Shown: positions 1 to 64,000 of the stretch, piece after piece
Layout of the letters: each line of letters begins with the position of its first letter
How positions within the stretch are numbered: the stretch's first letter is position 1
NCBI RefSeq assembly: GCF_013267195.1
Contig: NZ_CP053941.1
Coordinates: forward strand, 868,001-932,000
Reading direction: 5' to 3'
Source of the DNA: Halorubrum salinarum
GTDB taxonomy: Archaea > Halobacteriota > Halobacteria > Halobacteriales > Haloferacaceae
DNA length: 64,000 bases
Program-made: the position numbers and the translations under genes
The notes under the pieces: generated by a model
The model's database searches: none
Told to the model about the DNA's origin: nothing
Seen by the model: the letters and a program-made list of their open reading frames with translations, nothing else

Positions 1-139
1 GGGTTCGGCCAGGAGGCCCAAAAGCGTACGCCGGCGAATCCCGGCGGCGAGGCTTCGGCCCGTCGGCTTGAGACGCGAGCGGAACCGGGGTTCGACGAGC
101 GCAAGAGACTTATCGCCGCCGCCCGTGTCAACGGTACGC

Positions 140-871
140 ATGGATCTTCGCGTTCAGGGGGACGTACCCCCCGACCCGTTTCTCGGCGCCGCGGACCTCT
201 TCGAGACCGAGCGCTCCGTGGAGGCGCCGGTCCGCGTCGTGGTCCGCGAGGACCCGGACGAGCGGACCTGGGCCGGCCACTACGACGACCACCACGTGCT
301 GAACGTCTCCCGGCGGGCCGCCACGAGCGCGATGGCGCGCGAGCTGGCGATCCACGAGCTCGCACACATGGCCCGGTACGAGGAGGGACACCCCTCGCAC
401 CTCCAGTCGACGGAGGAGGCGCTGTACCTCGGGCTCTCCGGCGAGACAGTGGAGCGCCGCAAGCTCGCGCACTGTTACCAGATCGCGAACCACATGAAAG
501 ACATCTACGCCGACGACATCACGCTCTCGGTGGCCCCCGCGGACAAGCTGCTCGGCTTCCTCGAATCCACGCTGGCGGCCGCGGTCGCGGACCGCCCCGA
601 CGTGTCGCGCACCGGCTCGCCGCCGGTGACGGCGGGCGCCGACCCCGAGATAACGGCCGTCAACGCGGCGTTCGCGCTGGCGCTGGTCGAGCGCCACGGC
701 ATCGCGGGCCCCGACCACCGCATCTACGACCTCGCGCGCGCCGCCGGCAGCGACACCGACGCCGTCGACGTCGACGCGTTCAAGGAGCGCTTCCTCGACC
801 TCGGCCACGACCCCTCCGAGAGCGACTACCGGAAGGCGCTCGTCGCCGCCGCCCGCGCCTACGCGGTCTGA
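140..871 (+). CDS. Conserved haloarchaeal protein with HExxH motif (DUF5781-like)
   Basis: This is a 243-residue soluble acidic protein. Residues 72-76 read HELAH, followed by further histidines at about 84 and 87, which is the layout of a zinc-binding metallopeptidase-like site. The motif sits after a conserved SAMARELA stretch. I recall the family as the haloarchaeal DUF5781 group, whose activity is not established. The ATG at 140 is preferred over an upstream in-frame start because a TATA-like ACTTAT lies about 27 nt before it, as for leaderless haloarchaeal mRNAs. The convergent gene behind it ends 12 nt away. Peptidase activity is inferred only from the motif. Confidence 0.75.
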   Translation: MDLRVQGDVPPDPFLGAADLFETERSVEAPVRVVVREDPDERTWAGHYDDHHVLNVSRRAATSAMARELAIHELAHMARYEEGHPSHLQSTEEALYLGLSGETVERRKLAHCYQIANHMKDIYADDITLSVAPADKLLGFLESTLAAAVADRPDVSRTGSPPVTAGADPEITAVNAAFALALVERHGIAGPDHRIYDLARAAGSDTDAVDVDAFKERFLDLGHDPSESDYRKALVAAARAYAV

Positions 872-883
872 ACGGGGCCAGTC

Positions 884-2311
884 TCACTCCGCGTCGTTCT
901 GGACCGGATCGCCCTCGCCGTCGGCCTCCGCGGCGCCCTCGTCGGTCGCGTCCGCGGCCTCGACGGGCGCGCTCGACTCCTCCGCCTCGGCGGCGCCGCC
1001 GTCGAGGACGGTCACGCGCGCGGACATGATTCGAGTGTTGTCGACGCGCTCGATGCGGATCCGGACGCCGTCGAACTCGATCTCTTCGCCCTCCTCGACG
1101 AGCCGCCCCGCGCGGTTGAACACGAAGCCGGCGAGCGTCTCGAACTCCTCGCCCTCGGGCAGTTCGATCCCGAGTATCTCGTTCACCTCGTCGATGTTGA
1201 CCTGTCCCTGAACAACGGCGACGTCGTCGTCGACGAACTCCACCGGCGCCGACTCGTCGCCTTCGAGGATCTCGCCGACGATCTCCTCGGCCACGTCCTC
1301 CAGCGTGATGATCCCCTCCGTGGTGCCGAACTCGTCGATGACGGTGACCATCTGGAGGCGGTTCTCCTGCATCTCAGCGAGCAGCTCGTCGGCGTTCTTC
1401 GACTCGGGGACGTGGAGCGTCGGCTTGACGACCCGCTCCAGGGAGGGCGTCCCCTCGGAGTAGCGGAGCTCGCGGACCAGGTCGCGCACCGTGACGACGC
1501 CGACGATGTTGTCGAGGTTCCCCTCGTAGACGGGGACGCGCTCGTGGTCGGCCTGGATGCACGTCTCGATCGCCTCCTCGACGGTATCCTCCTTCGCGAC
1601 CGCCGTGACGTCGAGCCGCGGGGTCATCACCTCCTTGGCGATGGTGTTGTTGAACCGGAAGATGCGGTCGAGCATCTCGCGCTCCTCCTCGTCGATGACG
1701 CCCTCGCGCTCGCCGGTCTCGATGATGTCCTGGATCTCGTCGCGGGTGACGTACGACGACTCGATCGCCGAGCGCCCGCCGGTGATCTTGTTGACGACCC
1801 GGGTCAGGTAGTCGAACAGGACCACGAGCGGGAGGAGGACGTACTCGGAGAGCTTCAGCGGGCGGGCGATGCGTAGCGCCCACGACTCGGTGTTCTCGAC
1901 CGCGTACGACTTCGGCGCGCTCTCGCCGAACAGCAGGACGAGCGCCGTGATCCCGAAGGTGGCGATGGTGACTGCCTGCCCCTGCCCGAGGCCGAGGTAG
2001 ACGAGCAGCCCGGTGGAGATGGAGGACATCGCGATGTTGACGATGTTGTTGCCGACGAGGATCGTGATGAGGAGCCGGTGCGGGTCGGTCTTCAGCGCCT
2101 TCACCGTCTCCGAGCCCGGCACCCCGTCTTCGACGAGGCTGTCGATGCGGTGCTGCGGCAGGGAGAACATCGCGATCTCCGACGAGGAGAAGAACGCCGA
2201 CAGCGCGATCAACACCAGGATCGTGAGCGCGCCGAGCGCGGCGACGACGGTGTCGCCGGGCATCTGTATCTGGAGGAGACCGGCCGTCAGCGTACTCGAC
2301 CACAAGCCCAT
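884..2311 (-). CDS. CNNM/CBS-domain membrane protein (hemolysin/CorC family)
   Basis: A 475-residue integral membrane protein. Residues ~20-190 form the CNNM (DUF21) transmembrane domain with the signature AFFSSSEIAMFSL. Next come a CBS pair (about 215-340, with the typical EVMTPR entry and DEFGTTEGIITLEDV) and a C-terminal CorC/HlyC domain (about 355-435). The tail is acidic and low-complexity. The family exports or senses divalent cations, notably Mg2+ and Co2+; this has not been shown for this protein. It is transcribed convergently to the preceding gene and alone on its strand. The start is the ATG at 2311, with hydrophobic sequence directly after it. Confidence 0.88.
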   Translation of the reverse strand: MGLWSSTLTAGLLQIQMPGDTVVAALGALTILVLIALSAFFSSSEIAMFSLPQHRIDSLVEDGVPGSETVKALKTDPHRLLITILVGNNIVNIAMSSISTGLLVYLGLGQGQAVTIATFGITALVLLFGESAPKSYAVENTESWALRIARPLKLSEYVLLPLVVLFDYLTRVVNKITGGRSAIESSYVTRDEIQDIIETGEREGVIDEEEREMLDRIFRFNNTIAKEVMTPRLDVTAVAKEDTVEEAIETCIQADHERVPVYEGNLDNIVGVVTVRDLVRELRYSEGTPSLERVVKPTLHVPESKNADELLAEMQENRLQMVTVIDEFGTTEGIITLEDVAEEIVGEILEGDESAPVEFVDDDVAVVQGQVNIDEVNEILGIELPEGEEFETLAGFVFNRAGRLVEEGEEIEFDGVRIRIERVDNTRIMSARVTVLDGGAAEAEESSAPVEAADATDEGAAEADGEGDPVQNDAE

Positions 2312-2402
2312 ATTCGTTTGTCATCCGTCGGCCCACGATTAAAGGGTTCCCTTCGCTGAGCCCCGCGGCGGGGCGGCGGAGTGCCGCCGACGCCCGCCGC
2401 CA

Positions 2403-2475
2403 CCGACCGGAGCCATCGTCGACGCGCGTGCCGCCGCCGACCGGAGCCATCGTCGACGCGCGTGCCGCCGCCGAC
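2403..2475. repeat. 34-bp tandem duplication upstream of glutaredoxin-like gene
   Basis: The unit beginning CCGACCGGAGCCATCGTCG occurs at 2403 and again at 2437, in perfect tandem with period 34. A third copy begins but breaks off after a few bases. The duplication lies between the divergent starts at 2311 and 2509, so it spaces or duplicates promoter-proximal DNA. Confidence 0.85.
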
Positions 2476-2508
2476 ACGGTTACCCGTCTCGCGGGCGAAC
2501 CGCGAGAC

Positions 2509-2769
2509 ATGAGCGAGCCACAGATCACCCTGTACCGGCTGCAGGCGTGCCCGTACTGCGAGCGCGTCGTCCGGACGCTGAACGAGCTCGACGTAGAGTA
2601 CCGCTCCCGCTACGTCGAGCCGATGCACTCCGAGCGCAACGTCGTCAAGCGCGTCTCCGGCGCCCGGAGCGTGCCGGCGATCGTCGACCGGGAGACCGGC
2701 GTCACCATGTCCGAGAGCGCGAACATCGTCGAGTACCTGAAGGGAACGTACGGCGAGGAGGGGGCCTGA
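2509..2769 (+). CDS. Glutaredoxin / GST N-terminal domain protein
   Basis: An 86-residue thioredoxin-fold protein with a CPYC dithiol at residues 15-18, a cis-proline segment (ARSVPAIVD) and the ending SANIVEYLKGTYG typical of small archaeal glutaredoxin-like or GST N-terminal proteins. It probably reduces disulfides or shuttles electrons from a small thiol. It is immediately followed, one base after its stop, by a redoxin-family gene, so the two are almost certainly co-transcribed. A second protein of this type is encoded at 51223. The ATG at 2509 is chosen because the fold starts there. Confidence 0.85.
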   Translation: MSEPQITLYRLQACPYCERVVRTLNELDVEYRSRYVEPMHSERNVVKRVSGARSVPAIVDRETGVTMSESANIVEYLKGTYGEEGA

Positions 2770-2770
2770 G

Positions 2771-3280
2771 ATGCCGGAGTTCGACGTCGTCTCCCTGCCC
2801 GAGACGGACCACGTCGCCGAGGGCGACACGGCGCCCGACTTCACCCGCCCGCTCGTGAACGGCGAGTACTGGGAGGACCGCGCGCTCGCCGACGTGGTCG
2901 ACGGCCCGACGCTCCTCCTGTTCCACCCCATGGACGGCACCTTCCAGGGGACGTACCTCTACAACACGGTCGACGACCACGGGTGGAGCGACGACCTCGA
3001 CGTGCTCGGCGTCTCCATCTCGACGCCGTACGCCCACAAGCGCCTCCTCGCCGAGCGCGGCGACGGCGTCCGGATCTTCTCCGACCCGGGCGCGGGCGTC
3101 GTCGAGGAGTACGGCCTCGCACACGAGATCGACGGCATGACCGGGATCACGGAGAGCCGTCCCGCCGTCTTCCTGCTCGACGCCGACCGCACGGTGGAGT
3201 ACGCGTGGGTCGCGAGCGAACATCCCGAGTTCCCCGACGCCGAGGCGATCGGCGACGCGGTCGCCGACCTCGTCGACTGA
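2771..3280 (+). CDS. Redoxin-family protein lacking the peroxidatic cysteine
   Basis: A 169-residue AhpC/TSA-type thioredoxin-fold protein (GDTAPDFTRPLVNG at the N-terminus, FHPMDGTFQG at 51-60). In true peroxiredoxins a cysteine follows the FxPxxFTxV motif. Here the corresponding place is a glycine near residue 60, and the whole protein contains no cysteine. It therefore cannot act as a thiol peroxidase in the usual way and may bind, scaffold or chaperone instead. It starts one base after the stop of the CPYC glutaredoxin-like gene, suggesting a functional pair. Confidence 0.85.
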   Translation: MPEFDVVSLPETDHVAEGDTAPDFTRPLVNGEYWEDRALADVVDGPTLLLFHPMDGTFQGTYLYNTVDDHGWSDDLDVLGVSISTPYAHKRLLAERGDGVRIFSDPGAGVVEEYGLAHEIDGMTGITESRPAVFLLDADRTVEYAWVASEHPEFPDAEAIGDAVADLVD

Positions 3281-3358
3281 TCGGACCCGGGTCGCGGCCC
3301 GACGCGCGGAGCGCACACACTCGTCACGCTTTTTCAACTCGCCGCCGAACGGTCGCGC

Positions 3359-3988
3359 GTGACCGCCGACACGAGCGACGACGGACCGGACCGATCCGAG
3401 GCGCTGCGCGCGGCGGCCGCCGCCGTCGACCGCGGCGACCTCGTCGTCTACCCGACCGAGACGGTGTACGGGCTGGGCGCCAACGCGCTCGACCCCGAGG
3501 CCGTCGAGCGCGTCTTCGACCTGAAGGGCCGCGACCGGTCGAACCCCCTCTCGCTCGGCGTCGCGAGCGTCGACGACGCGCTCCGCTACACCCGACCGAC
3601 GGAGCTGGCCGTCGCCTTCGCGCGGGCGTTCCTCCCGGGGCCGGTGACGGTCGTCGTCGAGCGCGGCGACCGGGTGCCCGACGCGCTCACCGCCGGGCGC
3701 GACCGCGTCGGGATCCGCGTGCCAGACCACGACATCGCGCGGGCGCTGCTGGCCGAGACCGGTCCCCTCACCGCGACGAGCGCGAACGTCTCCGGGACGG
3801 GCAGCGTCACCGACCCGAGCGACCTCTCCGACCGGATCCGCGGGGGGGTCGCCGCCGTGATCGACGGCGGCGAGGCGCCCGGCACGGAGAGCACTGTCGT
3901 CGACCCCGAGGCGGGGACGATCCACCGGCGCGGGGCGATGGCCGGCGCCATCGAGGCGTGGCTGGCGGACCCGCCGGTAGAGGGGTGA
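3359..3988 (+). CDS. Threonylcarbamoyl-AMP synthase (Sua5/YrdC family)
   Basis: A 209-residue YrdC/Sua5-domain protein. It has the YPTETVYGLGANA nucleotide/threonine-binding opening, KGRDRSNPLSL, and SANVSGTG near residue 140. The enzyme makes threonylcarbamoyl-AMP from threonine, bicarbonate and ATP for t6A formation at position 37 of ANN-decoding tRNAs. It is a short, single-domain form without the C-terminal Sua5 domain. The start is a GTG at 3359, where the reading frame of the domain opens after the TTTTTCAACT AT-rich stretch. Confidence 0.9.
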   Translation: MTADTSDDGPDRSEALRAAAAAVDRGDLVVYPTETVYGLGANALDPEAVERVFDLKGRDRSNPLSLGVASVDDALRYTRPTELAVAFARAFLPGPVTVVVERGDRVPDALTAGRDRVGIRVPDHDIARALLAETGPLTATSANVSGTGSVTDPSDLSDRIRGGVAAVIDGGEAPGTESTVVDPEAGTIHRRGAMAGAIEAWLADPPVEG

Positions 3989-4015
3989 GACTGGCGAGAA
4001 GAGCCGTTCGCGGCG

Positions 4016-4282
4016 CTAGACGGAGAGGTCGCCCTTCGCTTTGATCACGTCGAGGTCCTCGGCGTCGACCGTCTCGACGTCGAGCCAGTGGGGGACGTAC
4101 TCGCGTTTGTCGTACGCCTCGCGCTCGTCTTCCGTGCCGACGGTACACCAGAGCTGCGGCTCGTCCGGGCCGTGCCAGCCCCCCTGAACGTTGATGCCGA
4201 AACAGACCAGCTCCTCGCCGTCGTGCTCGATCACCGCGTCCTTCCGGATGTCGGGGTCGCCGCGGATGATGAGGTGGTGCAT
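4016..4282 (-). CDS. Small conserved haloarchaeal protein (HAH_0734-like)
   Basis: An 88-residue acidic protein beginning MHHLIIRGDPDIRKDA and ending in VIKAKGDLSV. The sequence resembles the conserved haloarchaeal family I know as HAH_0734, which has no assigned function. It contains two cysteines (about 27 and 45) and several histidines, but no recognisable catalytic motif. The ATG at 4282 is chosen over upstream in-frame starts because conservation begins at MHHL. It lies convergent to the Sua5 gene and upstream of nothing on its own strand. Confidence 0.75.
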   Translation of the reverse strand: MHHLIIRGDPDIRKDAVIEHDGEELVCFGINVQGGWHGPDEPQLWCTVGTEDEREAYDKREYVPHWLDVETVDAEDLDVIKAKGDLSV

Positions 4283-4394
4283 GTGCCGGGGTTCGCGTGT
4301 TCCGGGCTTAATCGCTTCGATACCGCGGATCGAACGGCGGCGGCGACCCCGCGGAACGGGGCCCGCCGTCCCCACCCGCTCGCGTCGAGCGCCC

Positions 4395-5138
4395 TCACCA
4401 CCCCCGGTCGAGGTCCTCGACGAGCGCGCCGAGGATCTCCCGGGTCGTCGCGGCGACGATGGGTTCGAGCGCGTCCGGGTCGCTGTTCGTCGGGTCGCCG
4501 AGCCCGCCCAGCTCCGTCACCTCGTCGAAGTACTCGTAGCTCCGGGTGCGGGGCAGCTCCGCGGCCTCCTGCGGCTCCTTCTTTTCGGTCCGCACGAGGT
4601 CCGGGCGGTACAGCTCGACGAAGCTCGTCTCGTGGTCGCCGGCGTGGCCCCACCCCTCGCCGTACGCCTCCGTCAGGTCCGCCTCCGCGAAGTCCGTCCA
4701 GTGGACGAAGTGGACCGTGAGGTCGGTGTCGCGGCCGAGCCGGTCGGCGGCGACCGACAGCGGCTCGCGGTTCCCGCCGTGGCAGTTCAGAAGGAGTAGC
4801 CGGTCGGCGCCGTGTTCGGCCACCGACTCGCCGATCTCACGGACCACGTCGACGTACGTCTCCGTCGAGAGCGTGACCGTTCCGGGGAACCGCATGTGGT
4901 GTTCCGACTGCCCGTACGGCAGCGTCGGGAGCCGCAGCAGGTCGAGGTCGAACTCGTCGGCGGCGTCGACGAGCTCGGCCGTGAGGTGGTCCGCGCGGAG
5001 CGTGTCCGTCGACACCGGGAGGTGCGGGCCGTGCTGCTCGATGCTGCCGGCGGGGAGCACCGCGAAGTCGGCGTCGTCGATCGCGGCGCCGGCGTCCTCC
5101 CACGTCATGCCGAACAGGTCGGCGTCCGTCTCGGGCAT
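4395..5138 (-). CDS. Creatininase-family amidohydrolase
   Basis: A 247-residue member of the creatininase/ArfB/MftE family. Conserved metal-binding stretches are visible: GSIEQHGPHLPVSTDT near 32-47, NCHGGN near 118, and GDHETSF near 165. Members are dinuclear-metal amidohydrolases with varied substrates, including creatinine, formamido-pyrimidines in archaeal flavin/F420 synthesis and modified peptides. The sequence alone does not settle which substrate applies here. The gene stands alone between the HAH_0734-like gene and RLI. Confidence 0.87.
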   Translation of the reverse strand: MPETDADLFGMTWEDAGAAIDDADFAVLPAGSIEQHGPHLPVSTDTLRADHLTAELVDAADEFDLDLLRLPTLPYGQSEHHMRFPGTVTLSTETYVDVVREIGESVAEHGADRLLLLNCHGGNREPLSVAADRLGRDTDLTVHFVHWTDFAEADLTEAYGEGWGHAGDHETSFVELYRPDLVRTEKKEPQEAAELPRTRSYEYFDEVTELGGLGDPTNSDPDALEPIVAATTREILGALVEDLDRGW

Positions 5139-5255
5139 GCCGGAGGCTCCGGGGTCGAACGACGAAAGCGTCGGGGTAGCGGCGAGGCGGCGGCGACCGG
5201 CGGGGATCGGACAGAGAGTGCCGGGGTGCGGGTCGCGAGCGACCGAGAGGTCGGC

Positions 5256-7076
5256 TCAGCCCGAGTAGTAGTACTCGCCGTCGCGCTTCTGCTGGCTGTC
5301 GAGCTGCGATCCCGGCTTGTTGATCCGGGGGCGGCCGGTGCGCTCGTCGCGCCGGAAGGTGATCTCCAGGTCGGCGAGGAACTCGTTCATGCCGTCGCGC
5401 ATGTCCTGCGGGGGCGCGGCGCGCCCGCGCTCGGCCGGCTCGCCGTCGAACACCATCAGGCGGTCCGCGAGGAGGTCGATCATGTAGATGTCGTGGTCGA
5501 TCACCATCACGGTCGCGTCGTGGTTCTCGGCGTACCGGCGGATCGCGGTCGTCGCCCGCACGCGCTGCTCGACGTCGAGGTGGGCGGAGGGCTCGTCGAG
5601 CAGGTAGAGGTCGGCGTCGTCGGAGAGGCACGCCGCGATGGCGACGCGCTGGCGCTCCCCGCCCGAGAGGTCCGAGAGGTTCTGCTCCATCACGCGCTCC
5701 AACTGGAGCGGCTGGGCGATCTCGGTGTTCCAGTAGGAGGAGCCGAACTCGTCGGTGATAGAGGAGAGGAACGCGTCGACCCGCATGTGCTGGTCGATGT
5801 CGATGTACTGCGGCTTATACGAGATGTCGAGCGCGAAGTCGAGTTCGCCCTCGTCCGGCTCCAAGTCGCCGGTGAACAGCTGCGCGAGCGTGGACTTCCC
5901 GATCCCGTTCGGGCCGACGACGCCGAGCACCTCGGAGCGGTTGATCTCGCCGCCCTCGACGCGGAGCTCGAACTCGCCGTCGCCGTACGACTTCCGCAGG
6001 TCGGGGTACTCGATCAGCGTCTCGCTCCGGGAGGCGACCCGCGGCGCGTGCTCCTCGAAGGTGATCGCGGAGGGGCGGATCCGCATGTTCTCGTTGTCGA
6101 GGTACCCCTTCAGGTACTCGTTGATTCCCTTCCGGACCGACTTCGGATCAGTGATGACCCCGTACGCGCCCGGTTCCCCGTACGCGACGTGGAGCGTGTC
6201 GGCGAGCAGGTCGAGGATCGCGAGGTCGTGCTCGACGACGAGCATCGAGCGGTCGGCGGCGTCGTCGTCCGCGAGCTCGCGGATGAGCCGGGCGACGATC
6301 ATCCGCTGGCCGATGTCGAGGTACGGCGTGATCTCGTCGAGGAAGTAGAAGTCGGCGTCGCGGGCGAGGCAGGCCGCGATGGCGACGCGCTGGAGCTCGC
6401 CGCCGGAGATGGAGTCGATGTCCTGGTCCATCACCGGGCGGATGTTGAGCCGGTCGACGAGGTCGTCGAGGGCGCCGCGCTCGTCGGTCCGCTCCAACAG
6501 CTCGCGGGTGTTCCCGTCGAACTGATTGGGGATCTGGTCGACGTACTGCGGCTTGCGCGCGACGGTCACGTCGCCCGCCTTCAGCGATTCGAGGTAGTTC
6601 TGGAGGCCGGTGCCGCGGAAGCGGTCGAGGACGCGCTCCCAGTCGCCGTCGGCGGCGTGGTCGCCGAGGTTCGGGACCATCTCGCCGGCGAGCGCGTGGA
6701 CGGCGGTCGACTTCCCGATCCCGTTCGGCCCGAGGATGCCGGTGACGCTACCCGGCTCGGGCGTCGGGAGGCCGTACAGCGAGAAGGCGTTGTCCCCGTA
6801 GCGGTGGACCGGGTCGTCGTCGAGCTCGGAGGGGAGGTTGATGATCTCGATAGCGTCGAACGGGCACGACTGGACGCAGATGCCGCAGGTCTCGCCCAGG
6901 CAGATCTCCTCGGAGATGTGGATCTGGTCGGGGTCGCCCTCCTCGGCGTCCGGGCCGCGCTCCGTGATACACTCCTTGCCCGTCCGGTTGGGCGGGCAGT
7001 CCTTCATACACTCGTAGTTACAGCGGTCGGGCTGGCACCGATCGAGGTCCACGACCGCGATGCTGTCGTCGGCCAT
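5256..7076 (-). CDS. Ribosome recycling ATPase ABCE1 / RNase L inhibitor (RLI)
   Basis: This 606-residue protein has the full ABCE1 layout. An N-terminal ferredoxin-like region carries two cysteine clusters (CQPDRCNYECMKDCPP and CLGETCGICVQSCPF, residues ~13-75) that hold two 4Fe-4S centres. It is followed by two ABC domains with Walker A GPNGIGKST in each, SGGELQRVAIA and SGGERQRVAIA signatures, and FLDEITPYLD and LLDEPSAHLD Walker B/D-loops. It splits post-termination ribosomes together with aRF1/Pelota in the cytosol. Its start lies one base after the stop of a small membrane protein gene, forming a two-gene operon. Confidence 0.97.
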   Translation of the reverse strand: MADDSIAVVDLDRCQPDRCNYECMKDCPPNRTGKECITERGPDAEEGDPDQIHISEEICLGETCGICVQSCPFDAIEIINLPSELDDDPVHRYGDNAFSLYGLPTPEPGSVTGILGPNGIGKSTAVHALAGEMVPNLGDHAADGDWERVLDRFRGTGLQNYLESLKAGDVTVARKPQYVDQIPNQFDGNTRELLERTDERGALDDLVDRLNIRPVMDQDIDSISGGELQRVAIAACLARDADFYFLDEITPYLDIGQRMIVARLIRELADDDAADRSMLVVEHDLAILDLLADTLHVAYGEPGAYGVITDPKSVRKGINEYLKGYLDNENMRIRPSAITFEEHAPRVASRSETLIEYPDLRKSYGDGEFELRVEGGEINRSEVLGVVGPNGIGKSTLAQLFTGDLEPDEGELDFALDISYKPQYIDIDQHMRVDAFLSSITDEFGSSYWNTEIAQPLQLERVMEQNLSDLSGGERQRVAIAACLSDDADLYLLDEPSAHLDVEQRVRATTAIRRYAENHDATVMVIDHDIYMIDLLADRLMVFDGEPAERGRAAPPQDMRDGMNEFLADLEITFRRDERTGRPRINKPGSQLDSQQKRDGEYYYSG

Positions 7077-7077
7077 C

Positions 7078-7386
7078 TCAGACCCCCAGGTCGACGGCGG
7101 ACGTCAGCAGGACGGTGTAGCTGATGAACCAGAGGGTGAACGTGAGAAACGCCACGTAGAGGTTGTCCTTGACCCCGAGGTCGCCGACGCCGACCGCCTT
7201 GAATATGGGGTACTGGGCGATGACGAACGCGCCGAGCACGAAGACCGCGGTGGTGCTCGCGGCGGACGCCGGGTCGGTGCCGACGTAGACGGCCGAGACG
7301 ACGCCGGCCGCGATCCCGGCGAGACAGCAGATGGTCGTGACGACCACGCCGCGCGCGTGGTCGGACAGGCCCGAATCGTCGCTCAT
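7078..7386 (-). CDS. EMC6-like small membrane protein
   Basis: A 102-residue protein with about three hydrophobic segments (residues ~14-33, 42-58 and 76-98) and a short acidic N-terminus. Haloarchaeal proteins of this size next to RLI have been likened to EMC6, a core subunit of the eukaryotic membrane-protein insertase; I rely on memory for that similarity. It is the first gene of an operon with RLI, with one base between the stop and the RLI start. The ATG at 7386 is the only plausible start before the first membrane segment. Confidence 0.72.
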   Translation of the reverse strand: MSDDSGLSDHARGVVVTTICCLAGIAAGVVSAVYVGTDPASAASTTAVFVLGAFVIAQYPIFKAVGVGDLGVKDNLYVAFLTFTLWFISYTVLLTSAVDLGV

Positions 7387-7520
7387 GCCTTCGGATCCGC
7401 GAGCGCCCGTGAAAAGCCGTTCGTTCCCGCCGTCGCCCGCGGGCAAGACGGGCGACCCTCGGGACGCGCCGCTGTGGCACCGCCGCGCGTCGCCGCGGCC
7501 GGGGCGCGCGCGAGCCGAAT

Positions 7521-7545
7521 CGCTGACTGACTGGTCAGTCCAGCG
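7521..7545. promoter_or_regulatory. Near-perfect palindrome, candidate operator
   Basis: The 25-bp stretch contains GACTGAC-TG-GTCAGTC, extended by CGCTG and CAGCG outside with one unpaired base. It lies between divergent genes, about 135 nt before the EMC6-like start and 124 nt before the HTH gene. Its form matches operators bound by dimeric repressors such as TetR-type proteins. A hairpin in RNA is an alternative. Confidence 0.55.
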
Positions 7546-7635
7546 GGGTGTTAGCGGCCCATTTTGCTGGTTTGTGACGCGAGATGCGGCCGATTTCGCC
7601 GGTAAACGGCGCTGAGACGGGGCTGCTCCATCAAC

Positions 7636-7645
7636 ATTTATGAAC
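7636..7645 (+). promoter_or_regulatory. TATA-like promoter of HTH gene
   Basis: The AT-rich ATTTATGA stretch lies 24-33 nt before the ATG at 7669 in otherwise GC-rich DNA. This is the spacing expected for a leaderless haloarchaeal transcript. Confidence 0.6.
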
Positions 7646-7668
7646 GTGTGCGGTTTCGAATCGTAACG

Positions 7669-7950
7669 ATGGAAGGAACTCAAACGGAGGGGCTCGACGA
7701 CCTCCCACCGAGCGCCAAACTCGTCTTCAAGGTGCTCGAGTACAACGGACCGCTGACCCAGAAGGGGATCGTCCAAGAGTCGATGCTGTCGGCCCGCACC
7801 GTCCGGTACGCGCTCGAACGGCTGGAAGGGATCGGCGTCGTCGACGAGGACGTCTACTTCGCGGACGCCAGACAGAACCTCTACAAGCTCACGGAGCCGG
7901 CCCAGGAGTTCACCGCCGACGAGGGCGAGGCCTCCTGTACCGCCGACTGA
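7669..7950 (+). CDS. Small winged-HTH transcriptional regulator (MarR/TrmB-like)
   Basis: A 93-residue protein formed almost entirely of one winged-helix domain. LPPSAKLVFKVLEYNGPLTQKG is the first helix region, VQESMLSARTVRYALERLEGIG the recognition helix region, and the wing is VDEDVYFADARQNLYKL. It likely acts as a DNA-binding regulator; no effector domain is present. It is monocistronic with its own TATA box. A palindrome at 7521-7545 upstream could be an autoregulatory operator, but that link is a guess. Confidence 0.85.
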   Translation: MEGTQTEGLDDLPPSAKLVFKVLEYNGPLTQKGIVQESMLSARTVRYALERLEGIGVVDEDVYFADARQNLYKLTEPAQEFTADEGEASCTAD

Positions 7951-8053
7951 CCCGCGGCGGTCGACTCCCCACCCCGTCAGTCTTCTCACCTTCTCTCGGC
8001 GACGGCGAGCGACGCGTTCGGCGCGCTCGGGACCGTCCCGCGCGGCGTCCCCG

Positions 8054-8359
8054 CTACTCCGGCGGCTGCGCCCCGCCCTCGCGTGCGCCCCGGACAGCCG
8101 CCGCGACGGTGAGGACGACCGCCACCGCGAGCGCCGACGTCGCAGCCAGCACGAACGCGAGCAGGAGGAACCACACGTCGGGCCCGAACAGCGGGTACTC
8201 GCGCGTGTCGATCACCGGCCCGAGCAGTTCGAGGGTCCGGACGAGGTACAGCGAGAGCGCGAGCAGCGCGCCGGCCGCCGCCCCGATCCGGACGTTGCGA
8301 TAGAACGACAGCGACTCCAACAGGACCAGCATCGGGGGCTTCGAACTGTCCTCGCTCAC
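8054..8359 (-). CDS. Two-TM haloarchaeal membrane protein of unknown function
   Basis: A 101-residue protein with two clear hydrophobic helices (about 22-40 and 58-86) around the loop LGPVIDTREYPLFGPDVW. The likely start is the GTG at 8359 (MSEDSSKPPMLVLLE); an ATG nine codons later is possible. I do not recognise a family with a known role. It is convergent with the HTH gene and divergent from the dehydrogenase gene. Confidence 0.65.
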   Translation of the reverse strand: MSEDSSKPPMLVLLESLSFYRNVRIGAAAGALLALSLYLVRTLELLGPVIDTREYPLFGPDVWFLLLAFVLAATSALAVAVVLTVAAAVRGAREGGAQPPE

Positions 8360-8501
8360 GGGGGGACGTACGGCCGGCCGCCGCAAAGAGCCATCGGAAC
8401 GCGGCGCCCGGTGCGGCGATCCATCACGATCGAATCGGACGGAAGAGGGCCTGACAGCGTTAGTGACAGCCGTCAAGTGGGTCGGCGGTGAACGGCCGGG
8501 C

Positions 8502-9476
8502 ATGCCCAGAGTCGTGCTGTCGGCGTTCCCGATGATAGACCCGGAGACGTACCGCGAGGTCCTCGCCGACGCGGTCGACGAGCCGGTCGAGGTGGAGGTC
8601 GCGGAGCTGGGATCGACGGACCGCCTGATCGACGCCGCGGCGGGCGCCGACGCGGTCGTCACCGACATCAACACGCCCGTCACCGAGGCGGCGCTCGACG
8701 CCACGGACCTCGACGTGGTCGTCCGCTCCGCGGTCGGCGTCGACAACGTCGACGTGGCGGCGGCCGCGGAGCGCGGGGTGACCGTCACCCGGGTGCCGGA
8801 CTACTGCACCGACGAGGTGGCGACCCACTCCGTCTCGCTGCTCCTCGCCTGCCTGCGCTCGCTCAAGCCGTACGACGACGCGGTCGCGGAGGGCGGGTGG
8901 AGCTGGGAGGCCGGCGTCCCGACCCGGCGCGTGAGCGCGTCGACGATCGGCCTGCTCTCGTTCGGCCCGATCGCGAAGCGGGCGGCCGAACAGCTCTCCG
9001 GGTTCGGCGCCGACCTGATCGCGCACGACCCGTTCGTCGACGCCGAGGAGATGGCCGACCGCGGCGTCGAGAAGGTCGAGTTCGAGGCGCTGTTCGACCG
9101 CGCCGACCACGTCGGCGTCTACGCCCCCCTGACCGACGCGACGCGGGGGATCGTCGACGCGGACGCGCTGGGCCGGCTGGGCGAGGACTCGGTGGTCGTC
9201 AACGTGAGCCGCGGCCCCGTCGTCGACGCCGACGCCCTCCTCGACGCGCTGGAGCGCGACGCGATAAAGGCCGCCGGCCTCGACGTCCTCGCCGAGGAGC
9301 CGCCGGAGGACGACCCGCTCGTCGGCCGTGACGACACGGTGGTCACGCCGCACGCGGCGTGGTACAGCGAGGAGGCGAAAGACGACCTGAACCGGAGCGG
9401 CGCGGCCGACGTGGCGGCCGTGCTGAACGGCGAGACGCCGGACGGCCGGGTGGACCCCGAGGCGGACTGGCTGTAG
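8502..9476 (+). CDS. D-2-hydroxyacid dehydrogenase, C-terminal-binding-protein type
   Basis: A 324-residue NAD(P)-dependent dehydrogenase of the D-isomer-specific 2-hydroxyacid family. Catalytic elements are present: Arg in NVSRGPVVD, Glu in the LAEEPPEDDPL stretch, and His in VTPHAAWYSEEA. The Rossmann turn reads GLLSFGPIAKR, so two of the usual glycines are replaced by Ser and Ala. This variant is seen in CtBP-like haloarchaeal members, but it weakens confidence about cofactor choice. The substrate is unknown. The start ATG at 8502 precedes PRVVLSAFP, where the fold begins. Confidence 0.87.
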   Translation: MPRVVLSAFPMIDPETYREVLADAVDEPVEVEVAELGSTDRLIDAAAGADAVVTDINTPVTEAALDATDLDVVVRSAVGVDNVDVAAAAERGVTVTRVPDYCTDEVATHSVSLLLACLRSLKPYDDAVAEGGWSWEAGVPTRRVSASTIGLLSFGPIAKRAAEQLSGFGADLIAHDPFVDAEEMADRGVEKVEFEALFDRADHVGVYAPLTDATRGIVDADALGRLGEDSVVVNVSRGPVVDADALLDALERDAIKAAGLDVLAEEPPEDDPLVGRDDTVVTPHAAWYSEEAKDDLNRSGAADVAAVLNGETPDGRVDPEADWL

Positions 9477-9500
9477 CCCGGCCGGAGTCCCGAGGGCGGC

Positions 9501-10337
9501 CTACAGGCGGTCGAGCGCGTCGAAGTCGTCGTCCCCGTCGAGCGGGCCGTCGCCGTCCGAGTCGTCCGCGTCGCCGGAGGCGTCGTCCGGAACGTCGGAG
9601 GCGGGCGCGTCGCCCTCGCCGCCCGGGTAGCTCGCGTCGAGCCCCGCCGCCAGCCCGGCCCCGAGGTCGTAGGTGTCCCGGACCGTCTGCGCGAGGACGC
9701 CGTCGCGGTCGAAGACGACGTAGACGGCGACGAACTCGTGGGCCGCGGGGCGTAACACGAACACCTCCCGCGGACCGTCGTCGTCGCGCGACTCGTTCAC
9801 GCGCGCGACGAGCGGCTCGATGGGGAGCCGGCCCGTGCGGACCTCGTCGAAGGTGTCGCTGCCGGGCGCGTCCGCGAAGAGGTACAGCGCGCCGTTGGGG
9901 TCGCCGTCGTTCGACCGGGTCGTGATCGAACCGACGGGCTCGCCCTCGGCGCGGATCTGCCGCCACGTCTCGACGGCCGCCTCGAACATCCCCTCGACGC
10001 CGTCGGCGAAGCGGAAGCGCGTCTCGCGGACGACCTCGACCTCGCGGAAGCGCGCGGAGCCGTCGGTCCACGCCAGCGTCGCGTCGACGACGAAGCCGGG
10101 CCGGAGCGCGTCGACGGCCTCGCCGAGGTCGCCCTCGTACCCCTCCGCGGTGGCGTAGAGGGGGTCGTAGCGGTCCTCGGCGTCGGGGGCCGTCGGGTCG
10201 ACCGGCTCGTCGGCGAGCTCGACGAGGACGAACTCCTCGGCGTCGGCGCCGGCCGCGCCCCCGTCCGACTCGCCGTCGATGTCCGGCCGCCGGCGCCGGT
10301 CGTGGACGCGGAACCGGCCGCTCGTCGTCGGGTCCAT
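9501..10337 (-). CDS. Conserved haloarchaeal protein (DUF6663-like)
   Basis: A 278-residue acidic soluble protein. After a variable N-terminus the conserved core runs from about residue 34 (EEFVLVELADEP) to about 235. A highly acidic Asp/Gly/Ser tail follows, ending DDDFDALDRL. I recall this family as DUF6663; no catalytic motif is visible. It is divergent from the methyltransferase gene at 10458, sharing a 120-nt intergenic region. The ATG at 10337 is the first start in frame with the conserved core that does not overlap the divergent gene. Confidence 0.7.
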   Translation of the reverse strand: MDPTTSGRFRVHDRRRRPDIDGESDGGAAGADAEEFVLVELADEPVDPTAPDAEDRYDPLYATAEGYEGDLGEAVDALRPGFVVDATLAWTDGSARFREVEVVRETRFRFADGVEGMFEAAVETWRQIRAEGEPVGSITTRSNDGDPNGALYLFADAPGSDTFDEVRTGRLPIEPLVARVNESRDDDGPREVFVLRPAAHEFVAVYVVFDRDGVLAQTVRDTYDLGAGLAAGLDASYPGGEGDAPASDVPDDASGDADDSDGDGPLDGDDDFDALDRL

Positions 10338-10457
10338 ACCGGGCGGTGGGGCGGCGGGCGGAAAAGCCGGTCGGAAGCGGCGCGGCCCGCTCGTCCGCGG
10401 TCGATCCCGTTCGCGGATCCGTGTCGTTATGGGGCCGCCGGTCCAAGGAACCGGTAA

Positions 10458-11147
10458 ATGGGGATCCTCGAGGACAAGTCGAACGCCCGGCTCTTCTACA
10501 AGTACCTCTCGAAGGTGTACGACCGGATTAACAGCTTCAACTGGAACGAGGAGATGCGCGCGGAGGCGCTCTCGTGGCTGGAGTTCGGCGACGACCCGAG
10601 GGTGCTCGACGTGGGCTGCGGGACCGGCTTCGGCACGGAGGGACTGCTCGAACACGCCGACGACGTCCACGGGCTCGACCAGAGCATCCACCAGATGGAG
10701 AAGGCGTTCGAGAAGTTCGGGAAGCGCGACCGCGTGAACTTCTACCGCGGCGACGCCGAACGGCTCCCGTTCCGCGACGACGCGTTCGACGTGGTCTGGT
10801 CGTCCGGCTCCATCGAGTACTGGCCGAACCCCGTCGAGGGCCTGCGCGAGCTCCGGCGCGTCGCCAAGCCCGGCGGGCAGGTCCTCGTCGTCGGCCCCGA
10901 CTACCCGCACAACCCCATCCTCCAGCGGGTGGCCGACGCGATCATGCTGTTCTACGACGCCGACGAGGCCGACCGGATGTTCGAGGCGGCCGGCTACGAG
11001 GAGTTCGAACACCACATCCAGCAGGCGACGCCGCAGAGCCCCCGCGCCATCACGACCGTCGCCCGCGTCCCGGACGACGGCGAATCGCCCGACGAGTCGG
11101 CGGCGGCCGCCACCGACGCGGACCCCTCGGCGCCCGGCGCCGAGTAG
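10458..11147 (+). CDS. SAM-dependent methyltransferase, VTE3/MPBQ-methyltransferase-like
   Basis: A 229-residue class I methyltransferase with motif I VLDVGCGTGFG at 49-59, motif II GDAERLPF, and post-motif SSGSIEYWPNPVEG. The N-terminal pattern (FYKYLSKVYDRIN..W.EEMR..AL), the SGSIEYWP block and the LDQS.HQ stretch closely match the plant plastid 2-methyl-6-phytylbenzoquinol methyltransferase VTE3, an enzyme thought to derive from archaea. A role in methylating a quinone such as menaquinone is therefore likely in this membrane-lipid context, but this is an inference. The C-terminal ~30 residues are a low-complexity acidic tail. Confidence 0.85.
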   Translation: MGILEDKSNARLFYKYLSKVYDRINSFNWNEEMRAEALSWLEFGDDPRVLDVGCGTGFGTEGLLEHADDVHGLDQSIHQMEKAFEKFGKRDRVNFYRGDAERLPFRDDAFDVVWSSGSIEYWPNPVEGLRELRRVAKPGGQVLVVGPDYPHNPILQRVADAIMLFYDADEADRMFEAAGYEEFEHHIQQATPQSPRAITTVARVPDDGESPDESAAAATDADPSAPGAE

Positions 11148-11197
11148 CGGCGTCGACCGGGAGCCGGAACGCGCGGCCGGCCCCCGCCGACGCGACC

Positions 11198-11674
11198 TTA
11201 CCCGGACTCGACGACCGTCTCCAGCGTCGCGACCGGCCGGCCGTCGGCCGTGATCTCGACGGTGACCCGTCGACCCGGTTCGAGCGTCGGGTCGTTGGTG
11301 TCCGCGACGCGGAAGGCGGCCGTCTCCCCGACGCGCAGCGTGTCGTCGCCCGCGGAGTTGAACGGGCCGGTCGGGCCGGGGTGGAACCCCGCGGCCGAGA
11401 AGAACGGGAGCGGCGGCTGCTCGTCGAGCGGTTCGCCGTCGACGCTGACGCGGACCCGCACGGCCGCGACGTCGATCGGGTCGCCGCCGCGGTGGTCGAT
11501 CGCGATCCGGTCGTCGGTCGCCGACAGCGACAGCACCGCCGAGGGCGGCACCGTCGCGCTCGGGCCGTCGAGCGCGGTGGCCGCGACGCCGCCGGCCAAC
11601 ACGACCGTGATCGCGATGAGCAGCACGCCCGCGACGGGCGCCATCCCTCGGGCGCGGCGAGCAACTGGTGACAC
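11198..11674 (-). CDS. Archaeal type IV pilin-like protein
   Basis: A 158-residue protein with a short basic leader (SPVARRARGM) directly followed by a hydrophobic stretch (APVAGVLLIAITVVLAGGVAATAL), then an extracellular beta-rich domain. This is the architecture of archaeal type IV pilins processed by the prepilin peptidase PibD. Cleavage near RG/MAP is plausible, but the exact site is uncertain. The start is a GTG at 11674. It is upstream of a secreted protein gene on the same strand reading in the opposite order, so it is probably separately transcribed. It could be a minor pilin or pseudopilin. Confidence 0.75.
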   Translation of the reverse strand: MSPVARRARGMAPVAGVLLIAITVVLAGGVAATALDGPSATVPPSAVLSLSATDDRIAIDHRGGDPIDVAAVRVRVSVDGEPLDEQPPLPFFSAAGFHPGPTGPFNSAGDDTLRVGETAAFRVADTNDPTLEPGRRVTVEITADGRPVATLETVVESG

Positions 11675-11722
11675 GGGGGGCGTGGGGCGCTTTCGACTAA
11701 AAGCGTCGCCCCGGGCGGCCGG

Positions 11723-13099
11723 TCACTCGTCGTCGACCGGCCGCGGCGTCGGGAGGGGTTCGATGCCGTCGAGGACGACGACGCGCGGCTCGTCGACGAC
11801 CGTGATGCGGTACGGCTCGGCGGGCGAGAGCGTCCGGACGACACCGTTCTCGTCGGTCGCGCCGATCGCCCGGCTGTCGCCGCCGCCGACGGACTTGGTG
11901 ACGGTGACGCCGGAGACCGGCTCGCCGGTCTCGTCGTCGAGGACGGTCACCGTCACCGGCCCGCCGGGGTAGGTCCGCTCGACGGTGACGTTGAACCCGT
12001 CGCCGGCGGCCGCGACCGGCTCGGTGTCGGGGAACGCGGCCAGGTCGACGCGCTGGTGTTCGACGAACACCTGTTCGGTGCCGCCGCTGACGAACGTCCG
12101 GAGGACGCCGAACTCGTGCGGGATGGTGATCCGCTGGACCGCGCCCGCGCCGAACGCGTCGGGCTCGCGCAGCGCGGCCGTCTCGGGGTACGACGCCTCG
12201 GTGATCTCTATCGCCGCGTCGTTCGAGATGTCGCCGCCGCCGCGGTCCCAGCGGTCGGTCCGGAAGACCTCGCGGACGTACTCGCCGTCGACGACGGTCG
12301 CGAGCACGACGGCGTCCTCGCTCGACGCGACGTAGATGTCGTTCGGGGAAGACTGGCCGCGAGCGGTCGCGAGCGCGTGGTCTCGGACCGGCCCCTCGTA
12401 CACCTGGAGCGCAACCTGAAGCTCGTCGAGCCGGCCCGGCGAGCTGAACCCGTCGGTCGACTCGGCGAGCGCGTCGATGGCCTCGAGCCGCTCGTCGTAC
12501 TCGCGGGCGGTCGCCGCCACCCGGACGAGCTCGTCGACCAGCTCGCGGTCGCTCATCTCGCCGGCGGCGTGCGCGCTGAAGGCGTCCGCCTGGCGGCTCG
12601 ACAGCGCCACCTCCGCGCGCTCGACGCGGTTGATCTCGACGAGGATCTGCTGTTGGCGCTCGACGCCGGCCTCGGCGCCCTCGATCCGGTCGACGACGGC
12701 CGCGGTCTCGACGGCCGCGTCGGCGTCGGCGGTCGCGAACCCGAGCGCCGACCCGAGGTCGGGGCCGCGGGCGTACGTGCCGACCCGCGTCTCCGCCCCG
12801 GGCGGCGTCGAGAGCGTGCGGAGCGTCAGGTTCGTCGTTTCGATCTGCGGCGCCGGCTGGCCGGCGGCGGCCGTCGGGTCCGCGGGCGGTGTCGAACCGC
12901 CGGGCGACGCCGGAGCGGCGGGGAGGTCCGGGGCGACGGACGGGGCCGGATCGGCGGACTCCGCCGGGGCGACGGACGGGGCCGGATCGGCGGACTCCGC
13001 CGGGGCGACGGACGGGGAGACGGCGCCCGGGACGGTGACGCCGGCGACCGGGGCCACGATCAACAGGACCGCGACCGCGGCGATCGGGAGGGCTCTCAT
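11723..13099 (-). CDS. Secreted haloarchaeal protein with C-terminal Ig-like/carboxypeptidase-regulatory domain
   Basis: A 458-residue exported protein. It has a Sec-type signal peptide (first ~22 residues), a Pro/Ala/Ser linker with the 12-residue unit SVAPAESADPAP repeated, then a helical central region (about 90-220). Two more domains follow; the last resembles a carboxypeptidase regulatory-like fold (VTVLDDETGEPVSGVTV). I recall haloarchaeal DUF7094/DUF7096 proteins with this layout. The partner gene 13277 is divergent and encodes a membrane-anchored winged-helix protein, a conserved-looking pairing that hints at surface sensing. The function is unknown. Confidence 0.72.
   Translation of the reverse strand: MRALPIAAVAVLLIVAPVAGVTVPGAVSPSVAPAESADPAPSVAPAESADPAPSVAPDLPAAPASPGGSTPPADPTAAAGQPAPQIETTNLTLRTLSTPPGAETRVGTYARGPDLGSALGFATADADAAVETAAVVDRIEGAEAGVERQQQILVEINRVERAEVALSSRQADAFSAHAAGEMSDRELVDELVRVAATAREYDERLEAIDALAESTDGFSSPGRLDELQVALQVYEGPVRDHALATARGQSSPNDIYVASSEDAVVLATVVDGEYVREVFRTDRWDRGGGDISNDAAIEITEASYPETAALREPDAFGAGAVQRITIPHEFGVLRTFVSGGTEQVFVEHQRVDLAAFPDTEPVAAAGDGFNVTVERTYPGGPVTVTVLDDETGEPVSGVTVTKSVGGGDSRAIGATDENGVVRTLSPAEPYRITVVDEPRVVVLDGIEPLPTPRPVDDE
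12930..13017. repeat. 36-bp in-frame tandem repeat in secreted protein gene
   Basis: A unit starting GACGGACGGGGCCGGATCGG repeats at 12935 and 12971, and partly at 13007, with period 36. It keeps the reading frame and produces the repeated SVAPAESADPAP linker of the protein encoded on the minus strand. Confidence 0.88.
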
Positions 13100-13276
13100 C
13101 GCCCGACGGTTCGGCCCGGGACACAAAAAGTCCACCCACTGCGGCCGGCCGCCCGGGCCGACGGGCCCGGGTCGCCGTCGAGGGCGCCCGAGCGCGAGCG
13201 GCGACTCGGCCGGGCGTCCTGTCAAAAAACAGCGTATGGAAAGCGTTTTGCCCGGCGCGCGAGTGGCCCGTGACGT

Positions 13277-14566
13277 ATGCGGAACCCCGCTCTTCGCGTG
13301 CTCTTGATCGCCGTCGTCGCGCTCGCGCTGGTCGCGAGCGCCGGCGTCGCGGCCGACGGCGCGGTCACGGCTCCCTCCCCCCTCGACGCTGACGAGAACC
13401 CGATCCGCGTGTCGGCCGCCGCCGACGGCCCGGGCGTCGCCGGCACCGTCGGCGATCGCTCGACGGCCGCCCGCCAGCAGACCGACGACGGCATCACGTC
13501 GTCGTCGACGACGCGGATCCGAATCGGCCTGAACCCCGACCGCAGCGCCGACTGGACCGTCGCGGTCCGGTACTCGCTGGCGGACGCGAACGAGACGGCG
13601 GCGTTCAGGACCGCCGGCGACCGCTTCGAGGACGGCGAGGTCGGCCCCGACGCCGCTCTGTTCGAGGGGTTCCGCCGCGAGGCAAACCGCAACGTCGACC
13701 GCTCGATGGCGATCGAGGACGTCGAGCGCGAGGTCGAGGTGTACGAGGACCCGAGCGAGTACGAGGTCGCGACGGAGGACGCGGTCGCGGTCGGCGAACT
13801 GCGGCTCACGTTCACCTGGACGGCGTTCCTCGAACAGGACGGCGAGAGCCTCGTCCTCGGGGACGCGCTGACGACGCCGGACAACGAGACGTGGCTCCGC
13901 AGCCTGGAGGCGAGCCAGACGCTGGAGGTGGCGACGCCGGAGGGGTACACCGTCACCGGAACGCCGAGCAGCGCCGTGACCCAGCTCTCGGACGGCGACG
14001 TGATCATCGAGGGCCCCCAGACGTTCGAGGAGGGCGAGCCCGTGGCGATCGTGTACGGCCCCGCCGGAGCGGGCGCCCCGTGGACGATGCTGATGGCCGC
14101 GATGGTGCTCGCCGCGGTCCTCGTCGCCGGGAGCGTCGTCGGGTACCGCCGGATCAACCCCGGGAGAGGCGAGCCGGGCGAGTCGGCGATGAACGGCGGC
14201 GAAGACGTGACGAACGGCGACGGCCCGACACCGGCCGGCGTCGGCGGCACCGGTCGGGGACCGGAGGCTGACGACGACGGCGCCGACGCGAGCGACGAGG
14301 GGGACGCCGGCGACGACGGGGAGGACCTCTCGCTGCTCTCGGACGAGGAGCGCGTCGAGCGCCTCCTCGACGCCAACGGCGGTCGGATGCGGCAGGCCGA
14401 CATCGTCGCCGAGACCGGGTGGTCGGACGCGAAGGTGTCGCAGCTGCTCTCGGCGATGGCCGACGAGGGCCGCGTCGAGAAGCTCCGGCTCGGCCGGGAG
14501 AACCTCATTTCGCTGCCCGACGACGGGGACGCCGGAGGCGGCGACGGCGACCGCGCCGACGAGTAG
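13277..14566 (+). CDS. Membrane-anchored protein with C-terminal winged-helix domain
   Basis: A 429-residue protein with a signal peptide (~1-25), an extracytoplasmic beta-rich domain (about 75-250) and one transmembrane helix (about 272-292, TMLMAAMVLAAVLVAGSVVGY). A long acidic cytoplasmic linker leads to a C-terminal winged helix (about 355-415, DEERVERLLDANGGRMRQAD ... SDAKVSQLLSAM). This topology links an outside sensor to an intracellular DNA-binding-like domain. I recall DUF7345/DUF7343-type haloarchaeal proteins of this design. It is divergent from the secreted protein gene at 13099, with 177 nt between. DNA binding is inferred from the fold. Confidence 0.8.
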   Translation: MRNPALRVLLIAVVALALVASAGVAADGAVTAPSPLDADENPIRVSAAADGPGVAGTVGDRSTAARQQTDDGITSSSTTRIRIGLNPDRSADWTVAVRYSLADANETAAFRTAGDRFEDGEVGPDAALFEGFRREANRNVDRSMAIEDVEREVEVYEDPSEYEVATEDAVAVGELRLTFTWTAFLEQDGESLVLGDALTTPDNETWLRSLEASQTLEVATPEGYTVTGTPSSAVTQLSDGDVIIEGPQTFEEGEPVAIVYGPAGAGAPWTMLMAAMVLAAVLVAGSVVGYRRINPGRGEPGESAMNGGEDVTNGDGPTPAGVGGTGRGPEADDDGADASDEGDAGDDGEDLSLLSDEERVERLLDANGGRMRQADIVAETGWSDAKVSQLLSAMADEGRVEKLRLGRENLISLPDDGDAGGGDGDRADE

Positions 14567-14716
14567 CGGCCCCGGTCGCGGCGACGGTGGCGGGCAGCGC
14601 CGGCGGACAGCGCGGCGTCGGCCCTCGCACCGAGCGCTGGCCGGACCAGTGGAAACCGCTGGTCCGCCGTCGCTCGTTCCGAAAACCATTACAGGACGAG
14701 CGACTGAGTATCGATC

Positions 14717-15505
14717 ATGAAGGTTCTGGTGACCGTCAAGGAGGTCGCGGAGGCCGACGACGACTTCGCGATCGAGGGGACCGACATCGCCGAGTCCGAC
14801 CTCGAGTACGACCTGAACGAGTGGGACGACTACGCCGTCGAGGCCGCCGTCCAGCTCGCCGAGGCCGGGATCGCGGACGAGGTCGTGACCGTCACCGTCG
14901 GCCCGGAGCGCGCCGAGGAGACGATCCGGATGGCGCTCGCGAAGGGCGCCGACCGCGCGGTCCGCGTCTGGGACGACGCGCTCGCCGGCGGGTTCGCCGA
15001 CGTGGCCTCGAAGGTCGACCTGTTCGAGGCGGTCGTCGAGGAGGAGGAGCCGGACCTGATCCTCGGGGGCGTCCAAGCCGCGGACACCGGCTTCGGCGCG
15101 ACCGGCGTCGCGCTCGCGGAGCGGATCGGGTTCGAGCACGCCGCGGTCGTCAACCACCTTGACGTCGACGCGGACGCGGGCGTGGCGCACGTCCACCGGG
15201 AGCTGGAGGGCGGCGTCGAGGAGCTGACCGACGTGGACCTCCCGGCGGTGCTGACGGTCCAGACCGGGCTCAACGAGCCGCGGTACGCGAGCCTCCGCGG
15301 GATCCGACAGGCCCAGCGCAAGGAGATCGCTCCGAAGGACCTGTCCGACCTCGGCCTGAGCGCCGAGGAGGTCGAGAGCGCGCTGACGATCACCGAGATG
15401 TACGAGCCGGAGAGCGAGTCCGACGCGGAGATCATCGAGGGCGACGCGGGCGAGTCCGCGGGTCGCCTTGCCGAGGTCCTGCGGGACAAGGGGGTGGGCG
15501 CGTGA
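14717..15505 (+). CDS. etfB: Electron transfer flavoprotein beta subunit
   Basis: A 262-residue ETF-beta/FixA protein: MKVLVTVKEVAEADDDF start, DLEYDLNEWDDYAVEAAVQL, and GVQAADTGFGATGVALAERIGF, which are hallmark segments. With EtfA it carries electrons from acyl-CoA or other dehydrogenases to the quinone pool, or takes part in electron bifurcation in Fix systems. The usual partner FixC/FixX genes are not adjacent here. It forms an operon with etfA, whose start overlaps the stop codon. The AT-rich GAAAACCATTAC stretch about 25-35 nt upstream is a candidate promoter. Confidence 0.95.
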   Translation: MKVLVTVKEVAEADDDFAIEGTDIAESDLEYDLNEWDDYAVEAAVQLAEAGIADEVVTVTVGPERAEETIRMALAKGADRAVRVWDDALAGGFADVASKVDLFEAVVEEEEPDLILGGVQAADTGFGATGVALAERIGFEHAAVVNHLDVDADAGVAHVHRELEGGVEELTDVDLPAVLTVQTGLNEPRYASLRGIRQAQRKEIAPKDLSDLGLSAEEVESALTITEMYEPESESDAEIIEGDAGESAGRLAEVLRDKGVGA

Positions 15506-16449
15506 TGAGCGTGCTCGTCGCCGCCGAACACCGCCGCGGGGCGCTCCGGGACGTGACGTACGAGGCGATCACGGCCGGGCGGGAGCTCGCCGACGCGCGC
15601 GGCGCCGACCTCCACGTGGCCGTCATCGGCGGCGACGTCGACGGCTTCGCGGAGGAGCTCGACCGCGAGGGCGTCGACGCGATCCACGCCGTCGACGACG
15701 GCGAGGAGTTCGACCACAACGCCTACCAGGCCGCCGTCTCGACGCTCGCGGACCGGCTCGACGCCGGCGCGGTGGTGCTGCCGAACTCCGTCAACGGCCT
15801 CGACTACGCGCCGGCGCTCGCGGAGGACCTCGGCGCCCCCGTCGTGACCGACGCGGTCGGGATCGACTACGACGACGGGCTCACCGTCACCCGCGAGATG
15901 TACGGCTCGAAGGTGGAGACGACCGTCGACGTGGCCGGTGACCGCTTCGTCATCACGGTCCGCGGCGGCGAGTGGGCGCCGGCGGAGGGGGTCGGCGACG
16001 CGACCGTCGAGACGGCCGAGGTCGACATCCCCGAGTCGGGCGCCCGCGTCACGGGCTTCGAGGAGGTCGGCGGCGGCGACGTCGACATCGCGGACGCCGA
16101 CGTGCTCGTCTCGGTCGGCCGCGGCATCGAGGAGGAGGAGAACCTCGAACTCGTCGAAGAGCTCGCCGACGCGCTCGGCGCGACCCTCTCGGCCTCGCGG
16201 CCGATCGTCGACAACGGCTGGCTGCCGAAGAACCGGCAGGTCGGCCAGTCGGGGAAGGTCGTCACGCCGGACGTGTACATCGCCGTCGGCATCTCCGGCG
16301 CGGTCCAACACGTCGCCGGCATGAAGGGCTCGGACACGATCGTCGCCATCAACACCGACCCGAACGCGCCGATCTTCGACATCGCCGACTACGGGATCGT
16401 CGGCGACCTCTTCGACGTGGTGCCCGAGCTGATCGACGAGTTCGCGTAG
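15505..16449 (+). CDS. etfA: Electron transfer flavoprotein alpha subunit
   Basis: A 314-residue ETF-alpha/FixB protein. The C-terminal FAD domain has the signature NRQVGQSGKVVTPDVYIAVG followed by ISGAVQHVAGMKGSDTIVAIN. The N-terminal domain (1-180) resembles the beta subunit fold. The start ATG at 15505 overlaps the etfB stop by one base (TGATG); a GTG one codon earlier is possible. It is co-translated with etfB. The next gene starts 82 nt later and may be separate. Confidence 0.95.
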   Translation: MSVLVAAEHRRGALRDVTYEAITAGRELADARGADLHVAVIGGDVDGFAEELDREGVDAIHAVDDGEEFDHNAYQAAVSTLADRLDAGAVVLPNSVNGLDYAPALAEDLGAPVVTDAVGIDYDDGLTVTREMYGSKVETTVDVAGDRFVITVRGGEWAPAEGVGDATVETAEVDIPESGARVTGFEEVGGGDVDIADADVLVSVGRGIEEEENLELVEELADALGATLSASRPIVDNGWLPKNRQVGQSGKVVTPDVYIAVGISGAVQHVAGMKGSDTIVAINTDPNAPIFDIADYGIVGDLFDVVPELIDEFA

Positions 16450-16531
16450 TCGGCGCCGGGCCCGCTCGCAGCAACGTTCTTTGACTCCGGCCGAGTACCG
16501 GGCGGTCGGACGGCCCGACCGTCCGCCAGTC

Positions 16532-17455
16532 ATGACCCCGATCCGCGCCGCCGTCCCGACGACCGCAGAGGCGAGAGCGCTGCTCGTCGGCCTCCGCCGA
16601 GCGGCCGACGGCGAGCGGGACGCGATCGCCGCGGACCTGGCGGACGACGAGCCGGACGCGGCGCTGCTCGACCTCGTCGCGGCGCCGTTCGCGTCCGTCG
16701 ACGACGTCGCCGAGCGGCTGGCGGAGACCGAGTCGTACCTCCGGGAGCGGGGCGACCGCCGCGCGGTGTTCCTCACGGTGTACAGCCGGATGACGGCGAC
16801 CGTGCGGACCGCCATCGACGACGGCGCCTTCGTCGACCCCGAGTGGACCGCGGCGTACCTCGTCGCCTTCGCGGAGCGCTACCGCCGGGCGCTGGTCGCG
16901 TTCGAGCGGCGGGCGTTCGACTCGCTCCCCCGGCCGTGGCTGCTCGCCTTCGCCGCCGCGGCCCGCGGGGAGACGCTCGTCGCGCAGGACGCGCTGCTCG
17001 GGATCAACGCGCACATCGCCTACGACCTCACGTACACCCTCGGCGACGTGGGTATCGACCCCGACCGGGCCGCCAAGCTGGAGGACCACGACCGCATCAA
17101 CGCGGTCCTGGCCCGGCTCGTTCAGACCGCCCAAGACGCCCTCGTCGAGGCGTACGGAGCGCTCGGAATCGCCGGGATCGACGCGGCGTTCGACCCCCTC
17201 GACGACCGGCTGGCCCTGCTCGGACTGACGGCGACCCGGGAGTTCGCGTGGCGGAACGCCGTGTTACGCGCGGACCTCCCGGCGCGGCTCGCCGAGCGGT
17301 ACGTCGACTGGCGGACCGAGACCGTCGCGACGGGGGCGGCGGCGGTCGTGCTGGCACCGGGGCTCGACGCCGAGACGAGCGCGCGGATCCGGCGGACGGA
17401 GGCCGACGCCGACGCCGCCGGCGCGTTTCGCGAGGCGGTCCGGCGACGGACGTAG
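16532..17455 (+). CDS. DUF5995-family protein
   Basis: A 307-residue alpha-helical protein. The core segments PRPWLLAFAAAARGETLVAQ and LLGINAHIAYDLTYTL (about residues 130-170) match the family I know as DUF5995, which occurs in bacteria and haloarchaea without an assigned reaction. GINAHI.YDL is the most conserved-looking part and could bind a ligand or metal. It lies between etfA and rfcS on the same strand but with gaps of more than 70 nt on both sides. ATG 16532 is preferred to an upstream GTG-type extension because conserved sequence starts there. Confidence 0.78.
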   Translation: MTPIRAAVPTTAEARALLVGLRRAADGERDAIAADLADDEPDAALLDLVAAPFASVDDVAERLAETESYLRERGDRRAVFLTVYSRMTATVRTAIDDGAFVDPEWTAAYLVAFAERYRRALVAFERRAFDSLPRPWLLAFAAAARGETLVAQDALLGINAHIAYDLTYTLGDVGIDPDRAAKLEDHDRINAVLARLVQTAQDALVEAYGALGIAGIDAAFDPLDDRLALLGLTATREFAWRNAVLRADLPARLAERYVDWRTETVATGAAAVVLAPGLDAETSARIRRTEADADAAGAFREAVRRRT

Positions 17456-17528
17456 GCCCGCCGAGGACGCGCGTCGGCGCGGCCGGCTCTCGGTTCGTTT
17501 ATGACCCCGCCGGCCCTCGGATCGGGCA

Positions 17529-18512
17529 ATGAGCGAGGCCGACGAGCAGGCGGCTGCGACCGCGACGGGGCGGGAGATCTGGATCGAGAAGTACCGGCCG
17601 CAGTCGCTCGACGACATCCACGGGCAAGCGGAGATCGTCGAGCGCCTCCAGAGCTACATCGCGCAGGACGACGTGCCCCACCTGCTGTTCTCGGGGCCCG
17701 CCGGGATCGGCAAGACCACCGCGGCGACCGCCATCGCCCGCGAGATATACGGCGAGGACAACTGGCGCGGCAACTTCCTGGAGCTGAACGCCTCCGACCA
17801 GCGCGGGATCGACGTCGTCCGCGACCGGATCAAGGGGTTCGCGCGCTCGTCGTTCGGCGGCGACTTCCGGATCGTGTTCCTCGACGAGGCGGACAGCCTC
17901 ACCGACGACGCCCAGTCGGCGCTGCGCCGCACGATGGAGCAGTTCTCCGACAACACCCGGTTCATCCTCTCGTGTAACTACTCGTCGAAGATCATCGACC
18001 CGATCCAGTCGCGGTGCGCCGTCTTCCGGTTCTCGCCGCTCTCGGACGAGGCGGTCGGCGGGATGGTTCGCGAGATCGCGGCCGCCGAGGATATCGAAGT
18101 GACCGACGCGGGCGTCGACGCCCTCGTCTACGCGGCCGACGGCGACATGCGCCGCGCGATCAACTCGCTCCAGGCGGCGGCGACGACGGGCGACGTGGTC
18201 GACGAGGAGGCCGTGTACGCGATCACGGCGACCGCCCGCCCGGAGGAGATCGAGTCGATGGTGACCGACGCGCTGAGCGGGGACTTCGCCCGCGCCCGCT
18301 CGACGCTCGACACGCTGCTCACGGAGACGGGGATGGCCGGCGGCGACGTGATCGACCAGCTCCACCGCTCCGTCTGGGAGTTCGACCTGAGCGAGCGCGA
18401 GGCGGTGCGGCTGATGGAGCGCATCGGCGAGGCCGACTACCGGATCGCGGAGGGGGCCAACGAGCAGGTCCAACTGGAGTCGCTGCTCGCGGCGCTGTCG
18501 TTGGACGAGTAG
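17529..18512 (+). CDS. rfcS: Replication factor C small subunit
   Basis: A 327-residue AAA+ clamp-loader subunit. It has the RFC box near [13 protein letters not shown], Walker [10 protein letters not shown] at 56-64, Walker B FLDEAD near 118, sensor 1 SCNYSSKII, and the [12 protein letters not shown] motif with the arginine finger. The C-terminal collar domain follows from about 235. Together with RfcL it loads PCNA at primer-template junctions. No intein interrupts it, although rfc genes are frequent intein hosts in archaea. Dispersed repeat copy A begins about 40 nt after the stop. Confidence 0.96.
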
Positions 18513-18550
18513 GCTGTTTTCGGAACTCTACTCGTCGTTTTGTACCCTGC

Positions 18551-18647
18551 TGGCCACGAATCGACGGCGAACACCGCCAAAGCCCCAGCCGCTCGGCTGT
18601 ACGCAAGTGGCCACAGATCGACGGCTAACACCGCCAAAGCCCCAGCC
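18551..18647. repeat. 57-bp tandem duplication at the left end of repeat copy A
   Basis: The sequence TGGCCACGAATCGACGGCGA onward (18551-18590) recurs at 18608-18647 as TGGCCACAGATCGACGGCTA. Both stretches end in ACACCGCCAAAGCCCCAGCC. The duplicated unit includes the conserved left border of the dispersed element plus flanking DNA. Confidence 0.85.
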
Positions 18648-18883
18648 GGGAGGCGGGCGCACGCTCGCTGCGGTCCTCACTCGGTCGCTCACGGCGTTCG
18701 CTCCCTCGTTGCGGTCCTTACGTCGCCTGCGCCCGCCTCCCGGCTACCCCTTTGAGTCCCGCCCCGCACGGCACCTCACGCCTCCCCAGCCTCGCGGTTC
18801 GCGCTCTCCGAGCGCTCACCGCTCCCTCGCGCGTGCTCTTCGCGGCCGCCTTCGGCGGCCACTCGGAGGCACGCGCCGCCGCA
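18562..18883 (+). repeat. Dispersed ~270-bp non-coding element, copy A
   Basis: It runs from a duplicated left border (..GGCGAACACCGCCAAAGCC) to a right border near GGAGGCACGCGCCGCCGC. An 18-bp inverted repeat lies at 18644-18661 and 18728-18745 (AGCCGGGAGGCGGGCGCA and its exact complement). It is followed by ACCCCTTTGAGTCCCGCCCC and a GCCGCC-TTC-GGCGGC hairpin near 18850. The same sequence order is found, inverted relative to the window, at 40762-41030 and 56557-56886. No transposase or intact ORF is present. It fills the 413-nt gap between rfcS and the phosphoesterase gene. Confidence 0.92.
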
Positions 18884-18891
18884 GCAGGCGC

Positions 18892-18902
18892 GCTTTTTAA
18901 AA
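18892..18902 (+). promoter_or_regulatory. TATA-like promoter of phosphoesterase gene at element edge
   Basis: CTTTTTAAAAC lies 24-34 nt before the ATG at 18926 and only about 9 nt outside the right border of repeat copy A. It is the only AT-rich stretch there. Confidence 0.6.
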
Positions 18903-18925
18903 CACGCCGGCGCGGAGAGTCGGTT

Positions 18926-19459
18926 ATGCTCGTCGTCGTCTCCGACACGCACGCACGCGAGGAGTCGAGGCTTCAGGGGCGGACCGCCGAGGCGGTCCGC
19001 GAGGCCGATCTGGTGGTCCACGCGGGCGACTTCTACCGAGAGCCGGTGTTGGACGCGTTCCGGTCGGCCGCCGCGAGCCTCCGCGCCGTCTACGGCAACA
19101 ACGACGACGCCGCGATCCGCGACCGCGTCCCCGAAGTGCGGACCGTCGAGTACGCCGGGGTCCGGTTCGCGGTCACCCACCGGCACCGCAGCGGCGACAC
19201 CGGGCTCGTCATGCTCGGCCGCGGCCGCGACGCGGACGCCGTGATCTGCGGCCACAGCCACCGCCCGCGATTCGACGACTCGGGCGGGCTCCCGATACTG
19301 AACCCGGGGAGCCACGCGCAGCCGCGCGGGAACCGCCCGGCGCACGCGGAGCTGACGCCGGTCGACGGCGAGAGCGGAAACGGGCTGGACGGGCGGCTGG
19401 TGACGCCTGACGGCGAGGCCTTCGAGACGTTCCGCATCGAGGGCGGGAGCGCGGAGTAA
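18926..19459 (+). CDS. YfcE/MJ0936-type metallophosphoesterase
   Basis: A 177-residue calcineurin-like phosphoesterase of the small archaeal type. Metal ligands are visible in VVSDTH (8-10), HAGDF (about 35), YGNNDD, THRH, and CGHSHRPRF, ending with LNPGSHAQPRG. Family members hydrolyse phosphodiesters in vitro with Mn2+ or Ni2+; the natural substrate is unknown. The gene is preceded directly by repeat copy A and a TATA-like box at the edge of that element. It is convergent with the TRAP operon. Confidence 0.9.
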   Translation: MLVVVSDTHAREESRLQGRTAEAVREADLVVHAGDFYREPVLDAFRSAAASLRAVYGNNDDAAIRDRVPEVRTVEYAGVRFAVTHRHRSGDTGLVMLGRGRDADAVICGHSHRPRFDDSGGLPILNPGSHAQPRGNRPAHAELTPVDGESGNGLDGRLVTPDGEAFETFRIEGGSAE

Positions 19460-19795
19460 CGGGCGCGAGGAGCGGGCGCGCGAGGCCGTCGTGCGCGTCG
19501 GCGGGGACCGATCGCGACGCCCCGCGTGCGGCCGGACCGGCCGACGGTCGTGTGTACGGTGGAGGACCCGAGTCGGTGCGGGTGGGAACGCCGGCGGTCG
19601 GACGGCGGCCGGGGGAGGGGTTCTGGGCAGGGAGGGAGGCAGCGAGTCCGACCGGCCGGCGCGTCGGCCGGCGTCTCCGGGCGTGTGAGGGCCGAAGCGG
19701 GGGTCGCGTTTCCACCTACGAGCGGCGCGATCATATAGGTGTCCGAGGCGCAAACGAGCGTTTTAGTCACCGAAACGCGGCGGCCGCGGCCGACC
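19460..19795. other. Intergenic region without a supported gene
   Basis: This 336-nt stretch lies between two convergent genes. It is rich in G runs and short CCGGCC/GGCCGG palindromes around 19652-19671, and contains an isolated TATA-like CATATAG near 19734. I see no ORF with coding character, no tRNA and no copy of the dispersed element. Confidence 0.6.
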
Positions 19796-22522
19796 TCAGG
19801 CGGTCGTCGGCTCGCCGGAGGGGCCCGCGGGCTCGACGCTGGCCTTGCGCCGGTTCCTGACGGTGAGCGCGACGAACAGCACGAGGCCGACGCCGCGGAG
19901 CGTCAGGTCGAGCAGGAGCGCGTTCACCGAGACGCTGACCCCCGCGAGGCCGAGGACGTCGAAGACGGACTCCGAGAGCAGCCGGGGCGCCATGAGCAGC
20001 AGCGAGCTGAGCGCGAACGCGGCGCGCTCGGGCTTCGGGACGTTCGCGTACAGCGTCCCGATGACGGTCGCGCCCAGCGCCACGACGCCGAGGAAGACGC
20101 CGACGACGGGGATCAGGATCTCCGGCACGGAGTACGACAGCTCCGCGAGGTCGGCGAAGTTGACGACGCGGTACTGCTCGCGGAGCGGCAGTTCGTCGGC
20201 GTTCGCCTTCTCGCGCAGGAGGACGATCCCGGGGGCGAGCACGAACGCGAAGGGGACGATCGCCTTGTTCAGCGACAGCGAGAACGCCTTCACGCCGGTC
20301 TCGAACGGGTCCGACTTCGCCACCCCGCTCGCGGCGTAGGCGGCCACCGCGACCGGCGGCGTGATGTCGGCCATCACGCCGAAGTAGAGGATGTACAGGT
20401 GCGCCGCGAGCAGCGGGATCCCGAACTCGACGAGCGGCGTCGCGAGCATCGAGATCAGGATGATGTACGTCACGGTCGTCGGCATCCCCATCCCGAGGAT
20501 GATGCTCGCGACCGCGGTGACGAGCAGCATGACGACGATGGACCCGCCGGACAGCTCCAAGAGGAGCGAGGTGAGGTTCGGGCCGAGCCCGGAGACGCTG
20601 ATGACGCCGGGAATGATCCCCGCCGCGGCGACCGCGATGACGACAGGAACGGCCGTGCGCGCGCCCTCCTCCATCGACTTCACGACGAAGGTCCCGACGC
20701 GGAACAGCTGGTTGTCGCCGAGGTCGCGACCGGTCCGCTCGCCGGCGGACTCGGCGGCGGTCTGGACGGTCGGGTTCAGGTCGAGCACCGCCGACTGGAC
20801 GTCGGCGTGGACGATCATCGTCGCGACGCTGCCGAGCATCGCGTACCACCCGATCCGCGGGCCGATGACCGCGAGGGCGTCGCCGAGCGGGACCCCGGCC
20901 CCGCCGGCGCCGGCGAGGAGTCCGGTGATCGGGACGCCGGCGACGGTGTAACTCGCCAGCTCGGCGCCGAAGATGGCCGCCGTCGACGCGAGGAGGAACG
21001 CCCGGGTCTGTTCGCTGTACGCCGCGATGAACGCGATGAGCGCGACCAGCGCGACGAGCGTGAACCACGCCGACCGCGACACGGAGAGCCGGGCGCCGAT
21101 CAGGTAGTAGAGGAGCAGCACGATGGGGACCAGGTAGAACCACCCGCGCTTGAGGTGGGTCCCGAGCGACACGGTGTCGGCGTCGACGCCGCCGATCCCC
21201 TGTTGGACAGCCTTGAGGTGGACCATCACCCAGACGCCGAAGAAGAAGACGATCGCCGGGATCGTCGCGAGGATGATGATCTCGCGGAACGGCGTCGCGG
21301 TGTACTGGACCATGAGGAACGCCGCAGCCCCCATCACCGGGGGCAGGATCTGGCCGCCGGAGGACGCCGACGACTCGACCGCCCCGGAGAACTCGGGCGA
21401 GTAGCCCGACTTCTTCATCAGCGGGATGGTGAACGCGCCCGTCGTGACCGTGTTCGCGATCGACGAGCCCGAGATGGTGCCCATGAAGCCGCTGGCGAGG
21501 ATGCTCGACTTCGCCGGGCCGCCCTTCCGGTGGCCGGTGGCGGCGTACGCGAGGTCGATGAACCACTGGCCCGCGCCGCTCATCTCGAGGAACGAGCCGA
21601 ACAGGATGAAGATGTAGATGAAGCTGACGGAGACGGTGACCGGGATCCCGAACACCCCGTTTTCGGTGTTGTACCACAGGTTCTGGATGATGTCGGGCCA
21701 GGTGAACTGGGGGATCGCGAGGAGTCCGACGAACGGCGTGTTACCGCTGATGAGGTACCCCCAGCGGGCGTACACGATGAAGCTGGCGACGATGATCATG
21801 AGCGGCAGCCCGAGCGTCCGCCGGGTGGCCTCCAACACGAGGAGGACGCCGAGCACGCCGAGCAGCATCGCGTAGGAGTACTCGCTGACGAACGGGACGC
21901 CGCCGAGCAGCGGTTCGAGGACCGAGTAGACGCCGGTGATCGGGCGGCCGGACTCGAGCCCGAAGGCGCGGATGTCGCGGATCTCCCGGAACTCGGTGAG
22001 GAAGTAGACGACCGCGAGCAGCGAGACGACCATACAGGCCACGTCAAAGGGCGTGACGCGGCTGCGGTCCGGGTCGACGAACGCCCACCGGACCGCGCGC
22101 CGAACGCCGTCGAGGGCCCGCGAGAGCGGGTTCGAACCGCCGAGGCGGTTCACGGCGGCGTCGACCGCCCCGCCGAGCCGCCGCGAGAAGGGCCCGTCGC
22201 CCATGGTGGCCGGGAACATCAGGAAGGTGAGCACGAGCGCGAAGCCGACGTGGACCGCGTTGGCCTGGAGCAGTTGGAGCGAGATCTGTATCGGCCGCAC
22301 CGCGAACAGGCCGAGATCGACCGTCGGCAGCGGTATCGTGAAGGTGAAACTGCGCGCCGCGAGCGCCAGTTGGAAGAGCGAAAAGCAGATCCCGATGACC
22401 GCGACGGCGAGTGCGGCGAGCCCCTGTAACGACCGCCGGCGCTCGATCTCGTCGATTATCTCGTCGGCCTCTTCTCTGGAAATCTCCTCGGCGTCGTCCG
22501 GTTGTGTGTCGTTCGTGCTCAT
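19796..22522 (-). CDS. TRAP transporter fused permease (DctQM type)
   Basis: A 908-residue polytopic protein joining the small (4TM) and large (12TM) TRAP permease domains, as usual for TAXI-type systems. Hallmark segments include SGSSIANTVTTGAFTIPLMKKSGY, GGQILPPVMGAAAFLM and MADITPPVAVAAYAASGVAKSD. It drives sodium-coupled uptake of a carboxylate-like substrate captured by the TAXI binding protein encoded upstream. Its start overlaps the stop of the DUF1850 gene by four bases. The extreme N-terminus (~35 residues) is acidic and cytoplasmic. Confidence 0.94.
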   Translation of the reverse strand: MSTNDTQPDDAEEISREEADEIIDEIERRRSLQGLAALAVAVIGICFSLFQLALAARSFTFTIPLPTVDLGLFAVRPIQISLQLLQANAVHVGFALVLTFLMFPATMGDGPFSRRLGGAVDAAVNRLGGSNPLSRALDGVRRAVRWAFVDPDRSRVTPFDVACMVVSLLAVVYFLTEFREIRDIRAFGLESGRPITGVYSVLEPLLGGVPFVSEYSYAMLLGVLGVLLVLEATRRTLGLPLMIIVASFIVYARWGYLISGNTPFVGLLAIPQFTWPDIIQNLWYNTENGVFGIPVTVSVSFIYIFILFGSFLEMSGAGQWFIDLAYAATGHRKGGPAKSSILASGFMGTISGSSIANTVTTGAFTIPLMKKSGYSPEFSGAVESSASSGGQILPPVMGAAAFLMVQYTATPFREIIILATIPAIVFFFGVWVMVHLKAVQQGIGGVDADTVSLGTHLKRGWFYLVPIVLLLYYLIGARLSVSRSAWFTLVALVALIAFIAAYSEQTRAFLLASTAAIFGAELASYTVAGVPITGLLAGAGGAGVPLGDALAVIGPRIGWYAMLGSVATMIVHADVQSAVLDLNPTVQTAAESAGERTGRDLGDNQLFRVGTFVVKSMEEGARTAVPVVIAVAAAGIIPGVISVSGLGPNLTSLLLELSGGSIVVMLLVTAVASIILGMGMPTTVTYIILISMLATPLVEFGIPLLAAHLYILYFGVMADITPPVAVAAYAASGVAKSDPFETGVKAFSLSLNKAIVPFAFVLAPGIVLLREKANADELPLREQYRVVNFADLAELSYSVPEILIPVVGVFLGVVALGATVIGTLYANVPKPERAAFALSSLLLMAPRLLSESVFDVLGLAGVSVSVNALLLDLTLRGVGLVLFVALTVRNRRKASVEPAGPSGEPTTA

Positions 22523-23034
22523 GAGAATACGTCCGTGAGGCCCCGGCGTTCCACGCGGATCCGAACGTCCCTCGCGTCGGTCTCCGCGACCAGGTCGTAC
22601 CGGGTGTCCTCGACGATCAGAGTGTGGTTAGCGATCCGCCCCGGAGAGACCGACAGGGTCTCGAGCGTCGTTATCGGCCCGGGCGGGTCGTAGACGAAGG
22701 TGCCGTTGACGTTCGTGACGTTCACCCGCGACGGGAGTCCCCAGCCGTACGACTCGAACTCCATGCGCGTGTTCACGAGCGTCTCGCCCTCGACGCGGTA
22801 CTCGTCGTACACCGGGGTCTTCTCGACGCTGTGGGTGTACGACAGCGCGACCGTGCTCCCGTCGTCGACCGGGTGCGTCAGGTAGCGCTCGCCGGTGTCG
22901 ATCCCCTCGACGACGAGCACCTGTCCGGAGGGGGCCGCGACGGCGGCGCCGGCGATCGACAGACACAGCGCGACCGCTACCACCGCGAGCGCCGGGCCGA
23001 GCAGGTCTCGCGAAGTCGCGTCTCGAAGTACCAC
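22519..23034 (-). CDS. DUF1850 protein of TRAP-TAXI operon
   Basis: A 171-residue exported protein with an N-terminal hydrophobic segment (about 12-33) and the conserved DUF1850 segments ALSYTHSVEKTPVYDEYRV and NTRMEFESYGWGLPS. DUF1850 proteins accompany TAXI-type TRAP transporters, but their role is not known. The start is a GTG at 23034, and its end overlaps the permease start by ATGA-type coupling. A 122-nt spacer containing a strong hairpin separates it from the binding-protein gene upstream. Confidence 0.87.
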   Translation of the reverse strand: MVLRDATSRDLLGPALAVVAVALCLSIAGAAVAAPSGQVLVVEGIDTGERYLTHPVDDGSTVALSYTHSVEKTPVYDEYRVEGETLVNTRMEFESYGWGLPSRVNVTNVNGTFVYDPPGPITTLETLSVSPGRIANHTLIVEDTRYDLVAETDARDVRIRVERRGLTDVFS

Positions 23035-23084
23035 GTGTGATGTTCAGGTGCGGTGACGAGTTTCCCGCGTCGGGCGGAGTGCGA

Positions 23085-23116
23085 GCGCCGCGTCTCGCGG
23101 ACGGAGACGCGGGCGC
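23085..23116 (-). promoter_or_regulatory. Hairpin between TAXI binding-protein gene and DUF1850
   Basis: Arms GCGCCGCGTCTC (23085-23096) and GAGACGCGGGCGC (23104-23116) pair over 12 bp with one bulge around a 7-nt loop. It lies in the only sizeable gap of the TRAP operon. Such structures often protect or limit the mRNA so that the binding protein is made in excess over the permease. Confidence 0.6.
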
Positions 23117-23156
23117 GAAGCGGTGCGTCGCCGCCGGAGCCGACCCACGGGGCCGG

Positions 23157-24119
23157 TCAGGCGTCGAAGTACGCCGCGGCGCCCTCGTGCAGCTCGATGG
23201 ACATCCCGTCCTGAGCGCTGTCGGCGGAGATGAAGTCGGTCTTGATGCTCAGCTCGCCGACGTTGTCGAAGATGGCGCCCGTCACGGTCTCGACGGTATC
23301 GGCCGGGACGCCGGCGTGGGTGGCTATCATCGCCTGGACCGCGACGGTCTCGACGTCGCTGTCGATGCCCGTGTAGGTGCCGCCGGGGATCGTGTCGTCG
23401 GCGAACCACGAGGCGGCGTCCTTGACGGCCTGGCGGTTGTCCCCCTGGATCGGGACGATGTTGATGTCGTTCGTGGTCGCGAGTTCCTCGATGGCCCCGA
23501 CCGGCCAGCCGCCGACGACGAACGCGGCGTCGATGTCCCCGTTCGCGAGCTGTTCGGAGGCCTGCGAGAAGCCGGCGTTCTGCTCGTTGTAGTCGCTGAT
23601 GCCGACGGCCTCGAGGATCTGGTTCGCGTTGACCTGCGTCCCGGAGCCGAGGTCGCCCGTGTTGATCGTCGCGCCGCTGAGGTCGGAGAGCGACTCGATA
23701 CCGGAGTCCGACAGGGTGACGACCGTGATCGTCTCAGGGTACAGCGTCGCGACGCCCTGCAGGTTCTCGACGGCGTTGCCCTCGAACGTGTCGATGCCCG
23801 TCCCGTTCTTCGCGAAGTAGGCGATGTCGTTCTGGATCAGCGCGAAGTCGGCGGACTCGTCGCCGAGGCTACCGACGTTCTCGACGCTCGCGCCCGTCGA
23901 CTGGACGTTCAGCGAGAAGTCCGTGTTCTCCTCGACGACCGTCTTGATCTCGTTCGAGAGCGGAAAGTACGTCCCTCCCGTCCCTCCGGCGTGCCAGCTC
24001 AGGCGGGAGCCGTCACCGCCGTCGCCGCCGTCGCCGCCGCCGCTACACCCGGCCAGCGCCGCGACGCCGGCCACACCGATCGCTTCCAGTACCTGCCGTC
24101 TGTTCTGTTTGTCCGTCAT
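23157..24119 (-). CDS. TAXI-family TRAP solute-binding lipoprotein
   Basis: A 320-residue extracellular substrate-binding protein. The N-terminus has a twin-arginine type signal (NRRQVLEAIGVAGVAALAGC) with a lipobox cysteine at residue 25, then a Gly/Asp linker. The mature part begins LSWHAGGTGGTYFPLSNEI, the TAXI signature. It captures a small organic acid outside the cell and delivers it to the fused permease. It is the first gene of the three-gene operon and has its own clear TATA box. Confidence 0.93.
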   Translation of the reverse strand: MTDKQNRRQVLEAIGVAGVAALAGCSGGGDGGDGGDGSRLSWHAGGTGGTYFPLSNEIKTVVEENTDFSLNVQSTGASVENVGSLGDESADFALIQNDIAYFAKNGTGIDTFEGNAVENLQGVATLYPETITVVTLSDSGIESLSDLSGATINTGDLGSGTQVNANQILEAVGISDYNEQNAGFSQASEQLANGDIDAAFVVGGWPVGAIEELATTNDINIVPIQGDNRQAVKDAASWFADDTIPGGTYTGIDSDVETVAVQAMIATHAGVPADTVETVTGAIFDNVGELSIKTDFISADSAQDGMSIELHEGAAAYFDA

Positions 24120-24143
24120 ACCAATATAACCCAGAACGATACA

Positions 24144-24153
24144 GCTATATAAC
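24144..24153 (-). promoter_or_regulatory. TATA box of TRAP-TAXI operon
   Basis: On the minus strand TTATATAGCT lies 25-34 nt upstream of the ATG at 24119, inside a 60-nt AT-rich island. A second weaker ATATT occurs close to the start. Confidence 0.7.
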
Positions 24154-24315
24154 TGTGTTCATGAGGAGAGTAAACAATACCCACTATACGGGGTCGCAGA
24201 GCGGGCCTCGCGACGGTGGGACAGGCTCGTGGGGACGTGCGACGGGGGCGCGGCGCGCGCCGGTCCCCGCCGCGTCGCCCGAAACGCATAACACCGTCCC
24301 GACGGATTCACGTCT

Positions 24316-24444
24316 ATGCTCCCGGTACAGCCGCTGTTCGTGCTTCTGTTGGTGGGTCTTCTCGGGCTGTTCTTCTTCGGGTTCCTCCTCGTCCGGCGCA
24401 CGGTGAGGGGGCTGAACGAGGGGTACAACGACGGGCGGAACTGA
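24316..24444 (+). CDS. 42-residue single-TM protein upstream of phosphate transporter
   Basis: A very small protein: one hydrophobic helix (about 5-26, rich in Leu/Phe) followed by a positively charged RRTVRGLNEGYNDGRN tail, so the C-terminus is probably cytoplasmic. Its TGA overlaps the ATG of the PiT transporter gene (TGATG), which implies translational coupling. Similar tiny membrane proteins are annotated in haloarchaea without function. It could be a transporter accessory subunit. It is below the length most gene callers report. Confidence 0.72.
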   Translation: MLPVQPLFVLLLVGLLGLFFFGFLLVRRTVRGLNEGYNDGRN

Positions 24445-25619
24445 TGGTCGTCGTCACCGCCGCGACGCTCGTCGTCGCCGCCGCGGCCAGCCTCTTCATG
24501 GCGTGGTCGATCGGCGCGGGCTCGTCGGGGTCGACCCCGTTTGCCCCCGCGGTCGGCGCGAACGCCATCTCCGTGATGCGGGCCGGCCTGATCGTCGGCG
24601 TCCTCGGGCTGCTCGGTGCGACGCTTCAGGGGGCGAACGTGACGGAGGCGGTCGGGACCGAGCTGATCGGCGGCGTGACGCTCACGGCCGCGGCGGCCAT
24701 CGTCGCGCTCGTCACGGCCGCCGCGCTCGTCGCCGTCGGCGTGTTCGCGGGCTACCCGATCGCGACGGCGTTCACCGTCACCGGGGCGGTCGTCGGCGTC
24801 GGCCTCGCGATGGGGGGCGACCCGGCGTGGCCGAAGTACGCCGAGATCGCGACGCTGTGGGTGCTCACCCCGTTCGTCGGCGGCGGCGTCGCCTTCGGCG
24901 TCGCCCGCATGCTGATCGGCGAGTCGCTGCCCGAGCGCCCGCTGACCGCGGCGCTCGCCGGGCTCGTGGGCGCGCTCCTCGCGAACGTCGGGTTCGCGCT
25001 GCTCGGGCCGGCCGGCGAACAGGCGTCGGTCGCGTCCGTCCTCGGCACAGAACTGGGGATCGGCGGCGCGGGGCCGCCCGCGGTGACCCTCGGGATCGCC
25101 GCCCTGGTCGCGGTCGCCGTGTACGCCGACCTCGGCCGCGACCGCGAGGGCGCCCAGCGCCGGTTCCTCTTGGCGATGGGCGGCCTCGTCGCGTTCTCGG
25201 CCGGCGGGTCGCAGGTGGGGCTCGCGATCGGCCCCCTCGTCCCGATCTTCAGCGAGGTCGGGGTCCCGCTGTGGGCGCTGCTCGTCGGCGGGGGCGCCGG
25301 GCTGCTGGCCGGGTCGTGGACGGGCGCGCCGCGGATGATCAAGGCGCTCGCGCAGGACTACGCCTCGATGGGGCCGCGGCGGTCGATCTCCGCGCTGATC
25401 CCGTCGTTCGCGATCGCGCAGACCGCCGTCGCGTTCGGGATCCCCGTCTCGTTCAACGAGATCATCGTCTCCGCGATCGTCGGCGCGGGCTACGCCGCGG
25501 GCGACGCGGGCGTCAGCCGGAAGAAGATGGGGTACACGGTCCTCGCGTGGATCGGGTCGCTCGTCGGCGCGTTCACGCTCGGATTCAGCCTCTACACGGC
25601 GGTCGACTTCGTCGTCTGA
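24444..25619 (+). CDS. PiT-family inorganic phosphate transporter
   Basis: A 391-residue integral membrane protein of the PHO4/PiT family. The internal duplication is visible in GANAISVMRAGLIVG near residue 33 and the later inverted half with GIPVSFNEIIVSAIVGAGYA. These proteins import phosphate with Na+ or H+. The ATG at 24444 is chosen since it overlaps the stop of the preceding 42-residue membrane protein. The gene ends 28 nt before the convergent YgfZ-like gene. Confidence 0.9.
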   Translation: MVVVTAATLVVAAAASLFMAWSIGAGSSGSTPFAPAVGANAISVMRAGLIVGVLGLLGATLQGANVTEAVGTELIGGVTLTAAAAIVALVTAAALVAVGVFAGYPIATAFTVTGAVVGVGLAMGGDPAWPKYAEIATLWVLTPFVGGGVAFGVARMLIGESLPERPLTAALAGLVGALLANVGFALLGPAGEQASVASVLGTELGIGGAGPPAVTLGIAALVAVAVYADLGRDREGAQRRFLLAMGGLVAFSAGGSQVGLAIGPLVPIFSEVGVPLWALLVGGGAGLLAGSWTGAPRMIKALAQDYASMGPRRSISALIPSFAIAQTAVAFGIPVSFNEIIVSAIVGAGYAAGDAGVSRKKMGYTVLAWIGSLVGAFTLGFSLYTAVDFVV

Positions 25620-25647
25620 GCCGCGGCGGGCGCCGTCAGCGGGACGA

Positions 25648-26805
25648 TCAGGCGCGTAGTTCGGGGTACGTCGGCAGCCTCGCGGACGCCGCGCTCCCGT
25701 CGACGAACGGGAGGTCGACCGCGGCGGCCGAGACCTCCTCGCCGTCGACGCGGACGGTGACCGGGCCGAGGCCGGCGTCGAACGCGACGAGCGCGAGGGC
25801 GATCGGAACCTCGGTCGCGGGGCCGACCGCGGCCCGGGTCACCTCGCCTATCGCCTCGTCGCCGTCGAAGACGGCCGCGCCGGAGTCGGGGAGCGCGGCG
25901 TCGATCCCGGCGGGGTCGGCGTTCGCGTCGATACCGGCGACCGCTTCGGCGGCGCCGTCGAGTTCGAGGCCGACCAGCCGGCGGCTCGGTCGCCCCTGGT
26001 TCTCCACGCGCGAGACGACCTCCTGGCCGACGTAACACCCCTTCTCGAAGTCGAGCGCGTTCCGGAGGCCGAGCACGTTCGGGACGGTGCCCGCCAGCTC
26101 GTGCTCGAAGAGGGGCGTCCCGGCCTCGGTCGCGAGCGCGTCCCACGTCCGGTAGCCGAACGGCGCGGCGTTGAGCCCGCGGTTGATCAGGGTGTCGAAC
26201 ACCTCGCCCGCGTCGGCGGCGGCGCAGACGATCTCGTACCCCTCCTCGCCGAGCGGGGCGTCCGTCGCGATCACCGTGACGCCGGCGTCGACCATCGACC
26301 CGCGGACGAAGGAGAGGGGGTCCTCGGGCGCGCCCGGCCCGCCGAGGACGGACGCCACCTTCTCCGTCGACTTGGGGCCGTGGACGCCGAACACGCCGAA
26401 CTCGTCGGAGACGTCCTCGATCTCGACGTCCTGGATGAACACGTTCTCCGCCCAGTCGGCGGCGACCGACTCGGCCCGCTCCGGGGGGAGGAAGACGAGC
26501 AGTCGCTCGTCGGCGTTGTACACGTACATGTCCGTCTCGATCCCGCCCTGCGGGTCGAGCAGCAGGGCGTAGGTCCCCTCGCCGTCCGCGGTCGGGACGC
26601 GGTTCGAGACGGCGTTGTCCACGAACTCGACGCGGTCGTCGCCCCTGACGGCGAGGACGCCGTACCCCATCTCGATCACGCCGGCGACGTTGCGGACCGC
26701 CTTGCCGACGCGGACGGGCTTCCCGTAGTGGTCGACGACCTCGCGGCCGCCGCGGTCGCGGTACACGGCGCCGTGCGCGTCGTGGGTGCCGGAGACGAGC
26801 GTCAT
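25648..26805 (-). CDS. YgfZ/GcvT-domain folate-binding protein
   Basis: A 385-residue member of the glycine-cleavage T/YgfZ superfamily. The YgfZ signature KGCYVGQEVVSRVENQG is present near residue 260, together with a C-terminal barrel domain. Bacterial YgfZ uses tetrahydrofolate in Fe-S cluster repair and tRNA thiomethylation. It may be annotated as aminomethyltransferase, but the KGCYxGQE motif argues for the YgfZ branch. The ATG at 26805 is used because the protein aligns from MTLVSGTHDAHGA. Confidence 0.88.
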   Translation of the reverse strand: MTLVSGTHDAHGAVYRDRGGREVVDHYGKPVRVGKAVRNVAGVIEMGYGVLAVRGDDRVEFVDNAVSNRVPTADGEGTYALLLDPQGGIETDMYVYNADERLLVFLPPERAESVAADWAENVFIQDVEIEDVSDEFGVFGVHGPKSTEKVASVLGGPGAPEDPLSFVRGSMVDAGVTVIATDAPLGEEGYEIVCAAADAGEVFDTLINRGLNAAPFGYRTWDALATEAGTPLFEHELAGTVPNVLGLRNALDFEKGCYVGQEVVSRVENQGRPSRRLVGLELDGAAEAVAGIDANADPAGIDAALPDSGAAVFDGDEAIGEVTRAAVGPATEVPIALALVAFDAGLGPVTVRVDGEEVSAAAVDLPFVDGSAASARLPTYPELRA

Positions 26806-26852
26806 GGCCGAAGGGATGCGAGCGAGAGGCAAAAGGCCGCCGTCTCCGGCGG

Positions 26853-27152
26853 CTACAGTCCGAGGCGGTCGCGGATCGCGTCGACGAGCCCCGCCGACGG
26901 GTCGTCGTCCGGCGCCTCGGGGTCCGGAACGACCTTCTCGTGGGCGTACACCCGGACGTGCTCGTCCGACTCCACGGTGATGAGCGAGTCCTCCTTCAGC
27001 GCCGAGAGGGCCTCCTCGACGGCGTCGATGTCGGCGTCGACGGCCGCGCGAAGTTCGAGGACGGTCATCCCCTCGTCGCCGCGGTCGACGAGCGCGTCGA
27101 GCAGCGCGACCTCGACGTCCGGCCGGTCGCGGTATTCCGGCTTTGCGGCCAT
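26853..27152 (-). CDS. Small HTH-like haloarchaeal protein (DUF6432-like)
   Basis: A 99-residue protein made of one winged-helix-like domain: PDVEVALLDALVDRGDEGMTV, then LRAAVDADIDAVEEALSALKED and a short wing. I recall it as the haloarchaeal DUF6432 family. DNA binding is possible but the domain is very acidic. It lies between the YgfZ-like gene and the archaemetzincin gene on the same strand, with short gaps (47 and 70 nt). Confidence 0.75.
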   Translation of the reverse strand: MAAKPEYRDRPDVEVALLDALVDRGDEGMTVLELRAAVDADIDAVEEALSALKEDSLITVESDEHVRVYAHEKVVPDPEAPDDDPSAGLVDAIRDRLGL

Positions 27153-27222
27153 ACGTGTCCCTTGTGCGGGGCGGACTTTACGTCTACCGGCGGTCGGCGA
27201 GCGGGCGGCGGCGGCCGCGCGC

Positions 27223-27744
27223 TCAGCGGACCATCCGAGAACAGGTGCCACAGAGGTTCTCCTCTTTCACGTCGACCTCGCGGACGGTGGGGGAAAACGA
27301 CATCACGCACTTGCTGTTGTCGCAGTGCTCCAGGCCGAGCGTGTGCCCGATCTCGTGGACGACCTCCTTGCGGACGCGGTCGCCGAAGACGTCGACTGCG
27401 GGCTTGGTCGAGACGCCGCCGTCGGAGGAGGTGCGGAGCCGGTGGGTGGAGATGACGGAGCCGCTCCCGTTGAGGTACGCGAGGCCGAAGACGTAGTTCC
27501 GGCGCCGGTAGTAGAGGTCCTCGGGCGTGATGCCGATGTTCTTCTCGCCGCCGCCGACCCGGGTGACCGTCTCGATGAGGTCCTCGGCGCGGTACTGGTC
27601 GCGGTCGGCGTCGAACGCGGAGTCCGGGATCGCCTGATCGTCGTGGACCGTCACGTCGCAGTCGTACACGGAACGCAGCGCAGCGGAGGCCTCCCGTTTC
27701 ACTCGGGGCGTGACCTCCCCGACCGGGACGATGTCCACGAGCAT
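27223..27744 (-). CDS. amzA: Archaemetzincin zinc metalloprotease
   Basis: A 173-residue archaemetzincin. The active site reads HEIGHTLGLEH with zinc ligands H130, H134 and H140 and catalytic E131. It is followed by C141-x4-C146VM and the second pair C165GTC168, the four-cysteine structural zinc site diagnostic of archaemetzincins. The physiological substrate is not known. ATG 27744 gives the normal family length. The UPF0146 gene starts divergently 40 nt away. Confidence 0.95.
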   Translation of the reverse strand: MLVDIVPVGEVTPRVKREASAALRSVYDCDVTVHDDQAIPDSAFDADRDQYRAEDLIETVTRVGGGEKNIGITPEDLYYRRRNYVFGLAYLNGSGSVISTHRLRTSSDGGVSTKPAVDVFGDRVRKEVVHEIGHTLGLEHCDNSKCVMSFSPTVREVDVKEENLCGTCSRMVR

Positions 27745-27783
27745 GGAACCGCTTTTGACCGCCGCGGGCATAAAGGCCGCGCC

Positions 27784-28254
27784 GTGGGGTCACCGCCGCC
27801 GTCCGAACGGGCGCTCGTCGCCGCACTCGACCCGTACGAGCGGCTGATCGAAGTCGGCGTCGGGCGGCGGCCGGACGTCGCCCTCGCGCTCGCGGACCGC
27901 GGCCGAGCGGTCGTCGCCGTCGACGTTAATCTGAGCGAGTCGGCGCGGGAGGCGGCGGCGACGAAGGCGCGGTCGGGAGACGGGTCGCTCCGCGTCGCCG
28001 CCGCGGACGTGACGGCGCTGGCGGCCGACGACGGGCGAGCGATCCGCGACGCGGTCGGCCCCGAGTGGGTCGGCGACGGGGTCGACGCCGTGTACGCGCG
28101 GAACCTGCCCGCCGAGATCCAGCGCCCGACCGTCGCGCTGGCCGAGCGGCTCGACGCCGCCTGCCTGTTCACCACGCTCGGGTTCGAGGAGCCGGTCGTC
28201 GACGTCCGGCGGCGGTCGCGGGAGGCGGGGACCGTCGTGTACGTCGCCCGGTGA
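27784..28254 (+). CDS. UPF0146-family protein
   Basis: A 156-residue protein with a Rossmann-like opening: YERLIEVGVGRRPDVALALADRG (about 19-41) and VVAVDVN, then DAVYARNLPAEIQRPTVALA. This matches the archaeal UPF0146 group, which looks like a reduced SAM-methyltransferase fold lacking a clear substrate motif. The start is a GTG at 27784, the nearest in-frame start after the divergent archaemetzincin promoter. The function is unknown. Confidence 0.82.
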   Translation: MGSPPPSERALVAALDPYERLIEVGVGRRPDVALALADRGRAVVAVDVNLSESAREAAATKARSGDGSLRVAAADVTALAADDGRAIRDAVGPEWVGDGVDAVYARNLPAEIQRPTVALAERLDAACLFTTLGFEEPVVDVRRRSREAGTVVYVAR

Positions 28255-28286
28255 CGCCGCGGCCCGGCGACCGCTCCGCCACGCCG

Positions 28287-28355
28287 CTCGAACCGGCAGT
28301 GGGCCGCCCCTCGAACCGGCAGCGGGCCGTCCCTCGAACCGGCGACGCCGGCCGC
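28287..28355. repeat. 23-bp tandem repeat, three units
   Basis: Units start at 28287, 28310 and 28333, each opening CTCGAACCGGC with near-identical remainder in the first two. It lies between the UPF0146 gene and the HAD phosphatase gene and has no coding role. Confidence 0.85.
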
Positions 28356-28395
28356 GAACCCGAACGTTCATTCCGCCCCCAGACAGCCTTGCGGT

Positions 28396-29259
28396 ATGCA
28401 GGTCGACGCAGTGGTCCTCGACATCGACGGGGTGTTGGTCGACGTGGCGGACTCCTACCGTCGGGCGATCCTCGAGTCGGTCGACCGGGTCTGCGGCAAG
28501 CCGATCGACCGGGACGCGGTCCAGGCGTTCAAGGACGCCGGCGGCTTCAACAACGACTGGGAGCTGACCGACGCGGCCGCGCTGTTCGTGTTGGCCCGCC
28601 GCGAGGGGCTCCGAATGGACGTCAAGGAGTTCACCGACCGCGTCCGCGAGCTCGGCGGCGGCCTCGACGCCGCCAAGGAGGTCGTCGGCGACCTCCCGCG
28701 GGTCGCGCAGGCCCGCGTCCGCGACCAGTGGGACCGGGACGCGCTCCGCGAGACGTTCCAGGCGCTGTACCTCGGCGCGGAGCTGTACCGCGAGCTGGAG
28801 GGCGGCGAGCCGCCGGTCGAGACGGACGGGTACATCCACGACGAGCCGACGCTCGTCGCCCCCGAGACGATCGCCGACCTCACCGACCGGTTCGGCGTCG
28901 GCGTCCTCACCGGTCGGCCGGCGGCGGAGGCCGACATCGCCCTGGACCGCGTCGGCCTCGACGTGCCCGAGGACCGGCGGTTCACGATGGACGACTGGGA
29001 GGAGGGGAAGCCGCACCCGCGGGCGCTCGTCGAGCTCGCCGAGCGGTTCGACGCCGAGCGCGTCGCGTTCGCGGGCGACACTCTCGACGACGTGCGGACC
29101 GCGCGCAACGCCGACGAGGCGGACGAGACGCGCGTGTACTACGGGATCGGCGTCCTCACCGGCGGGCTCACCGGCGACGCGGGGCGCGAGAAGTTCGCCG
29201 GCGCCGGCGCCGACGCCGTCGTCGAGGACGTGAACGAACTGGTGGAGCTGTTGGAGTGA
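28396..29259 (+). CDS. HAD-family phosphatase (TIGR01548-like)
   Basis: A 287-residue HAD hydrolase. Motif I is [10 protein letters not shown] near residue 7, motif II is the [11 protein letters not shown] segment (about 172), and motif III/IV is [15 protein letters not shown] (about 219). The long cap between motifs I and II ([13 protein letters not shown]) matches the TIGR01548 subfamily, whose substrate is unknown. The start ATG at 28396 is followed at once by the motif I strand. A 23-bp tandem repeat lies just upstream. Confidence 0.9.
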
Positions 29260-29470
29260 CCAGCGGCGCGTCGCGGCCGTACCGCGCGAGCGACCGAGCC
29301 AATCCGATTCCTTCGACCGACGCGGTCGCGGAACTCGCCGGTACCGGAGACGCGCCTCGGCGGCGGCTGACGGCGAGCCGGCCGGAATCGACGCTCTCGG
29401 CGCCCGTGTGCTGCCTCGACGCGAGACGCGGGCGTCACGGCCACCGGCACGAACCGGACCGATTTTGACG

Positions 29471-29477
29471 TTTTATG
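29471..29477 (+). promoter_or_regulatory. TATA-like promoter of osmC-type gene
   Basis: TTTTATG lies 25-31 nt before the ATG at 29502, flanked by GC-rich sequence; the position fits a leaderless transcript. Confidence 0.55.
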
Positions 29478-29501
29478 CGCCCTCGCCCGCTAACGCGGTC
29501 G

Positions 29502-29960
29502 ATGAGTGACGCCAACGCGACGCAGCGGATGGTAGTGCGCGGCGAGAGCGACGGCGAATCCGCGTTCGTCGCCCGGGCCCGCGACCACGAACTGGTGATG
29601 GACGACCCCGAGTCGATGGGCGGCGACGACGCCGGCGCGATGCCGATCGAGTACCTGCTCGCCGCTTGGAGCGGGTGCCTCGACGCGACGGTCCGCGCCG
29701 TGGCGCCGGACTTCGACCTCGACGTGGAGGGCGTGGCGGTCGAGGTCGCCGGCGAGTTCGACCCGCGCAAACACCTCGGTCACGCCGAGGAGCCCCGAGC
29801 GGGCTACCAAGGCGTCGAGGCGAGCGTCGACGTGGACTTCGCCGGCGAGGTGGCCGACGACACGCTCGCCGAGTTCACCGCCGCGGTCGAAGAGCGGTGC
29901 CCCGTGAGCGACAACCTCGCGAACGAGACCGCGACCGATGTGACGCTCCGGCGGGACTAG
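29502..29960 (+). CDS. OsmC-family protein
   Basis: A 152-residue OsmC/Ohr-fold protein. The family hallmark around the first active cysteine is seen in PIEYLLAAWSGCLDATVRAVA (Cys about 63) and the second cysteine in EERCPVSDNLANET (about 137). Such proteins reduce organic or lipid hydroperoxides or bind small thiols. The ATG at 29502 has a TATA box at the right distance. It precedes the tRNA cluster that lies on the other strand. Confidence 0.9.
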   Translation: MSDANATQRMVVRGESDGESAFVARARDHELVMDDPESMGGDDAGAMPIEYLLAAWSGCLDATVRAVAPDFDLDVEGVAVEVAGEFDPRKHLGHAEEPRAGYQGVEASVDVDFAGEVADDTLAEFTAAVEERCPVSDNLANETATDVTLRRD

Positions 29961-30033
29961 GCGGGATCGCTCGAGGAGGGGGTTTCGGCGATCGGTCGTT
30001 TGGGAGACCGATCAGTAACGAGGCCGGGACGGA

Positions 30034-30109
30034 TGGGCCTTGCCGGATTTGAACCGGCGATCACTCCGTTATGAGCGGAGGGCTTTGAACCAGACTAAGC
30101 TAAAGGCCC
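30034..30109 (-). tRNA. tRNA with CAU anticodon, probably tRNA-Ile2
   Basis: A 76-nt cloverleaf: acceptor GGGCCUU/AAGGCCC with discriminator A, anticodon arm CUCCG-CUCAUAA-CGGAG, and T arm GCCGG-UUCAAAU-CCGGC. The anticodon is CAU. Initiator tRNA is excluded because the anticodon stem lacks the three G-C pairs. Elongator tRNA-Met of haloarchaea such as Haloferax carries an intron, which this one lacks. U12-A23, C29-G41 and A73 fit isoleucine identity, so the agmatidine-modified tRNA-Ile2 is favoured. Elongator Met remains possible. CCA is not encoded. Confidence 0.85.
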
Positions 30110-30153
30110 GCGTCGATTTCGGGTACACGAGCGACGTTCTTTAGATTACCGCA

Positions 30154-30618
30154 TTACCCCGACCGGAGGTCGTCGAGAACCGTCTCAAGCCGATACTCCG
30201 CGTGCCAGTTGACGTTCGCGCGGTTGTCGTTGGCGGCGGGTTCGTACCGGATCGCGGTCGTCGTCGATCCGGCCTCCTCGATCGCGATCAGGTAGATCTG
30301 CTCTTTCCTGACGTTCAGGGCGGCGAAGTAGTCGATCTCCCCCTCGTATCCCGATCGCTCGTATCCGTCGCTTTTCGTGCGGACGCTTCTGGTTCTGAAC
30401 TCCACCGCACCGTCGCGTTTACTGTCGTACGCGGTTTTGACTTGGATCCGGTGGAAGTCGCCGCCGACCTCGGCCACGAGGTCGTACGGCTCGTTGTCGA
30501 ACGCCGGCGTGAGCACGGAGACGTCCCGAGCGACCAGTTCCGCGATGACGATCGCTTCCGTCGCCTGTCCGCGCTTCTGTGGTTCCTCGAGTCGGTCGTA
30601 CTGCGCGAGACGCGACAT
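30154..30618 (-). CDS. PD-(D/E)XK nuclease of the group I intron-associated type
   Basis: A 154-residue small nuclease-fold protein. KRGQATEAIVIAELVARD holds E21, PYDLVAEVGG holds D46, and FHRIQVKTA supplies Q59-x-K61. This is the E...D...QxK layout of the PD-(D/E)XK family that includes homing endonuclease I-Ssp6803I (PDDEXK_11). No intron surrounds it. It is a free-standing gene between two tRNA genes, with 49 nt to tRNA-Asn upstream and 44 nt to the CAU tRNA downstream, all on the same strand. Codon use is slightly less GC-rich than its neighbours, hinting at transfer. Confidence 0.85.
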   Translation of the reverse strand: MSRLAQYDRLEEPQKRGQATEAIVIAELVARDVSVLTPAFDNEPYDLVAEVGGDFHRIQVKTAYDSKRDGAVEFRTRSVRTKSDGYERSGYEGEIDYFAALNVRKEQIYLIAIEEAGSTTTAIRYEPAANDNRANVNWHAEYRLETVLDDLRSG

Positions 30619-30667
30619 ACGAACGGCTGCGTCGCTATCGTACAAAACGAGCGGCCGAACGAAGGGA

Positions 30668-30776
30668 CGCCGAAGCCAGGACTCGAACCTGGGACCGCCT
30701 CGTGACTGTGACGGCCGGGGGAGGTTCCGCCGAACGTCGTAACAGCGAGGCGCTCTACCAACTGAGCTACTTCGGC
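30668..30776 (-). tRNA. tRNA-Asn(GUU) with a 36-nt intron
   Basis: Exons: acceptor GCCGAAG/CUUCGGC, D arm GCUC/GAGC, anticodon stem CCUCG/CGAGG, T arm CCAGG/CCUGG, discriminator G. The 5' anticodon half ends CUGUUA, giving anticodon GUU (Asn). An intron occupies 30704-30739 between positions 37 and 38. The junction forms a textbook bulge-helix-bulge: central helix CUGU/ACAG, 3-nt bulges UAC and UCA, inner helix GACG/CGUC. The mature tRNA is 73 nt; CCA is not encoded. Confidence 0.92.
30704..30739 (-). other. tRNA-Asn intron (bulge-helix-bulge)
   Basis: A 36-nt canonical-position intron (37/38). It is cut by the archaeal splicing endonuclease after the second base of each 3-nt bulge, which restores the seven-base loop CUGUUAA. 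Confidence 0.88.
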
Positions 30777-30936
30777 TCACTTCCGCGTACTCGCGTCGTT
30801 TTGATATGGCTTTCGTTTCCGCCCGACGGAAGCGGATCGGCGGGACGCGAGGGTGCGAAACGATACCGCGGAGGACAGGTCTCGCGGGCGCCGATCCGAC
30901 CGACACGTTTTCGGCCGGACCGCGAGACCGTTCGGT

Positions 30937-32367
30937 ATGGACGAGTTGGAGGCGGTGCTGTCGCGGGTCCGCGAGCGGGTCCTCCCGGAGCCGGCGGAAC
31001 GCGAGCGCCTGCGGGAGACGGCGGCGACGCTGACCGACCGGACCCGCGAGGCCATCGACGACCTCCCGGTCGACGCCGACGTGGTCCAGGTCGGGTCGAC
31101 CGCGCGCGGCACGTGGGTCGCCGGCGACCGCGACATCGACCTGTTCGTCCGGTTCGACGCGGACCTCGACCGCGCCGAACTGGAGGAGTACGGCCTCGAA
31201 GTCGGCCACGCGGTCCTCCCCGACGGCCACGAGGAGTACGCCGAACACCCGTACGTGAAGGGGAGCTACGAGGGGTTCGACGTCGACCTCGTCCCCTGCC
31301 ACGACGTGGAGACCGCCGGGGATCTGGTCTCCGCGGTCGACCGGACGCCGTTCCACGACGCGTACCTCTCCGCGCGGCTCGACGACGACCTCGCCGCGGA
31401 CGTGGTGCTGGCGAAGGCGTTCCTGAAGGGGATCGGCGCGTACGGGAGCGACCTCCGCACCGAGGGGTTCTCGGGGTACCTCACGGAGCTGCTCGTGTTG
31501 GAGCTGGGCGGGTTCGTGCCGCTGGTCGAGTCGGCGCGGAGCTGGCACCCGCCGGTGGAGTTCGACCCCGAGGGGCACGCCGAGCGGACGTTCGAGGACC
31601 CGCTGGTCGTCGTCGACCCGACGGACCCGACGCGGAACGTCGCCGCGGTGCTGTCGGCGACGAACCTCGCGCGGTTCCAGCACTACGCCCGCGAGCTGCT
31701 CGCGGCCCCGAGCGAGAACCTCTTCGAGCCGGACGAGCCGGAGCCGCTGGACCCGAGCGAGGTGCGCGCGCACCTCAACCGGCGGGGGACGACGCCGGTC
31801 GCGGTCGTCTTCGACGCGCCCGACGTGGTCGACGACCAGCTGTGGCCCCAGCTCCGGCGGTCGCTGGACGGGATCGTCGGCGGGCTGAACGACCGCGGCT
31901 TCGACGTGCTCCGAGCGCGGGCGATGACGGACGCCGCGAGGGCGACGGAGGACGTTGGGCGGCACGGCGCGGAGAGGACGGTCGGACGCGGCGGCTCCGA
32001 CGGGGCGACGCGGGCCGCGCTGTACGCCGAACTGGAGGTGACCGAGCGGCCGGCCGTCGAGCGCCACGACGGGCCGCCGGTCGCGGTCCGGAAGCACGCC
32101 GCGAGCTTCTACGAGTCGTACGTCGACGACGTCGACCCGGACACCTACGGCCCGTTCATCGACGGGGACCGGTACGTCGTCGAGCGGGAGCGGGAGTTCG
32201 CCACCGTCCGGGAGTACCTGGAGAGCGACGCCGCGAGCGACGTGGCGCTCGGCGCGCAGGTGGAGCCGGCGTTCGACGACCGCGACGTGCTGGTCGGCGA
32301 GGCGGTCGCGACGCTCTCGCCCGCGTTCGGGCGGCCGCTCCGGGAGTTCTACGAGCCGCGGCCGTGA
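30937..32367 (+). CDS. cca: tRNA nucleotidyltransferase (CCA-adding enzyme)
   Basis: A 476-residue archaeal class I CCA-adding enzyme. The nucleotidyltransferase signature GSTARGTW (53-60) is followed by RDIDLF with metal ligands D66 and D68, and a third acidic residue in GFDVDLVP. LAKAFLKGIGAYGSDLRTEGFSGYL is the conserved archaeal-type segment. It adds CCA to tRNA 3' ends, none of which are genome-encoded in the tRNAs seen here. The ATG at 30937 is selected since homology starts there. It is divergent from tRNA-Asn. Confidence 0.95.
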   Translation: MDELEAVLSRVRERVLPEPAERERLRETAATLTDRTREAIDDLPVDADVVQVGSTARGTWVAGDRDIDLFVRFDADLDRAELEEYGLEVGHAVLPDGHEEYAEHPYVKGSYEGFDVDLVPCHDVETAGDLVSAVDRTPFHDAYLSARLDDDLAADVVLAKAFLKGIGAYGSDLRTEGFSGYLTELLVLELGGFVPLVESARSWHPPVEFDPEGHAERTFEDPLVVVDPTDPTRNVAAVLSATNLARFQHYARELLAAPSENLFEPDEPEPLDPSEVRAHLNRRGTTPVAVVFDAPDVVDDQLWPQLRRSLDGIVGGLNDRGFDVLRARAMTDAARATEDVGRHGAERTVGRGGSDGATRAALYAELEVTERPAVERHDGPPVAVRKHAASFYESYVDDVDPDTYGPFIDGDRYVVEREREFATVREYLESDAASDVALGAQVEPAFDDRDVLVGEAVATLSPAFGRPLREFYEPRP

Positions 32368-32386
32368 GGTCGACGGAGGAGGGAGT

Positions 32387-32701
32387 TCAGCGGGAGACGC
32401 GATCGAGGAGCCAGTAGACGGCGGCGGCGACGGCGGCGACGATGAGCGCGAGCGCCGAGAGGAGGCCGGCGGCGCCGGGGAACGACAGCCAGAACGCGGC
32501 GTAGAAGGCGAGCGCGAACGCGAACAGGCCGACGACCAGCAGTCCGCGGGAGGGGTTCTGCGCGGCGGCGACGAAGGCGCGCTGGGCGATCGAGAGGTCG
32601 CCGAACTCGGGGACGTCTTCGGGGTCCACGGCGTCGGAGGGTGGCCCCGAGTCGGCCGGGTCTGTCGACTCGCCGTCGACGGAGCGGTCGGTGTCGGTCA
32701 C
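32387..32701 (-). CDS. Small membrane protein of unknown function (DUF7322-like)
   Basis: A 104-residue protein: an acidic, disordered N-terminal half (DTDRSVDGESTDPADSG...) and two hydrophobic helices (about 52-72 and 76-97). VPEFGDLSIAQRAFVAAAQNPSRG is the most conserved-looking part. I recall a haloarchaeal DUF7322 with this pattern. It is convergent with cca and followed on the same strand side by the fluoride-channel pair upstream. Confidence 0.68.
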   Translation of the reverse strand: MTDTDRSVDGESTDPADSGPPSDAVDPEDVPEFGDLSIAQRAFVAAAQNPSRGLLVVGLFAFALAFYAAFWLSFPGAAGLLSALALIVAAVAAAVYWLLDRVSR

Positions 32702-32770
32702 GGACGCGGGTACGGGCCGAGGGATGCTGTACCTATCGCTTGCCGGACAGCGGCCGAGCGTCGGCGCCCG

Positions 32771-33130
32771 TCAGAAGAGGCGTCCGACGAGGAGCGAGCC
32801 GAGGAGGAACGCGGCCAGCGCGGCGGCGAGCGTCGAGGCCGCGCCGCCCGCGGCGGCGCGGATGCCCGTTTCGCTCGCGGTCCGGACCGTCCCGACGGCG
32901 AACGAGGAGAACGTGGTGAACGCGCCGCAGAAGCCGACGCCGAGGAGCAGCGCCACCGCCGACCCGATCGGTGCGGCCGAGACGGCCCCGAGCGCGAAGC
33001 TCCCGAGGGCGTTGACGAGGAGCACCGACAGACGCCCCTCGACGCGGAGCCCGACGGCGTGCCTGGCGACCGCGCCGAGCGCGCCGCCGACGCCGACGAG
33101 CGCTGTCGCGGGGAGCGGCGCGACGGTCAT
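32771..33130 (-). CDS. crcB: Fluoride channel subunit CrcB/FluC (second of pair)
   Basis: A 119-residue, four-helix FluC protein. Typical segments are GGALGAVARHAVG near 15, LLVNALGSFALG, and GFCGAFTTFSSFA, with the phenylalanine/threonine track that lines the F- pore. The start ATG overlaps the stop of the upstream crcB homologue (ATGA), so the two subunits are coupled. Tandem non-identical copies suggest a heterodimeric channel exporting fluoride across the cytoplasmic membrane. Confidence 0.93.
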   Translation of the reverse strand: MTVAPLPATALVGVGGALGAVARHAVGLRVEGRLSVLLVNALGSFALGAVSAAPIGSAVALLLGVGFCGAFTTFSSFAVGTVRTASETGIRAAAGGAASTLAAALAAFLLGSLLVGRLF

Positions 33131-33531
33131 CGGCAGTCCAGCCCCCCGACGGCGAGCCCGAGCGCGGCCGCGGCGAAGCCGGTTGCGTAGCTGGCGGCGA
33201 CGTACCACGCGCCGGCCGGTGTCCCCAGCGCGACCGCGTCGCCGACGAACGTGCTGTACGTCGTGAACGACGAGAGCGCGCCGGTCCCGACGAACAGCCG
33301 GATTCGGTCGCTCGACGCGCGGGTCAACAGGAGGCCGAGCGCGAACGACCCGGCGACGTTCGCGGCCAGCGTCCCCGCGCCGGTCGGCGCGCCTCCGGCG
33401 ACCGCGACGCCGCTCGCGGCGGCAGCCGCAGCGGCGGCCTCGCTCGCGCCGACGTCGACCGCGTGCCTGGCGACCGCGCCGAGGAAGCCGCCGGCCGCGA
33501 CGAGCAGGAACCCGTACGGCGTCCGTTCCAT
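33127..33531 (-). CDS. crcB: Fluoride channel subunit CrcB/FluC (first of pair)
   Basis: A 134-residue FluC homologue with GGFLGAVARHAVD near residue 15, NVAGSFALGLLL and GALSSFTTYSTFVGDA. An Ala-rich insertion after about residue 30 (SEAAAAAAAASG) is absent from its neighbour. It is translated just before the second crcB with a 4-nt overlap. Paired FluC subunits are known in Gram-positive bacteria and archaea to form antiparallel heterodimers. Confidence 0.92.
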   Translation of the reverse strand: MERTPYGFLLVAAGGFLGAVARHAVDVGASEAAAAAAAASGVAVAGGAPTGAGTLAANVAGSFALGLLLTRASSDRIRLFVGTGALSSFTTYSTFVGDAVALGTPAGAWYVAASYATGFAAAALGLAVGGLDCR

Positions 33532-33580
33532 GGGCGTCGGTGTGTCCGCGGGCGCTTGTGCGTTCCGAGCCGCCTCGGCG

Positions 33581-34729
33581 CTACTCGGCGTCCGACGGCC
33601 GGCTGGCGCGGGGGCTCGCTCCCCCGTGCGGCGTTCGCCGCTCCCGGATCCGGACCGTGTGGGCCGTCTCGGTCGCGTCGTCGACGACGAGCGCCTCGCC
33701 GACGCCCTCGGGGAGCCGGGCGGCGAGGTCGCCGGCGAGGTACGTCGCCTCCGCCTCGGCGAGCCGGTCGACGTCGCGGGCGGCCGTGAGCCGATGAGAG
33801 ACGAGGAGGTCGGACTGGGAGACGGCGACGCTCGGCAGCGCGGCCGGCCGCTGGGTCGCACAGACCACCGAGACGCCGGGCGCGCGGCCCCGCGTGAGGA
33901 GCGTCCGGAGCGCGGGCTCGGCGACCCCGTCGAAGAACGCGTGCGCCTCGTCGACGAGCAGCCACGGCAGCCGCCGGAGGCGTCCGTCGATCCGCGCGTC
34001 GTAGAGGCCGCGAGCGACCGCGCGGACGGCGGCCGCCGCGGCGGCGTCGGGCACGCCGGCGAGGTCGAGGACGGCGGGGTCGCCGTCGGCCGCGAGCGAC
34101 GCGACCGGCGGCGCGTCGGCGTCGAAGACGCCCCACGAGTCCGCCAGCCGGAGGTGGTTCGCTGCGGCGCGGCGCGTCTCCGCCGGCGCGTCCGCGGCGG
34201 CGACCGCCTCCCGGAGCGCCGCGAGCGAGGGCGAGTCGCCGCCGTCGACCGCGTCCGCGACGACGCGCCAGACGAGGCTTCCCGGCCCGCTCTCTGGGTC
34301 GAGTCCCAGCAGGTCCGGCCACGTCGACGGCGGTATCGAGCCGGGACGGACCGCGGGGTCGACGACCCGTCCCCCGACCGCTTCGAGGCCCCCGAAGACG
34401 CCCATCGGGTCGACGACGACCGGCGCGACGCCGTCGGCGGCGGCGAGCCCCTCCGCGAGGACGCCGAGCGTGTACGACTTCCCGGTCCCGCGCTTCCCGA
34501 AGACGACGCCCGCGTGCGGGCGGTCGAGGTCGACGCCGACGGGCGCGCCCGCGCTCCCGTCGCGAGCGAGGAAGGATCCGATTCGGGCGGTGTGGGGCGG
34601 GCGGTCGCCGTCACGATCGATCGCGTCGCCGTGGTCGGAGTCGCTGTCGCTCGCGTCGCCGAGGTCGCGGCCGGGGTCGCTCGCGTCGTCGCCGTCGGGG
34701 TCCGGTCCGTCGCGGCCGAGTACGTACAC
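33581..34729 (-). CDS. HerA/VirB4-like P-loop ATPase (DUF87 type)
   Basis: A 382-residue ATPase. The acidic N-terminus (DPDGDDASDPGRDLGDASDS) is followed by Walker A FGKRGTGKSYTLG, Walker B WLLVDEAHAFF and the HerA-like CATQRPAALPSV sensor segment, ending with a RLAEAEATYLAGDLAARLPEG region. Related proteins are hexameric DNA translocases or helicase-like ATPases, but no NurA partner is nearby. The start is placed at the GTG 34729 because a TATA-like TTTTTATCCC lies 25-31 nt before it; longer in-frame versions would include promoter sequence. Confidence 0.78.
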   Translation of the reverse strand: MYVLGRDGPDPDGDDASDPGRDLGDASDSDSDHGDAIDRDGDRPPHTARIGSFLARDGSAGAPVGVDLDRPHAGVVFGKRGTGKSYTLGVLAEGLAAADGVAPVVVDPMGVFGGLEAVGGRVVDPAVRPGSIPPSTWPDLLGLDPESGPGSLVWRVVADAVDGGDSPSLAALREAVAAADAPAETRRAAANHLRLADSWGVFDADAPPVASLAADGDPAVLDLAGVPDAAAAAAVRAVARGLYDARIDGRLRRLPWLLVDEAHAFFDGVAEPALRTLLTRGRAPGVSVVCATQRPAALPSVAVSQSDLLVSHRLTAARDVDRLAEAEATYLAGDLAARLPEGVGEALVVDDATETAHTVRIRERRTPHGGASPRASRPSDAE

Positions 34730-34753
34730 GCGGACGGCTGGCCTCGGTATGGG

Positions 34754-34760
34754 ATAAAAA
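34754..34760 (-). promoter_or_regulatory. TATA-like promoter of HerA-like ATPase
   Basis: Minus-strand TTTTTAT lies 25-31 nt upstream of the GTG at 34729 and helps decide that start. Confidence 0.55.
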
Positions 34761-34778
34761 CGGTCGGGGGGCCGACCC

Positions 34779-34786
34779 TTTATACC
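34779..34786 (+). promoter_or_regulatory. TATA-like promoter of pilin-like gene
   Basis: TTTATACC lies 24-31 nt before the ATG at 34810. It forms a compact divergent promoter with the ATPase gene TATA box about 20 nt away. Confidence 0.6.
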
Positions 34787-34809
34787 GGATGCCGCGGCCA
34801 GCGGGGCGT

Positions 34810-35286
34810 ATGTCCGATCGAACACACGACTCGCGCACCGCGAACCGCCGGACGTTCAGCACCGACACCCGCGCGATCGAGGGCCTCCCGGTCCGACTCG
34901 TCATCGCGCTCGTCGTCGGCGTCGCCAGCCTCAGCGTGATGATGGGGATGATCGGCGACATCGACGGGTTGGCCGCGACGGAGCTCGACGCGCAGCCGCA
35001 GCCGGAGGTGACCACGCCCGGGGAGCAGTCGATCGACGTCGCGGTCGTCGACCCGGACGGCTCCCGCGTCGCGGACGCGACGGTCATCGTCCGCGGCGGC
35101 TCCGCGCGGATCGACGGCGTCGTCACCGCGGAGACGAACGGCGAGGGGATCGCGACCGTCGACGTCGACCCCGAGTTGGGACCGAACCAGGCCGACGGGA
35201 CGCTCACCATCGACGTCAAGCCGCCCGCAGAGGGCGACTACGTCGACGAGCGGGGGAACACCGAGGTGCTCGTCGTCGAGGAGTGA
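34810..35286 (+). CDS. Membrane-anchored surface protein with Ig-like domain (DUF7382-like)
   Basis: A 158-residue protein. A short Arg/Asp-rich cytoplasmic leader ends in IEGLPVRLVIALVVGVASLSVMMGMIG (one helix, about 22-48). An extracellular carboxypeptidase-regulatory-like beta domain follows (about 72-150, VVDPDGSRVADATVIVRGG). The leader and helix resemble archaeal pilin-like anchors, with possible processing after EG. I recall DUF7382 for this haloarchaeal group. Its role is unknown. Confidence 0.72.
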   Translation: MSDRTHDSRTANRRTFSTDTRAIEGLPVRLVIALVVGVASLSVMMGMIGDIDGLAATELDAQPQPEVTTPGEQSIDVAVVDPDGSRVADATVIVRGGSARIDGVVTAETNGEGIATVDVDPELGPNQADGTLTIDVKPPAEGDYVDERGNTEVLVVEE

Positions 35287-35314
35287 CAACGCGGGCGACG
35301 CGGCCGAGCACCGG

Positions 35315-36088
35315 TCAGAGCCGGTCGTCCCAGTCGATCCAGTCCTGCTCCCAGCCGTGTCGGCGCTGCCGGCCGCGCTCGGCGCGTTCGGCGTCCTCGC
35401 GGCGGGTCCGGTTGCGTTCCGTTCCCGGCTGCTCGCCGTCGACGAGCATCGGCTGGAGCCGCGCCGGGCCGTGGGTCGCGACCGTCTCGAACCCCGGCGG
35501 CGCCGGGTCCTCGTCCGCGTCCGTGTCACGCGCGGACGACGGCTCGATCGCCGCCACCGTCTGGACGCCCGCGCCGCGCGGGTAGACGATCCGCCCGCCG
35601 GGCGCCAGCTGTTCGCGGAGGGGCCGCGGCGGCTCGACGACGGCGGCTTCGAGGAGGATCCGGTCGTAGGGCGCGTAGGCGGGGAGGCCGTCGGCGCCGT
35701 CCGCGCGGTCGACGAGGACGGCGCCGTAGCCGGCCGCGTCGAGGTTCGACCGCGCGGCGTGGACGGCGGCGCGGTCGATGTCGACCGCGTGGACGCGCCG
35801 CGCGCCGGCGATCGCCGCGAGCAGCGCGACCGAGTAGCCGATCCCCGCGCCGACGACGAGGACCGAGTCGCCCTCGTCGGCGTCGAGCGCGGTGAGCAGT
35901 CGGACCAGCGTCGGAAGCGAGAGCGAGTGGGGGTCGTCGCCGTCGACGGCGCCGCCGCGGGGCGAGTCGTCGACGAAGGGGTCGCGGGGGACGCGCTGAA
36001 GGGCGGTCAGCACGGGCGGCTCGATCGGCTCGCCGATCTGGTGTTCGAGCCCCTCGATCATGTCCGCCCGGAGCGACGCGTCGTCCAT
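35315..36088 (-). CDS. Divergent isoaspartyl-methyltransferase paralogue
   Basis: A 257-residue protein of the Pcm fold. The SAM loop reads VLVVGAGIGYSVALLAAIAGA instead of the canonical EVGTGCGYxAA. The substrate-binding GQTVSAPHMVA segment of true Pcm is replaced by DPHSLSLPTLVRLLTALD. The C-terminus adds an Arg-rich tail ending WIDWDDRL. It lies 49 nt after an intact pcm on the same strand. It probably methylates something else or has lost activity; the family is conserved in haloarchaea as a second pcm-like gene. Confidence 0.85.
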   Translation of the reverse strand: MDDASLRADMIEGLEHQIGEPIEPPVLTALQRVPRDPFVDDSPRGGAVDGDDPHSLSLPTLVRLLTALDADEGDSVLVVGAGIGYSVALLAAIAGARRVHAVDIDRAAVHAARSNLDAAGYGAVLVDRADGADGLPAYAPYDRILLEAAVVEPPRPLREQLAPGGRIVYPRGAGVQTVAAIEPSSARDTDADEDPAPPGFETVATHGPARLQPMLVDGEQPGTERNRTRREDAERAERGRQRRHGWEQDWIDWDDRL

Positions 36089-36137
36089 GCGCGGTCTCAG
36101 GACTCGGTCCTCTAAAACTGTGCGTTCGGCCGCCCGC

Positions 36138-36770
36138 CTACCGCATCGGGACGAACCGCACGCCGCCGTGGTCCTCGCGGTCGATCCCGTCGCCGCGGAC
36201 CGTGAGCCGGACGAGCCGCTGGCGGCCGCGCTCGCTGACGGGGGCGACGACGCGGCCGTCCGTCCGGACGCGGTCGACGACGGCGTCCGGAACCGCCTCC
36301 GGCGCCGCGCAGGTGAGGTACGCGGCGTCGACCGGTGCCGCGTCGGCGAACGCCTCGCGCCCGTCGCCGGCCGACACGGTCACCTCGTACCCGAGGCGGT
36401 CGAGGCGGTCGCGGGCGGCGGCCGCCAGTTCCGGGACGCGCTCGGCCGAGAAGACGTTCCCCGGGCCGACGACCTCGGCGACGACCGCGGCGTGGTAGCC
36501 GCAGCCGGTCCCCACCTCGAAGACGCGGTCGCCGCGCTCGACCTCGAGCAGGTCGGTCATCATCGCGACCATGTGCGGCGCGCTGACCGTCTGCCCGTGG
36601 CCGATCGGGAGCGGTCGGTCGGCGTACGCCGACCCGCGCACCGACTCCGGGACGAACTCGTGTCGCGGGACGGCGCCGATCGCCGACAGCGTCCGCTCGC
36701 TCGCGTCGAGACGGTCGCGGAGCGCGTTCACCAGGTCGCGCCTGGCGGCCGCGTGGTCGGCGTCGTTCAT
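36138..36770 (-). CDS. pcm: Protein-L-isoaspartate O-methyltransferase
   Basis: A 210-residue PCMT. Canonical elements are present: VPRHEFVP, LPIGHGQTVSAPHMVAMM, VFEVGTGCGYHAAVVA (about 83-98) and the C-terminal VAPVSERGRQRLVRL. It methylates isoaspartyl residues in damaged proteins using SAM, allowing their repair. It is followed on the same strand by a divergent paralogue, likely in one transcript. The ATG at 36770 fits the family start. Confidence 0.93.
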   Translation of the reverse strand: MNDADHAAARRDLVNALRDRLDASERTLSAIGAVPRHEFVPESVRGSAYADRPLPIGHGQTVSAPHMVAMMTDLLEVERGDRVFEVGTGCGYHAAVVAEVVGPGNVFSAERVPELAAAARDRLDRLGYEVTVSAGDGREAFADAAPVDAAYLTCAAPEAVPDAVVDRVRTDGRVVAPVSERGRQRLVRLTVRGDGIDREDHGGVRFVPMR

Positions 36771-36845
36771 GCGGAGAGTTACCACGGGGTCCGTGGAGAA
36801 AGCATCGGCCGGAAAGAGCGGGGTTCGGCTCGACCGCGACGCATG

Positions 36846-36887
36846 GAGTCGTTCGGTTCGCGTCGAGAGTCGTTCGGTTCGCGTCGA
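36846..36887. repeat. 21-bp perfect tandem duplication
   Basis: GAGTCGTTCGGTTCGCGTCGA occurs at 36846 and 36867 in direct tandem, between pcm and the first hsp20 gene, just after the hsp20 stop side. Confidence 0.9.
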
Positions 36888-36894
36888 GGACGGG

Positions 36895-37308
36895 TCAGTT
36901 CACGTCGATCCGGTGGCCCTCGTCGGCGTCGACGGCGTCGAGCGGGACCGTCACCGTGAGCACGCCGTTGCGGTACGTCCCGGTCGCGTCCTTGAGGACC
37001 GCGGTCGCGGGGAGTTCGATCGTCCGGGTGACGGACTCGTGACGGCGCTCGCGGCGGAGGTAGCGTCGGTCCGCGTCTTCGCGCTCCGTGTCGCGCTCGC
37101 CGGTGATGGTCAGCCGGTCGCCGCTGGCGCGAACGTCGATCTCCTCGCGGTCGAAGCCCGGGAGGTCGGCCATCACGACGAACTCGTCGTCGTACTCGGC
37201 GACGTCGACGTCGGCGGTCCGGAGGTCGCGGCCCCAGGCGCGCTCGCCGGCGAAGGGCGTGCGGCCGAGGAACTGCTCGATCTCGTCGAAGGGATTCGTC
37301 GCGTTCAT
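36895..37308 (-). CDS. Hsp20/alpha-crystallin small heat-shock protein
   Basis: A 137-residue sHSP. The alpha-crystallin domain runs about 32-125 (VDVAEYDDEFVVMADLPGFD, GDRLTITGERD). The beta-strand with NGVLTVTVPL provides the G-V-L signature. The IxI-like tail is HRIDVN. It acts as an ATP-independent holdase. A strong TATA box lies at 37333-37341. The gene at 37406 encodes a related protein in the same direction. Confidence 0.94.
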   Translation of the reverse strand: MNATNPFDEIEQFLGRTPFAGERAWGRDLRTADVDVAEYDDEFVVMADLPGFDREEIDVRASGDRLTITGERDTEREDADRRYLRRERRHESVTRTIELPATAVLKDATGTYRNGVLTVTVPLDAVDADEGHRIDVN

Positions 37309-37332
37309 GAGAACAGAAAGGCGCCGTAAGGT

Positions 37333-37341
37333 AATAAATAC
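37333..37341 (-). promoter_or_regulatory. TATA box of first hsp20 gene
   Basis: Minus-strand TATTTATTAC covers a markedly AT-rich stretch 25-33 nt before the ATG at 37308, a strong leaderless-type promoter consistent with heat-shock induction. Confidence 0.65.
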
Positions 37342-37405
37342 AGAGTGAGGCGTGCTATCCTCCGAACGCGACAGTTCCGGTTCGACGGCGATCGCGGGCC
37401 GGCGC

Positions 37406-37903
37406 TCAGTTGACGTCGATCGTGTGCCCGCGGTCGTCGTCGGGCGAGCGCTTGGGGAGCGTGACCGTGAGCACGCCGGCGTCGAAAGAGGCCGTCGCCG
37501 CGTCGGCCTCGACCGGTTCGGGGACCGGAACGCGGCGCGAGACGGACCGGAGGCGGCGCTCGCGCCGATGGTAGCGGACCTCGTCGCCCTCGCCCGCGTC
37601 CCCCGCGTCGGCCGCGTCGTCGCCCTCGGCGGCGAACTCGGCGGACTCCTCGCGGGAGCCGGCGATCACGAGCGCGTCGTCGCGCAGTTCGACGTCCACG
37701 TCGTCGGCGTCGAACCCGGGGAGGTCGGCGACGACGGTGATCGACTCCTCGTCCTCGATCACGTCGACGTCCACCTCGCGGGCCCCGGGGAACCGCGGGA
37801 CCTCGGGGCCGGCGCCCTCCAGCGTGCCGCCGAGTTCCTCGAACTCGCGGCCCATCCGTTCGAGCAGGTCCTCGATCTCGTCGAAGGGATCGCGTCGTGT
37901 CAT
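37406..37903 (-). CDS. Hsp20/alpha-crystallin small heat-shock protein
   Basis: A 165-residue sHSP with the alpha-crystallin domain from about 48 to 150 (DVIEDEESITVVADLPGFDA, DDALVIAGSRE and ending GVLTVTLPKRS). An acidic insertion (EGDDAADAGDAGEGDE) sits between the middle strands, longer than in its neighbour. Both begin with FDEIE and end HxIDVN, so they are paralogues. The ATG at 37903 is chosen since MTRRDPFDEIEDLL matches the N-terminus of the other copy. Confidence 0.93.
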   Translation of the reverse strand: MTRRDPFDEIEDLLERMGREFEELGGTLEGAGPEVPRFPGAREVDVDVIEDEESITVVADLPGFDADDVDVELRDDALVIAGSREESAEFAAEGDDAADAGDAGEGDEVRYHRRERRLRSVSRRVPVPEPVEADAATASFDAGVLTVTLPKRSPDDDRGHTIDVN

Positions 37904-38010
37904 ACGGGTCAGGATTCGAGGCGGAGCGTCTTGAACGTACTGGCGGCGGGACCGAGCGCGGGCCGGGACCCGGGCGACAGACACTATCCGCTGGCGCCCC
38001 TGGCGATCGT

Positions 38011-39396
38011 ATGCGCCTGTTCTGGCACCGAGGCGACGCGCGGACGCGGGACAACGCCGGCCTCGCGGCGGCGGCCCGCGAGGGAACGGTCGTTCCCGTC
38101 TTCGTGTACGACGCGGACCTGCTCGCGACGGTCGGCGCGCGTCAGCGCGCCTTCTTCCTCCGGCACGTGAAGCGCCTGGAGGAGCGGTATCGGGAGCTCG
38201 GGAGCGACCTCGTCGTCCGCGCGGGCGACCCGGACGAGGTCCTCGTCGACCTCGCCGACGAGCACGACGCCGAGGCGGTCGTCTACAACGAGCACTACCG
38301 GCCGGCCCGCCGGAACCGGCAGCGCGCGGTCGAGGACGCGCTCGCCGGCGCGGGCGTCGCGACGGACTCCCGGACCGACCTCGTGCTGGTCGACCCCGGG
38401 CGGCTGGAGGAGCGGTACCCGAACCACAGCCAGTTCCACGGCGACTGGGAGGCCGTGCCGAAGCGCGGGCCGTACGCGGAGCCCGACCCGGACGCGCTGG
38501 CCGACGTGCGCGACGGGAAGACCGTCCCCGAGCCCGACGCCGACATCGACCTCCCCGACGCGGGGTACGAGGCCGCGCGCGAGCGGTTCGACGAGTTCCT
38601 CGACTACGGGATCACCTCCTACAACGACACCCGCGACGACCTCGCGCGGGCGGTCGAGGCGCCGACGCACGCGGTCTCCAGGATGTCGCCGTACCTCGCG
38701 ACAGGGGCGATCGGGATCCGGGAGGTGTGGGCGGGCGCGAGCGACGTCTACGACGCCGTGACCGGCGGCGAGCGCCGCAACGTCGACAAGTACCGCTACG
38801 AGCTGTCGTGGCGCGAGCAGATGTACCACCTGCTGTACTACACCCCCGACCTCGCAGTCTCGAACTACAAGTCGTTCCCCAACGAGATCGCGTGGCGGGA
38901 GTCGGACGCGGACTTCGAGGCGTGGGCGCGCGGCGAGACGGGGTACCCGCTCGTCGACGCGGGAATGCGACAGCTGAACGAGGAGGGGTACGTCCACAAC
39001 CGCCCGCGGCAGGTGGTCGCGAGCTTCCTGACGAAGCACCTCCTGATCGACTGGCGGCGCGGCGCGCGCTACTTCACGAAGCAGCTGATCGACCACGACT
39101 ACGCCTCGAACCACGGCGCCTGGCAGTGGACCGCCTCCACCGGCACCGACTCCGTCGACGTGCGCATCTTCGACCCGGTGAGTCAGATGTCGAAGTACGA
39201 CGACGGGGCCCGGTACGTGAAGGCGTACGTCCCGGAGCTGTCGGACGTGCCGGCCGGGAAGGTCGTCGACTGGCCGACCCTCTCGCGGGCGGAGCGGGAG
39301 GAGCTGGCGCCCGACTACCCGCACCCCATCGTCGACCGGAACGAGGGGTACGAGCGGGCCCAGCGCGTCTTCGAGGAGGCGCTCGGGAAGCGATAG
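38011..39396 (+). CDS. phr: Deoxyribodipyrimidine photolyase (cryptochrome/photolyase family)
   Basis: A 461-residue class I photolyase. An N-terminal antenna domain (MRLFWHRGDARTRDN..., 1-130) precedes the FAD domain, with MSPYLATGAIGIREVW, ELSWREQMYHLLYY, GYPLVDAGMRQL and the C-terminal GAWQWTASTGTDS...RIFDPVSQ block. It repairs UV cyclobutane dimers using blue light, important in sunlit brines. ATG 38011 directly precedes the antenna strand. It is divergent from the second hsp20 gene. Confidence 0.95.
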   Translation: MRLFWHRGDARTRDNAGLAAAAREGTVVPVFVYDADLLATVGARQRAFFLRHVKRLEERYRELGSDLVVRAGDPDEVLVDLADEHDAEAVVYNEHYRPARRNRQRAVEDALAGAGVATDSRTDLVLVDPGRLEERYPNHSQFHGDWEAVPKRGPYAEPDPDALADVRDGKTVPEPDADIDLPDAGYEAARERFDEFLDYGITSYNDTRDDLARAVEAPTHAVSRMSPYLATGAIGIREVWAGASDVYDAVTGGERRNVDKYRYELSWREQMYHLLYYTPDLAVSNYKSFPNEIAWRESDADFEAWARGETGYPLVDAGMRQLNEEGYVHNRPRQVVASFLTKHLLIDWRRGARYFTKQLIDHDYASNHGAWQWTASTGTDSVDVRIFDPVSQMSKYDDGARYVKAYVPELSDVPAGKVVDWPTLSRAEREELAPDYPHPIVDRNEGYERAQRVFEEALGKR

Positions 39397-39465
39397 GTGC
39401 GGCCGGGGCGGGAACGGCGTTCCGTATCCGAGTTCTTTTCACGGGAACCGGCGAACACCGCGGGC

Positions 39466-40728
39466 ATGTCCCCCGTCACGATCGACGACGTCGAGGCCGC
39501 GGCCGAGCGCCTCGCCGGCACCGACATCGTCCAGCGCACGCCCGTCGAGCGGAGCCGGTCGCTGAGCGAGCGGTGCGGCGCCGACGTGCGGCTGAAGATG
39601 GAGCACCTCCAGCGCACCGGCTCGTTCAAGACGCGCGGCGCGTACAACGCGATCTCGCGGGCGGTCGACGGCTCGGACGAAGGGGCCGACGAGCCCGCGA
39701 TCGAGCGCGTCGTGGCCGCGAGCGCGGGCAACCACGCGCAGGGGGTGGCGCTGGCGGCGGCGGACGCCGGGATCGACGCGACGATCGTGATGCCGGAGTC
39801 GGCGCCGGCGGCGAAGATCGAGGCCACCCGCGCGTACGGCGCCGAGGTCGTCCTCCGCGGGAGCGCGTTCCCCGAGGCGATGGCCCACGCCCAGACCCTG
39901 ACCGACGACCCCGGGACGCGGTTCGTCCACGCCTTCGACGACCCGGACGTGGTCGCCGGTCAGGGGACGCTCGGCTTAGAGGTGCTCGACCAGGTGCCCG
40001 CCGCCGACACCGTCCTCGTCCCGGTCGGCGGCGGCGGGCTCGCCGGCGGCGTCGCGACCGCGGTGAAGGCGCGATCGCCCAAGACGCGCGTGATCGGCGT
40101 TCAGACCGAGGGCGCGTCCACGCTCTCGGAGAGCCTCGCGGCCGGCGAGCTCGTGACGCGCGACGAGCCGGACACCATCGCGGACGGGATCGCGACCGGC
40201 GGGCTGAGCGACCTCACCCTCGGCCTGCTGGACGAGCACCTCGACGGCGCGGTCGTCGTGAGCGACGACGACGTGGCGAGCGCGATCCTCCTGCTCTTGG
40301 AGCGCGCGAAACAGCTGGTCGAGGGCGCGGGCGCGACGGCCGCGGCCGCCCTGTTGAACGACGACGCGGTCGACGAGCTCGACCTCGCCGGCGAGACCGT
40401 CGTCCCGCTGCTCTGCGGCGGCAACATCGACGTGACGACGCTGAAGGAGGTGGTGACCCACGCGCTCGTCGACCGCGACCAGCTGATCGAGCTCTCCGTC
40501 CGGATCGACGACACCCCCGGGACGATGGGGGAGATAGCGACCCTGATCGGCGGCGAGCGCGCGAACATCCGGACGGTGCGCCACGAGCGCAGCCGCCCGG
40601 ACCTGCCGGTGGGCGACGCCGACCTCGTGTTCGAGGTGGAGACGAACGGGCCCGCCCACGTCGACCGCGTCCTGACGGCGGTGCGCGAGGCGGGCTACGA
40701 GGTCGAGTGGACGACGCGGGAGGAGTGA
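39466..40728 (+). CDS. ilvA: Threonine ammonia-lyase (threonine dehydratase)
   Basis: A 420-residue PLP enzyme. The PLP lysine lies in GSFKTRGAYNAIS (about 55). ASAGNHAQGVALAA, VGGGGLAGGV and LLCGGNIDVT are conserved. A C-terminal ACT domain (about 345-415, LSVRIDDTPGTMGEIATLIG) indicates the degradative/archaeal-type regulated form. It converts threonine to 2-oxobutyrate plus ammonia, feeding isoleucine synthesis or catabolism. It is monocistronic, followed at once by dispersed repeat copy B. Confidence 0.93.
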   Translation: MSPVTIDDVEAAAERLAGTDIVQRTPVERSRSLSERCGADVRLKMEHLQRTGSFKTRGAYNAISRAVDGSDEGADEPAIERVVAASAGNHAQGVALAAADAGIDATIVMPESAPAAKIEATRAYGAEVVLRGSAFPEAMAHAQTLTDDPGTRFVHAFDDPDVVAGQGTLGLEVLDQVPAADTVLVPVGGGGLAGGVATAVKARSPKTRVIGVQTEGASTLSESLAAGELVTRDEPDTIADGIATGGLSDLTLGLLDEHLDGAVVVSDDDVASAILLLLERAKQLVEGAGATAAAALLNDDAVDELDLAGETVVPLLCGGNIDVTTLKEVVTHALVDRDQLIELSVRIDDTPGTMGEIATLIGGERANIRTVRHERSRPDLPVGDADLVFEVETNGPAHVDRVLTAVREAGYEVEWTTREE

Positions 40729-40761
40729 GAAGAGGGACTGCGTCTGTTTCTGCGAAGAACT

Positions 40762-41030
40762 GCGGTGGCGCGCGCCTCCGAGCGGTCGCCCACGGCGGCC
40801 GTGAGGAGCGCGTGCGAGGGAGTCGGCCGACCGGAGCGAAGCGGAGGGAGGCCGACGAGGTTGGGGAGGTGAGAGGCGCGGTTGCGGTGCCGGGCGGGAC
40901 TCAAAGGGGCAGCCGCGAGGCGGGGGCAGGCGACGCAAGCACCGCAGGGAGCGAACGGAGTGAGCGACCGAGGAGCACAGCGAGCGTGCGCCCGCCTCGC
41001 GGCTGGGGCTTTGGCGGTGTTCGCCGCCGA
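40762..41030 (-). repeat. Dispersed ~270-bp non-coding element, copy B
   Basis: In minus-strand orientation it starts GGCGGCGAACACCGCCAAAG and ends near GGAGGCGCGCGCCACCGC. The inverted repeat arms are at 40911-40928 and 40987-41004, with 17 of 18 positions paired. GGGCGGGACTCAAAGGGG and the CCGGAGCGAAGCGGAGG block match copy C. It fills most of the 419-nt gap between ilvA and cysS. No ORF with a proper start spans it. Confidence 0.92.
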
Positions 41031-41147
41031 TCCGCGGTCAATATCGGCGATGTACGCGCGAACAGACGAACCGACAGCGGAGTTGGATTCGTCCGCGTCT
41101 CGCTCGATCCGACGATTTGAAACGCGCACCCCGGCAACCACGTCGTA

Positions 41148-42635
41148 ATGAGTCTCGTCGTCACCGACACCCTGGAAGACGAGCGCGTCGAGTTCACGGC
41201 CGACGGCGACGTCACGCTGTACGTCTGCGGCCTGACGGTGTCGGACGACCCGCACCTCGGCCACGCCCGGCTGTGGTTCCACGCCGACGTGCTCCACCGG
41301 TGGCTCGAACACGAGGGGTACGACGTGCGCCACGTCGAGAACGTCACCGACGTGAACGAGAAAATTACGGCCCGCGTCGGCGAGCGCGACGAGTGGGCCG
41401 CCGAGCGCGACGTGGCCGAGACGTTCACGGCGAGCGTCTTCGACGCGATGCGCGGGCTGAACCTCCTGCGCGCGGAGGTGTACCCCCGCGTCACCGAGCA
41501 CGTCCCGGAGATAATCGGCCTGACGGAGACCCTGATCGAGAAGGGGTACGCCTACGAGTCGAACGGCTCCGTCTACTTCGACGTGACGCGCTTCGACGGG
41601 TACGGGAAGCTCTCGAACCAGGACCTCGACGCGCTCGAAGCGCAGGGCGACCCGGACGAGTGCTCCGAGAAGCGCAACCCCGCGGACTTCGCGCTGTGGA
41701 AGGCCGACGGCGTGAGCGAGACCGCGGCGCGGGAGCACGCCAAACACGACCACGGCGCCGAGACGCCGGACGGCGAGACGTGGGACTCCCCGTGGGGCGA
41801 GGGGCGCCCGGGGTGGCACGTCGAGTGCTCGGCGATGTCGACGACGCACCTCGGCGACACGCTCGACGTCCACATGGGCGGGCGCGACCTCGTCTTCCCG
41901 CATCACGAAAACGAGATCGCGCAGTCGGAGGCGGCCACCGGCGAGGCGTTCGCGCGCCACTGGCTCCACGTCGGGCTCTTAGAGATGGACGGCGAGAAGA
42001 TGTCCTCCTCCATCGGCAACTTCTGGACCGTGCCGGACGCCCTAGACGAACTCGGCGTCAACGTGGTCCGGACCTTCTACGCCGGCGCGGCCTACCGCTC
42101 CGAGCAGGCGCTCACCGAGGAGACGATCGCCGAGGCGGAGGAGCGCTGGGAGCGCCTCTCGCGCACCTACGACCGCGCCGTCGAGGCGCTCGACTCGACC
42201 GACTCCCGCGCGAAGGCCGCGGACGACGACCTCCGCGAGGCGGTCGCGACCGCGCGCGACGACTTCGCGGCCGCGATGAACGACGACCTCAACCTCCGGG
42301 AGGCGACCGCGGCGCTCCTCGATCTCACCGACGCGGTGAACCGCCACGTCGACGGGGTCGACGAGGCCGGCGAGGCCTACGACTACCGCGGCCTCCGCGA
42401 GGCCGTGGAAGCGTTCGAGGACCTCGGCGGCGACGTGCTCGGGCTCCAGTTCGAGACGGCGAGCGGCGGCGACGTGGAGCTGGCGGGCGAGCTGGTCGAG
42501 CTCGTGCTCGACGTGCGCGAGGCCGAGCGCGAGGCGGGCAACTACGAGCGCGCGGACGAACTGCGGGACGCCCTCCGCGAGGTCGGCGTCGAGATAGAGG
42601 ACGGGCCGGACGGCGCGACGTACCGGTTCGAGTGA
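41148..42635 (+). CDS. cysS: Cysteine-tRNA ligase
   Basis: A 495-residue class I aminoacyl-tRNA synthetase. Zinc ligand Cys27 in YVCGLTV, a HIGH-like HLGH at 36-39, the WHVECSAMS and HHENE zinc/active-site segments, and GEKMSSSIGN (KMSKS motif, about 285) are all present. It charges tRNA-Cys. An anticodon-binding helical domain ends the protein. ATG 41148 sits 118 nt beyond repeat copy B, with only weak AT-rich sequence (GATTTGAAAC) as a promoter candidate. Confidence 0.96.
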   Translation: MSLVVTDTLEDERVEFTADGDVTLYVCGLTVSDDPHLGHARLWFHADVLHRWLEHEGYDVRHVENVTDVNEKITARVGERDEWAAERDVAETFTASVFDAMRGLNLLRAEVYPRVTEHVPEIIGLTETLIEKGYAYESNGSVYFDVTRFDGYGKLSNQDLDALEAQGDPDECSEKRNPADFALWKADGVSETAAREHAKHDHGAETPDGETWDSPWGEGRPGWHVECSAMSTTHLGDTLDVHMGGRDLVFPHHENEIAQSEAATGEAFARHWLHVGLLEMDGEKMSSSIGNFWTVPDALDELGVNVVRTFYAGAAYRSEQALTEETIAEAEERWERLSRTYDRAVEALDSTDSRAKAADDDLREAVATARDDFAAAMNDDLNLREATAALLDLTDAVNRHVDGVDEAGEAYDYRGLREAVEAFEDLGGDVLGLQFETASGGDVELAGELVELVLDVREAEREAGNYERADELRDALREVGVEIEDGPDGATYRFE

Positions 42636-42707
42636 GCGCGGGTCCGGGCCGCGTCGGATCGCGGCGGGCGTAGCGTTTTCCTGCTCGCTTCCGAAGGCGC
42701 ACGCGAG

Positions 42708-43328
42708 ATGGCCGAAGACGCCGCGCGGCGCGGACAGGCCGTGTACGACCGCTGGGCCGACTACGGCGTGCTGTACCGCGCGGTCGACCGCGCCACCCGC
42801 TCGGTCCGGGAAAGGGGGGCCGCGGCACTCGGCGTCGACGCCGGCGACGCGGTCCTCGACCTCGGCTGCGGCCCGGGCGGGAGCCTTCCGCTCCTCGCGG
42901 ACGCCGTCGGGGCGGACGGGACGGTGATCGCCGTCGACTACAGCGCCGGGATGGCGCGACGCGCCGCCGACCGCGCGGCGGCGCACCCGCCCGCCGCGGT
43001 GGTCCGGGGCGACGCCGGGCGACTTCCGCTCCGCGAGGACGCCGTCGACGCCGCCTTCGCGTCGCTGGCGCTGAGCGCGATGCCGGCGATCGGGGACGTC
43101 CTCGACGAGGTCGAGCGGGTCGTCCGTCCCGGCGGTCGGCTGGTGGTCGTCGACGGTCGGGTGCCGGACGGGGCGCTCGGGAGCGCGCTGGAGGGGGCAT
43201 ACCGTCGGCTCGTGAACTTCCGGAATCCGGACGTGCTCGCGGTGCTCCGGCGTCGGTTCGACGCGGTGACCGTCGTCGAGTCGTTCGACGCCGGGCTGGG
43301 AGTCGTCGCCCGCGCCGGTGTCGAGTGA
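42708..43328 (+). CDS. Class I SAM-dependent methyltransferase (UbiE-like)
   Basis: A 206-residue methyltransferase with motif I AVLDLGCGPGGSLPLLA (about 48-63), VDYSAGM, RGDAGRLPLREDAVD and the post-motif VVRPGGRLVVVD. The arrangement resembles ubiquinone/menaquinone-type and other small-molecule methyltransferases. The substrate is unknown. It follows cysS in the same direction after 72 nt. Confidence 0.87.
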   Translation: MAEDAARRGQAVYDRWADYGVLYRAVDRATRSVRERGAAALGVDAGDAVLDLGCGPGGSLPLLADAVGADGTVIAVDYSAGMARRAADRAAAHPPAAVVRGDAGRLPLREDAVDAAFASLALSAMPAIGDVLDEVERVVRPGGRLVVVDGRVPDGALGSALEGAYRRLVNFRNPDVLAVLRRRFDAVTVVESFDAGLGVVARAGVE

Positions 43329-43349
43329 CGCCGGCCGGTCACGCTGGCG

Positions 43350-43631
43350 TCAGTCCCAGGTCACGTAGACGAGGAACGCGATCCCGACGAACTCGAGGAT
43401 CTGGAGGTACATCATCGCGCGGACCGCGGGCGTCGACATCTGCGGCGGGTTCAGGTAGTAGAACAGCGCCAGCGCGTTCTCCGCTAAGAGGAAGGCGGCG
43501 AACACCGCCGAGCCGAGGGTGTGCTTCGACCGCACCTCGAGGTAGCTGCGCCCCCAGATGCCGAGGAGGACGAGCAACAGCAGGATGTTGACCCCCGCGG
43601 CGACTCGCGCCACGTCGAGCGTCAGGGTCAT
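43350..43631 (-). CDS. Small membrane protein next to a winged-HTH regulator
   Basis: A 93-residue protein with three hydrophobic helices (about 7-25, 40-59 and 71-91). It ends VYVTWD. It lies 55 nt downstream of an ArsR-like regulator gene on the same strand. Pairs of a wHTH regulator and a small membrane protein are common in haloarchaea, but I cannot name a function for this member. Confidence 0.7.
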   Translation of the reverse strand: MTLTLDVARVAAGVNILLLLVLLGIWGRSYLEVRSKHTLGSAVFAAFLLAENALALFYYLNPPQMSTPAVRAMMYLQILEFVGIAFLVYVTWD

Positions 43632-43686
43632 TCCGCGTCGCCTCCGATTCCACGATCAGTCGCCGCGTTCCAGGTTCGGGTCATGC

Positions 43687-43962
43687 TCACTCCAGTTGGT
43701 CGATGATGGATTCGACGGTCTCCCAGTTGTCTCGGGTGCGCTCGGTCGGTAGGTACACCGCGCCGTAGGTCTGTTCCGTGCTCTCGACCACGTCGTTCTC
43801 TTCGAGCACGTCGAGGTGGTGTCGCACGGTCTTGTACGCCAGGTCGAGGTCCTCTGCGAGCTGGTTTGCGTTCCGCGGGCGCTCGTCGAGCGCGCGGAGC
43901 AGGCGGGCCCGGTTGGGACCCCCCCGCGTTCCGGCCAGCACCTGCCAGAGGACCGGCTCCAT
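43687..43962 (-). CDS. Winged-HTH transcriptional regulator (ArsR-like)
   Basis: A 91-residue regulator: GPNRARLLRALDERPRNANQLAEDL then YKTVRHHLDVLEENDVVES as the recognition helix and wing, ending in a short helix (NWETVESIIDQLE) that may dimerise. No metal-binding cysteines are present, so it is not a metal sensor. A good TATA box lies 26-33 nt upstream. It probably controls itself and the membrane protein gene after it. Confidence 0.85.
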   Translation of the reverse strand: MEPVLWQVLAGTRGGPNRARLLRALDERPRNANQLAEDLDLAYKTVRHHLDVLEENDVVESTEQTYGAVYLPTERTRDNWETVESIIDQLE

Positions 43963-43987
43963 CGACAGTACCGATCGGCGGAGCGAC

Positions 43988-43995
43988 GTATAAAC
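43988..43995 (-). promoter_or_regulatory. TATA box of wHTH regulator gene
   Basis: Minus-strand GTTTATAC lies 26-33 nt before the ATG at 43962 in GC-rich surroundings. Confidence 0.6.
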
Positions 43996-44065
43996 GCGTG
44001 GATACCAGCACCGCGAGGGCGGAGGACGGGAGCGTCGGCGGGGACCATCCGGCGGTTCGGGGCCG

Positions 44066-44554
44066 CTACGGCTGTAACACGCCGTCGATGACGTGGATGA
44101 TGCCGTTCGAGGCCTCGATGTCCGTGTCGACGATGTCGGCCTGGTCGCCGTTGAGGTCGGTCCCGTCGACGTCGACCTTCGCGCCGTTGAGCGTCGGCAC
44201 CTGGCTCGCGTTGACGATCGAGTTCGCCTTTCGCCGGCCCGGCACGACGTGGTAGGTGAGCACGTCGCCGAGCCCGTCGACGTCGCCGACGTTGTCGACC
44301 GTGATCCCGGCCGCGTTGAACGCCGCGTCGGTCGGCGCGAACACGGTGAGCTGTCGGTTTCCGCTCAGCGTGTCGACGAGCCCCGCCTCCTGGACCGCGG
44401 CGACGAGCACGTCGAACCCGTCGGCCGCGACGGCCACGTCGACGATCGTTTCCCCTTGGCTCGGCGGCTCGGCGGCGGCCGCTCCGACGCCGCCGACCAG
44501 CGTCGCCGTTCCCGCGCCGAGCCCCTTCAGTACCGTCCGTCTGTTCGCGTTCAT
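44066..44554 (-). CDS. Fasciclin-domain exported protein
   Basis: A 162-residue protein with a Tat signal (NRRTVLKGLGAGTATLVGGV) and one FAS1 domain (about 36-160). Landmark segments are LVAAVQEAGLVDTL, LTVFAPTDAAFNA, LTYHVVPG and SNGIIHVIDGVLQP. FAS1 proteins mediate adhesion or bind polysaccharides on the cell surface. The ATG at 44554 is preceded by the AT-rich GAATACATAC about 30 nt away. Confidence 0.92.
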   Translation of the reverse strand: MNANRRTVLKGLGAGTATLVGGVGAAAAEPPSQGETIVDVAVAADGFDVLVAAVQEAGLVDTLSGNRQLTVFAPTDAAFNAAGITVDNVGDVDGLGDVLTYHVVPGRRKANSIVNASQVPTLNGAKVDVDGTDLNGDQADIVDTDIEASNGIIHVIDGVLQP

Positions 44555-44718
44555 GGGAGACACCCGGCCTGGAAGATGTTTCAGTATGTATTCAACAATT
44601 TGGAGAAAGTAACCCGCATCCGGCACGAAAGCGACCCAAATCTTCGCCAGTATTGCCGGTAGGGGGCGGCGTCGCTCGGGAACGGCGTCGCTCGGGGGCC
44701 GCGAGCGGGCGCCGGGGC

Positions 44719-45525
44719 TCAGTCCAGCACGTGTTCGGTGTCGTACGAGCCGAGCACCTTGACCCAGCCCTTGTCGGCGATGGCCTCGACGTCGCCGACC
44801 GCCTTCGCCATGTGGTCCTCGTAGAGGCCGGCGTCCACGTCGAAGTGGAACAGGTAGTCGCCGAGGCGCTCGCCGCTCGGGCGGGACTCGATCCGGGAGA
44901 GGTTGAGGTTGCGGTCCGCGAACGCCTCCAGCAGTTCGAGGAGGAGGCCCGGGTAGTTCGCGTTCGGGTATACGATCAGCGTCGTCTTCCCGCCGGCGTC
45001 GGAGCGCGCGGAGTCGGGCGCGACGACGAGGAACCGGGTCGCGTTGGAGGTGCGGTCCTGGATGTCCGCGGCGAGGATGGAGAGGTCGTCGCCGGCGTTG
45101 TCCGGGTGGCCGATGCCGGCGACGCGGGCGTCCTCGCGGGCGCGCTCGACGCCGCGGGCGGTGGAGGCGACCGCTTCGAGGCCGGCGTCCGGGTACTCGG
45201 CCTCCAGCCAGTTGCGGCACTGCGCGAGCGCCTGCGAGTGGCTCGCGACGACCTCGAAGGAGTCGTCCTGCGCGAGGAGGGCGTGTCGGATCGGCGTGAC
45301 GACCTCGCGGGTGACCGACACGTCGTACTCCGCGAGCGCGTCGAGGCTCTCCGTGACCGAGCCCTCGATACTGTTCTCGATGGGGACGACGCCGCGCTCG
45401 AACTCGCCGTCGGCGACGGCGTCGACGATGGCGGTGACCGATTCGCGGAACGACACCTCGGCGGCGACGGAGCGCGCGGCGCGGTGCGAGTACGTGCCGG
45501 CGGGGCCCAGCGTGACGGCGTTCAT
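44719..45525 (-). CDS. pheA: Prephenate dehydratase
   Basis: A 268-residue enzyme: PDT domain (MNAVTLGPAGTYSHRAA, VVPIENSIEGSVTES, SHSQALAQC, DRTSNATRFLVV) followed by a regulatory ACT domain (about 185-262, including the ESRPSGERLGDYLFHFDVD block). It turns prephenate into phenylpyruvate for phenylalanine synthesis and is feedback-inhibited through ACT. There is no chorismate mutase fusion. ATG 45525 is chosen over a GTG one codon earlier. Confidence 0.95.
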   Translation of the reverse strand: MNAVTLGPAGTYSHRAARSVAAEVSFRESVTAIVDAVADGEFERGVVPIENSIEGSVTESLDALAEYDVSVTREVVTPIRHALLAQDDSFEVVASHSQALAQCRNWLEAEYPDAGLEAVASTARGVERAREDARVAGIGHPDNAGDDLSILAADIQDRTSNATRFLVVAPDSARSDAGGKTTLIVYPNANYPGLLLELLEAFADRNLNLSRIESRPSGERLGDYLFHFDVDAGLYEDHMAKAVGDVEAIADKGWVKVLGSYDTEHVLD

Positions 45526-45648
45526 CACCCCACCGTACCGGGGGCGGTGAGAAAAGCCTGCGGGGCGCGGCGATGTTTCCGGGCCGTCAGCGGGTGAGGG
45601 TCCCCGCGGCGGGTCGCTCGTCTGCGGCGGGTCGCTCGTCCCCGGGGC

Positions 45649-46860
45649 TCACTCCTCGTCCGGGTCGGTCGGCACGCCGCCGAGGTTCCCCTCGTCGTCG
45701 AACAGCTTCGCCCGGAGGAACCGCGTCCGGTAGCGGTTCGCGCCCTCCTTCGTGTCCGCCTCGCGGATCTCGTCGATCCGGCCGTCCGCGACGGCGTCGA
45801 TAACCGCCTCGACCTGCTCCTTCTCGCTCGGGGTCAGCTCGAACTCGTAGGTCCGCGGCTGCTCGCTCTCCAGCCGCGTCCACTTCCGCGCGGCCGACAC
45901 CACCACGGAGCAGGGCTCGCGACAGGGGAAGGCGCCGTCGCCGCCGTCGACGTCGAGGTCCGTCTCGTCGTCGTACTCCCACTCCCGGCGCTTCAGACAC
46001 TGCGAGTCGTCGCAACAGGCCTCCGCGACCCAGTTGACGTGCTCGTACCCCTCGCCGCGGTCCCACGTCTTCACGACGCCGTAGATGCCCGACTGGCGCT
46101 CCATCGTCTCGCGCCAGTGGTTCACGTCGAGCTCGCCCTCGCGCTCGCGGTGCCAGTTAGCGACCGTCGCGGGGTATATCGTCTCGACCGCCTCGTAGAG
46201 CTCGCGGGGGCCGAGGTCGGGGAAGACCCAGCCGCCCACGAGCGACGGCGCCGTCTTGAGGGGGCGGTACCGCCCCTTCTCGTCGAAGGTGACCAGGTCG
46301 CGCGCGTCGAGCGGGTCGTCGTACGCGTCGAGGTCGTCGACCGGGACGCCCGCGTCGTCGGCGTGGCGCACGTCGTAGCGACGCTCGCCGCGGTCGGTGA
46401 GCGTCGCCGTAATCTTCAGTTCGCCCCAGGCGCGCTCGATCCCGGCCGCGAGCGCCGCGTACCGGGCCGCGACGGTCTCGCCGTCGGCGTCCTCGATCCA
46501 GCGGAGGAAGGCGCGTCGGGGGCCGAACTCGCCGACGACGCGCTCGAAGACGTACCAGTCGGTGACGGCGGGCGCGCGCTCGGCGAGCGCCTCGTGGAGG
46601 TCGCGCTCGCTCATCCCCGTCGGCCGGCTCCCGTCGGCGAGGACGTACTCGTCGGGCGAGCCGCCGGGCAGCTCCTCGTCGGTCCCCTCGGTGCCGCGCG
46701 CGACGCTGAACCCCTCGAACCGCAGGGGCTCACCGGGGTCCAGCTCGTCGAGCGCGTCGAGGACCGCGTCGAACGCGTCGCTCGGGAGGTCGATCTCGGG
46801 GACCTCGGGCTCGTCGCTGCCCGCCTCGCCGCCGTCGGTCGCGGAGGTGGAGTCGGCCAC
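45649..46860 (-). CDS. DR2241-family protein, CbiX operon partner
   Basis: A 403-residue protein. The N-terminal half is acidic. The C-terminal half carries the cysteine-rich stretch EACCDDSQCLKRREWEY and FPCREPCSVVVSAARKW, with at least five cysteines spaced as for a metal or Fe-S site. Related haloarchaeal proteins are known as DR2241 family and always seem to sit after CbiX. The start is a GTG at 46860, two bases after the CbiX stop codon, hence coupled. A role in siroheme/cobamide metabolism or Fe-S delivery is inferred. Confidence 0.78.
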   Translation of the reverse strand: MADSTSATDGGEAGSDEPEVPEIDLPSDAFDAVLDALDELDPGEPLRFEGFSVARGTEGTDEELPGGSPDEYVLADGSRPTGMSERDLHEALAERAPAVTDWYVFERVVGEFGPRRAFLRWIEDADGETVAARYAALAAGIERAWGELKITATLTDRGERRYDVRHADDAGVPVDDLDAYDDPLDARDLVTFDEKGRYRPLKTAPSLVGGWVFPDLGPRELYEAVETIYPATVANWHREREGELDVNHWRETMERQSGIYGVVKTWDRGEGYEHVNWVAEACCDDSQCLKRREWEYDDETDLDVDGGDGAFPCREPCSVVVSAARKWTRLESEQPRTYEFELTPSEKEQVEAVIDAVADGRIDEIREADTKEGANRYRTRFLRAKLFDDEGNLGGVPTDPDEE

Positions 46861-46862
46861 GG

Positions 46863-47732
46863 TCAGTCCCCCGTGGCGACGCGGGTCGTCTCGCGCACGT
46901 CGTCGAGCGCGCTCCCGAGGTCGGCGCCGGCGTCGGCCGCGCGCTCCAAGACCACGTCGGCCATGAGCGGCTCCGTCCCCACCGCGCCGGCGTACCAGAT
47001 CCGGGTACCGTCGACCGTCTCGGGCACGTCGTACCCCTCGGTGTGGTCCTCGCAGAGGCCAACGTCCTCCGGGATGTCCTCCTGGGTGTGGTAGCCGTCG
47101 GCGATGAAGAGGGGGACCAGGACCACGTCGTCGCTCTCGAAGTGCTCGGGGAGGTCGTCGACCTCCGGGTCCTCGTCCATGTACAGCGCCTTCACCTCGT
47201 CGAAGCGGTCGCGCTCGGCGATCCGGTCGGCGTGGTACTCGATCGCCTTCGCGGAGTTCTCGTTGCGCTCGGTGCCGTGGCCGACGACCGCCAGGCCGAA
47301 CCCCTCGCCCACGTCGGGGTCGTCCGTCACGGACTCGGCCCGTCGGACGATCACGTCGGTCATCGCGCGGTGGGTCCCCACCGGCCCGCAGTAGTGGACC
47401 TCGCGGTCGATGTCCTCGGCGACGAGCGTCGCCTGGTCCGCCGAGAGGCCGTCGGAGCCCCACTCGGAGACGTCCCAGCCGTCGAGCCGGAGCTCGCGCG
47501 GGATCACCTGCTCGGTGAAGTAGCCCTCCGAGACGAACAGCGGGACGACGTATATCTCGTCGCCCTCGACGGTGCGGAGCACCTCTCGGAAGTGCGGTTC
47601 CTCCTTCCAGAACCCGGTGCGGACCTCGTCGAAGGCACCGGTGGCGCGGATCGTGTCGGCGTGGTCGTACGTCGGCGCGCTCGACTCGGGGTTGAGGTGG
47701 GAGCCGTGCGCGACGATGACGAGCGACTGCAT
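46863..47732 (-). CDS. Sirohydrochlorin chelatase-like protein with two CbiX domains
   Basis: A 289-residue protein with two CbiX-fold halves. The first half opens VIVAHGSHLNPESSAP (His about 9), and the second contains VVGHGTERNENSAKAIEYHAD (about 140) with further His/Asp motifs. CbiX enzymes insert Co2+ (or Fe2+, Ni2+) into sirohydrochlorin for cobamide or siroheme. It precedes the DR2241-family gene with two bases between, so both are in one operon. The metal specificity cannot be told. Confidence 0.9.
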   Translation of the reverse strand: MQSLVIVAHGSHLNPESSAPTYDHADTIRATGAFDEVRTGFWKEEPHFREVLRTVEGDEIYVVPLFVSEGYFTEQVIPRELRLDGWDVSEWGSDGLSADQATLVAEDIDREVHYCGPVGTHRAMTDVIVRRAESVTDDPDVGEGFGLAVVGHGTERNENSAKAIEYHADRIAERDRFDEVKALYMDEDPEVDDLPEHFESDDVVLVPLFIADGYHTQEDIPEDVGLCEDHTEGYDVPETVDGTRIWYAGAVGTEPLMADVVLERAADAGADLGSALDDVRETTRVATGD

Positions 47733-47860
47733 ACCCGTGCTGGGGCCGCGCCGCTCTTAGGGACTTCGGAGGCTGCGGAACGACGGGAACGGCGCTCGGT
47801 CGCCCGGGACTTCCCCGCCCGACCGAAACGATCTTGCCCGCCCGCCGCGCAGCCCCGCGC

Positions 47861-48403
47861 ATGTCGCTGGCAGCCGAGACGCGGGAGGCGGTCAGAGCGC
47901 GCCCGTTCGTCCGCGACGCGCTCCGCGCCGGACTGGTGAACCACAGCGCCGCGGCGTCGTGGCTCGCGGCGCGCGCCGACCTCGACGGCGACCCCGACGC
48001 GATCGCGGCCGCGCTCCGCCGCTTCCGGGAGGACTTGCCGGCCTACGAGACCGAGGCCCGGACCGCGAGCGTTTCCATGCGGAGCGGAGTGGGCATCGCC
48101 GACGACCCGACCGAGGCGAACGACGGCGCGGAGGGCGACGGGGCGGACGCCGACCCCCTCCTCCGCGTGGGCGACGCGGCGGTCGTCGAGGGCGGCGACC
48201 GCACCGCGATCCTGGCGACCGGCGACGTCGACGCCGCGGCGCTGGCGGACGCGCTGGGGCGGCTCGGCGCCGCGGAGGTGGAGGTCGCGGCCGCGGGCGT
48301 GGCCGCCGACGCGCTCGTCTGCGTCGTCTCCCGGCGCGACGGCGCGAGCGCGGTGCGGGTCGTCGAGGCGGCGCTGGAGGCGGTGCCCGTGGATGAGAGG
48401 TGA
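47861..48403 (+). CDS. Conserved haloarchaeal protein with ACT-like domain (DUF7523-like)
   Basis: A 180-residue protein. The N-terminal HTH-like segment (VRARPFVRDALRAGLVNHSA) is followed by an ACT-like region (GGDRTAILATGDVDAAALAD, GLG..EVEVAAAGVAADALVCVV). I recall DUF7523 for it. A similar layout in other haloarchaea suggests a regulator that senses a small molecule, but there is no direct support. It is divergent from cbiX. The degenerate 20-bp repeat begins at its stop codon. Confidence 0.7.
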   Translation: MSLAAETREAVRARPFVRDALRAGLVNHSAAASWLAARADLDGDPDAIAAALRRFREDLPAYETEARTASVSMRSGVGIADDPTEANDGAEGDGADADPLLRVGDAAVVEGGDRTAILATGDVDAAALADALGRLGAAEVEVAAAGVAADALVCVVSRRDGASAVRVVEAALEAVPVDER

Positions 48404-48540
48404 GTTCGGCCGACGAGCGGGAATCCGGCCGAGGAGGGGTGAATTCGACCGACCAGGGATGGATTCGGTCGACGAGAGGCGAGCCCGATCGGCGGGACGC
48501 GAGCCCGGACCGCGGCGAGCGAACCGATCCTGTCCGGGAC
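48401..48540. repeat. Degenerate 20-bp tandem repeat array, about seven units
   Basis: Units start at 48402, 48421, 48441, 48461, 48481, 48501 and 48521. They share the frame GAATTCGGCCGACGAGGGGT-like with 60-80% identity to one another. The period is exactly 20 from the second unit on. It lies between the DUF7523-like gene and the membrane protein gene at 48575. It carries no spacers of unique sequence, so it is not a CRISPR. Confidence 0.8.
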
Positions 48541-48574
48541 GGCCTTTTTGCCGCTCTCGCTCCCAGTCGATCGC

Positions 48575-49099
48575 GTGTTGCTCACGACCGCCTTCGTCTT
48601 CCACGTGCTCTCCGGCGCCCTGTGGACCGGCGCGACGCTGTACGTCGTCTACGCGACCCTGCCGCGGGCGACCGACGGGACGCTCGGCCGCGCCGCGTTC
48701 GTCGACGCCGCCCACCGGCTCCTCATGGTCACGCGCTGGACCGGCGTCGTCCTCCCGGTCACCGGCGCGTACATGATCTGGCGGCTGTACACGCCGATCG
48801 AGCTCCTCGCGATGACCGGCCGTGGGTGGGCCGTCCTCGCGATGCTGTCGCTGTGGGGCGCGATGAACGGGCTCGTCGAACTGGGCGTCCTCCGGATGCG
48901 CCGCGAGGTGGACCCCGACCTCGGGTGGGGTCGGTACATGGCCGAGGGGTTCCCGGTCGACGCCCTCGCCGGGGTCGGGGGCGTCCCCGGGTCCGCCCGG
49001 CTGGCCTCCGTCGCCCGTCCGTACCTCCTCGCGAGCGCGGGGCTGGCCGTCCTGCTGCTCGTCGACGCCGCGCTCCTGGCCGGCGGGATACCGGGGTGA
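48575..49099 (+). CDS. Multi-pass membrane protein (CopD-like, uncertain)
   Basis: A 174-residue protein with about four hydrophobic helices (1-25, 50-72, 84-104 and 145-170). The start FVFHVLSGALWTGATLYVVY resembles the CopD/putative copper-export membrane family, in which a His near the membrane face binds metal. The GTG at 48575 is preferred because CTTTTTGCC lies about 25 nt before it; a TTG start at 48548 is possible. The function is uncertain. Confidence 0.68.
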   Translation: MLLTTAFVFHVLSGALWTGATLYVVYATLPRATDGTLGRAAFVDAAHRLLMVTRWTGVVLPVTGAYMIWRLYTPIELLAMTGRGWAVLAMLSLWGAMNGLVELGVLRMRREVDPDLGWGRYMAEGFPVDALAGVGGVPGSARLASVARPYLLASAGLAVLLLVDAALLAGGIPG

Positions 49100-49116
49100 C
49101 GGTCCCCGGAACGCGA

Positions 49117-49126
49117 GTATATAAAT
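49117..49126 (+). promoter_or_regulatory. Orphan TATA-like box
   Basis: GTATATAAAT stands alone in a GC-rich stretch 176-185 nt before the thermosome gene. No plausible gene starts 25-35 nt after it. It may start a long-leader transcript of the thermosome gene or a small RNA. Confidence 0.45.
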
Positions 49127-49269
49127 GCCGCCGAATCGGCGTTCTCGCGCCGACAGAGGGCAATGCTAACTCCCCGCATGAATTTCGGTCCAAGGCCGCG
49201 GAGTCCGGTGTTTTCGAGCGAGTCGATTCGTCACGGACGACCCGCACGCGGCGGCCCCTCAACGAGACA

Positions 49270-49278
49270 TTTATATAG
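49270..49278 (+). promoter_or_regulatory. TATA box of thermosome gene
   Basis: TTTATATAG lies 24-32 nt before the ATG at 49302, followed by the AT-rich AATCACAATCAATC. This is a strong, leaderless-type promoter like those of haloarchaeal heat-shock chaperonins. Confidence 0.75.
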
Positions 49279-49301
49279 AATCACAATCAATCAAACGCTG
49301 T

Positions 49302-50960
<1,659 letters not shown>

Positions 50961-50988
50961 GGCCCGTCGGAGACGAATTCCCACAGCC

Positions 50989-51041
50989 CGTCAGGCCTCG
51001 CCTGACGACGCCGACGTAGGTCGAGGTCCTCGGACCTCGAC
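50989..51041 (+). terminator. Twin hairpins downstream of thermosome gene
   Basis: Hairpin 1 is CGTCAGGC-CTC-GCCTGACG (50989-51007). Hairpin 2 is GTCGAGGTCC-TC-GGACCTCGAC (51020-51041). Both are perfect, with tiny loops, and no T-run follows. They could act as a 3' end/processing structure of the thermosome mRNA or as DNA cruciforms. Confidence 0.55.
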
Positions 51042-51222
51042 GCCCGCGCCCGACCGCGATCGCTCGACGACTACACCTTCGCGCGCTCCGATTTCCCCCG
51101 CTTTTCGTACCGCATCCTAACGTCCGCCAGGTCCGAGTCCGCGACCGGGACGGGCTCGGCCGTGCGCGGCGGACGCATCCGCGGCCGCACCTCTTTACGG
51201 GCCCGGGCCCTACGGTTGGGCG

Positions 51223-51477
51223 ATGGCAAACCTAACGCTCTACGAGCTTGAGGGCTGTCCGTACTGCGCGAAAGTGAAGACGAAGCTGTCGGAGCTCGAC
51301 CTCGACTACGAGTCGGTGATGGTGCCGCGGTCGCACAGCGACCGGACGGAGGTCGAGGAGGTCTCCGGACAGACGGGCGTCCCGGTCCTCGTCGACGAGG
51401 ACCACGGGGTCGAGGGGATGCCCGAGAGCGACGACATCGTCGAGTACCTCGAAGAGACGTACGGCGGCGCGAGCTGA
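51223..51477 (+). CDS. Glutaredoxin-like / GST N-terminal domain protein
   Basis: An 84-residue thioredoxin-fold protein with the dithiol CPYC at residues 12-15, the cis-proline segment TGVPVLVDE and DIVEYLEETYG at the end. It is a close relative of the protein at 2509. Its most likely role is thiol-disulfide exchange. It lies alone between the thermosome and DUF192 genes. Confidence 0.9.
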   Translation: MANLTLYELEGCPYCAKVKTKLSELDLDYESVMVPRSHSDRTEVEEVSGQTGVPVLVDEDHGVEGMPESDDIVEYLEETYGGAS

Positions 51478-51533
51478 GGCCGACGCGATCGGCCCGGGAC
51501 GGAGCCAGCGGAGCCCGGCCCCGCAACGAGAGG

Positions 51534-51541
51534 CTATTTAT
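51534..51541 (+). promoter_or_regulatory. TATA-like promoter of DUF192 gene
   Basis: CTATTTAT lies 24-31 nt before the GTG at 51565 and supports that start over the GTG at 51556. Confidence 0.55.
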
Positions 51542-51564
51542 CCGCCCGCGGCGAGGTGGCGGCC

Positions 51565-51915
51565 GTGCGACTCGTTCACCGTCCCGAGTCGGGGGGAGAG
51601 ACCGTCCTCGCGAGCGACGTCGACGTCGCGCGCTCGACGCTCGAACAGGCCCGGGGCCTGATGTTCCGGCGTTCGATCCCGGACGACTACGGCCTGGTCT
51701 TCCCCTTCGACGAGGCCGACACGCAGTGGCTCCACATGCTGTTCGTGCCGTTCGCGATCGACGCGGTGTGGCTCGCCGACGGCGAGGTGACGGCGACGAA
51801 GCGGCTCGCGCCGTTCGTCGGGCTGGGCCGCGGCCGCGCCGACACCGTCGTCGAACTGCCGGCGGGCGCGGCCGAGTCGGTGGCGGTCGGCGACGAACTG
51901 CGGCTGGTCGAGTGA
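51565..51915 (+). CDS. DUF192-family protein
   Basis: A 116-residue protein of the DUF192 fold: ARSTLEQARGLMFRRSIPDDYG, QWLHMLFVPFAIDAVWLAD and VVELPAGAAESV are characteristic. The family is widespread, often extracytoplasmic, but of unknown role. There is no signal peptide. GTG 51565 is chosen from the TATA box position. It is convergent with the sensor kinase gene. Confidence 0.87.
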   Translation: MRLVHRPESGGETVLASDVDVARSTLEQARGLMFRRSIPDDYGLVFPFDEADTQWLHMLFVPFAIDAVWLADGEVTATKRLAPFVGLGRGRADTVVELPAGAAESVAVGDELRLVE

Positions 51916-51933
51916 GCGGGAGCCGCCCGGGAC

Positions 51934-53466
51934 CTACGGGCCGTCCTCGAAGGCGTCGGGGGCGAACACGTCCGTATCCCCCGCGCGCGGCTCATCCGCG
52001 ACGCGCAGCGACAGCTCGATCCGGCTGCCGCCGGCCTTGCTCTCGACGATGTCGAGGCTCCCGCCGCCCGCGGTGACGATCCAGTTCACGTACCAGAGCC
52101 CGAGCCCGCTCGCGTGGTTGAGCGGCGTCTCCTCGCCGGTGAGCACGGCGCGCTCCGCCGGCGGGATCCCCGGGCCGTCGTCCGCGACGACGAGCGAGAC
52201 CCACGACTCGCTCGGCAGCTCCGCCGCCGAGATCCGCACCCGCGGGTCGGCGGCGTCGTTGTGGCGGACCGCGTTGTCGACGAGTTCGGTGATCGCCTCG
52301 GGGAGGAACGCGACCGCGGAGACGACGACCCCCTCGGGAACGTCCACGTCGACGGCGGCGCGCTCGCGGATCTCCGGCGGGAGCGATTCGAGCGCCGCGT
52401 CGACCGCGGGCGCGAGCGCGACCGGCCGCGGCGAGGGGCGCTGAGAGAGCAGCCGCTCCACCTTGCGCGAGGTCTCGCCGAGGCGCAGCAGCCGCTCGGC
52501 GGTGTCGACGACCCGTTCGAGCTGCCCCGTGAGCTCGGGGTCGTCGACGGCCTCGATCGCCTGACCGGTGAAACCGGTGACGACGTTGAGGTCGTTGCGG
52601 AAGTTGTGTCGCAGCACGCGGGTCAGCACCGCGAGCCGCTCCTCTCGGAGCGACGCCTCCGTGAGGTCCTCGCCGACGCCGACGGCGCCGACGACCCGGT
52701 CGCCGTCGGTGACGGGGCCGACCGAGAGCCGGTAGGGGACGCGCTCGCCGGAGCGGGTGAGCAGCCGCACTTCACAGGAGACGGTCTCGCCCGCCCGGTA
52801 CACCCGCGAGAGCGACTCGCTCACGCGGCCGCGCGTCTCCTCGTCGAACAGCGAGGTGAGCGCCCGCCCCGAGAGCGACTCGGGGTCGTAGCCGGAGTCG
52901 GCCGCCAGCCGGTCGTTCCACCGCGAGAGCGTCCCCTCCTCGGTACAGCGGAACAGCGCGAGCGGGACGGTCTCGGCGAGCGCGTCGACGAGCCGGCGCT
53001 CGCCGTCGAGTTCGCTCTCGGCGGCGACCCGGTCGGTGGCGTCCGAGAGCCCGACGACGAGCCACTCGTCGCCGGCGATCGTCGCCGCGTGGAGCGCCGC
53101 GTCGACCCGCAGCCCCGGGTCACCGAGCCGGAGGTCCCACTCGAACCGCTCGACCCGGTCGTCCGAGCCGTCGGACGCGGGAGGGTCGACGGCCGCCGCG
53201 GCGACGGCGTCGACGGACCGCCCCGAGACGGTGACCTCCGTCTCGCCCAGGTCGGGGAAGCCCATCAGCGTCAGCGTGCCGCGGTCGTGGCCGAGCAGGT
53301 CGACCGCGGGAGCGTTCGCGGCGCGGATCGCCAGCGTCTCGGGGTCACAGACGAGCGTCGGCGTCGGGACCGCCCCGACGAACGCTCTGAGGATCCCGGC
53401 CGCGGCGGCGTCGCCGCTCGACGACGACGGACCCTCGGCCGGCGGATCCCCGTTCCCGTCTCCCAT
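51934..53466 (-). CDS. PAS-domain sensor histidine kinase
   Basis: A 510-residue soluble kinase. It has a PAS-like region at about 30-140, a second PAS/PAC at about 160-270 (GTLSRWNDRLAADSGYDPES), an H-box LRHNFRNDL at about 283-291 (His phosphorylation site), then a HATPase with ELVDNAVRHN, DDGPGIPP and GLGLWYVNWIV. No transmembrane helix is present, so it senses an intracellular cue, perhaps redox or light. No response regulator is adjacent. This orphan-kinase pattern is common in haloarchaea. Confidence 0.92.
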   Translation of the reverse strand: MGDGNGDPPAEGPSSSSGDAAAAGILRAFVGAVPTPTLVCDPETLAIRAANAPAVDLLGHDRGTLTLMGFPDLGETEVTVSGRSVDAVAAAAVDPPASDGSDDRVERFEWDLRLGDPGLRVDAALHAATIAGDEWLVVGLSDATDRVAAESELDGERRLVDALAETVPLALFRCTEEGTLSRWNDRLAADSGYDPESLSGRALTSLFDEETRGRVSESLSRVYRAGETVSCEVRLLTRSGERVPYRLSVGPVTDGDRVVGAVGVGEDLTEASLREERLAVLTRVLRHNFRNDLNVVTGFTGQAIEAVDDPELTGQLERVVDTAERLLRLGETSRKVERLLSQRPSPRPVALAPAVDAALESLPPEIRERAAVDVDVPEGVVVSAVAFLPEAITELVDNAVRHNDAADPRVRISAAELPSESWVSLVVADDGPGIPPAERAVLTGEETPLNHASGLGLWYVNWIVTAGGGSLDIVESKAGGSRIELSLRVADEPRAGDTDVFAPDAFEDGP

Positions 53467-53554
53467 CTGTCGGTGATGGAGACACTCCGCGCATATGTGT
53501 TTATGGATTTATGGGTCGCCGCGACCCCGCGACGGCGCTCGGCCCGAGCGAGGG

Positions 53555-56152
53555 TCAGTCCGCCTTCGCCTGCCAGTCGCGGACGGTGTCGGCGCCGACG
53601 CCGTCGACGTCGGCCGCGAGGTCGTCCGGGTCGGCGGACTTGAGGTCGTCGACGCCGCCGACGCCGGCGTCCTTGAGCTTCTCGGCGGTCTTCTCGCCGA
53701 TCCCCTCGACGGTCTGCAGCTCCGAGCCCTCCTGGCGGGCCGTGAACTCGCGGTAGTTACAGATGGGGCAGCCCAGCTCCCAGGGGTCGTCGCCGGAGTG
53801 GACGCGGAGGTGCGGGAGGTCGTGCTCCTCGCAGGTCTCGTCGGTTACCTCGATCTCGCCGCGCCGCGGGAGCGGCAGCGAGTAGTCGCAGTCGGGGTAG
53901 CGCGTACAGCCGACGAGCCGCGAGCCGGAGCGGAGCCGCTTGATCGCGAGCTCGCCCCCGTGTTCCTCGCCGCAGTCGGGACAGAGGCCGATCACCTCGT
54001 CCTCCTGCTCGTCGGCCTCGTCCGCCTTACACTGCGGGCAGCCGTGGACGAACGTCTTCCGCCCGGCGAGCATCTTCACGTGGCGGAGGTCGTGGTCCTC
54101 GCAGGTCTCGTCGAGGAGGAGCGGCTTCCCGGTCGAGGGGAGCGGGAGCGTGTACTCGCAGTCGGGGTAGCCGTCGCAGCCGACGAAGTACGACCCCTGC
54201 CGCGACTTCCGGACGAGCAGGTCCGAGCCGCACTCCGGACAGGGCCCGAGCGTCTTGTCGGCCTTCAGCGACGTCTGGAGGTGGTCACCGACCGCCTCTC
54301 GCGACTCGGTGAGGTCGTCGAACACGCGCGAGAGCAGCTCGCGGGAGTCCGCCGTCACCTCGTCGTAGTCCTTCTCGCCCGCGGCGATGGCCGCCATGTC
54401 GCGTTCGAGCTGGGCGGTCATCTCCTCGCTCACGATCCGGTCGGCGAACTCCTCGGCGGCCTCGACGACCGCCTCGGCGAGCCGGGTCGGTCGCGGCGGG
54501 TCGCTCTCGACGTAGTTGCGGTCGTACAGCTTCTCGATCGTCCGGTGGCGGGTCGCCTTCGTCCCCAACTGTCGCTTCTCCATCTCCTCGATGAGCCGCG
54601 ACTGCCCGTAGCGCCGGGGCGGCTGCGTCTCCTTGGCCTCGGTGGCCCGGTCCGACAGCGACAGCGTCTCGCCGACCTCGACGTCCGGCACGATCCGCTC
54701 GTCGCTGGAGCGGTACGGGTACACGTCGTGGTAGCCGGCCTCGAGCAGCCGCTTCCCGTTGGCCTTCAGCCGCAGCCCGCCGTCCGCGACGAGGTCGGCC
54801 GGCCCGGCCGCGTCCTCGGGGTCGCGGAGCGCGGCGAGCCCGTCCGCGTCGGCGGCGATCGGCGTCGCCTCGCCGTTCGCGAGCGCGACCACGCGCAGCC
54901 GCTCCCAGGTGGCCGGGTCGGCGCAGGTGGCGAGGAACCGGCGGACGATGAGCTCGTACACCTCCCACTCGTCGTCGGAGAGGTCCGACGCCGAGGGGAG
55001 CTCGCCGGTCGGGTGGATCGGCGGGTGGTCCGTCGTCTCCTCGTCGCCCTCGGTCGGCTCGATGTCGCCGTCGCCGTCGAGCAGGCTCGCGGTGTCCGCG
55101 CCGAACGTCGAGGCCGCCGACAGCTCCTCGATCAGCTCCTCGGGCTCCAAGTCGTCCGGGTACACCGTGTTGTCGGTCCGGGGGTAGGTGACGTAGCCGG
55201 CGGTGTAGAGGTCCTCCGCGAGCGACATGGCGCGCTGCGCGGAGTAGCCGAGCGACCCCGCCGCGCGGATGAACGCGGTGGTGTTGAACGGCGTCGGCGG
55301 GTCGTCGGTCTGCGTGCGGCGGTCGACGTCGTCGACGGTCGCCGCCTCGGCCGCGGCGAGCGCCTCGGTGAGCGTGTCGGCGACCGCCTCGTCCCAGACG
55401 CGCTCGCGCTCGTTGCCCTCGTCGTTCAGGTAGAAGTAGCGCGCCTCGAACGGGTCGCCGCCCGACTTCGCCAGCTCGCCCGTCAGCTCCCAGTAGGACT
55501 CGGGGTCGAACGCCTGGATCTCGCGCTCGCGGTCGACGATGAGCTTGAGCGTCGGCCCCTGGACCCGGCCGACGGAGATGAAGTCGTCGCCCATCTGTCG
55601 GGCGGACAGCGAGAGGAAGCGGGTCAGGGCCGCGCCCCACGTGAGGTCGATGGTCTGGCGGGCCTCCCCGGCGGCCGCCAGCTCGAAGTCGAGGTCGTCG
55701 GGGTTCGCGAACGCCTTTTTCACCTCGTTTTCCGTGATCGACGAGAAGCGCACGCGGTCGACGGGCACGTCCTCGTTGACCTCGCGGACGAGCTCGTACG
55801 CCTCCTTGCCGATCAGCTCGCCCTCGCGGTCGTAGTCGGTCGCGATGACGACGCGGGAGGCGTTGCGGGCGAGCCGGCGCAGCGCGGCGACGATCCCCTC
55901 CTGCGTCGGCGTCTTCGTGACGGGCGCGTCGATCAGCTCGACCGGCTCCACGTCGCGCCAGTCGTTGTACTCGGCCGGAAAGTCGACGCCGACGACGTGG
56001 CCGGAGAGCCCGATACACCGCTTGCCGCCCCACTCGTAGACGTTGACGTCGTTCATCCGCTCCGCGGTCGCGGACTCGCCGCTCAGGATGTCGGCGATGC
56101 GCCGCGCCGCGTTGTCTTTCTCCGTGATGATCAGCTCGGGGCCGCGACTCAT
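53555..56152 (-). CDS. topA: DNA topoisomerase I (type IA)
   Basis: An 865-residue type IA enzyme. The Toprim domain begins ELIITEKDNAARRIADILSG, and the catalytic Tyr is in YVTYPRTDNT (about 322). Three C-terminal zinc-ribbon units follow (CPECGSD...GCDGYPDCEY, CPQCK..., CPDCGEE...GCTRYPDCDY). A helix-hairpin-helix tail (GIGEKTAEKLKDAGVGGVDD) ends the protein. It relaxes negative supercoils and acts with replication and repair. It stands alone on its strand. Confidence 0.96.
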   Translation of the reverse strand: MSRGPELIITEKDNAARRIADILSGESATAERMNDVNVYEWGGKRCIGLSGHVVGVDFPAEYNDWRDVEPVELIDAPVTKTPTQEGIVAALRRLARNASRVVIATDYDREGELIGKEAYELVREVNEDVPVDRVRFSSITENEVKKAFANPDDLDFELAAAGEARQTIDLTWGAALTRFLSLSARQMGDDFISVGRVQGPTLKLIVDREREIQAFDPESYWELTGELAKSGGDPFEARYFYLNDEGNERERVWDEAVADTLTEALAAAEAATVDDVDRRTQTDDPPTPFNTTAFIRAAGSLGYSAQRAMSLAEDLYTAGYVTYPRTDNTVYPDDLEPEELIEELSAASTFGADTASLLDGDGDIEPTEGDEETTDHPPIHPTGELPSASDLSDDEWEVYELIVRRFLATCADPATWERLRVVALANGEATPIAADADGLAALRDPEDAAGPADLVADGGLRLKANGKRLLEAGYHDVYPYRSSDERIVPDVEVGETLSLSDRATEAKETQPPRRYGQSRLIEEMEKRQLGTKATRHRTIEKLYDRNYVESDPPRPTRLAEAVVEAAEEFADRIVSEEMTAQLERDMAAIAAGEKDYDEVTADSRELLSRVFDDLTESREAVGDHLQTSLKADKTLGPCPECGSDLLVRKSRQGSYFVGCDGYPDCEYTLPLPSTGKPLLLDETCEDHDLRHVKMLAGRKTFVHGCPQCKADEADEQEDEVIGLCPDCGEEHGGELAIKRLRSGSRLVGCTRYPDCDYSLPLPRRGEIEVTDETCEEHDLPHLRVHSGDDPWELGCPICNYREFTARQEGSELQTVEGIGEKTAEKLKDAGVGGVDDLKSADPDDLAADVDGVGADTVRDWQAKAD

Positions 56153-56255
56153 TGCGCCGAGATAGGCCGCTCCTCGGTCTAAAGCTTTCGCGACGCGAGA
56201 TTACCGGCAGGCGCGGCGGCGAACGAACGGCGAGAAGGGACCCGAAGGCGGCCGG

Positions 56256-56423
56256 TCACCGGGCCGCGTCGTCGGACTCGGCGAGGAACTCCGCGTCTGT
56301 GGCCTCGGCATACGGCTCCGGCGGTTCGTCGTCCGCGTCGAGTTCGCGCCGTGCGAGGTGGTTCTCGAGTTGGCGGCGCTTGTTCCTCCCTTTCCGCTCG
56401 CGGCCCGATTTCGTGTCTGGCAT
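56256..56423 (-). CDS. Small basic/acidic haloarchaeal protein, unknown function
   Basis: A 55-residue protein with a basic N-terminal half (PDTKSGRERKGRNKRRQLENHLARRE) and an acidic C-terminal half (DADDEPPEPYAEATDAEFLAES). It resembles small conserved haloarchaeal proteins without known function; nucleic acid binding by the basic half is conceivable. The ATG at 56423 is chosen. Its gene has coding-like third-position GC but no other support. Confidence 0.62.
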   Translation of the reverse strand: MPDTKSGRERKGRNKRRQLENHLARRELDADDEPPEPYAEATDAEFLAESDDAAR

Positions 56424-56556
56424 CGTCACCCGTGTCAACACTTCCCACACATATGAATCTTGTGTCGGTGTGCGGACGTATCCGCGAGCGGGGCGGCAGC
56501 AGACGCAGTCGAAGCGGAGGAGCCGATAGCAGCGATATTATATTTAAATGAACGAG

Positions 56557-56886
56557 GCGGTGGCGCGTGCCTGCGAGCGGCCGCCCCCGGCGGCCGCGAG
56601 ACAGTACGCGCGAGGGAGTCGGGCGGCCGGAGCGAAGCGGAGGCCGGCCGACGAGGCTGGGGAGGCGTGAGGTGCGGTTGCGGTGCTGTGCGGGGCGGGA
56701 CTCAAAGGGGCAGCCGCGAGGCGGGCGCAGGCGTTCACGAGAGCTTTGCTCTCGTGAGCCAATCAGAACGCGAAGCGTTCTGATGACGACGCAAGGACCA
56801 CAGGGAGCGAACGGAGTGAGCGACCGAGCACCGCAGCGAGCGTGCGCCCGCCTCGCGGCTGGGGCTTTGGCGGTGTTCGCCGCCGA
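56557..56886 (-). repeat. Dispersed ~270-bp non-coding element, copy C with insertion
   Basis: The same borders as copy B are at 56557 and 56886. Inverted-repeat arms lie at 56712-56729 and 56843-56860 (18 of 18 pairs), which differ from copy A by one compensated base pair. Relative to copies A and B, 55 bp are inserted at 56734-56788. The region upstream and the AT-rich TATTATATTTAAATG outside the right border are not shared. It fills most of the 596-nt gap before tRNA-Ser. Confidence 0.92.
56734..56788. repeat. 55-bp twin-hairpin insertion inside copy C
   Basis: Two perfect hairpins sit side by side: TCACGAGAGC-TTT-GCTCTCGTGA (56735-56757) and TCAGAACGC-GAA-GCGTTCTGA (56763-56783). They are separated by five bases. 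Neither occurs at this site in copies A or B. Confidence 0.88.
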
Positions 56887-57019
56887 TGCGTCGTCAACTA
56901 TTGATAAATAATCGCCAGCGACGTCACTTGGTTGTTCATAAATGGGCAATTAGACGGGTTCGTCGACGCCGGACTCGCTCGTTGCTGCCGCTCATCGCTC
57001 GTAGTCGACGTCGACAGAA

Positions 57020-57101
57020 CGCCAGGAGAGGGATTTGAACCCCCGATCCCGGATGGGAACACGCTTTCCAGGCGTGCGCCTTACCACTCGGCCATCCTGG
57101 C
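57020..57101 (-). tRNA. tRNA-Ser(GGA)
   Basis: An 82-nt class II tRNA: acceptor GCCAGGA/UCCUGGC, anticodon arm CACGC-CUGGAAA-GCGUG with anticodon GGA (Ser), a long variable arm, T arm GGGGG-UUCAAAU-CCCUC and discriminator G. There is no intron. It reads UCC/UCU. Confidence 0.93.
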
Positions 57102-57128
57102 TCACGCGGAGATAATCCGGTGCGACTG

Positions 57129-57428
57129 TTAAGTCCTTCTTTTCGCGCGCACCCGGACCTCGGCGAGGTAGGTAATACCCGCCGACGCGACCGCGACGCC
57201 GAGGGCGACGAGCGCCAGCCCGCCGAGACCGAGCGGCAGCGATCCGGGACCGAGGAGCCGGTACCCCTGCGCGAGCACGAGGAAGGCGAACCCGCCGACG
57301 ATCCCCCACAGCGCCGCGGAGCGCGCTCGGGCACGCGGGGTGGCCGGCGCGCCGGGCGCGGGGACGGACCCGTCGGTCGCGGCGTCCGGCTCGCGCCCCG
57401 GTCCGGATCCGCCCTCGCCGTCGGCCAT
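57129..57428 (-). CDS. Two-TM small membrane protein, unknown function
   Basis: A 99-residue protein with a Pro/Ala/Gly-rich N-terminal half and two hydrophobic helices (about 38-58 and 65-90). Arginine runs flank both (RARARSAALWG and RVRAKRRT). No family with a known role recognised. Its start codon directly abuts the RidA gene stop, so both belong to one transcript. Confidence 0.7.
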   Translation of the reverse strand: MADGEGGSGPGREPDAATDGSVPAPGAPATPRARARSAALWGIVGGFAFLVLAQGYRLLGPGSLPLGLGGLALVALGVAVASAGITYLAEVRVRAKRRT

Positions 57429-57809
57429 CTACTCGACGACGGCGACGGCCTCGATCTCGACGCCCGCGCCCTTCGGGAGCGCGCCGGCCTCGACCGCGGA
57501 GCGGGCGGGCGGCGACTCGTCGAAGTAGTCGGCGTACGTCTCGTTCATCTCGTCGAAGTCGCCGATGTCGGCCATGAACACCGTCGTCTTGAGCACGTCC
57601 TCGGGACCGGCGCCTGCCTCCTCCAGCACCGCGAGGAGGTTGTCGAGCGCCTGCTCCGTCTGGACCGCGATCGGGGCGTCGTCGAGCAGGTCGCCCTCGG
57701 GCGTCAGCGGGATCTGCCCGGCCGTGAACACGAGGTCGCCGTCGGTCGTCGCCTGGCTGTACGCGCCCACCGCCGCCGGGGCGTCGTCCGTGTGGATCGT
57801 CTCCTTCAT
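57429..57809 (-). CDS. RidA-family reactive imine deaminase
   Basis: A 126-residue Rid-fold protein. AAVGAYSQAT, FTAGQIPLTPEGDL, and AGAGPEDVLKTTVFMADIGDF are family hallmarks, with the arginine in PARSAVEAG contributing to the active site. It hydrolyses reactive 2-aminoacrylate-type imines formed by PLP enzymes such as the threonine ammonia-lyase encoded elsewhere in this window. It is followed by a membrane-protein gene starting at once. Confidence 0.94.
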   Translation of the reverse strand: MKETIHTDDAPAAVGAYSQATTDGDLVFTAGQIPLTPEGDLLDDAPIAVQTEQALDNLLAVLEEAGAGPEDVLKTTVFMADIGDFDEMNETYADYFDESPPARSAVEAGALPKGAGVEIEAVAVVE

Positions 57810-57944
57810 GCGGGTGCGCCTTCGACCGGCGGCCTCAAGAGTACTCTGGAGCCGCGCCGCCGGTCGACGCGGGGCCCGGACCGCGGTCGCGGACGGTCGG
57901 AATCACCGTCAGACACAAGCGGATGGAATGGTAACACTCCACGT

Positions 57945-58346
57945 ATGACGGGAGACCAGCTCCTGCCGCTCGCCGCGATATTCGTCGGCGTGGCGGCGCT
58001 GAACCTCGCGGTGACGTGGCTGCTCGTCCGGCGGAACCGCGACCCGGCGGAGCTGCTCGGTTCGGCCGCGGCTCGGTCCTCGGACGGCGACGGCGAGGGG
58101 CCCGAGATCGGACCGACGCTCGCGCTCGACGGCGACGGGGACGCCGGCTCGGCGAGCGGGGCGGGGGAGCCCGACGGGGACGGGCCGCCGCCGCTGGACG
58201 CCGCCGGCGAGACAGTCGTCTGCCGGCACTGCGGCGCCGAGAACCGGGCGGGGTATCGGTACTGCCGGTGGTGCGTCCGGTCGGGGTTCGTCGACGAGGA
58301 CGCCGGCGTCACCGCGGGGACCGCGATGGCCGACCGGTCGCTGTGA
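57945..58346 (+). CDS. Membrane protein with zinc-ribbon domain (DUF7577-like)
   Basis: A 133-residue protein: an N-terminal TM helix (about 6-28), a long acidic Gly/Asp linker, and a C-terminal zinc ribbon CRHCGAENRAGYRYCRWC (about 94-111). The linker and ribbon suggest a membrane-tethered zinc-binding module. I recall the DUF7577 label. Its function is unknown. ATG 57945 is chosen as the last start before the hydrophobic segment. Confidence 0.78.
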   Translation: MTGDQLLPLAAIFVGVAALNLAVTWLLVRRNRDPAELLGSAAARSSDGDGEGPEIGPTLALDGDGDAGSASGAGEPDGDGPPPLDAAGETVVCRHCGAENRAGYRYCRWCVRSGFVDEDAGVTAGTAMADRSL

Positions 58347-58392
58347 GCGGCCGGGGCGCGCGCCTCGCGGGCGACGGGGCGAGCGGGCCGAC

Positions 58393-59205
58393 TCAGGCCG
58401 CGTCGATCTGACAGCCGGCCGTGTAGTCGATCCCCTCGATGCTGTCGATGCCGTCGTCGCCGCACACCGGACAGTCGGGGTTGCGCGCGTACGGCACCGT
58501 CTCGAACGAGAGGTCCATGGCGTCGTAGAACAGCATCCGCCCGACGAGCGGCTCGCCCACGTCCATGATCAGCTTCGCGGCCTCGGTCGCCTGGAGGCAG
58601 CCGACCGTCCCCGGGAGGACGCCGAGGACGCCCGTGCTGGCGCAGTCGGGCACCGTCCCCGGTTCCGGCGGCTCGGGGAACAGGCAGCGGTAACAGGGGC
58701 CCTCAGGCGAGAGCGTCGTCACCTGCCCCTCGAACTTGTAGATCGCGCCGTGCGACACCGGCACCCCCTCGATTCGGGCCGCGTCGTTCACCACGTAGCG
58801 GGTGGCGAAGTTGTCCGAGCAGTCGACGACAACGTCGTGGTCCGCGATCAGTTCGCGGGCGTTGCCCGCGTCGAGCCGCAGTTCGTGGCGCTCGACGTCG
58901 ACGTCGGGGTTGAGGTCGGCGACGAACTCGGCCGCCGAGTCGACCTTCTTCCGCCCCACGTCGCCGTCGCCGTGGATCACCTGTCGCTGGAGGTTCGAGC
59001 GCTCGACGACGTCGTCGTCGACGATACCGATCGTCCCGACCCCCGCGGCCGCGAGGTACTGGATCGCCGGCGCGCCGAGCCCGCCCGCGCCGACGACGAG
59101 GACGCGCGCGTCGAGCAGCCGCTTTTGCCCCTCCGGACCCACGTCGTCGAGGATGACGTGTCTTGAGTAGCGGTCGAGCTGGGTCGCGTCGAGCGAGAGA
59201 CTCAT
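58393..59205 (-). CDS. ubaA: SAMP-activating E1-like enzyme UbaA (HesA/MoeB/ThiF)
   Basis: A 270-residue E1-like enzyme: GAGGLG at 39-44 for ATP, zinc cysteines C171, C174 (CYRC) and C245, C248 (CPVC), and Cys188 in PDCASTG. Cys188 matches the active-site cysteine of Haloferax UbaA. UbaA adenylates the ubiquitin-like SAMP proteins for protein conjugation, and for sulfur transfer in molybdopterin and tRNA thiolation. No samp gene is next to it. Confidence 0.94.
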   Translation of the reverse strand: MSLSLDATQLDRYSRHVILDDVGPEGQKRLLDARVLVVGAGGLGAPAIQYLAAAGVGTIGIVDDDVVERSNLQRQVIHGDGDVGRKKVDSAAEFVADLNPDVDVERHELRLDAGNARELIADHDVVVDCSDNFATRYVVNDAARIEGVPVSHGAIYKFEGQVTTLSPEGPCYRCLFPEPPEPGTVPDCASTGVLGVLPGTVGCLQATEAAKLIMDVGEPLVGRMLFYDAMDLSFETVPYARNPDCPVCGDDGIDSIEGIDYTAGCQIDAA

Positions 59206-59365
59206 GCCTACGACCTGTGCCGGCGCGGATATAACCGTGTTCCCGAGCGGCGGTCGCCGACGCGCCGGCCGGCGAGCGCGCGCCACCCGCGACGGTTCTC
59301 GCACGCGACCGGGGAACCGGCCTCGCACGCGAACGACTGAAGGGGGCGAGCCCTGAAGGCGGGGT

Positions 59366-60502
59366 ATGTACTTCCCCGACGCGGGCGAGTGGGAACGGCG
59401 CGACCCCGAGGCGGTCGGGCTCGACCCGGAGGCCGTCGCGGCCGCGGCCGACTACCACAGGCTGAACGGCACGCCGCGCGAGCAGATCAACTACGACTTC
59501 GCGGACCACGAGACGTGGGACGACGCCGAGGGCGAGCACGGGCAGCGGATCGGGCCCCACCCCGCGCGGCGCGGCGGCCCGGCGGGACTCGTCCTCAAGG
59601 ACGGTTACCTCGTCGCGGAGTGGGGCGACACCCGGCGCGTGGACCAGGCGTTCAGCGTCGCCAAGAGCTTCCTCTCGGTCGTCGCGGGCGTGGCGTGGGA
59701 CCGCGGCGAGATCGGTTCCGTCGACGACCGCGTCCGCGAGTACGTCGACGACGGCGGGTTCGAGGGCGACCACAACGGGGCGATCACGTGGCGCCACCTG
59801 CTCCACCAGACCAGCGAGTGGGAGGGGACGCTGTTCGGCAAGCCCGACGCCGTCGACCGCAACCGGGCGGTCGGGAAGGACGGCGAGGCGCTCGACAAGT
59901 CGGAGACGCGGTCGCTCCGCGAGCCGGGGACGTTCTGGGAGTACAACGACGTGCGGATCAACCGCCTCTCGCTGGCGCTCCTGCGAACGGTCGGCCGGCC
60001 GCTCCCCCGCGTGCTCGCGGAGAACGTCATGGAACCGGTCGGCGCCACCGACACCTGGGAGTGGCACGGCTACTACAACTCGACGGTCGACGTGGACGGG
60101 ACGGCGATGAAGAGCGTCTCCGGCGGCGGCCACTGGGGCGGCGGGCTGTGGATCTCCGCCCGCGACCTCGCGCGGGTCGGCCTGCTGTACCTCAACGGCG
60201 GGGAGTGGGACGGGAACCGACTGCTCTCGGAGGCGTGGGTCGACGCGTCGACCGAGCCCTGTGAGGTCAACGAGAGCTACGGCTACCTGTGGTGGCTCAA
60301 CGAGGGCCGGACGCTGTGGCCGAGCGCCCCCGAGTCGGCGTACGCCGCCCTCGGGCACGGACAGAACACCGTCTGGGTCGACCCCGAACACGACCTCGTC
60401 GTCGTGCTCCGGTGGCTGCGCTACGACGAGGACGCCGAGGAGACCGACGCGCGGACCGAGCAGGACCGGTTCTACGCGAAACTGCTCGACGGGCTCGACT
60501 GA
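59366..60502 (+). CDS. Beta-lactamase-family serine hydrolase
   Basis: A 378-residue serine hydrolase. The Ser-x-x-Lys motif is SVAK (S97-K100), the second motif is WEYNDVR around residue 193, where YND replaces the usual YxN, and the third motif is probably GHGQNTVWVD near residue 335. Family members are esterases, peptidases or amidases rather than true beta-lactamases. There is no signal peptide. ATG 59366 is chosen because it starts the conserved MYFPDAGEWERR segment. Confidence 0.85.
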   Translation: MYFPDAGEWERRDPEAVGLDPEAVAAAADYHRLNGTPREQINYDFADHETWDDAEGEHGQRIGPHPARRGGPAGLVLKDGYLVAEWGDTRRVDQAFSVAKSFLSVVAGVAWDRGEIGSVDDRVREYVDDGGFEGDHNGAITWRHLLHQTSEWEGTLFGKPDAVDRNRAVGKDGEALDKSETRSLREPGTFWEYNDVRINRLSLALLRTVGRPLPRVLAENVMEPVGATDTWEWHGYYNSTVDVDGTAMKSVSGGGHWGGGLWISARDLARVGLLYLNGGEWDGNRLLSEAWVDASTEPCEVNESYGYLWWLNEGRTLWPSAPESAYAALGHGQNTVWVDPEHDLVVVLRWLRYDEDAEETDARTEQDRFYAKLLDGLD

Positions 60503-60526
60503 GCCGCGAGAGCGGGGCGCGCCGAC

Positions 60527-61945
60527 TCACTCGGTCGACGCCGCCACGGCGTCGGTCATCCAGCAGTCGTCCACGTCGCCGAGGGAGGTGTCCGTGTCTC
60601 CGCTCCCGCCGGCGACGCGCACGAGTCGGAACTCGTACCGGCCGGTGACGCTGCCGTTCTCCCGGGTGACGACCTCGACGTAGGCGGCGTCGTCGACGAC
60701 GTCCGGCACCGAGTACTGGGCGGTGTCGTACGTGAGCATCGGCCCGTACAGCGGCGTCTCGAACAGCTCGGCGTACTCCTCGGTCGAGCCGACCAGGTCC
60801 CTGTTCTGCGGCGAGGCGAACGCCCGGAGGGTCCGGATCCCGGCGTTCGTCGCGTTGTCGTTGTAGCGGAGCGCGTTCATCTGGATCTGGACGACCTGGA
60901 GCGCGGACCGCTCGCAGGTGGGCGACGGCGCCGTGTTGCGCGCGGCCTCGCCCGTCGGGTCGCCGTCCGCGACCGAGACGGTGTTTGCGCCGCCGTCGTC
61001 GGTCGATCCGCCGCTCCCGTCGTCGGTCGATCCGCCGCTCCCGTCGTCGCTCTCGCTCGCCGCTCCGGTCGGGTCCGAGTCGTTCCCCGCCGGGTCGCTC
61101 GCCCCGTCGCCCCCGACGCCGGCGAGGCCGTCCGGACCGCCGACCCCGGCGGCGCCGGCGGCGAACCCGGCCCCGGCCGCCGCGACGAGGAGGACGGCGA
61201 CGCCGACCGCCGCGAGGAGCGCCCGTCGGTCCGGTCGTTCGCTCGCCCCGTCGGTCGCGGTCGCCTCGTCGCTCGTGTCCGTCGCGGCGGCGGCGTGGCC
61301 CGTATCCGTCACGGTCGCCGCGTCGCTCGGTCGAGCGTCGACCCGCAAATCGCCCGACGAGCCGGAGGCGGTGCGGTCGGCGGCGGTGCGGTCGGCAGAC
61401 CGGAGGCCCGAACCGTCGTCGTCACCGGTGGGTTCCGGCGCAGCGGCGCCCGGCGCGGCGGCACCCGACTCGTCGCCGTCGTCCGTCACCGCGCCCGCGT
61501 CGTCGTCCGTCAGACCGGTACCGGCGTCCGGTGCGTCGGCCGGGACCGCGCTCTCGTAAGCCGCGGACCGGATCGGCACGTCGAGGAACCGGTCGGAGAT
61601 GGCGTTCGCCGTCGCCGGCGGGACCCCGTACAGCAGGCGCTCTCGGAGGTCCGCCGGGGTCACCACGTCGGCGTCGAACCCGGCGTCGAGGTCGTCGAGC
61701 AGCGAGTCGCTGGCGACGACGACGGCGTCCGCCGGGGCGTCGGGGACGGCCCCGTCGGCGGCCGCGACGCCGAGCAGTTCGGTCCGCCGGCCGCCCTCGG
61801 TCACCGTGACCCGCGCCCCGTCGACCTCGACCTCGTCGGCGGTCGCCGCGTACGCCTCGGCGACGAAGTCCGCGAACGCGTCGCCGTCGAGCGACTCGAG
61901 TTCGGTCGCGAACGCGTCGAGCGGAATGGGCGCGTTCGCGGTCAC
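60527..61945 (-). CDS. Large acidic membrane protein with C-terminal DUF4864-like domain
   Basis: A 472-residue protein. The N-terminal domain (1-150) is globular and possibly enzyme-derived. A long Ala/Asp/Gly-rich linker follows, with a single TM helix (about 240-262, ALLAAVGVAVLLVAAAGAGF). Next comes a repeat GSGGSTDD, then a C-terminal domain (about 350-465) resembling DUF4864. The start is a GTG at 61945. The architecture suggests a membrane-tethered protein with intracellular and extracellular parts, of unknown role. Confidence 0.68.
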   Translation of the reverse strand: MTANAPIPLDAFATELESLDGDAFADFVAEAYAATADEVEVDGARVTVTEGGRRTELLGVAAADGAVPDAPADAVVVASDSLLDDLDAGFDADVVTPADLRERLLYGVPPATANAISDRFLDVPIRSAAYESAVPADAPDAGTGLTDDDAGAVTDDGDESGAAAPGAAAPEPTGDDDGSGLRSADRTAADRTASGSSGDLRVDARPSDAATVTDTGHAAAATDTSDEATATDGASERPDRRALLAAVGVAVLLVAAAGAGFAAGAAGVGGPDGLAGVGGDGASDPAGNDSDPTGAASESDDGSGGSTDDGSGGSTDDGGANTVSVADGDPTGEAARNTAPSPTCERSALQVVQIQMNALRYNDNATNAGIRTLRAFASPQNRDLVGSTEEYAELFETPLYGPMLTYDTAQYSVPDVVDDAAYVEVVTRENGSVTGRYEFRLVRVAGGSGDTDTSLGDVDDCWMTDAVAASTE

Positions 61946-62068
61946 GTAGCGATCGCCACGTGCGTGAGTATGTGACGCGGTCTCTTTGCTCTTGCGTCGC
62001 CGTCGCACGGCGCCGCGGCTCGTCGGGAGCGCGGACCGCGAGGAAAAACGTCGATTTCGTCGAGGGCG

Positions 62069-62659
62069 TTACTTGCCCTGCCGGTCGTTCGAGGTGACGC
62101 TCGGGCGCGTCTTCTCGGTGCCCTTGCCGCGCTTGCGCTGGCCGCGGCCCTTGGTGCCGGCGGAGGTGAGGCCGCGGTACGCGCGGCCCTTGTGGTCGTC
62201 CGAGCAGATCCAGTTCAGGTCGTCGTCGTTCTCGATCGCGGGGTGGGCGGGGTCCACGAGGATGACCTCGTGCCACTTCTGGGAGCCGTCCTCACCGACC
62301 CAGTAGGAGTTGAGCACGCGGAGGTTGCGGTACTTCCGCGAGGCGCGCTCCTCGGCGATGCGCTGGATCGACTTGCGCCGCGAGACGCGGTTGACGCCCT
62401 GGCGCTTCGAGCGGCGGCCCGCCTTGAAGCGCTGCTTGCGCGAGCCGCCCTTCCGGACGCTCACGCGGGCGACGATGACGCCCTGCTTGGCCTTGTAGCC
62501 CAGTTCGCGGGCCTTGTCCAGCCGGGTGGGGCGCTCGATGCGCTCGATGGCGCCCTGGTCGCGCCACTCCTGTTTGCGCTGCCACTGCAGCTCGGCCAGT
62601 TTCCCCTCCTTGGGGGACCGCCACGCCTCCTTGATGTGCGAGTAGAAGCTTCGTGCCAT
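62069..62659 (-). CDS. rpl15e: 50S ribosomal protein L15e
   Basis: A 196-residue ribosomal protein: MARSFYSHIKEAWRSPKEGK start, RPTRLDKARELGYKAKQGVI and KGRAYRGLTSAGTKGRGQR are characteristic of archaeal L15e. It binds the large subunit rRNA. It lies alone on its strand. A TATA-like GGATAAATCC lies about 125 nt upstream, implying a leader, unless a nearer promoter is used. Confidence 0.97.
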   Translation of the reverse strand: MARSFYSHIKEAWRSPKEGKLAELQWQRKQEWRDQGAIERIERPTRLDKARELGYKAKQGVIVARVSVRKGGSRKQRFKAGRRSKRQGVNRVSRRKSIQRIAEERASRKYRNLRVLNSYWVGEDGSQKWHEVILVDPAHPAIENDDDLNWICSDDHKGRAYRGLTSAGTKGRGQRKRGKGTEKTRPSVTSNDRQGK

Positions 62660-62972
62660 TGTGTGTCCGCGGACGGTTGCGATTCAGCCGCGAGGGGCTA
62701 CATGTCGTCTCGTCCCGGGCGCGCGTCGGCCGACCCGACGTTCCCGGCGGCGAGTGCCCGCTGTGTCCGCACCAGCGAGTTGGCGGATTTATCCGCGGTC
62801 CGCCCTTAACCGCTTCGCTCCGCGGGTCGCGTGCGGAGGAGTGACAGGGAGGCTCGGCCGCGCTCCCGGCACCCCGCGTCGATCGATTAAAGTTCACTTG
62901 TATCGATTAACCGCCAGTGGTACACATCGACGCCGCGCCGGGGCGACGCGGCCTCGACGGAGGGGGTGTCCG
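62660..62972. other. Intergenic region between divergent rpl15e and cobT-like genes
   Basis: This 313-nt stretch contains a TATA-like GGATAAATCC (about 62783-62792, minus strand) for rpl15e. The 9-bp direct repeat ATCGATTAA at 62882-62890 and 62902-62910 lies near the cobT-like start. I see no ORF that is convincingly coding. Confidence 0.6.
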
Positions 62973-64000
62973 GTGGGGGACGTGACCCTCGTCGTCGTCG
63001 CCGGGACGACCGAGACGGCCGCGATCGACGGAATTAGCGCCGCGGGCGCCGACCCCGACCTGCGCGTCCACACGCCGAGCGCCGACCTCGAGATCGTCGC
63101 GTCCGGGCGCCCGGCCCCGGGCTCGCCCGTGCCGGTGAGCCCGGGCGGCTGTCCGACCCCCGCGGTCGTCACCCGCGCCGTCCGCGAGCTGCTCGGCCCC
63201 GAGTCGCTCCCAGCCGAGTTCATTGACGCCGGCCTGGGAGCGCCCACCGCGGCCGCCACGCGCGGCGTCGGCGCGGCGCCGGGCGGCGACGTGCGCGACC
63301 CGGAACCGGTCCCGGCGGCGGCGACCGTCTTCGAGCGCGCGCGGTCGCTGGCGCCGGACCTCGCCGCGTCCGGAGGCGGCGACGACGCGGGCGGCGACGG
63401 GGCGACCGAACTCCTCGTCGCGGAGACGATCCCGGGCGGAACGACGACGGCGCTCGGGGTCCTGACGGCGCTCGGCGAGCGCGCCGCGGTCTCCTCGTCG
63501 CTCCCGGCGAACCCGATCGAGCGCAAGCGCCGCGTCGTCGCCGAGGGGCTGGCGGCGAGCGGCCTCGACCCGGGCGGCGCGGCGGGCGACCCGATCGAGG
63601 CGGTCCGGCTGGCCGGCGACCCGGTCCTCGCCGCGGTCGCCGGGCTGCTCGTCGGCTGCGCGGACGAGGAGGTCGACGTCACGCTCGCGGGCGGCACCCA
63701 GCTCGCCGCCGCCGCGGCGCTCGCGCGACACGCCGGGGTCGACCGCCGGCTCCCGCTGGCGACCACGTCGCTCGTCGCCGACGACCCCACGGCGGACCTC
63801 CCGGCGCTCGCCGCCGACCTCGACCTGACGCTCGCGGCGGCCGACCCCGGGTTCGCCGAGGGCGACCACCCCGCGCTGGCGGCGTACGCCCGGGGCGAGG
63901 CGAAGGAGGGCGTCGGAATGGGCGGGACGCTCGCGCTCGCGGAGCGCGCGGGTGTCGCCGACGCCGCCGTCCGCGATCGGATCGCCGCCGTGACCGACCG
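62973..64000 (+). CDS. CobT-like nicotinate-nucleotide phosphoribosyltransferase family protein (partial)
   Basis: 342 codons are visible before the window ends. The protein resembles the archaeal TIGR00303 family, related to CobT (nicotinate-nucleotide:dimethylbenzimidazole phosphoribosyltransferase) of cobamide lower-ligand activation. GTTETAAIDGISAAGADPDL at the N-terminus and the GLVGGTQLAAAAAL-like VTLAGGTQLAAAAAL segment are typical. The start is taken as a GTG at 62973; another GTG at 62982 is possible. No stop occurs before 64000. Confidence 0.78.
   Translation, partial: MGDVTLVVVAGTTETAAIDGISAAGADPDLRVHTPSADLEIVASGRPAPGSPVPVSPGGCPTPAVVTRAVRELLGPESLPAEFIDAGLGAPTAAATRGVGAAPGGDVRDPEPVPAAATVFERARSLAPDLAASGGGDDAGGDGATELLVAETIPGGTTTALGVLTALGERAAVSSSLPANPIERKRRVVAEGLAASGLDPGGAAGDPIEAVRLAGDPVLAAVAGLLVGCADEEVDVTLAGGTQLAAAAALARHAGVDRRLPLATTSLVADDPTADLPALAADLDLTLAAADPGFAEGDHPALAAYARGEAKEGVGMGGTLALAERAGVADAAVRDRIAAVTD

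Follow-up and report, generated by a model that had tools for sequence, protein, structure and literature searches.

The window considered here is a stretch of 64,000 nucleotides from the genome of Halorubrum salinarum, and within it three genes lie in a row on the minus strand. These are a tRNA-Asn(GTT) gene at 30668-30776 (61.1 bits against the Rfam tRNA model), which is the putative protected target discussed below; a gene at 30154-30618, recognized from its open reading frame, which encodes a PD-(D/E)XK nuclease of 154 amino acids; and, downstream of the nuclease, a tRNA gene with a CAU anticodon at 30034-30109 (found by tRNA prediction, including Rfam), whose sequence indicates that it is probably a tRNA-Ile2 rather than a tRNA-Met. 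The first-pass annotation had described a nuclease gene between a CAU tRNA and an intron-bearing tRNA-Asn on a single strand, and this is the arrangement found; the range that it gave, 30034-30776, is in the right place but covers the whole cassette, of which the nuclease gene is only a part. On one side of the cassette is an OsmC-like gene (29475-29960) and on the other, divergent from tRNA-Asn, the gene for the CCA-adding enzyme, a tRNA nucleotidyltransferase (30853-32367).

The tRNA-Asn gene is interrupted at 37/38 by an intron of 36 nt (30704-30739, minus strand), as delimited by comparison with intronless Halorubrum tRNA-Asn genes. ARAGORN misses the gene when run without its intron option and reports the 36-nt intron when run with it. 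The intron folds as a canonical bulge-helix-bulge (BHB; z -3.4), with a 4-bp central helix, CUGU/ACAG, flanked by two 3-nt bulges, and once spliced, the sequence is identical to that of the intronless tRNA-Asn in related species. Both marks of an archaeal BHB tRNA intron are therefore present, namely a BHB at 37/38 and a tRNA that is restored by its removal. A group I intron had not been visible on first inspection, and Rfam likewise gives no such match in the window; as the nuclease reading frame is also free-standing, a group I intron-encoded endonuclease was ruled out.

The nuclease belongs to the I-Ssp6803I family, as had been proposed from the sequence alone. It matches PF11645 with an E-value of 5e-34 (117.7 bits against a cut-off of 26.1) and I-Ssp6803I itself (PDB 2ost) with a phmmer E-value of 4e-6; NCBIfam has no model for it. 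When its AlphaFold model (pLDDT 87) was compared with solved structures using Foldseek, I-Ssp6803I was the best match (E 2.8e-10, TM 0.72), followed by archaeal Hjc resolvases (E about 1e-3). The catalytic E, D, Q-x-K pattern is present, and E21, D46, Q59 and K61 are invariant amongst 25 homologues drawn from all clades. The gene is under purifying selection in the clade found beside tRNA-Asn (dN/dS 0.04-0.22), and the genome of the window has only one PF11645 copy. The nucleases found beside tRNA-Pro are longer (approximately 384 amino acids, as at L203 of genome G028 and other such loci) and appear by eye to contain three tandem PF11645-like repeats, of which Pfam detects two stretches; the catalytic residues seem to be kept only in the first.

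Of 391 haloarchaeal genomes, 192 encode a PF11645 protein, and no match above the cut-off was found outside the Halobacteria in 295 sampled genomes of the phylum. In loci drawn mainly from the best-scoring matches, the gene adjoins a tRNA gene (or, once, is contained in one) in 95 of the first 99 and in all of a further 20. Usually (92/99) a tRNA on the same strand is immediately upstream of the nuclease, this being tRNA-Asp in 54 cases, tRNA-Asn in 22, tRNA-Pro in 15 and tRNA-Lys in one. At two loci the tRNA is downstream (an intron-bearing tRNA-Lys at L137 and a tRNA-Ser at L128), at one the nuclease is inside a tRNA-Lys intron (L021) and at one only a 3' fragment of tRNA-Pro is found (L107); the other three loci belong to a divergent outgroup clade. 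In the second set there are seven more tRNA-Lys genes with an intron and two tRNA-Arg(TCT) genes with one, so that the tRNA types linked to these nucleases are Asp, Asn, Pro, Lys and Arg. For a genome with about 50 tRNA genes, adjacency by chance is roughly estimated at a few percent, and a chance association was accordingly rejected. Conservation at many unrelated loci with no link to tRNA targets had been named in the first-pass annotation as grounds for abandoning its reading; the loci are indeed many, and nearly all members of the main family are linked to tRNA, each clade to its own. Divergent PF11645 proteins at L025, L026, L027, L240, L243 and L244 have no tRNA nearby, and this clade may have a different function. 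The adjacency to tRNA-Ser(TGA) at L128 (genome G306, 143 bp) and a nuclease 48 bp upstream of tRNA-Gln(TTG) at L242 (G066) are single cases.

A tree of 108 nucleases is grouped by the adjacent tRNA, with the Asn nucleases as one clade, the Lys nucleases as its sister, and further groups for Pro and Asp. The tRNA labels change only six times on this tree, compared with 46.9 times when they are shuffled, while host families are intermixed within the Asp clade. That nuclease clades track the type of tRNA while the host families mix is characteristic of horizontal movement to a single type of site; spread to an allelic site is apparent both from this pattern and from the scattering of a tRNA-Pro allele on the tree of its flanks, described below.

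The Asn locus can be compared directly amongst 47 Halorubrum genomes, as the first-pass annotation had advised for relatives with and without the nuclease. Intron and intact nuclease occur together in 19 of these and both are absent from 22 (Fisher 2.6e-7, a value which, like the other family-level p-values given here, counts genomes as independent). The remaining six are discordant: three have the intron without an intact nuclease (G001, G012, G002), and three have an intact-looking nuclease beside a standard intronless tRNA-Asn (G021, G023, G061). Thus, tRNA-Asn is interrupted in 19 of the 22 Halorubrum genomes with an intact Asn nuclease, and the three exceptions count against the explanation that we favour below. 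In G060 and G302, too, an Asn-type nuclease stands beside intronless tRNA-Asn alleles that are shared by nuclease-free relatives. Amongst intronless Halorubrum with some trace of the nuclease, the gene is broken or truncated in five of eight (G014, G022, G030, G371, G065), as against one of 20 with the intron. At empty sites, an intronless tRNA-Asn is followed directly by the CAU tRNA, as is seen at 17 Halorubrum Asn-Ile2 sites; patchy presence and matching empty sites at the same locus, the pattern expected of homing, are hence both found here. Tandem tRNA-Asn copies occur at L176-L179, one with and one without an intron at L177-L179 and both with an intron at L176, and decayed, reversed pieces of the nuclease lie between the copies at L176 and L177. 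The anticodon stem-loop of tRNA-Asn also switches within single genera, between CCACG-CTGTTAA-CGTGG, CCTGG-TTGTTAC-CCAGG and others (G302, G171, G085 and more), several positions changing together.

These observations bear on the two readings of the nuclease that had been offered at the outset. That it is a domesticated host enzyme, of the repair or Holliday junction type, which chances to sit in tRNA operons would be in keeping with purifying selection and with the Hjc resolvases as next-best structural matches, but I-Ssp6803I is a much better match, the gene is absent from half of the genomes, and remnants, truncations and empty sites occur within one genus. Patchy presence, decay, remnants and loss leave a domesticated repair enzyme without support, and we regard it as scarcely credible. 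The same four observations, together with the tRNA link and the clade-specific choice of tRNA, support the other reading, that of a selfish nuclease settled in a tRNA locus.

Many haloarchaeal tRNA genes are followed, about 80-150 bp downstream, by a repeat of their last ~22 nt (the T-arm and 3' acceptor strand), in some cases with an inverted copy between; examples are L253, L137, L269, L265 and many tRNA-Asp loci, and control repeats of the 5' end are rare. Such fragments near many of the tRNAs concerned might be taken to mean that the loci are remnants of plasmids or viruses that used tRNA 3' ends as attachment sites and carried the nuclease as cargo. We think this very improbable: the repeats are equally common at loci without the nuclease (12/20, compared with 27/60 with it), the insert at the Halorubrum Asn locus consists of one small gene and lacks these repeats, and attachment at the 3' end leaves introns and recoded anticodon stems unexplained.

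The association of a nuclease with an altered tRNA is seen in four tRNAs. In two genera other than Halorubrum, tRNA-Lys has an intron in all nine genomes with the nuclease and in two of 14 without it (p 7e-5), and the tRNA-Arg beside the nuclease carries an intron at L266 and L269. At L021 a complete nuclease reading frame (L021:1451-1977) lies within the tRNA-Lys intron, whose fold is BHB-compatible; the arrangement corresponds to that of I-Ssp6803I in its group I intron, except that splicing here depends on proteins. It was the sole case, in a search for long introns, of a nuclease inside an otherwise missing tRNA.

With tRNA-Pro there is recoding in place of an intron. Halorubrum has two forms of tRNA-Pro(TGG), 75% identical, present as one copy per genome and at one syntenic locus in nearly all. 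The alternative form is found in all eight Halorubrum genomes with a Pro-type nuclease (p 4e-5), and none of the 31 genomes with the standard form has such a nuclease; G033 has the alternative form and a truncated remnant of the nuclease. Fifteen genomes share the alternative allele without a single difference. When the two groups are compared on an Fst-like measure, the tRNA itself scores 0.98 and each 60-bp bin upstream, even the one next to the tRNA, about 0, so tRNA-Pro is swapped in place between undifferentiated flanks. On the tree of the flanks the alleles are dispersed, with 14 changes against a mean of 12 after shuffling.

For tRNA-Asp there are two anticodon-stem alleles, CGACC/GGTCG and CAACC/GGTTG, and two nuclease clades, of which clade A adjoins the former and clade B the latter at 49 of 51 loci (p 5e-5 by permutation within families); a polymorphism in the acceptor stem does not track the nuclease clade. 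In families f1 and f4, all eight hosts of clade B have the CAACC allele, compared with four of 47 nuclease-free genomes (p 4e-7). Clade A sits by the commonest tRNA-Asp allele, where no clear protective change is seen; in family f7, where both alleles are common, CGACC occurs in 17 of 18 clade-A hosts as against 11 of 25 (p 0.001-0.004), which suggests a protective role in that family only. In one genome (G124, C1:670953-670975) the anticodon stem of a tRNA-Asp copy reads CAACC...GGTCG, with an A-C mismatch; this form may be an intermediate step from one allele to the other.

The most serious competitor, which we nevertheless consider unlikely, is passive co-inheritance, in which the nuclease owes its place beside tRNA genes to something unconnected, such as an insertion hotspot, and is transferred with the tRNA as one linked block by ordinary recombination. 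Linked genes do move jointly, and Halorubrum alleles are highly mobile (11-14 changes on flank trees). However, the tRNA-Pro swap ends at the 5' end of the tRNA, and passive movement would predict neither the specificity of each clade for one tRNA nor a correlation with the anticodon stem but not with the acceptor stem. Moreover, the dependency at Pro and Lys is one-sided, in that altered tRNAs without a nuclease occur and a nuclease without an altered tRNA is not seen, as is predicted for a nuclease that needs a resistant target. Independent-pair tests confined to well-supported branches go nearly all in one direction, with too few pairs for significance, and the occurrence of altered tRNAs without a nuclease means that they may also have other causes.

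This asymmetry also resembles that of a toxin and its antidote, and the changes are in or near the anticodon arm; the nuclease might then cut the anticodon loop of tRNA molecules, with the altered tRNA as antidote. Yet mature tRNA-Asn is identical with or without the intron, and is thus unprotected by it, so that protection must act on DNA or on the precursor. This speaks against a toxin that works at the RNA level, as do the fold and family, which are those of DNA endonucleases, and we judge a toxin of this kind highly unlikely.

Our preferred explanation, which we hold to be likely, is that these proteins are tRNA-gene homing nucleases, each of which cuts its own tRNA gene and spreads with a resistant version of it, a combination of homing and 'cleave and rescue'. 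Each clade would be dedicated to one tRNA gene (in the window, tRNA-Asn), and would bind the ordinary gene, as double-stranded DNA, at its anticodon stem-loop region and cut it there, the cleavage and the exact target being what the comparative data lead us to infer. Repair by recombination with the donor would then install both the nuclease gene and the resistant tRNA gene of the donor. Resistance would be conferred by a BHB intron that interrupts the target at 37/38 in the case of Asn, Lys and Arg, at little cost because the intron is spliced out, and by a recoded sequence in the case of Pro and one Asp clade. The tRNA-Asn intron of the window is on this explanation probably part of the element, a point missing from the first-pass annotation. 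A broader version, to which we incline with less assurance, is that nuclease and resistant target form class-wide natural tRNA-gene drives that have created or spread many haloarchaeal tRNA introns and odd anticodon-stem alleles.

It is a long-standing question why archaeal tRNA genes have introns, mostly at 37/38. A concrete driver is offered here, in that the intron would interrupt the site cut by a nuclease resident in the same genome, and the two would be transferred jointly. According to an idea of Randau and Soll, as presented in PMC4390854 and PMC3293823, archaeal tRNA genes that are disrupted withstand integrating elements, namely plasmids and viruses. Protection by tRNA introns at the DNA level is common to that idea and to ours; there it concerns the integration of plasmids and viruses, whereas in the haloarchaea the intron or allele goes with one particular nuclease gene. 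The nuclease clades, each accompanied by tRNA alleles that are putatively resistant or sensitive to it, also provide natural variants from which specificity might be worked out. A search of the open-access literature, which was not complete, found no prior report of the pairing of nuclease and tRNA.

Several known systems are similar in part. I-Ssp6803I of Synechocystis, the founder of PF11645, shares family, fold and the conserved E, D, Q and K positions, and is likewise linked to a tRNA gene whose anticodon loop is interrupted. It is, however, encoded inside a self-splicing group I intron of tRNA-fMet, whereas the haloarchaeal gene is usually free-standing beside the tRNA, with a protein-spliced BHB intron or with a recoded tRNA and no intron, and involves five tRNA species. 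The mobile archaeal rRNA introns are also archaeal introns that bear homing endonucleases, and L021 is their direct tRNA counterpart, but their enzymes are of the LAGLIDADG family and their host gene is rRNA, as opposed to PF11645, tRNA and a position mostly outside the intron. In collaborative homing, and with the free-standing homing nucleases of phages, a free-standing nuclease similarly promotes the transfer of an adjacent intron or region to a target from which it is missing; the haloarchaeal system differs in residing on cellular archaeal chromosomes, in its putative tRNA target and in the proposed resistance by recoding of the target gene itself. Finally, in synthetic cleave-and-rescue (ClvR) a nuclease directed against an essential gene is linked to a recoded, uncuttable copy. 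The haloarchaeal pairs suggest a natural counterpart of such drives on essential RNA genes, which differs from ClvR in being natural and archaeal, and in that the recoded copy would take the place of the target, at the target's own locus, by homing.
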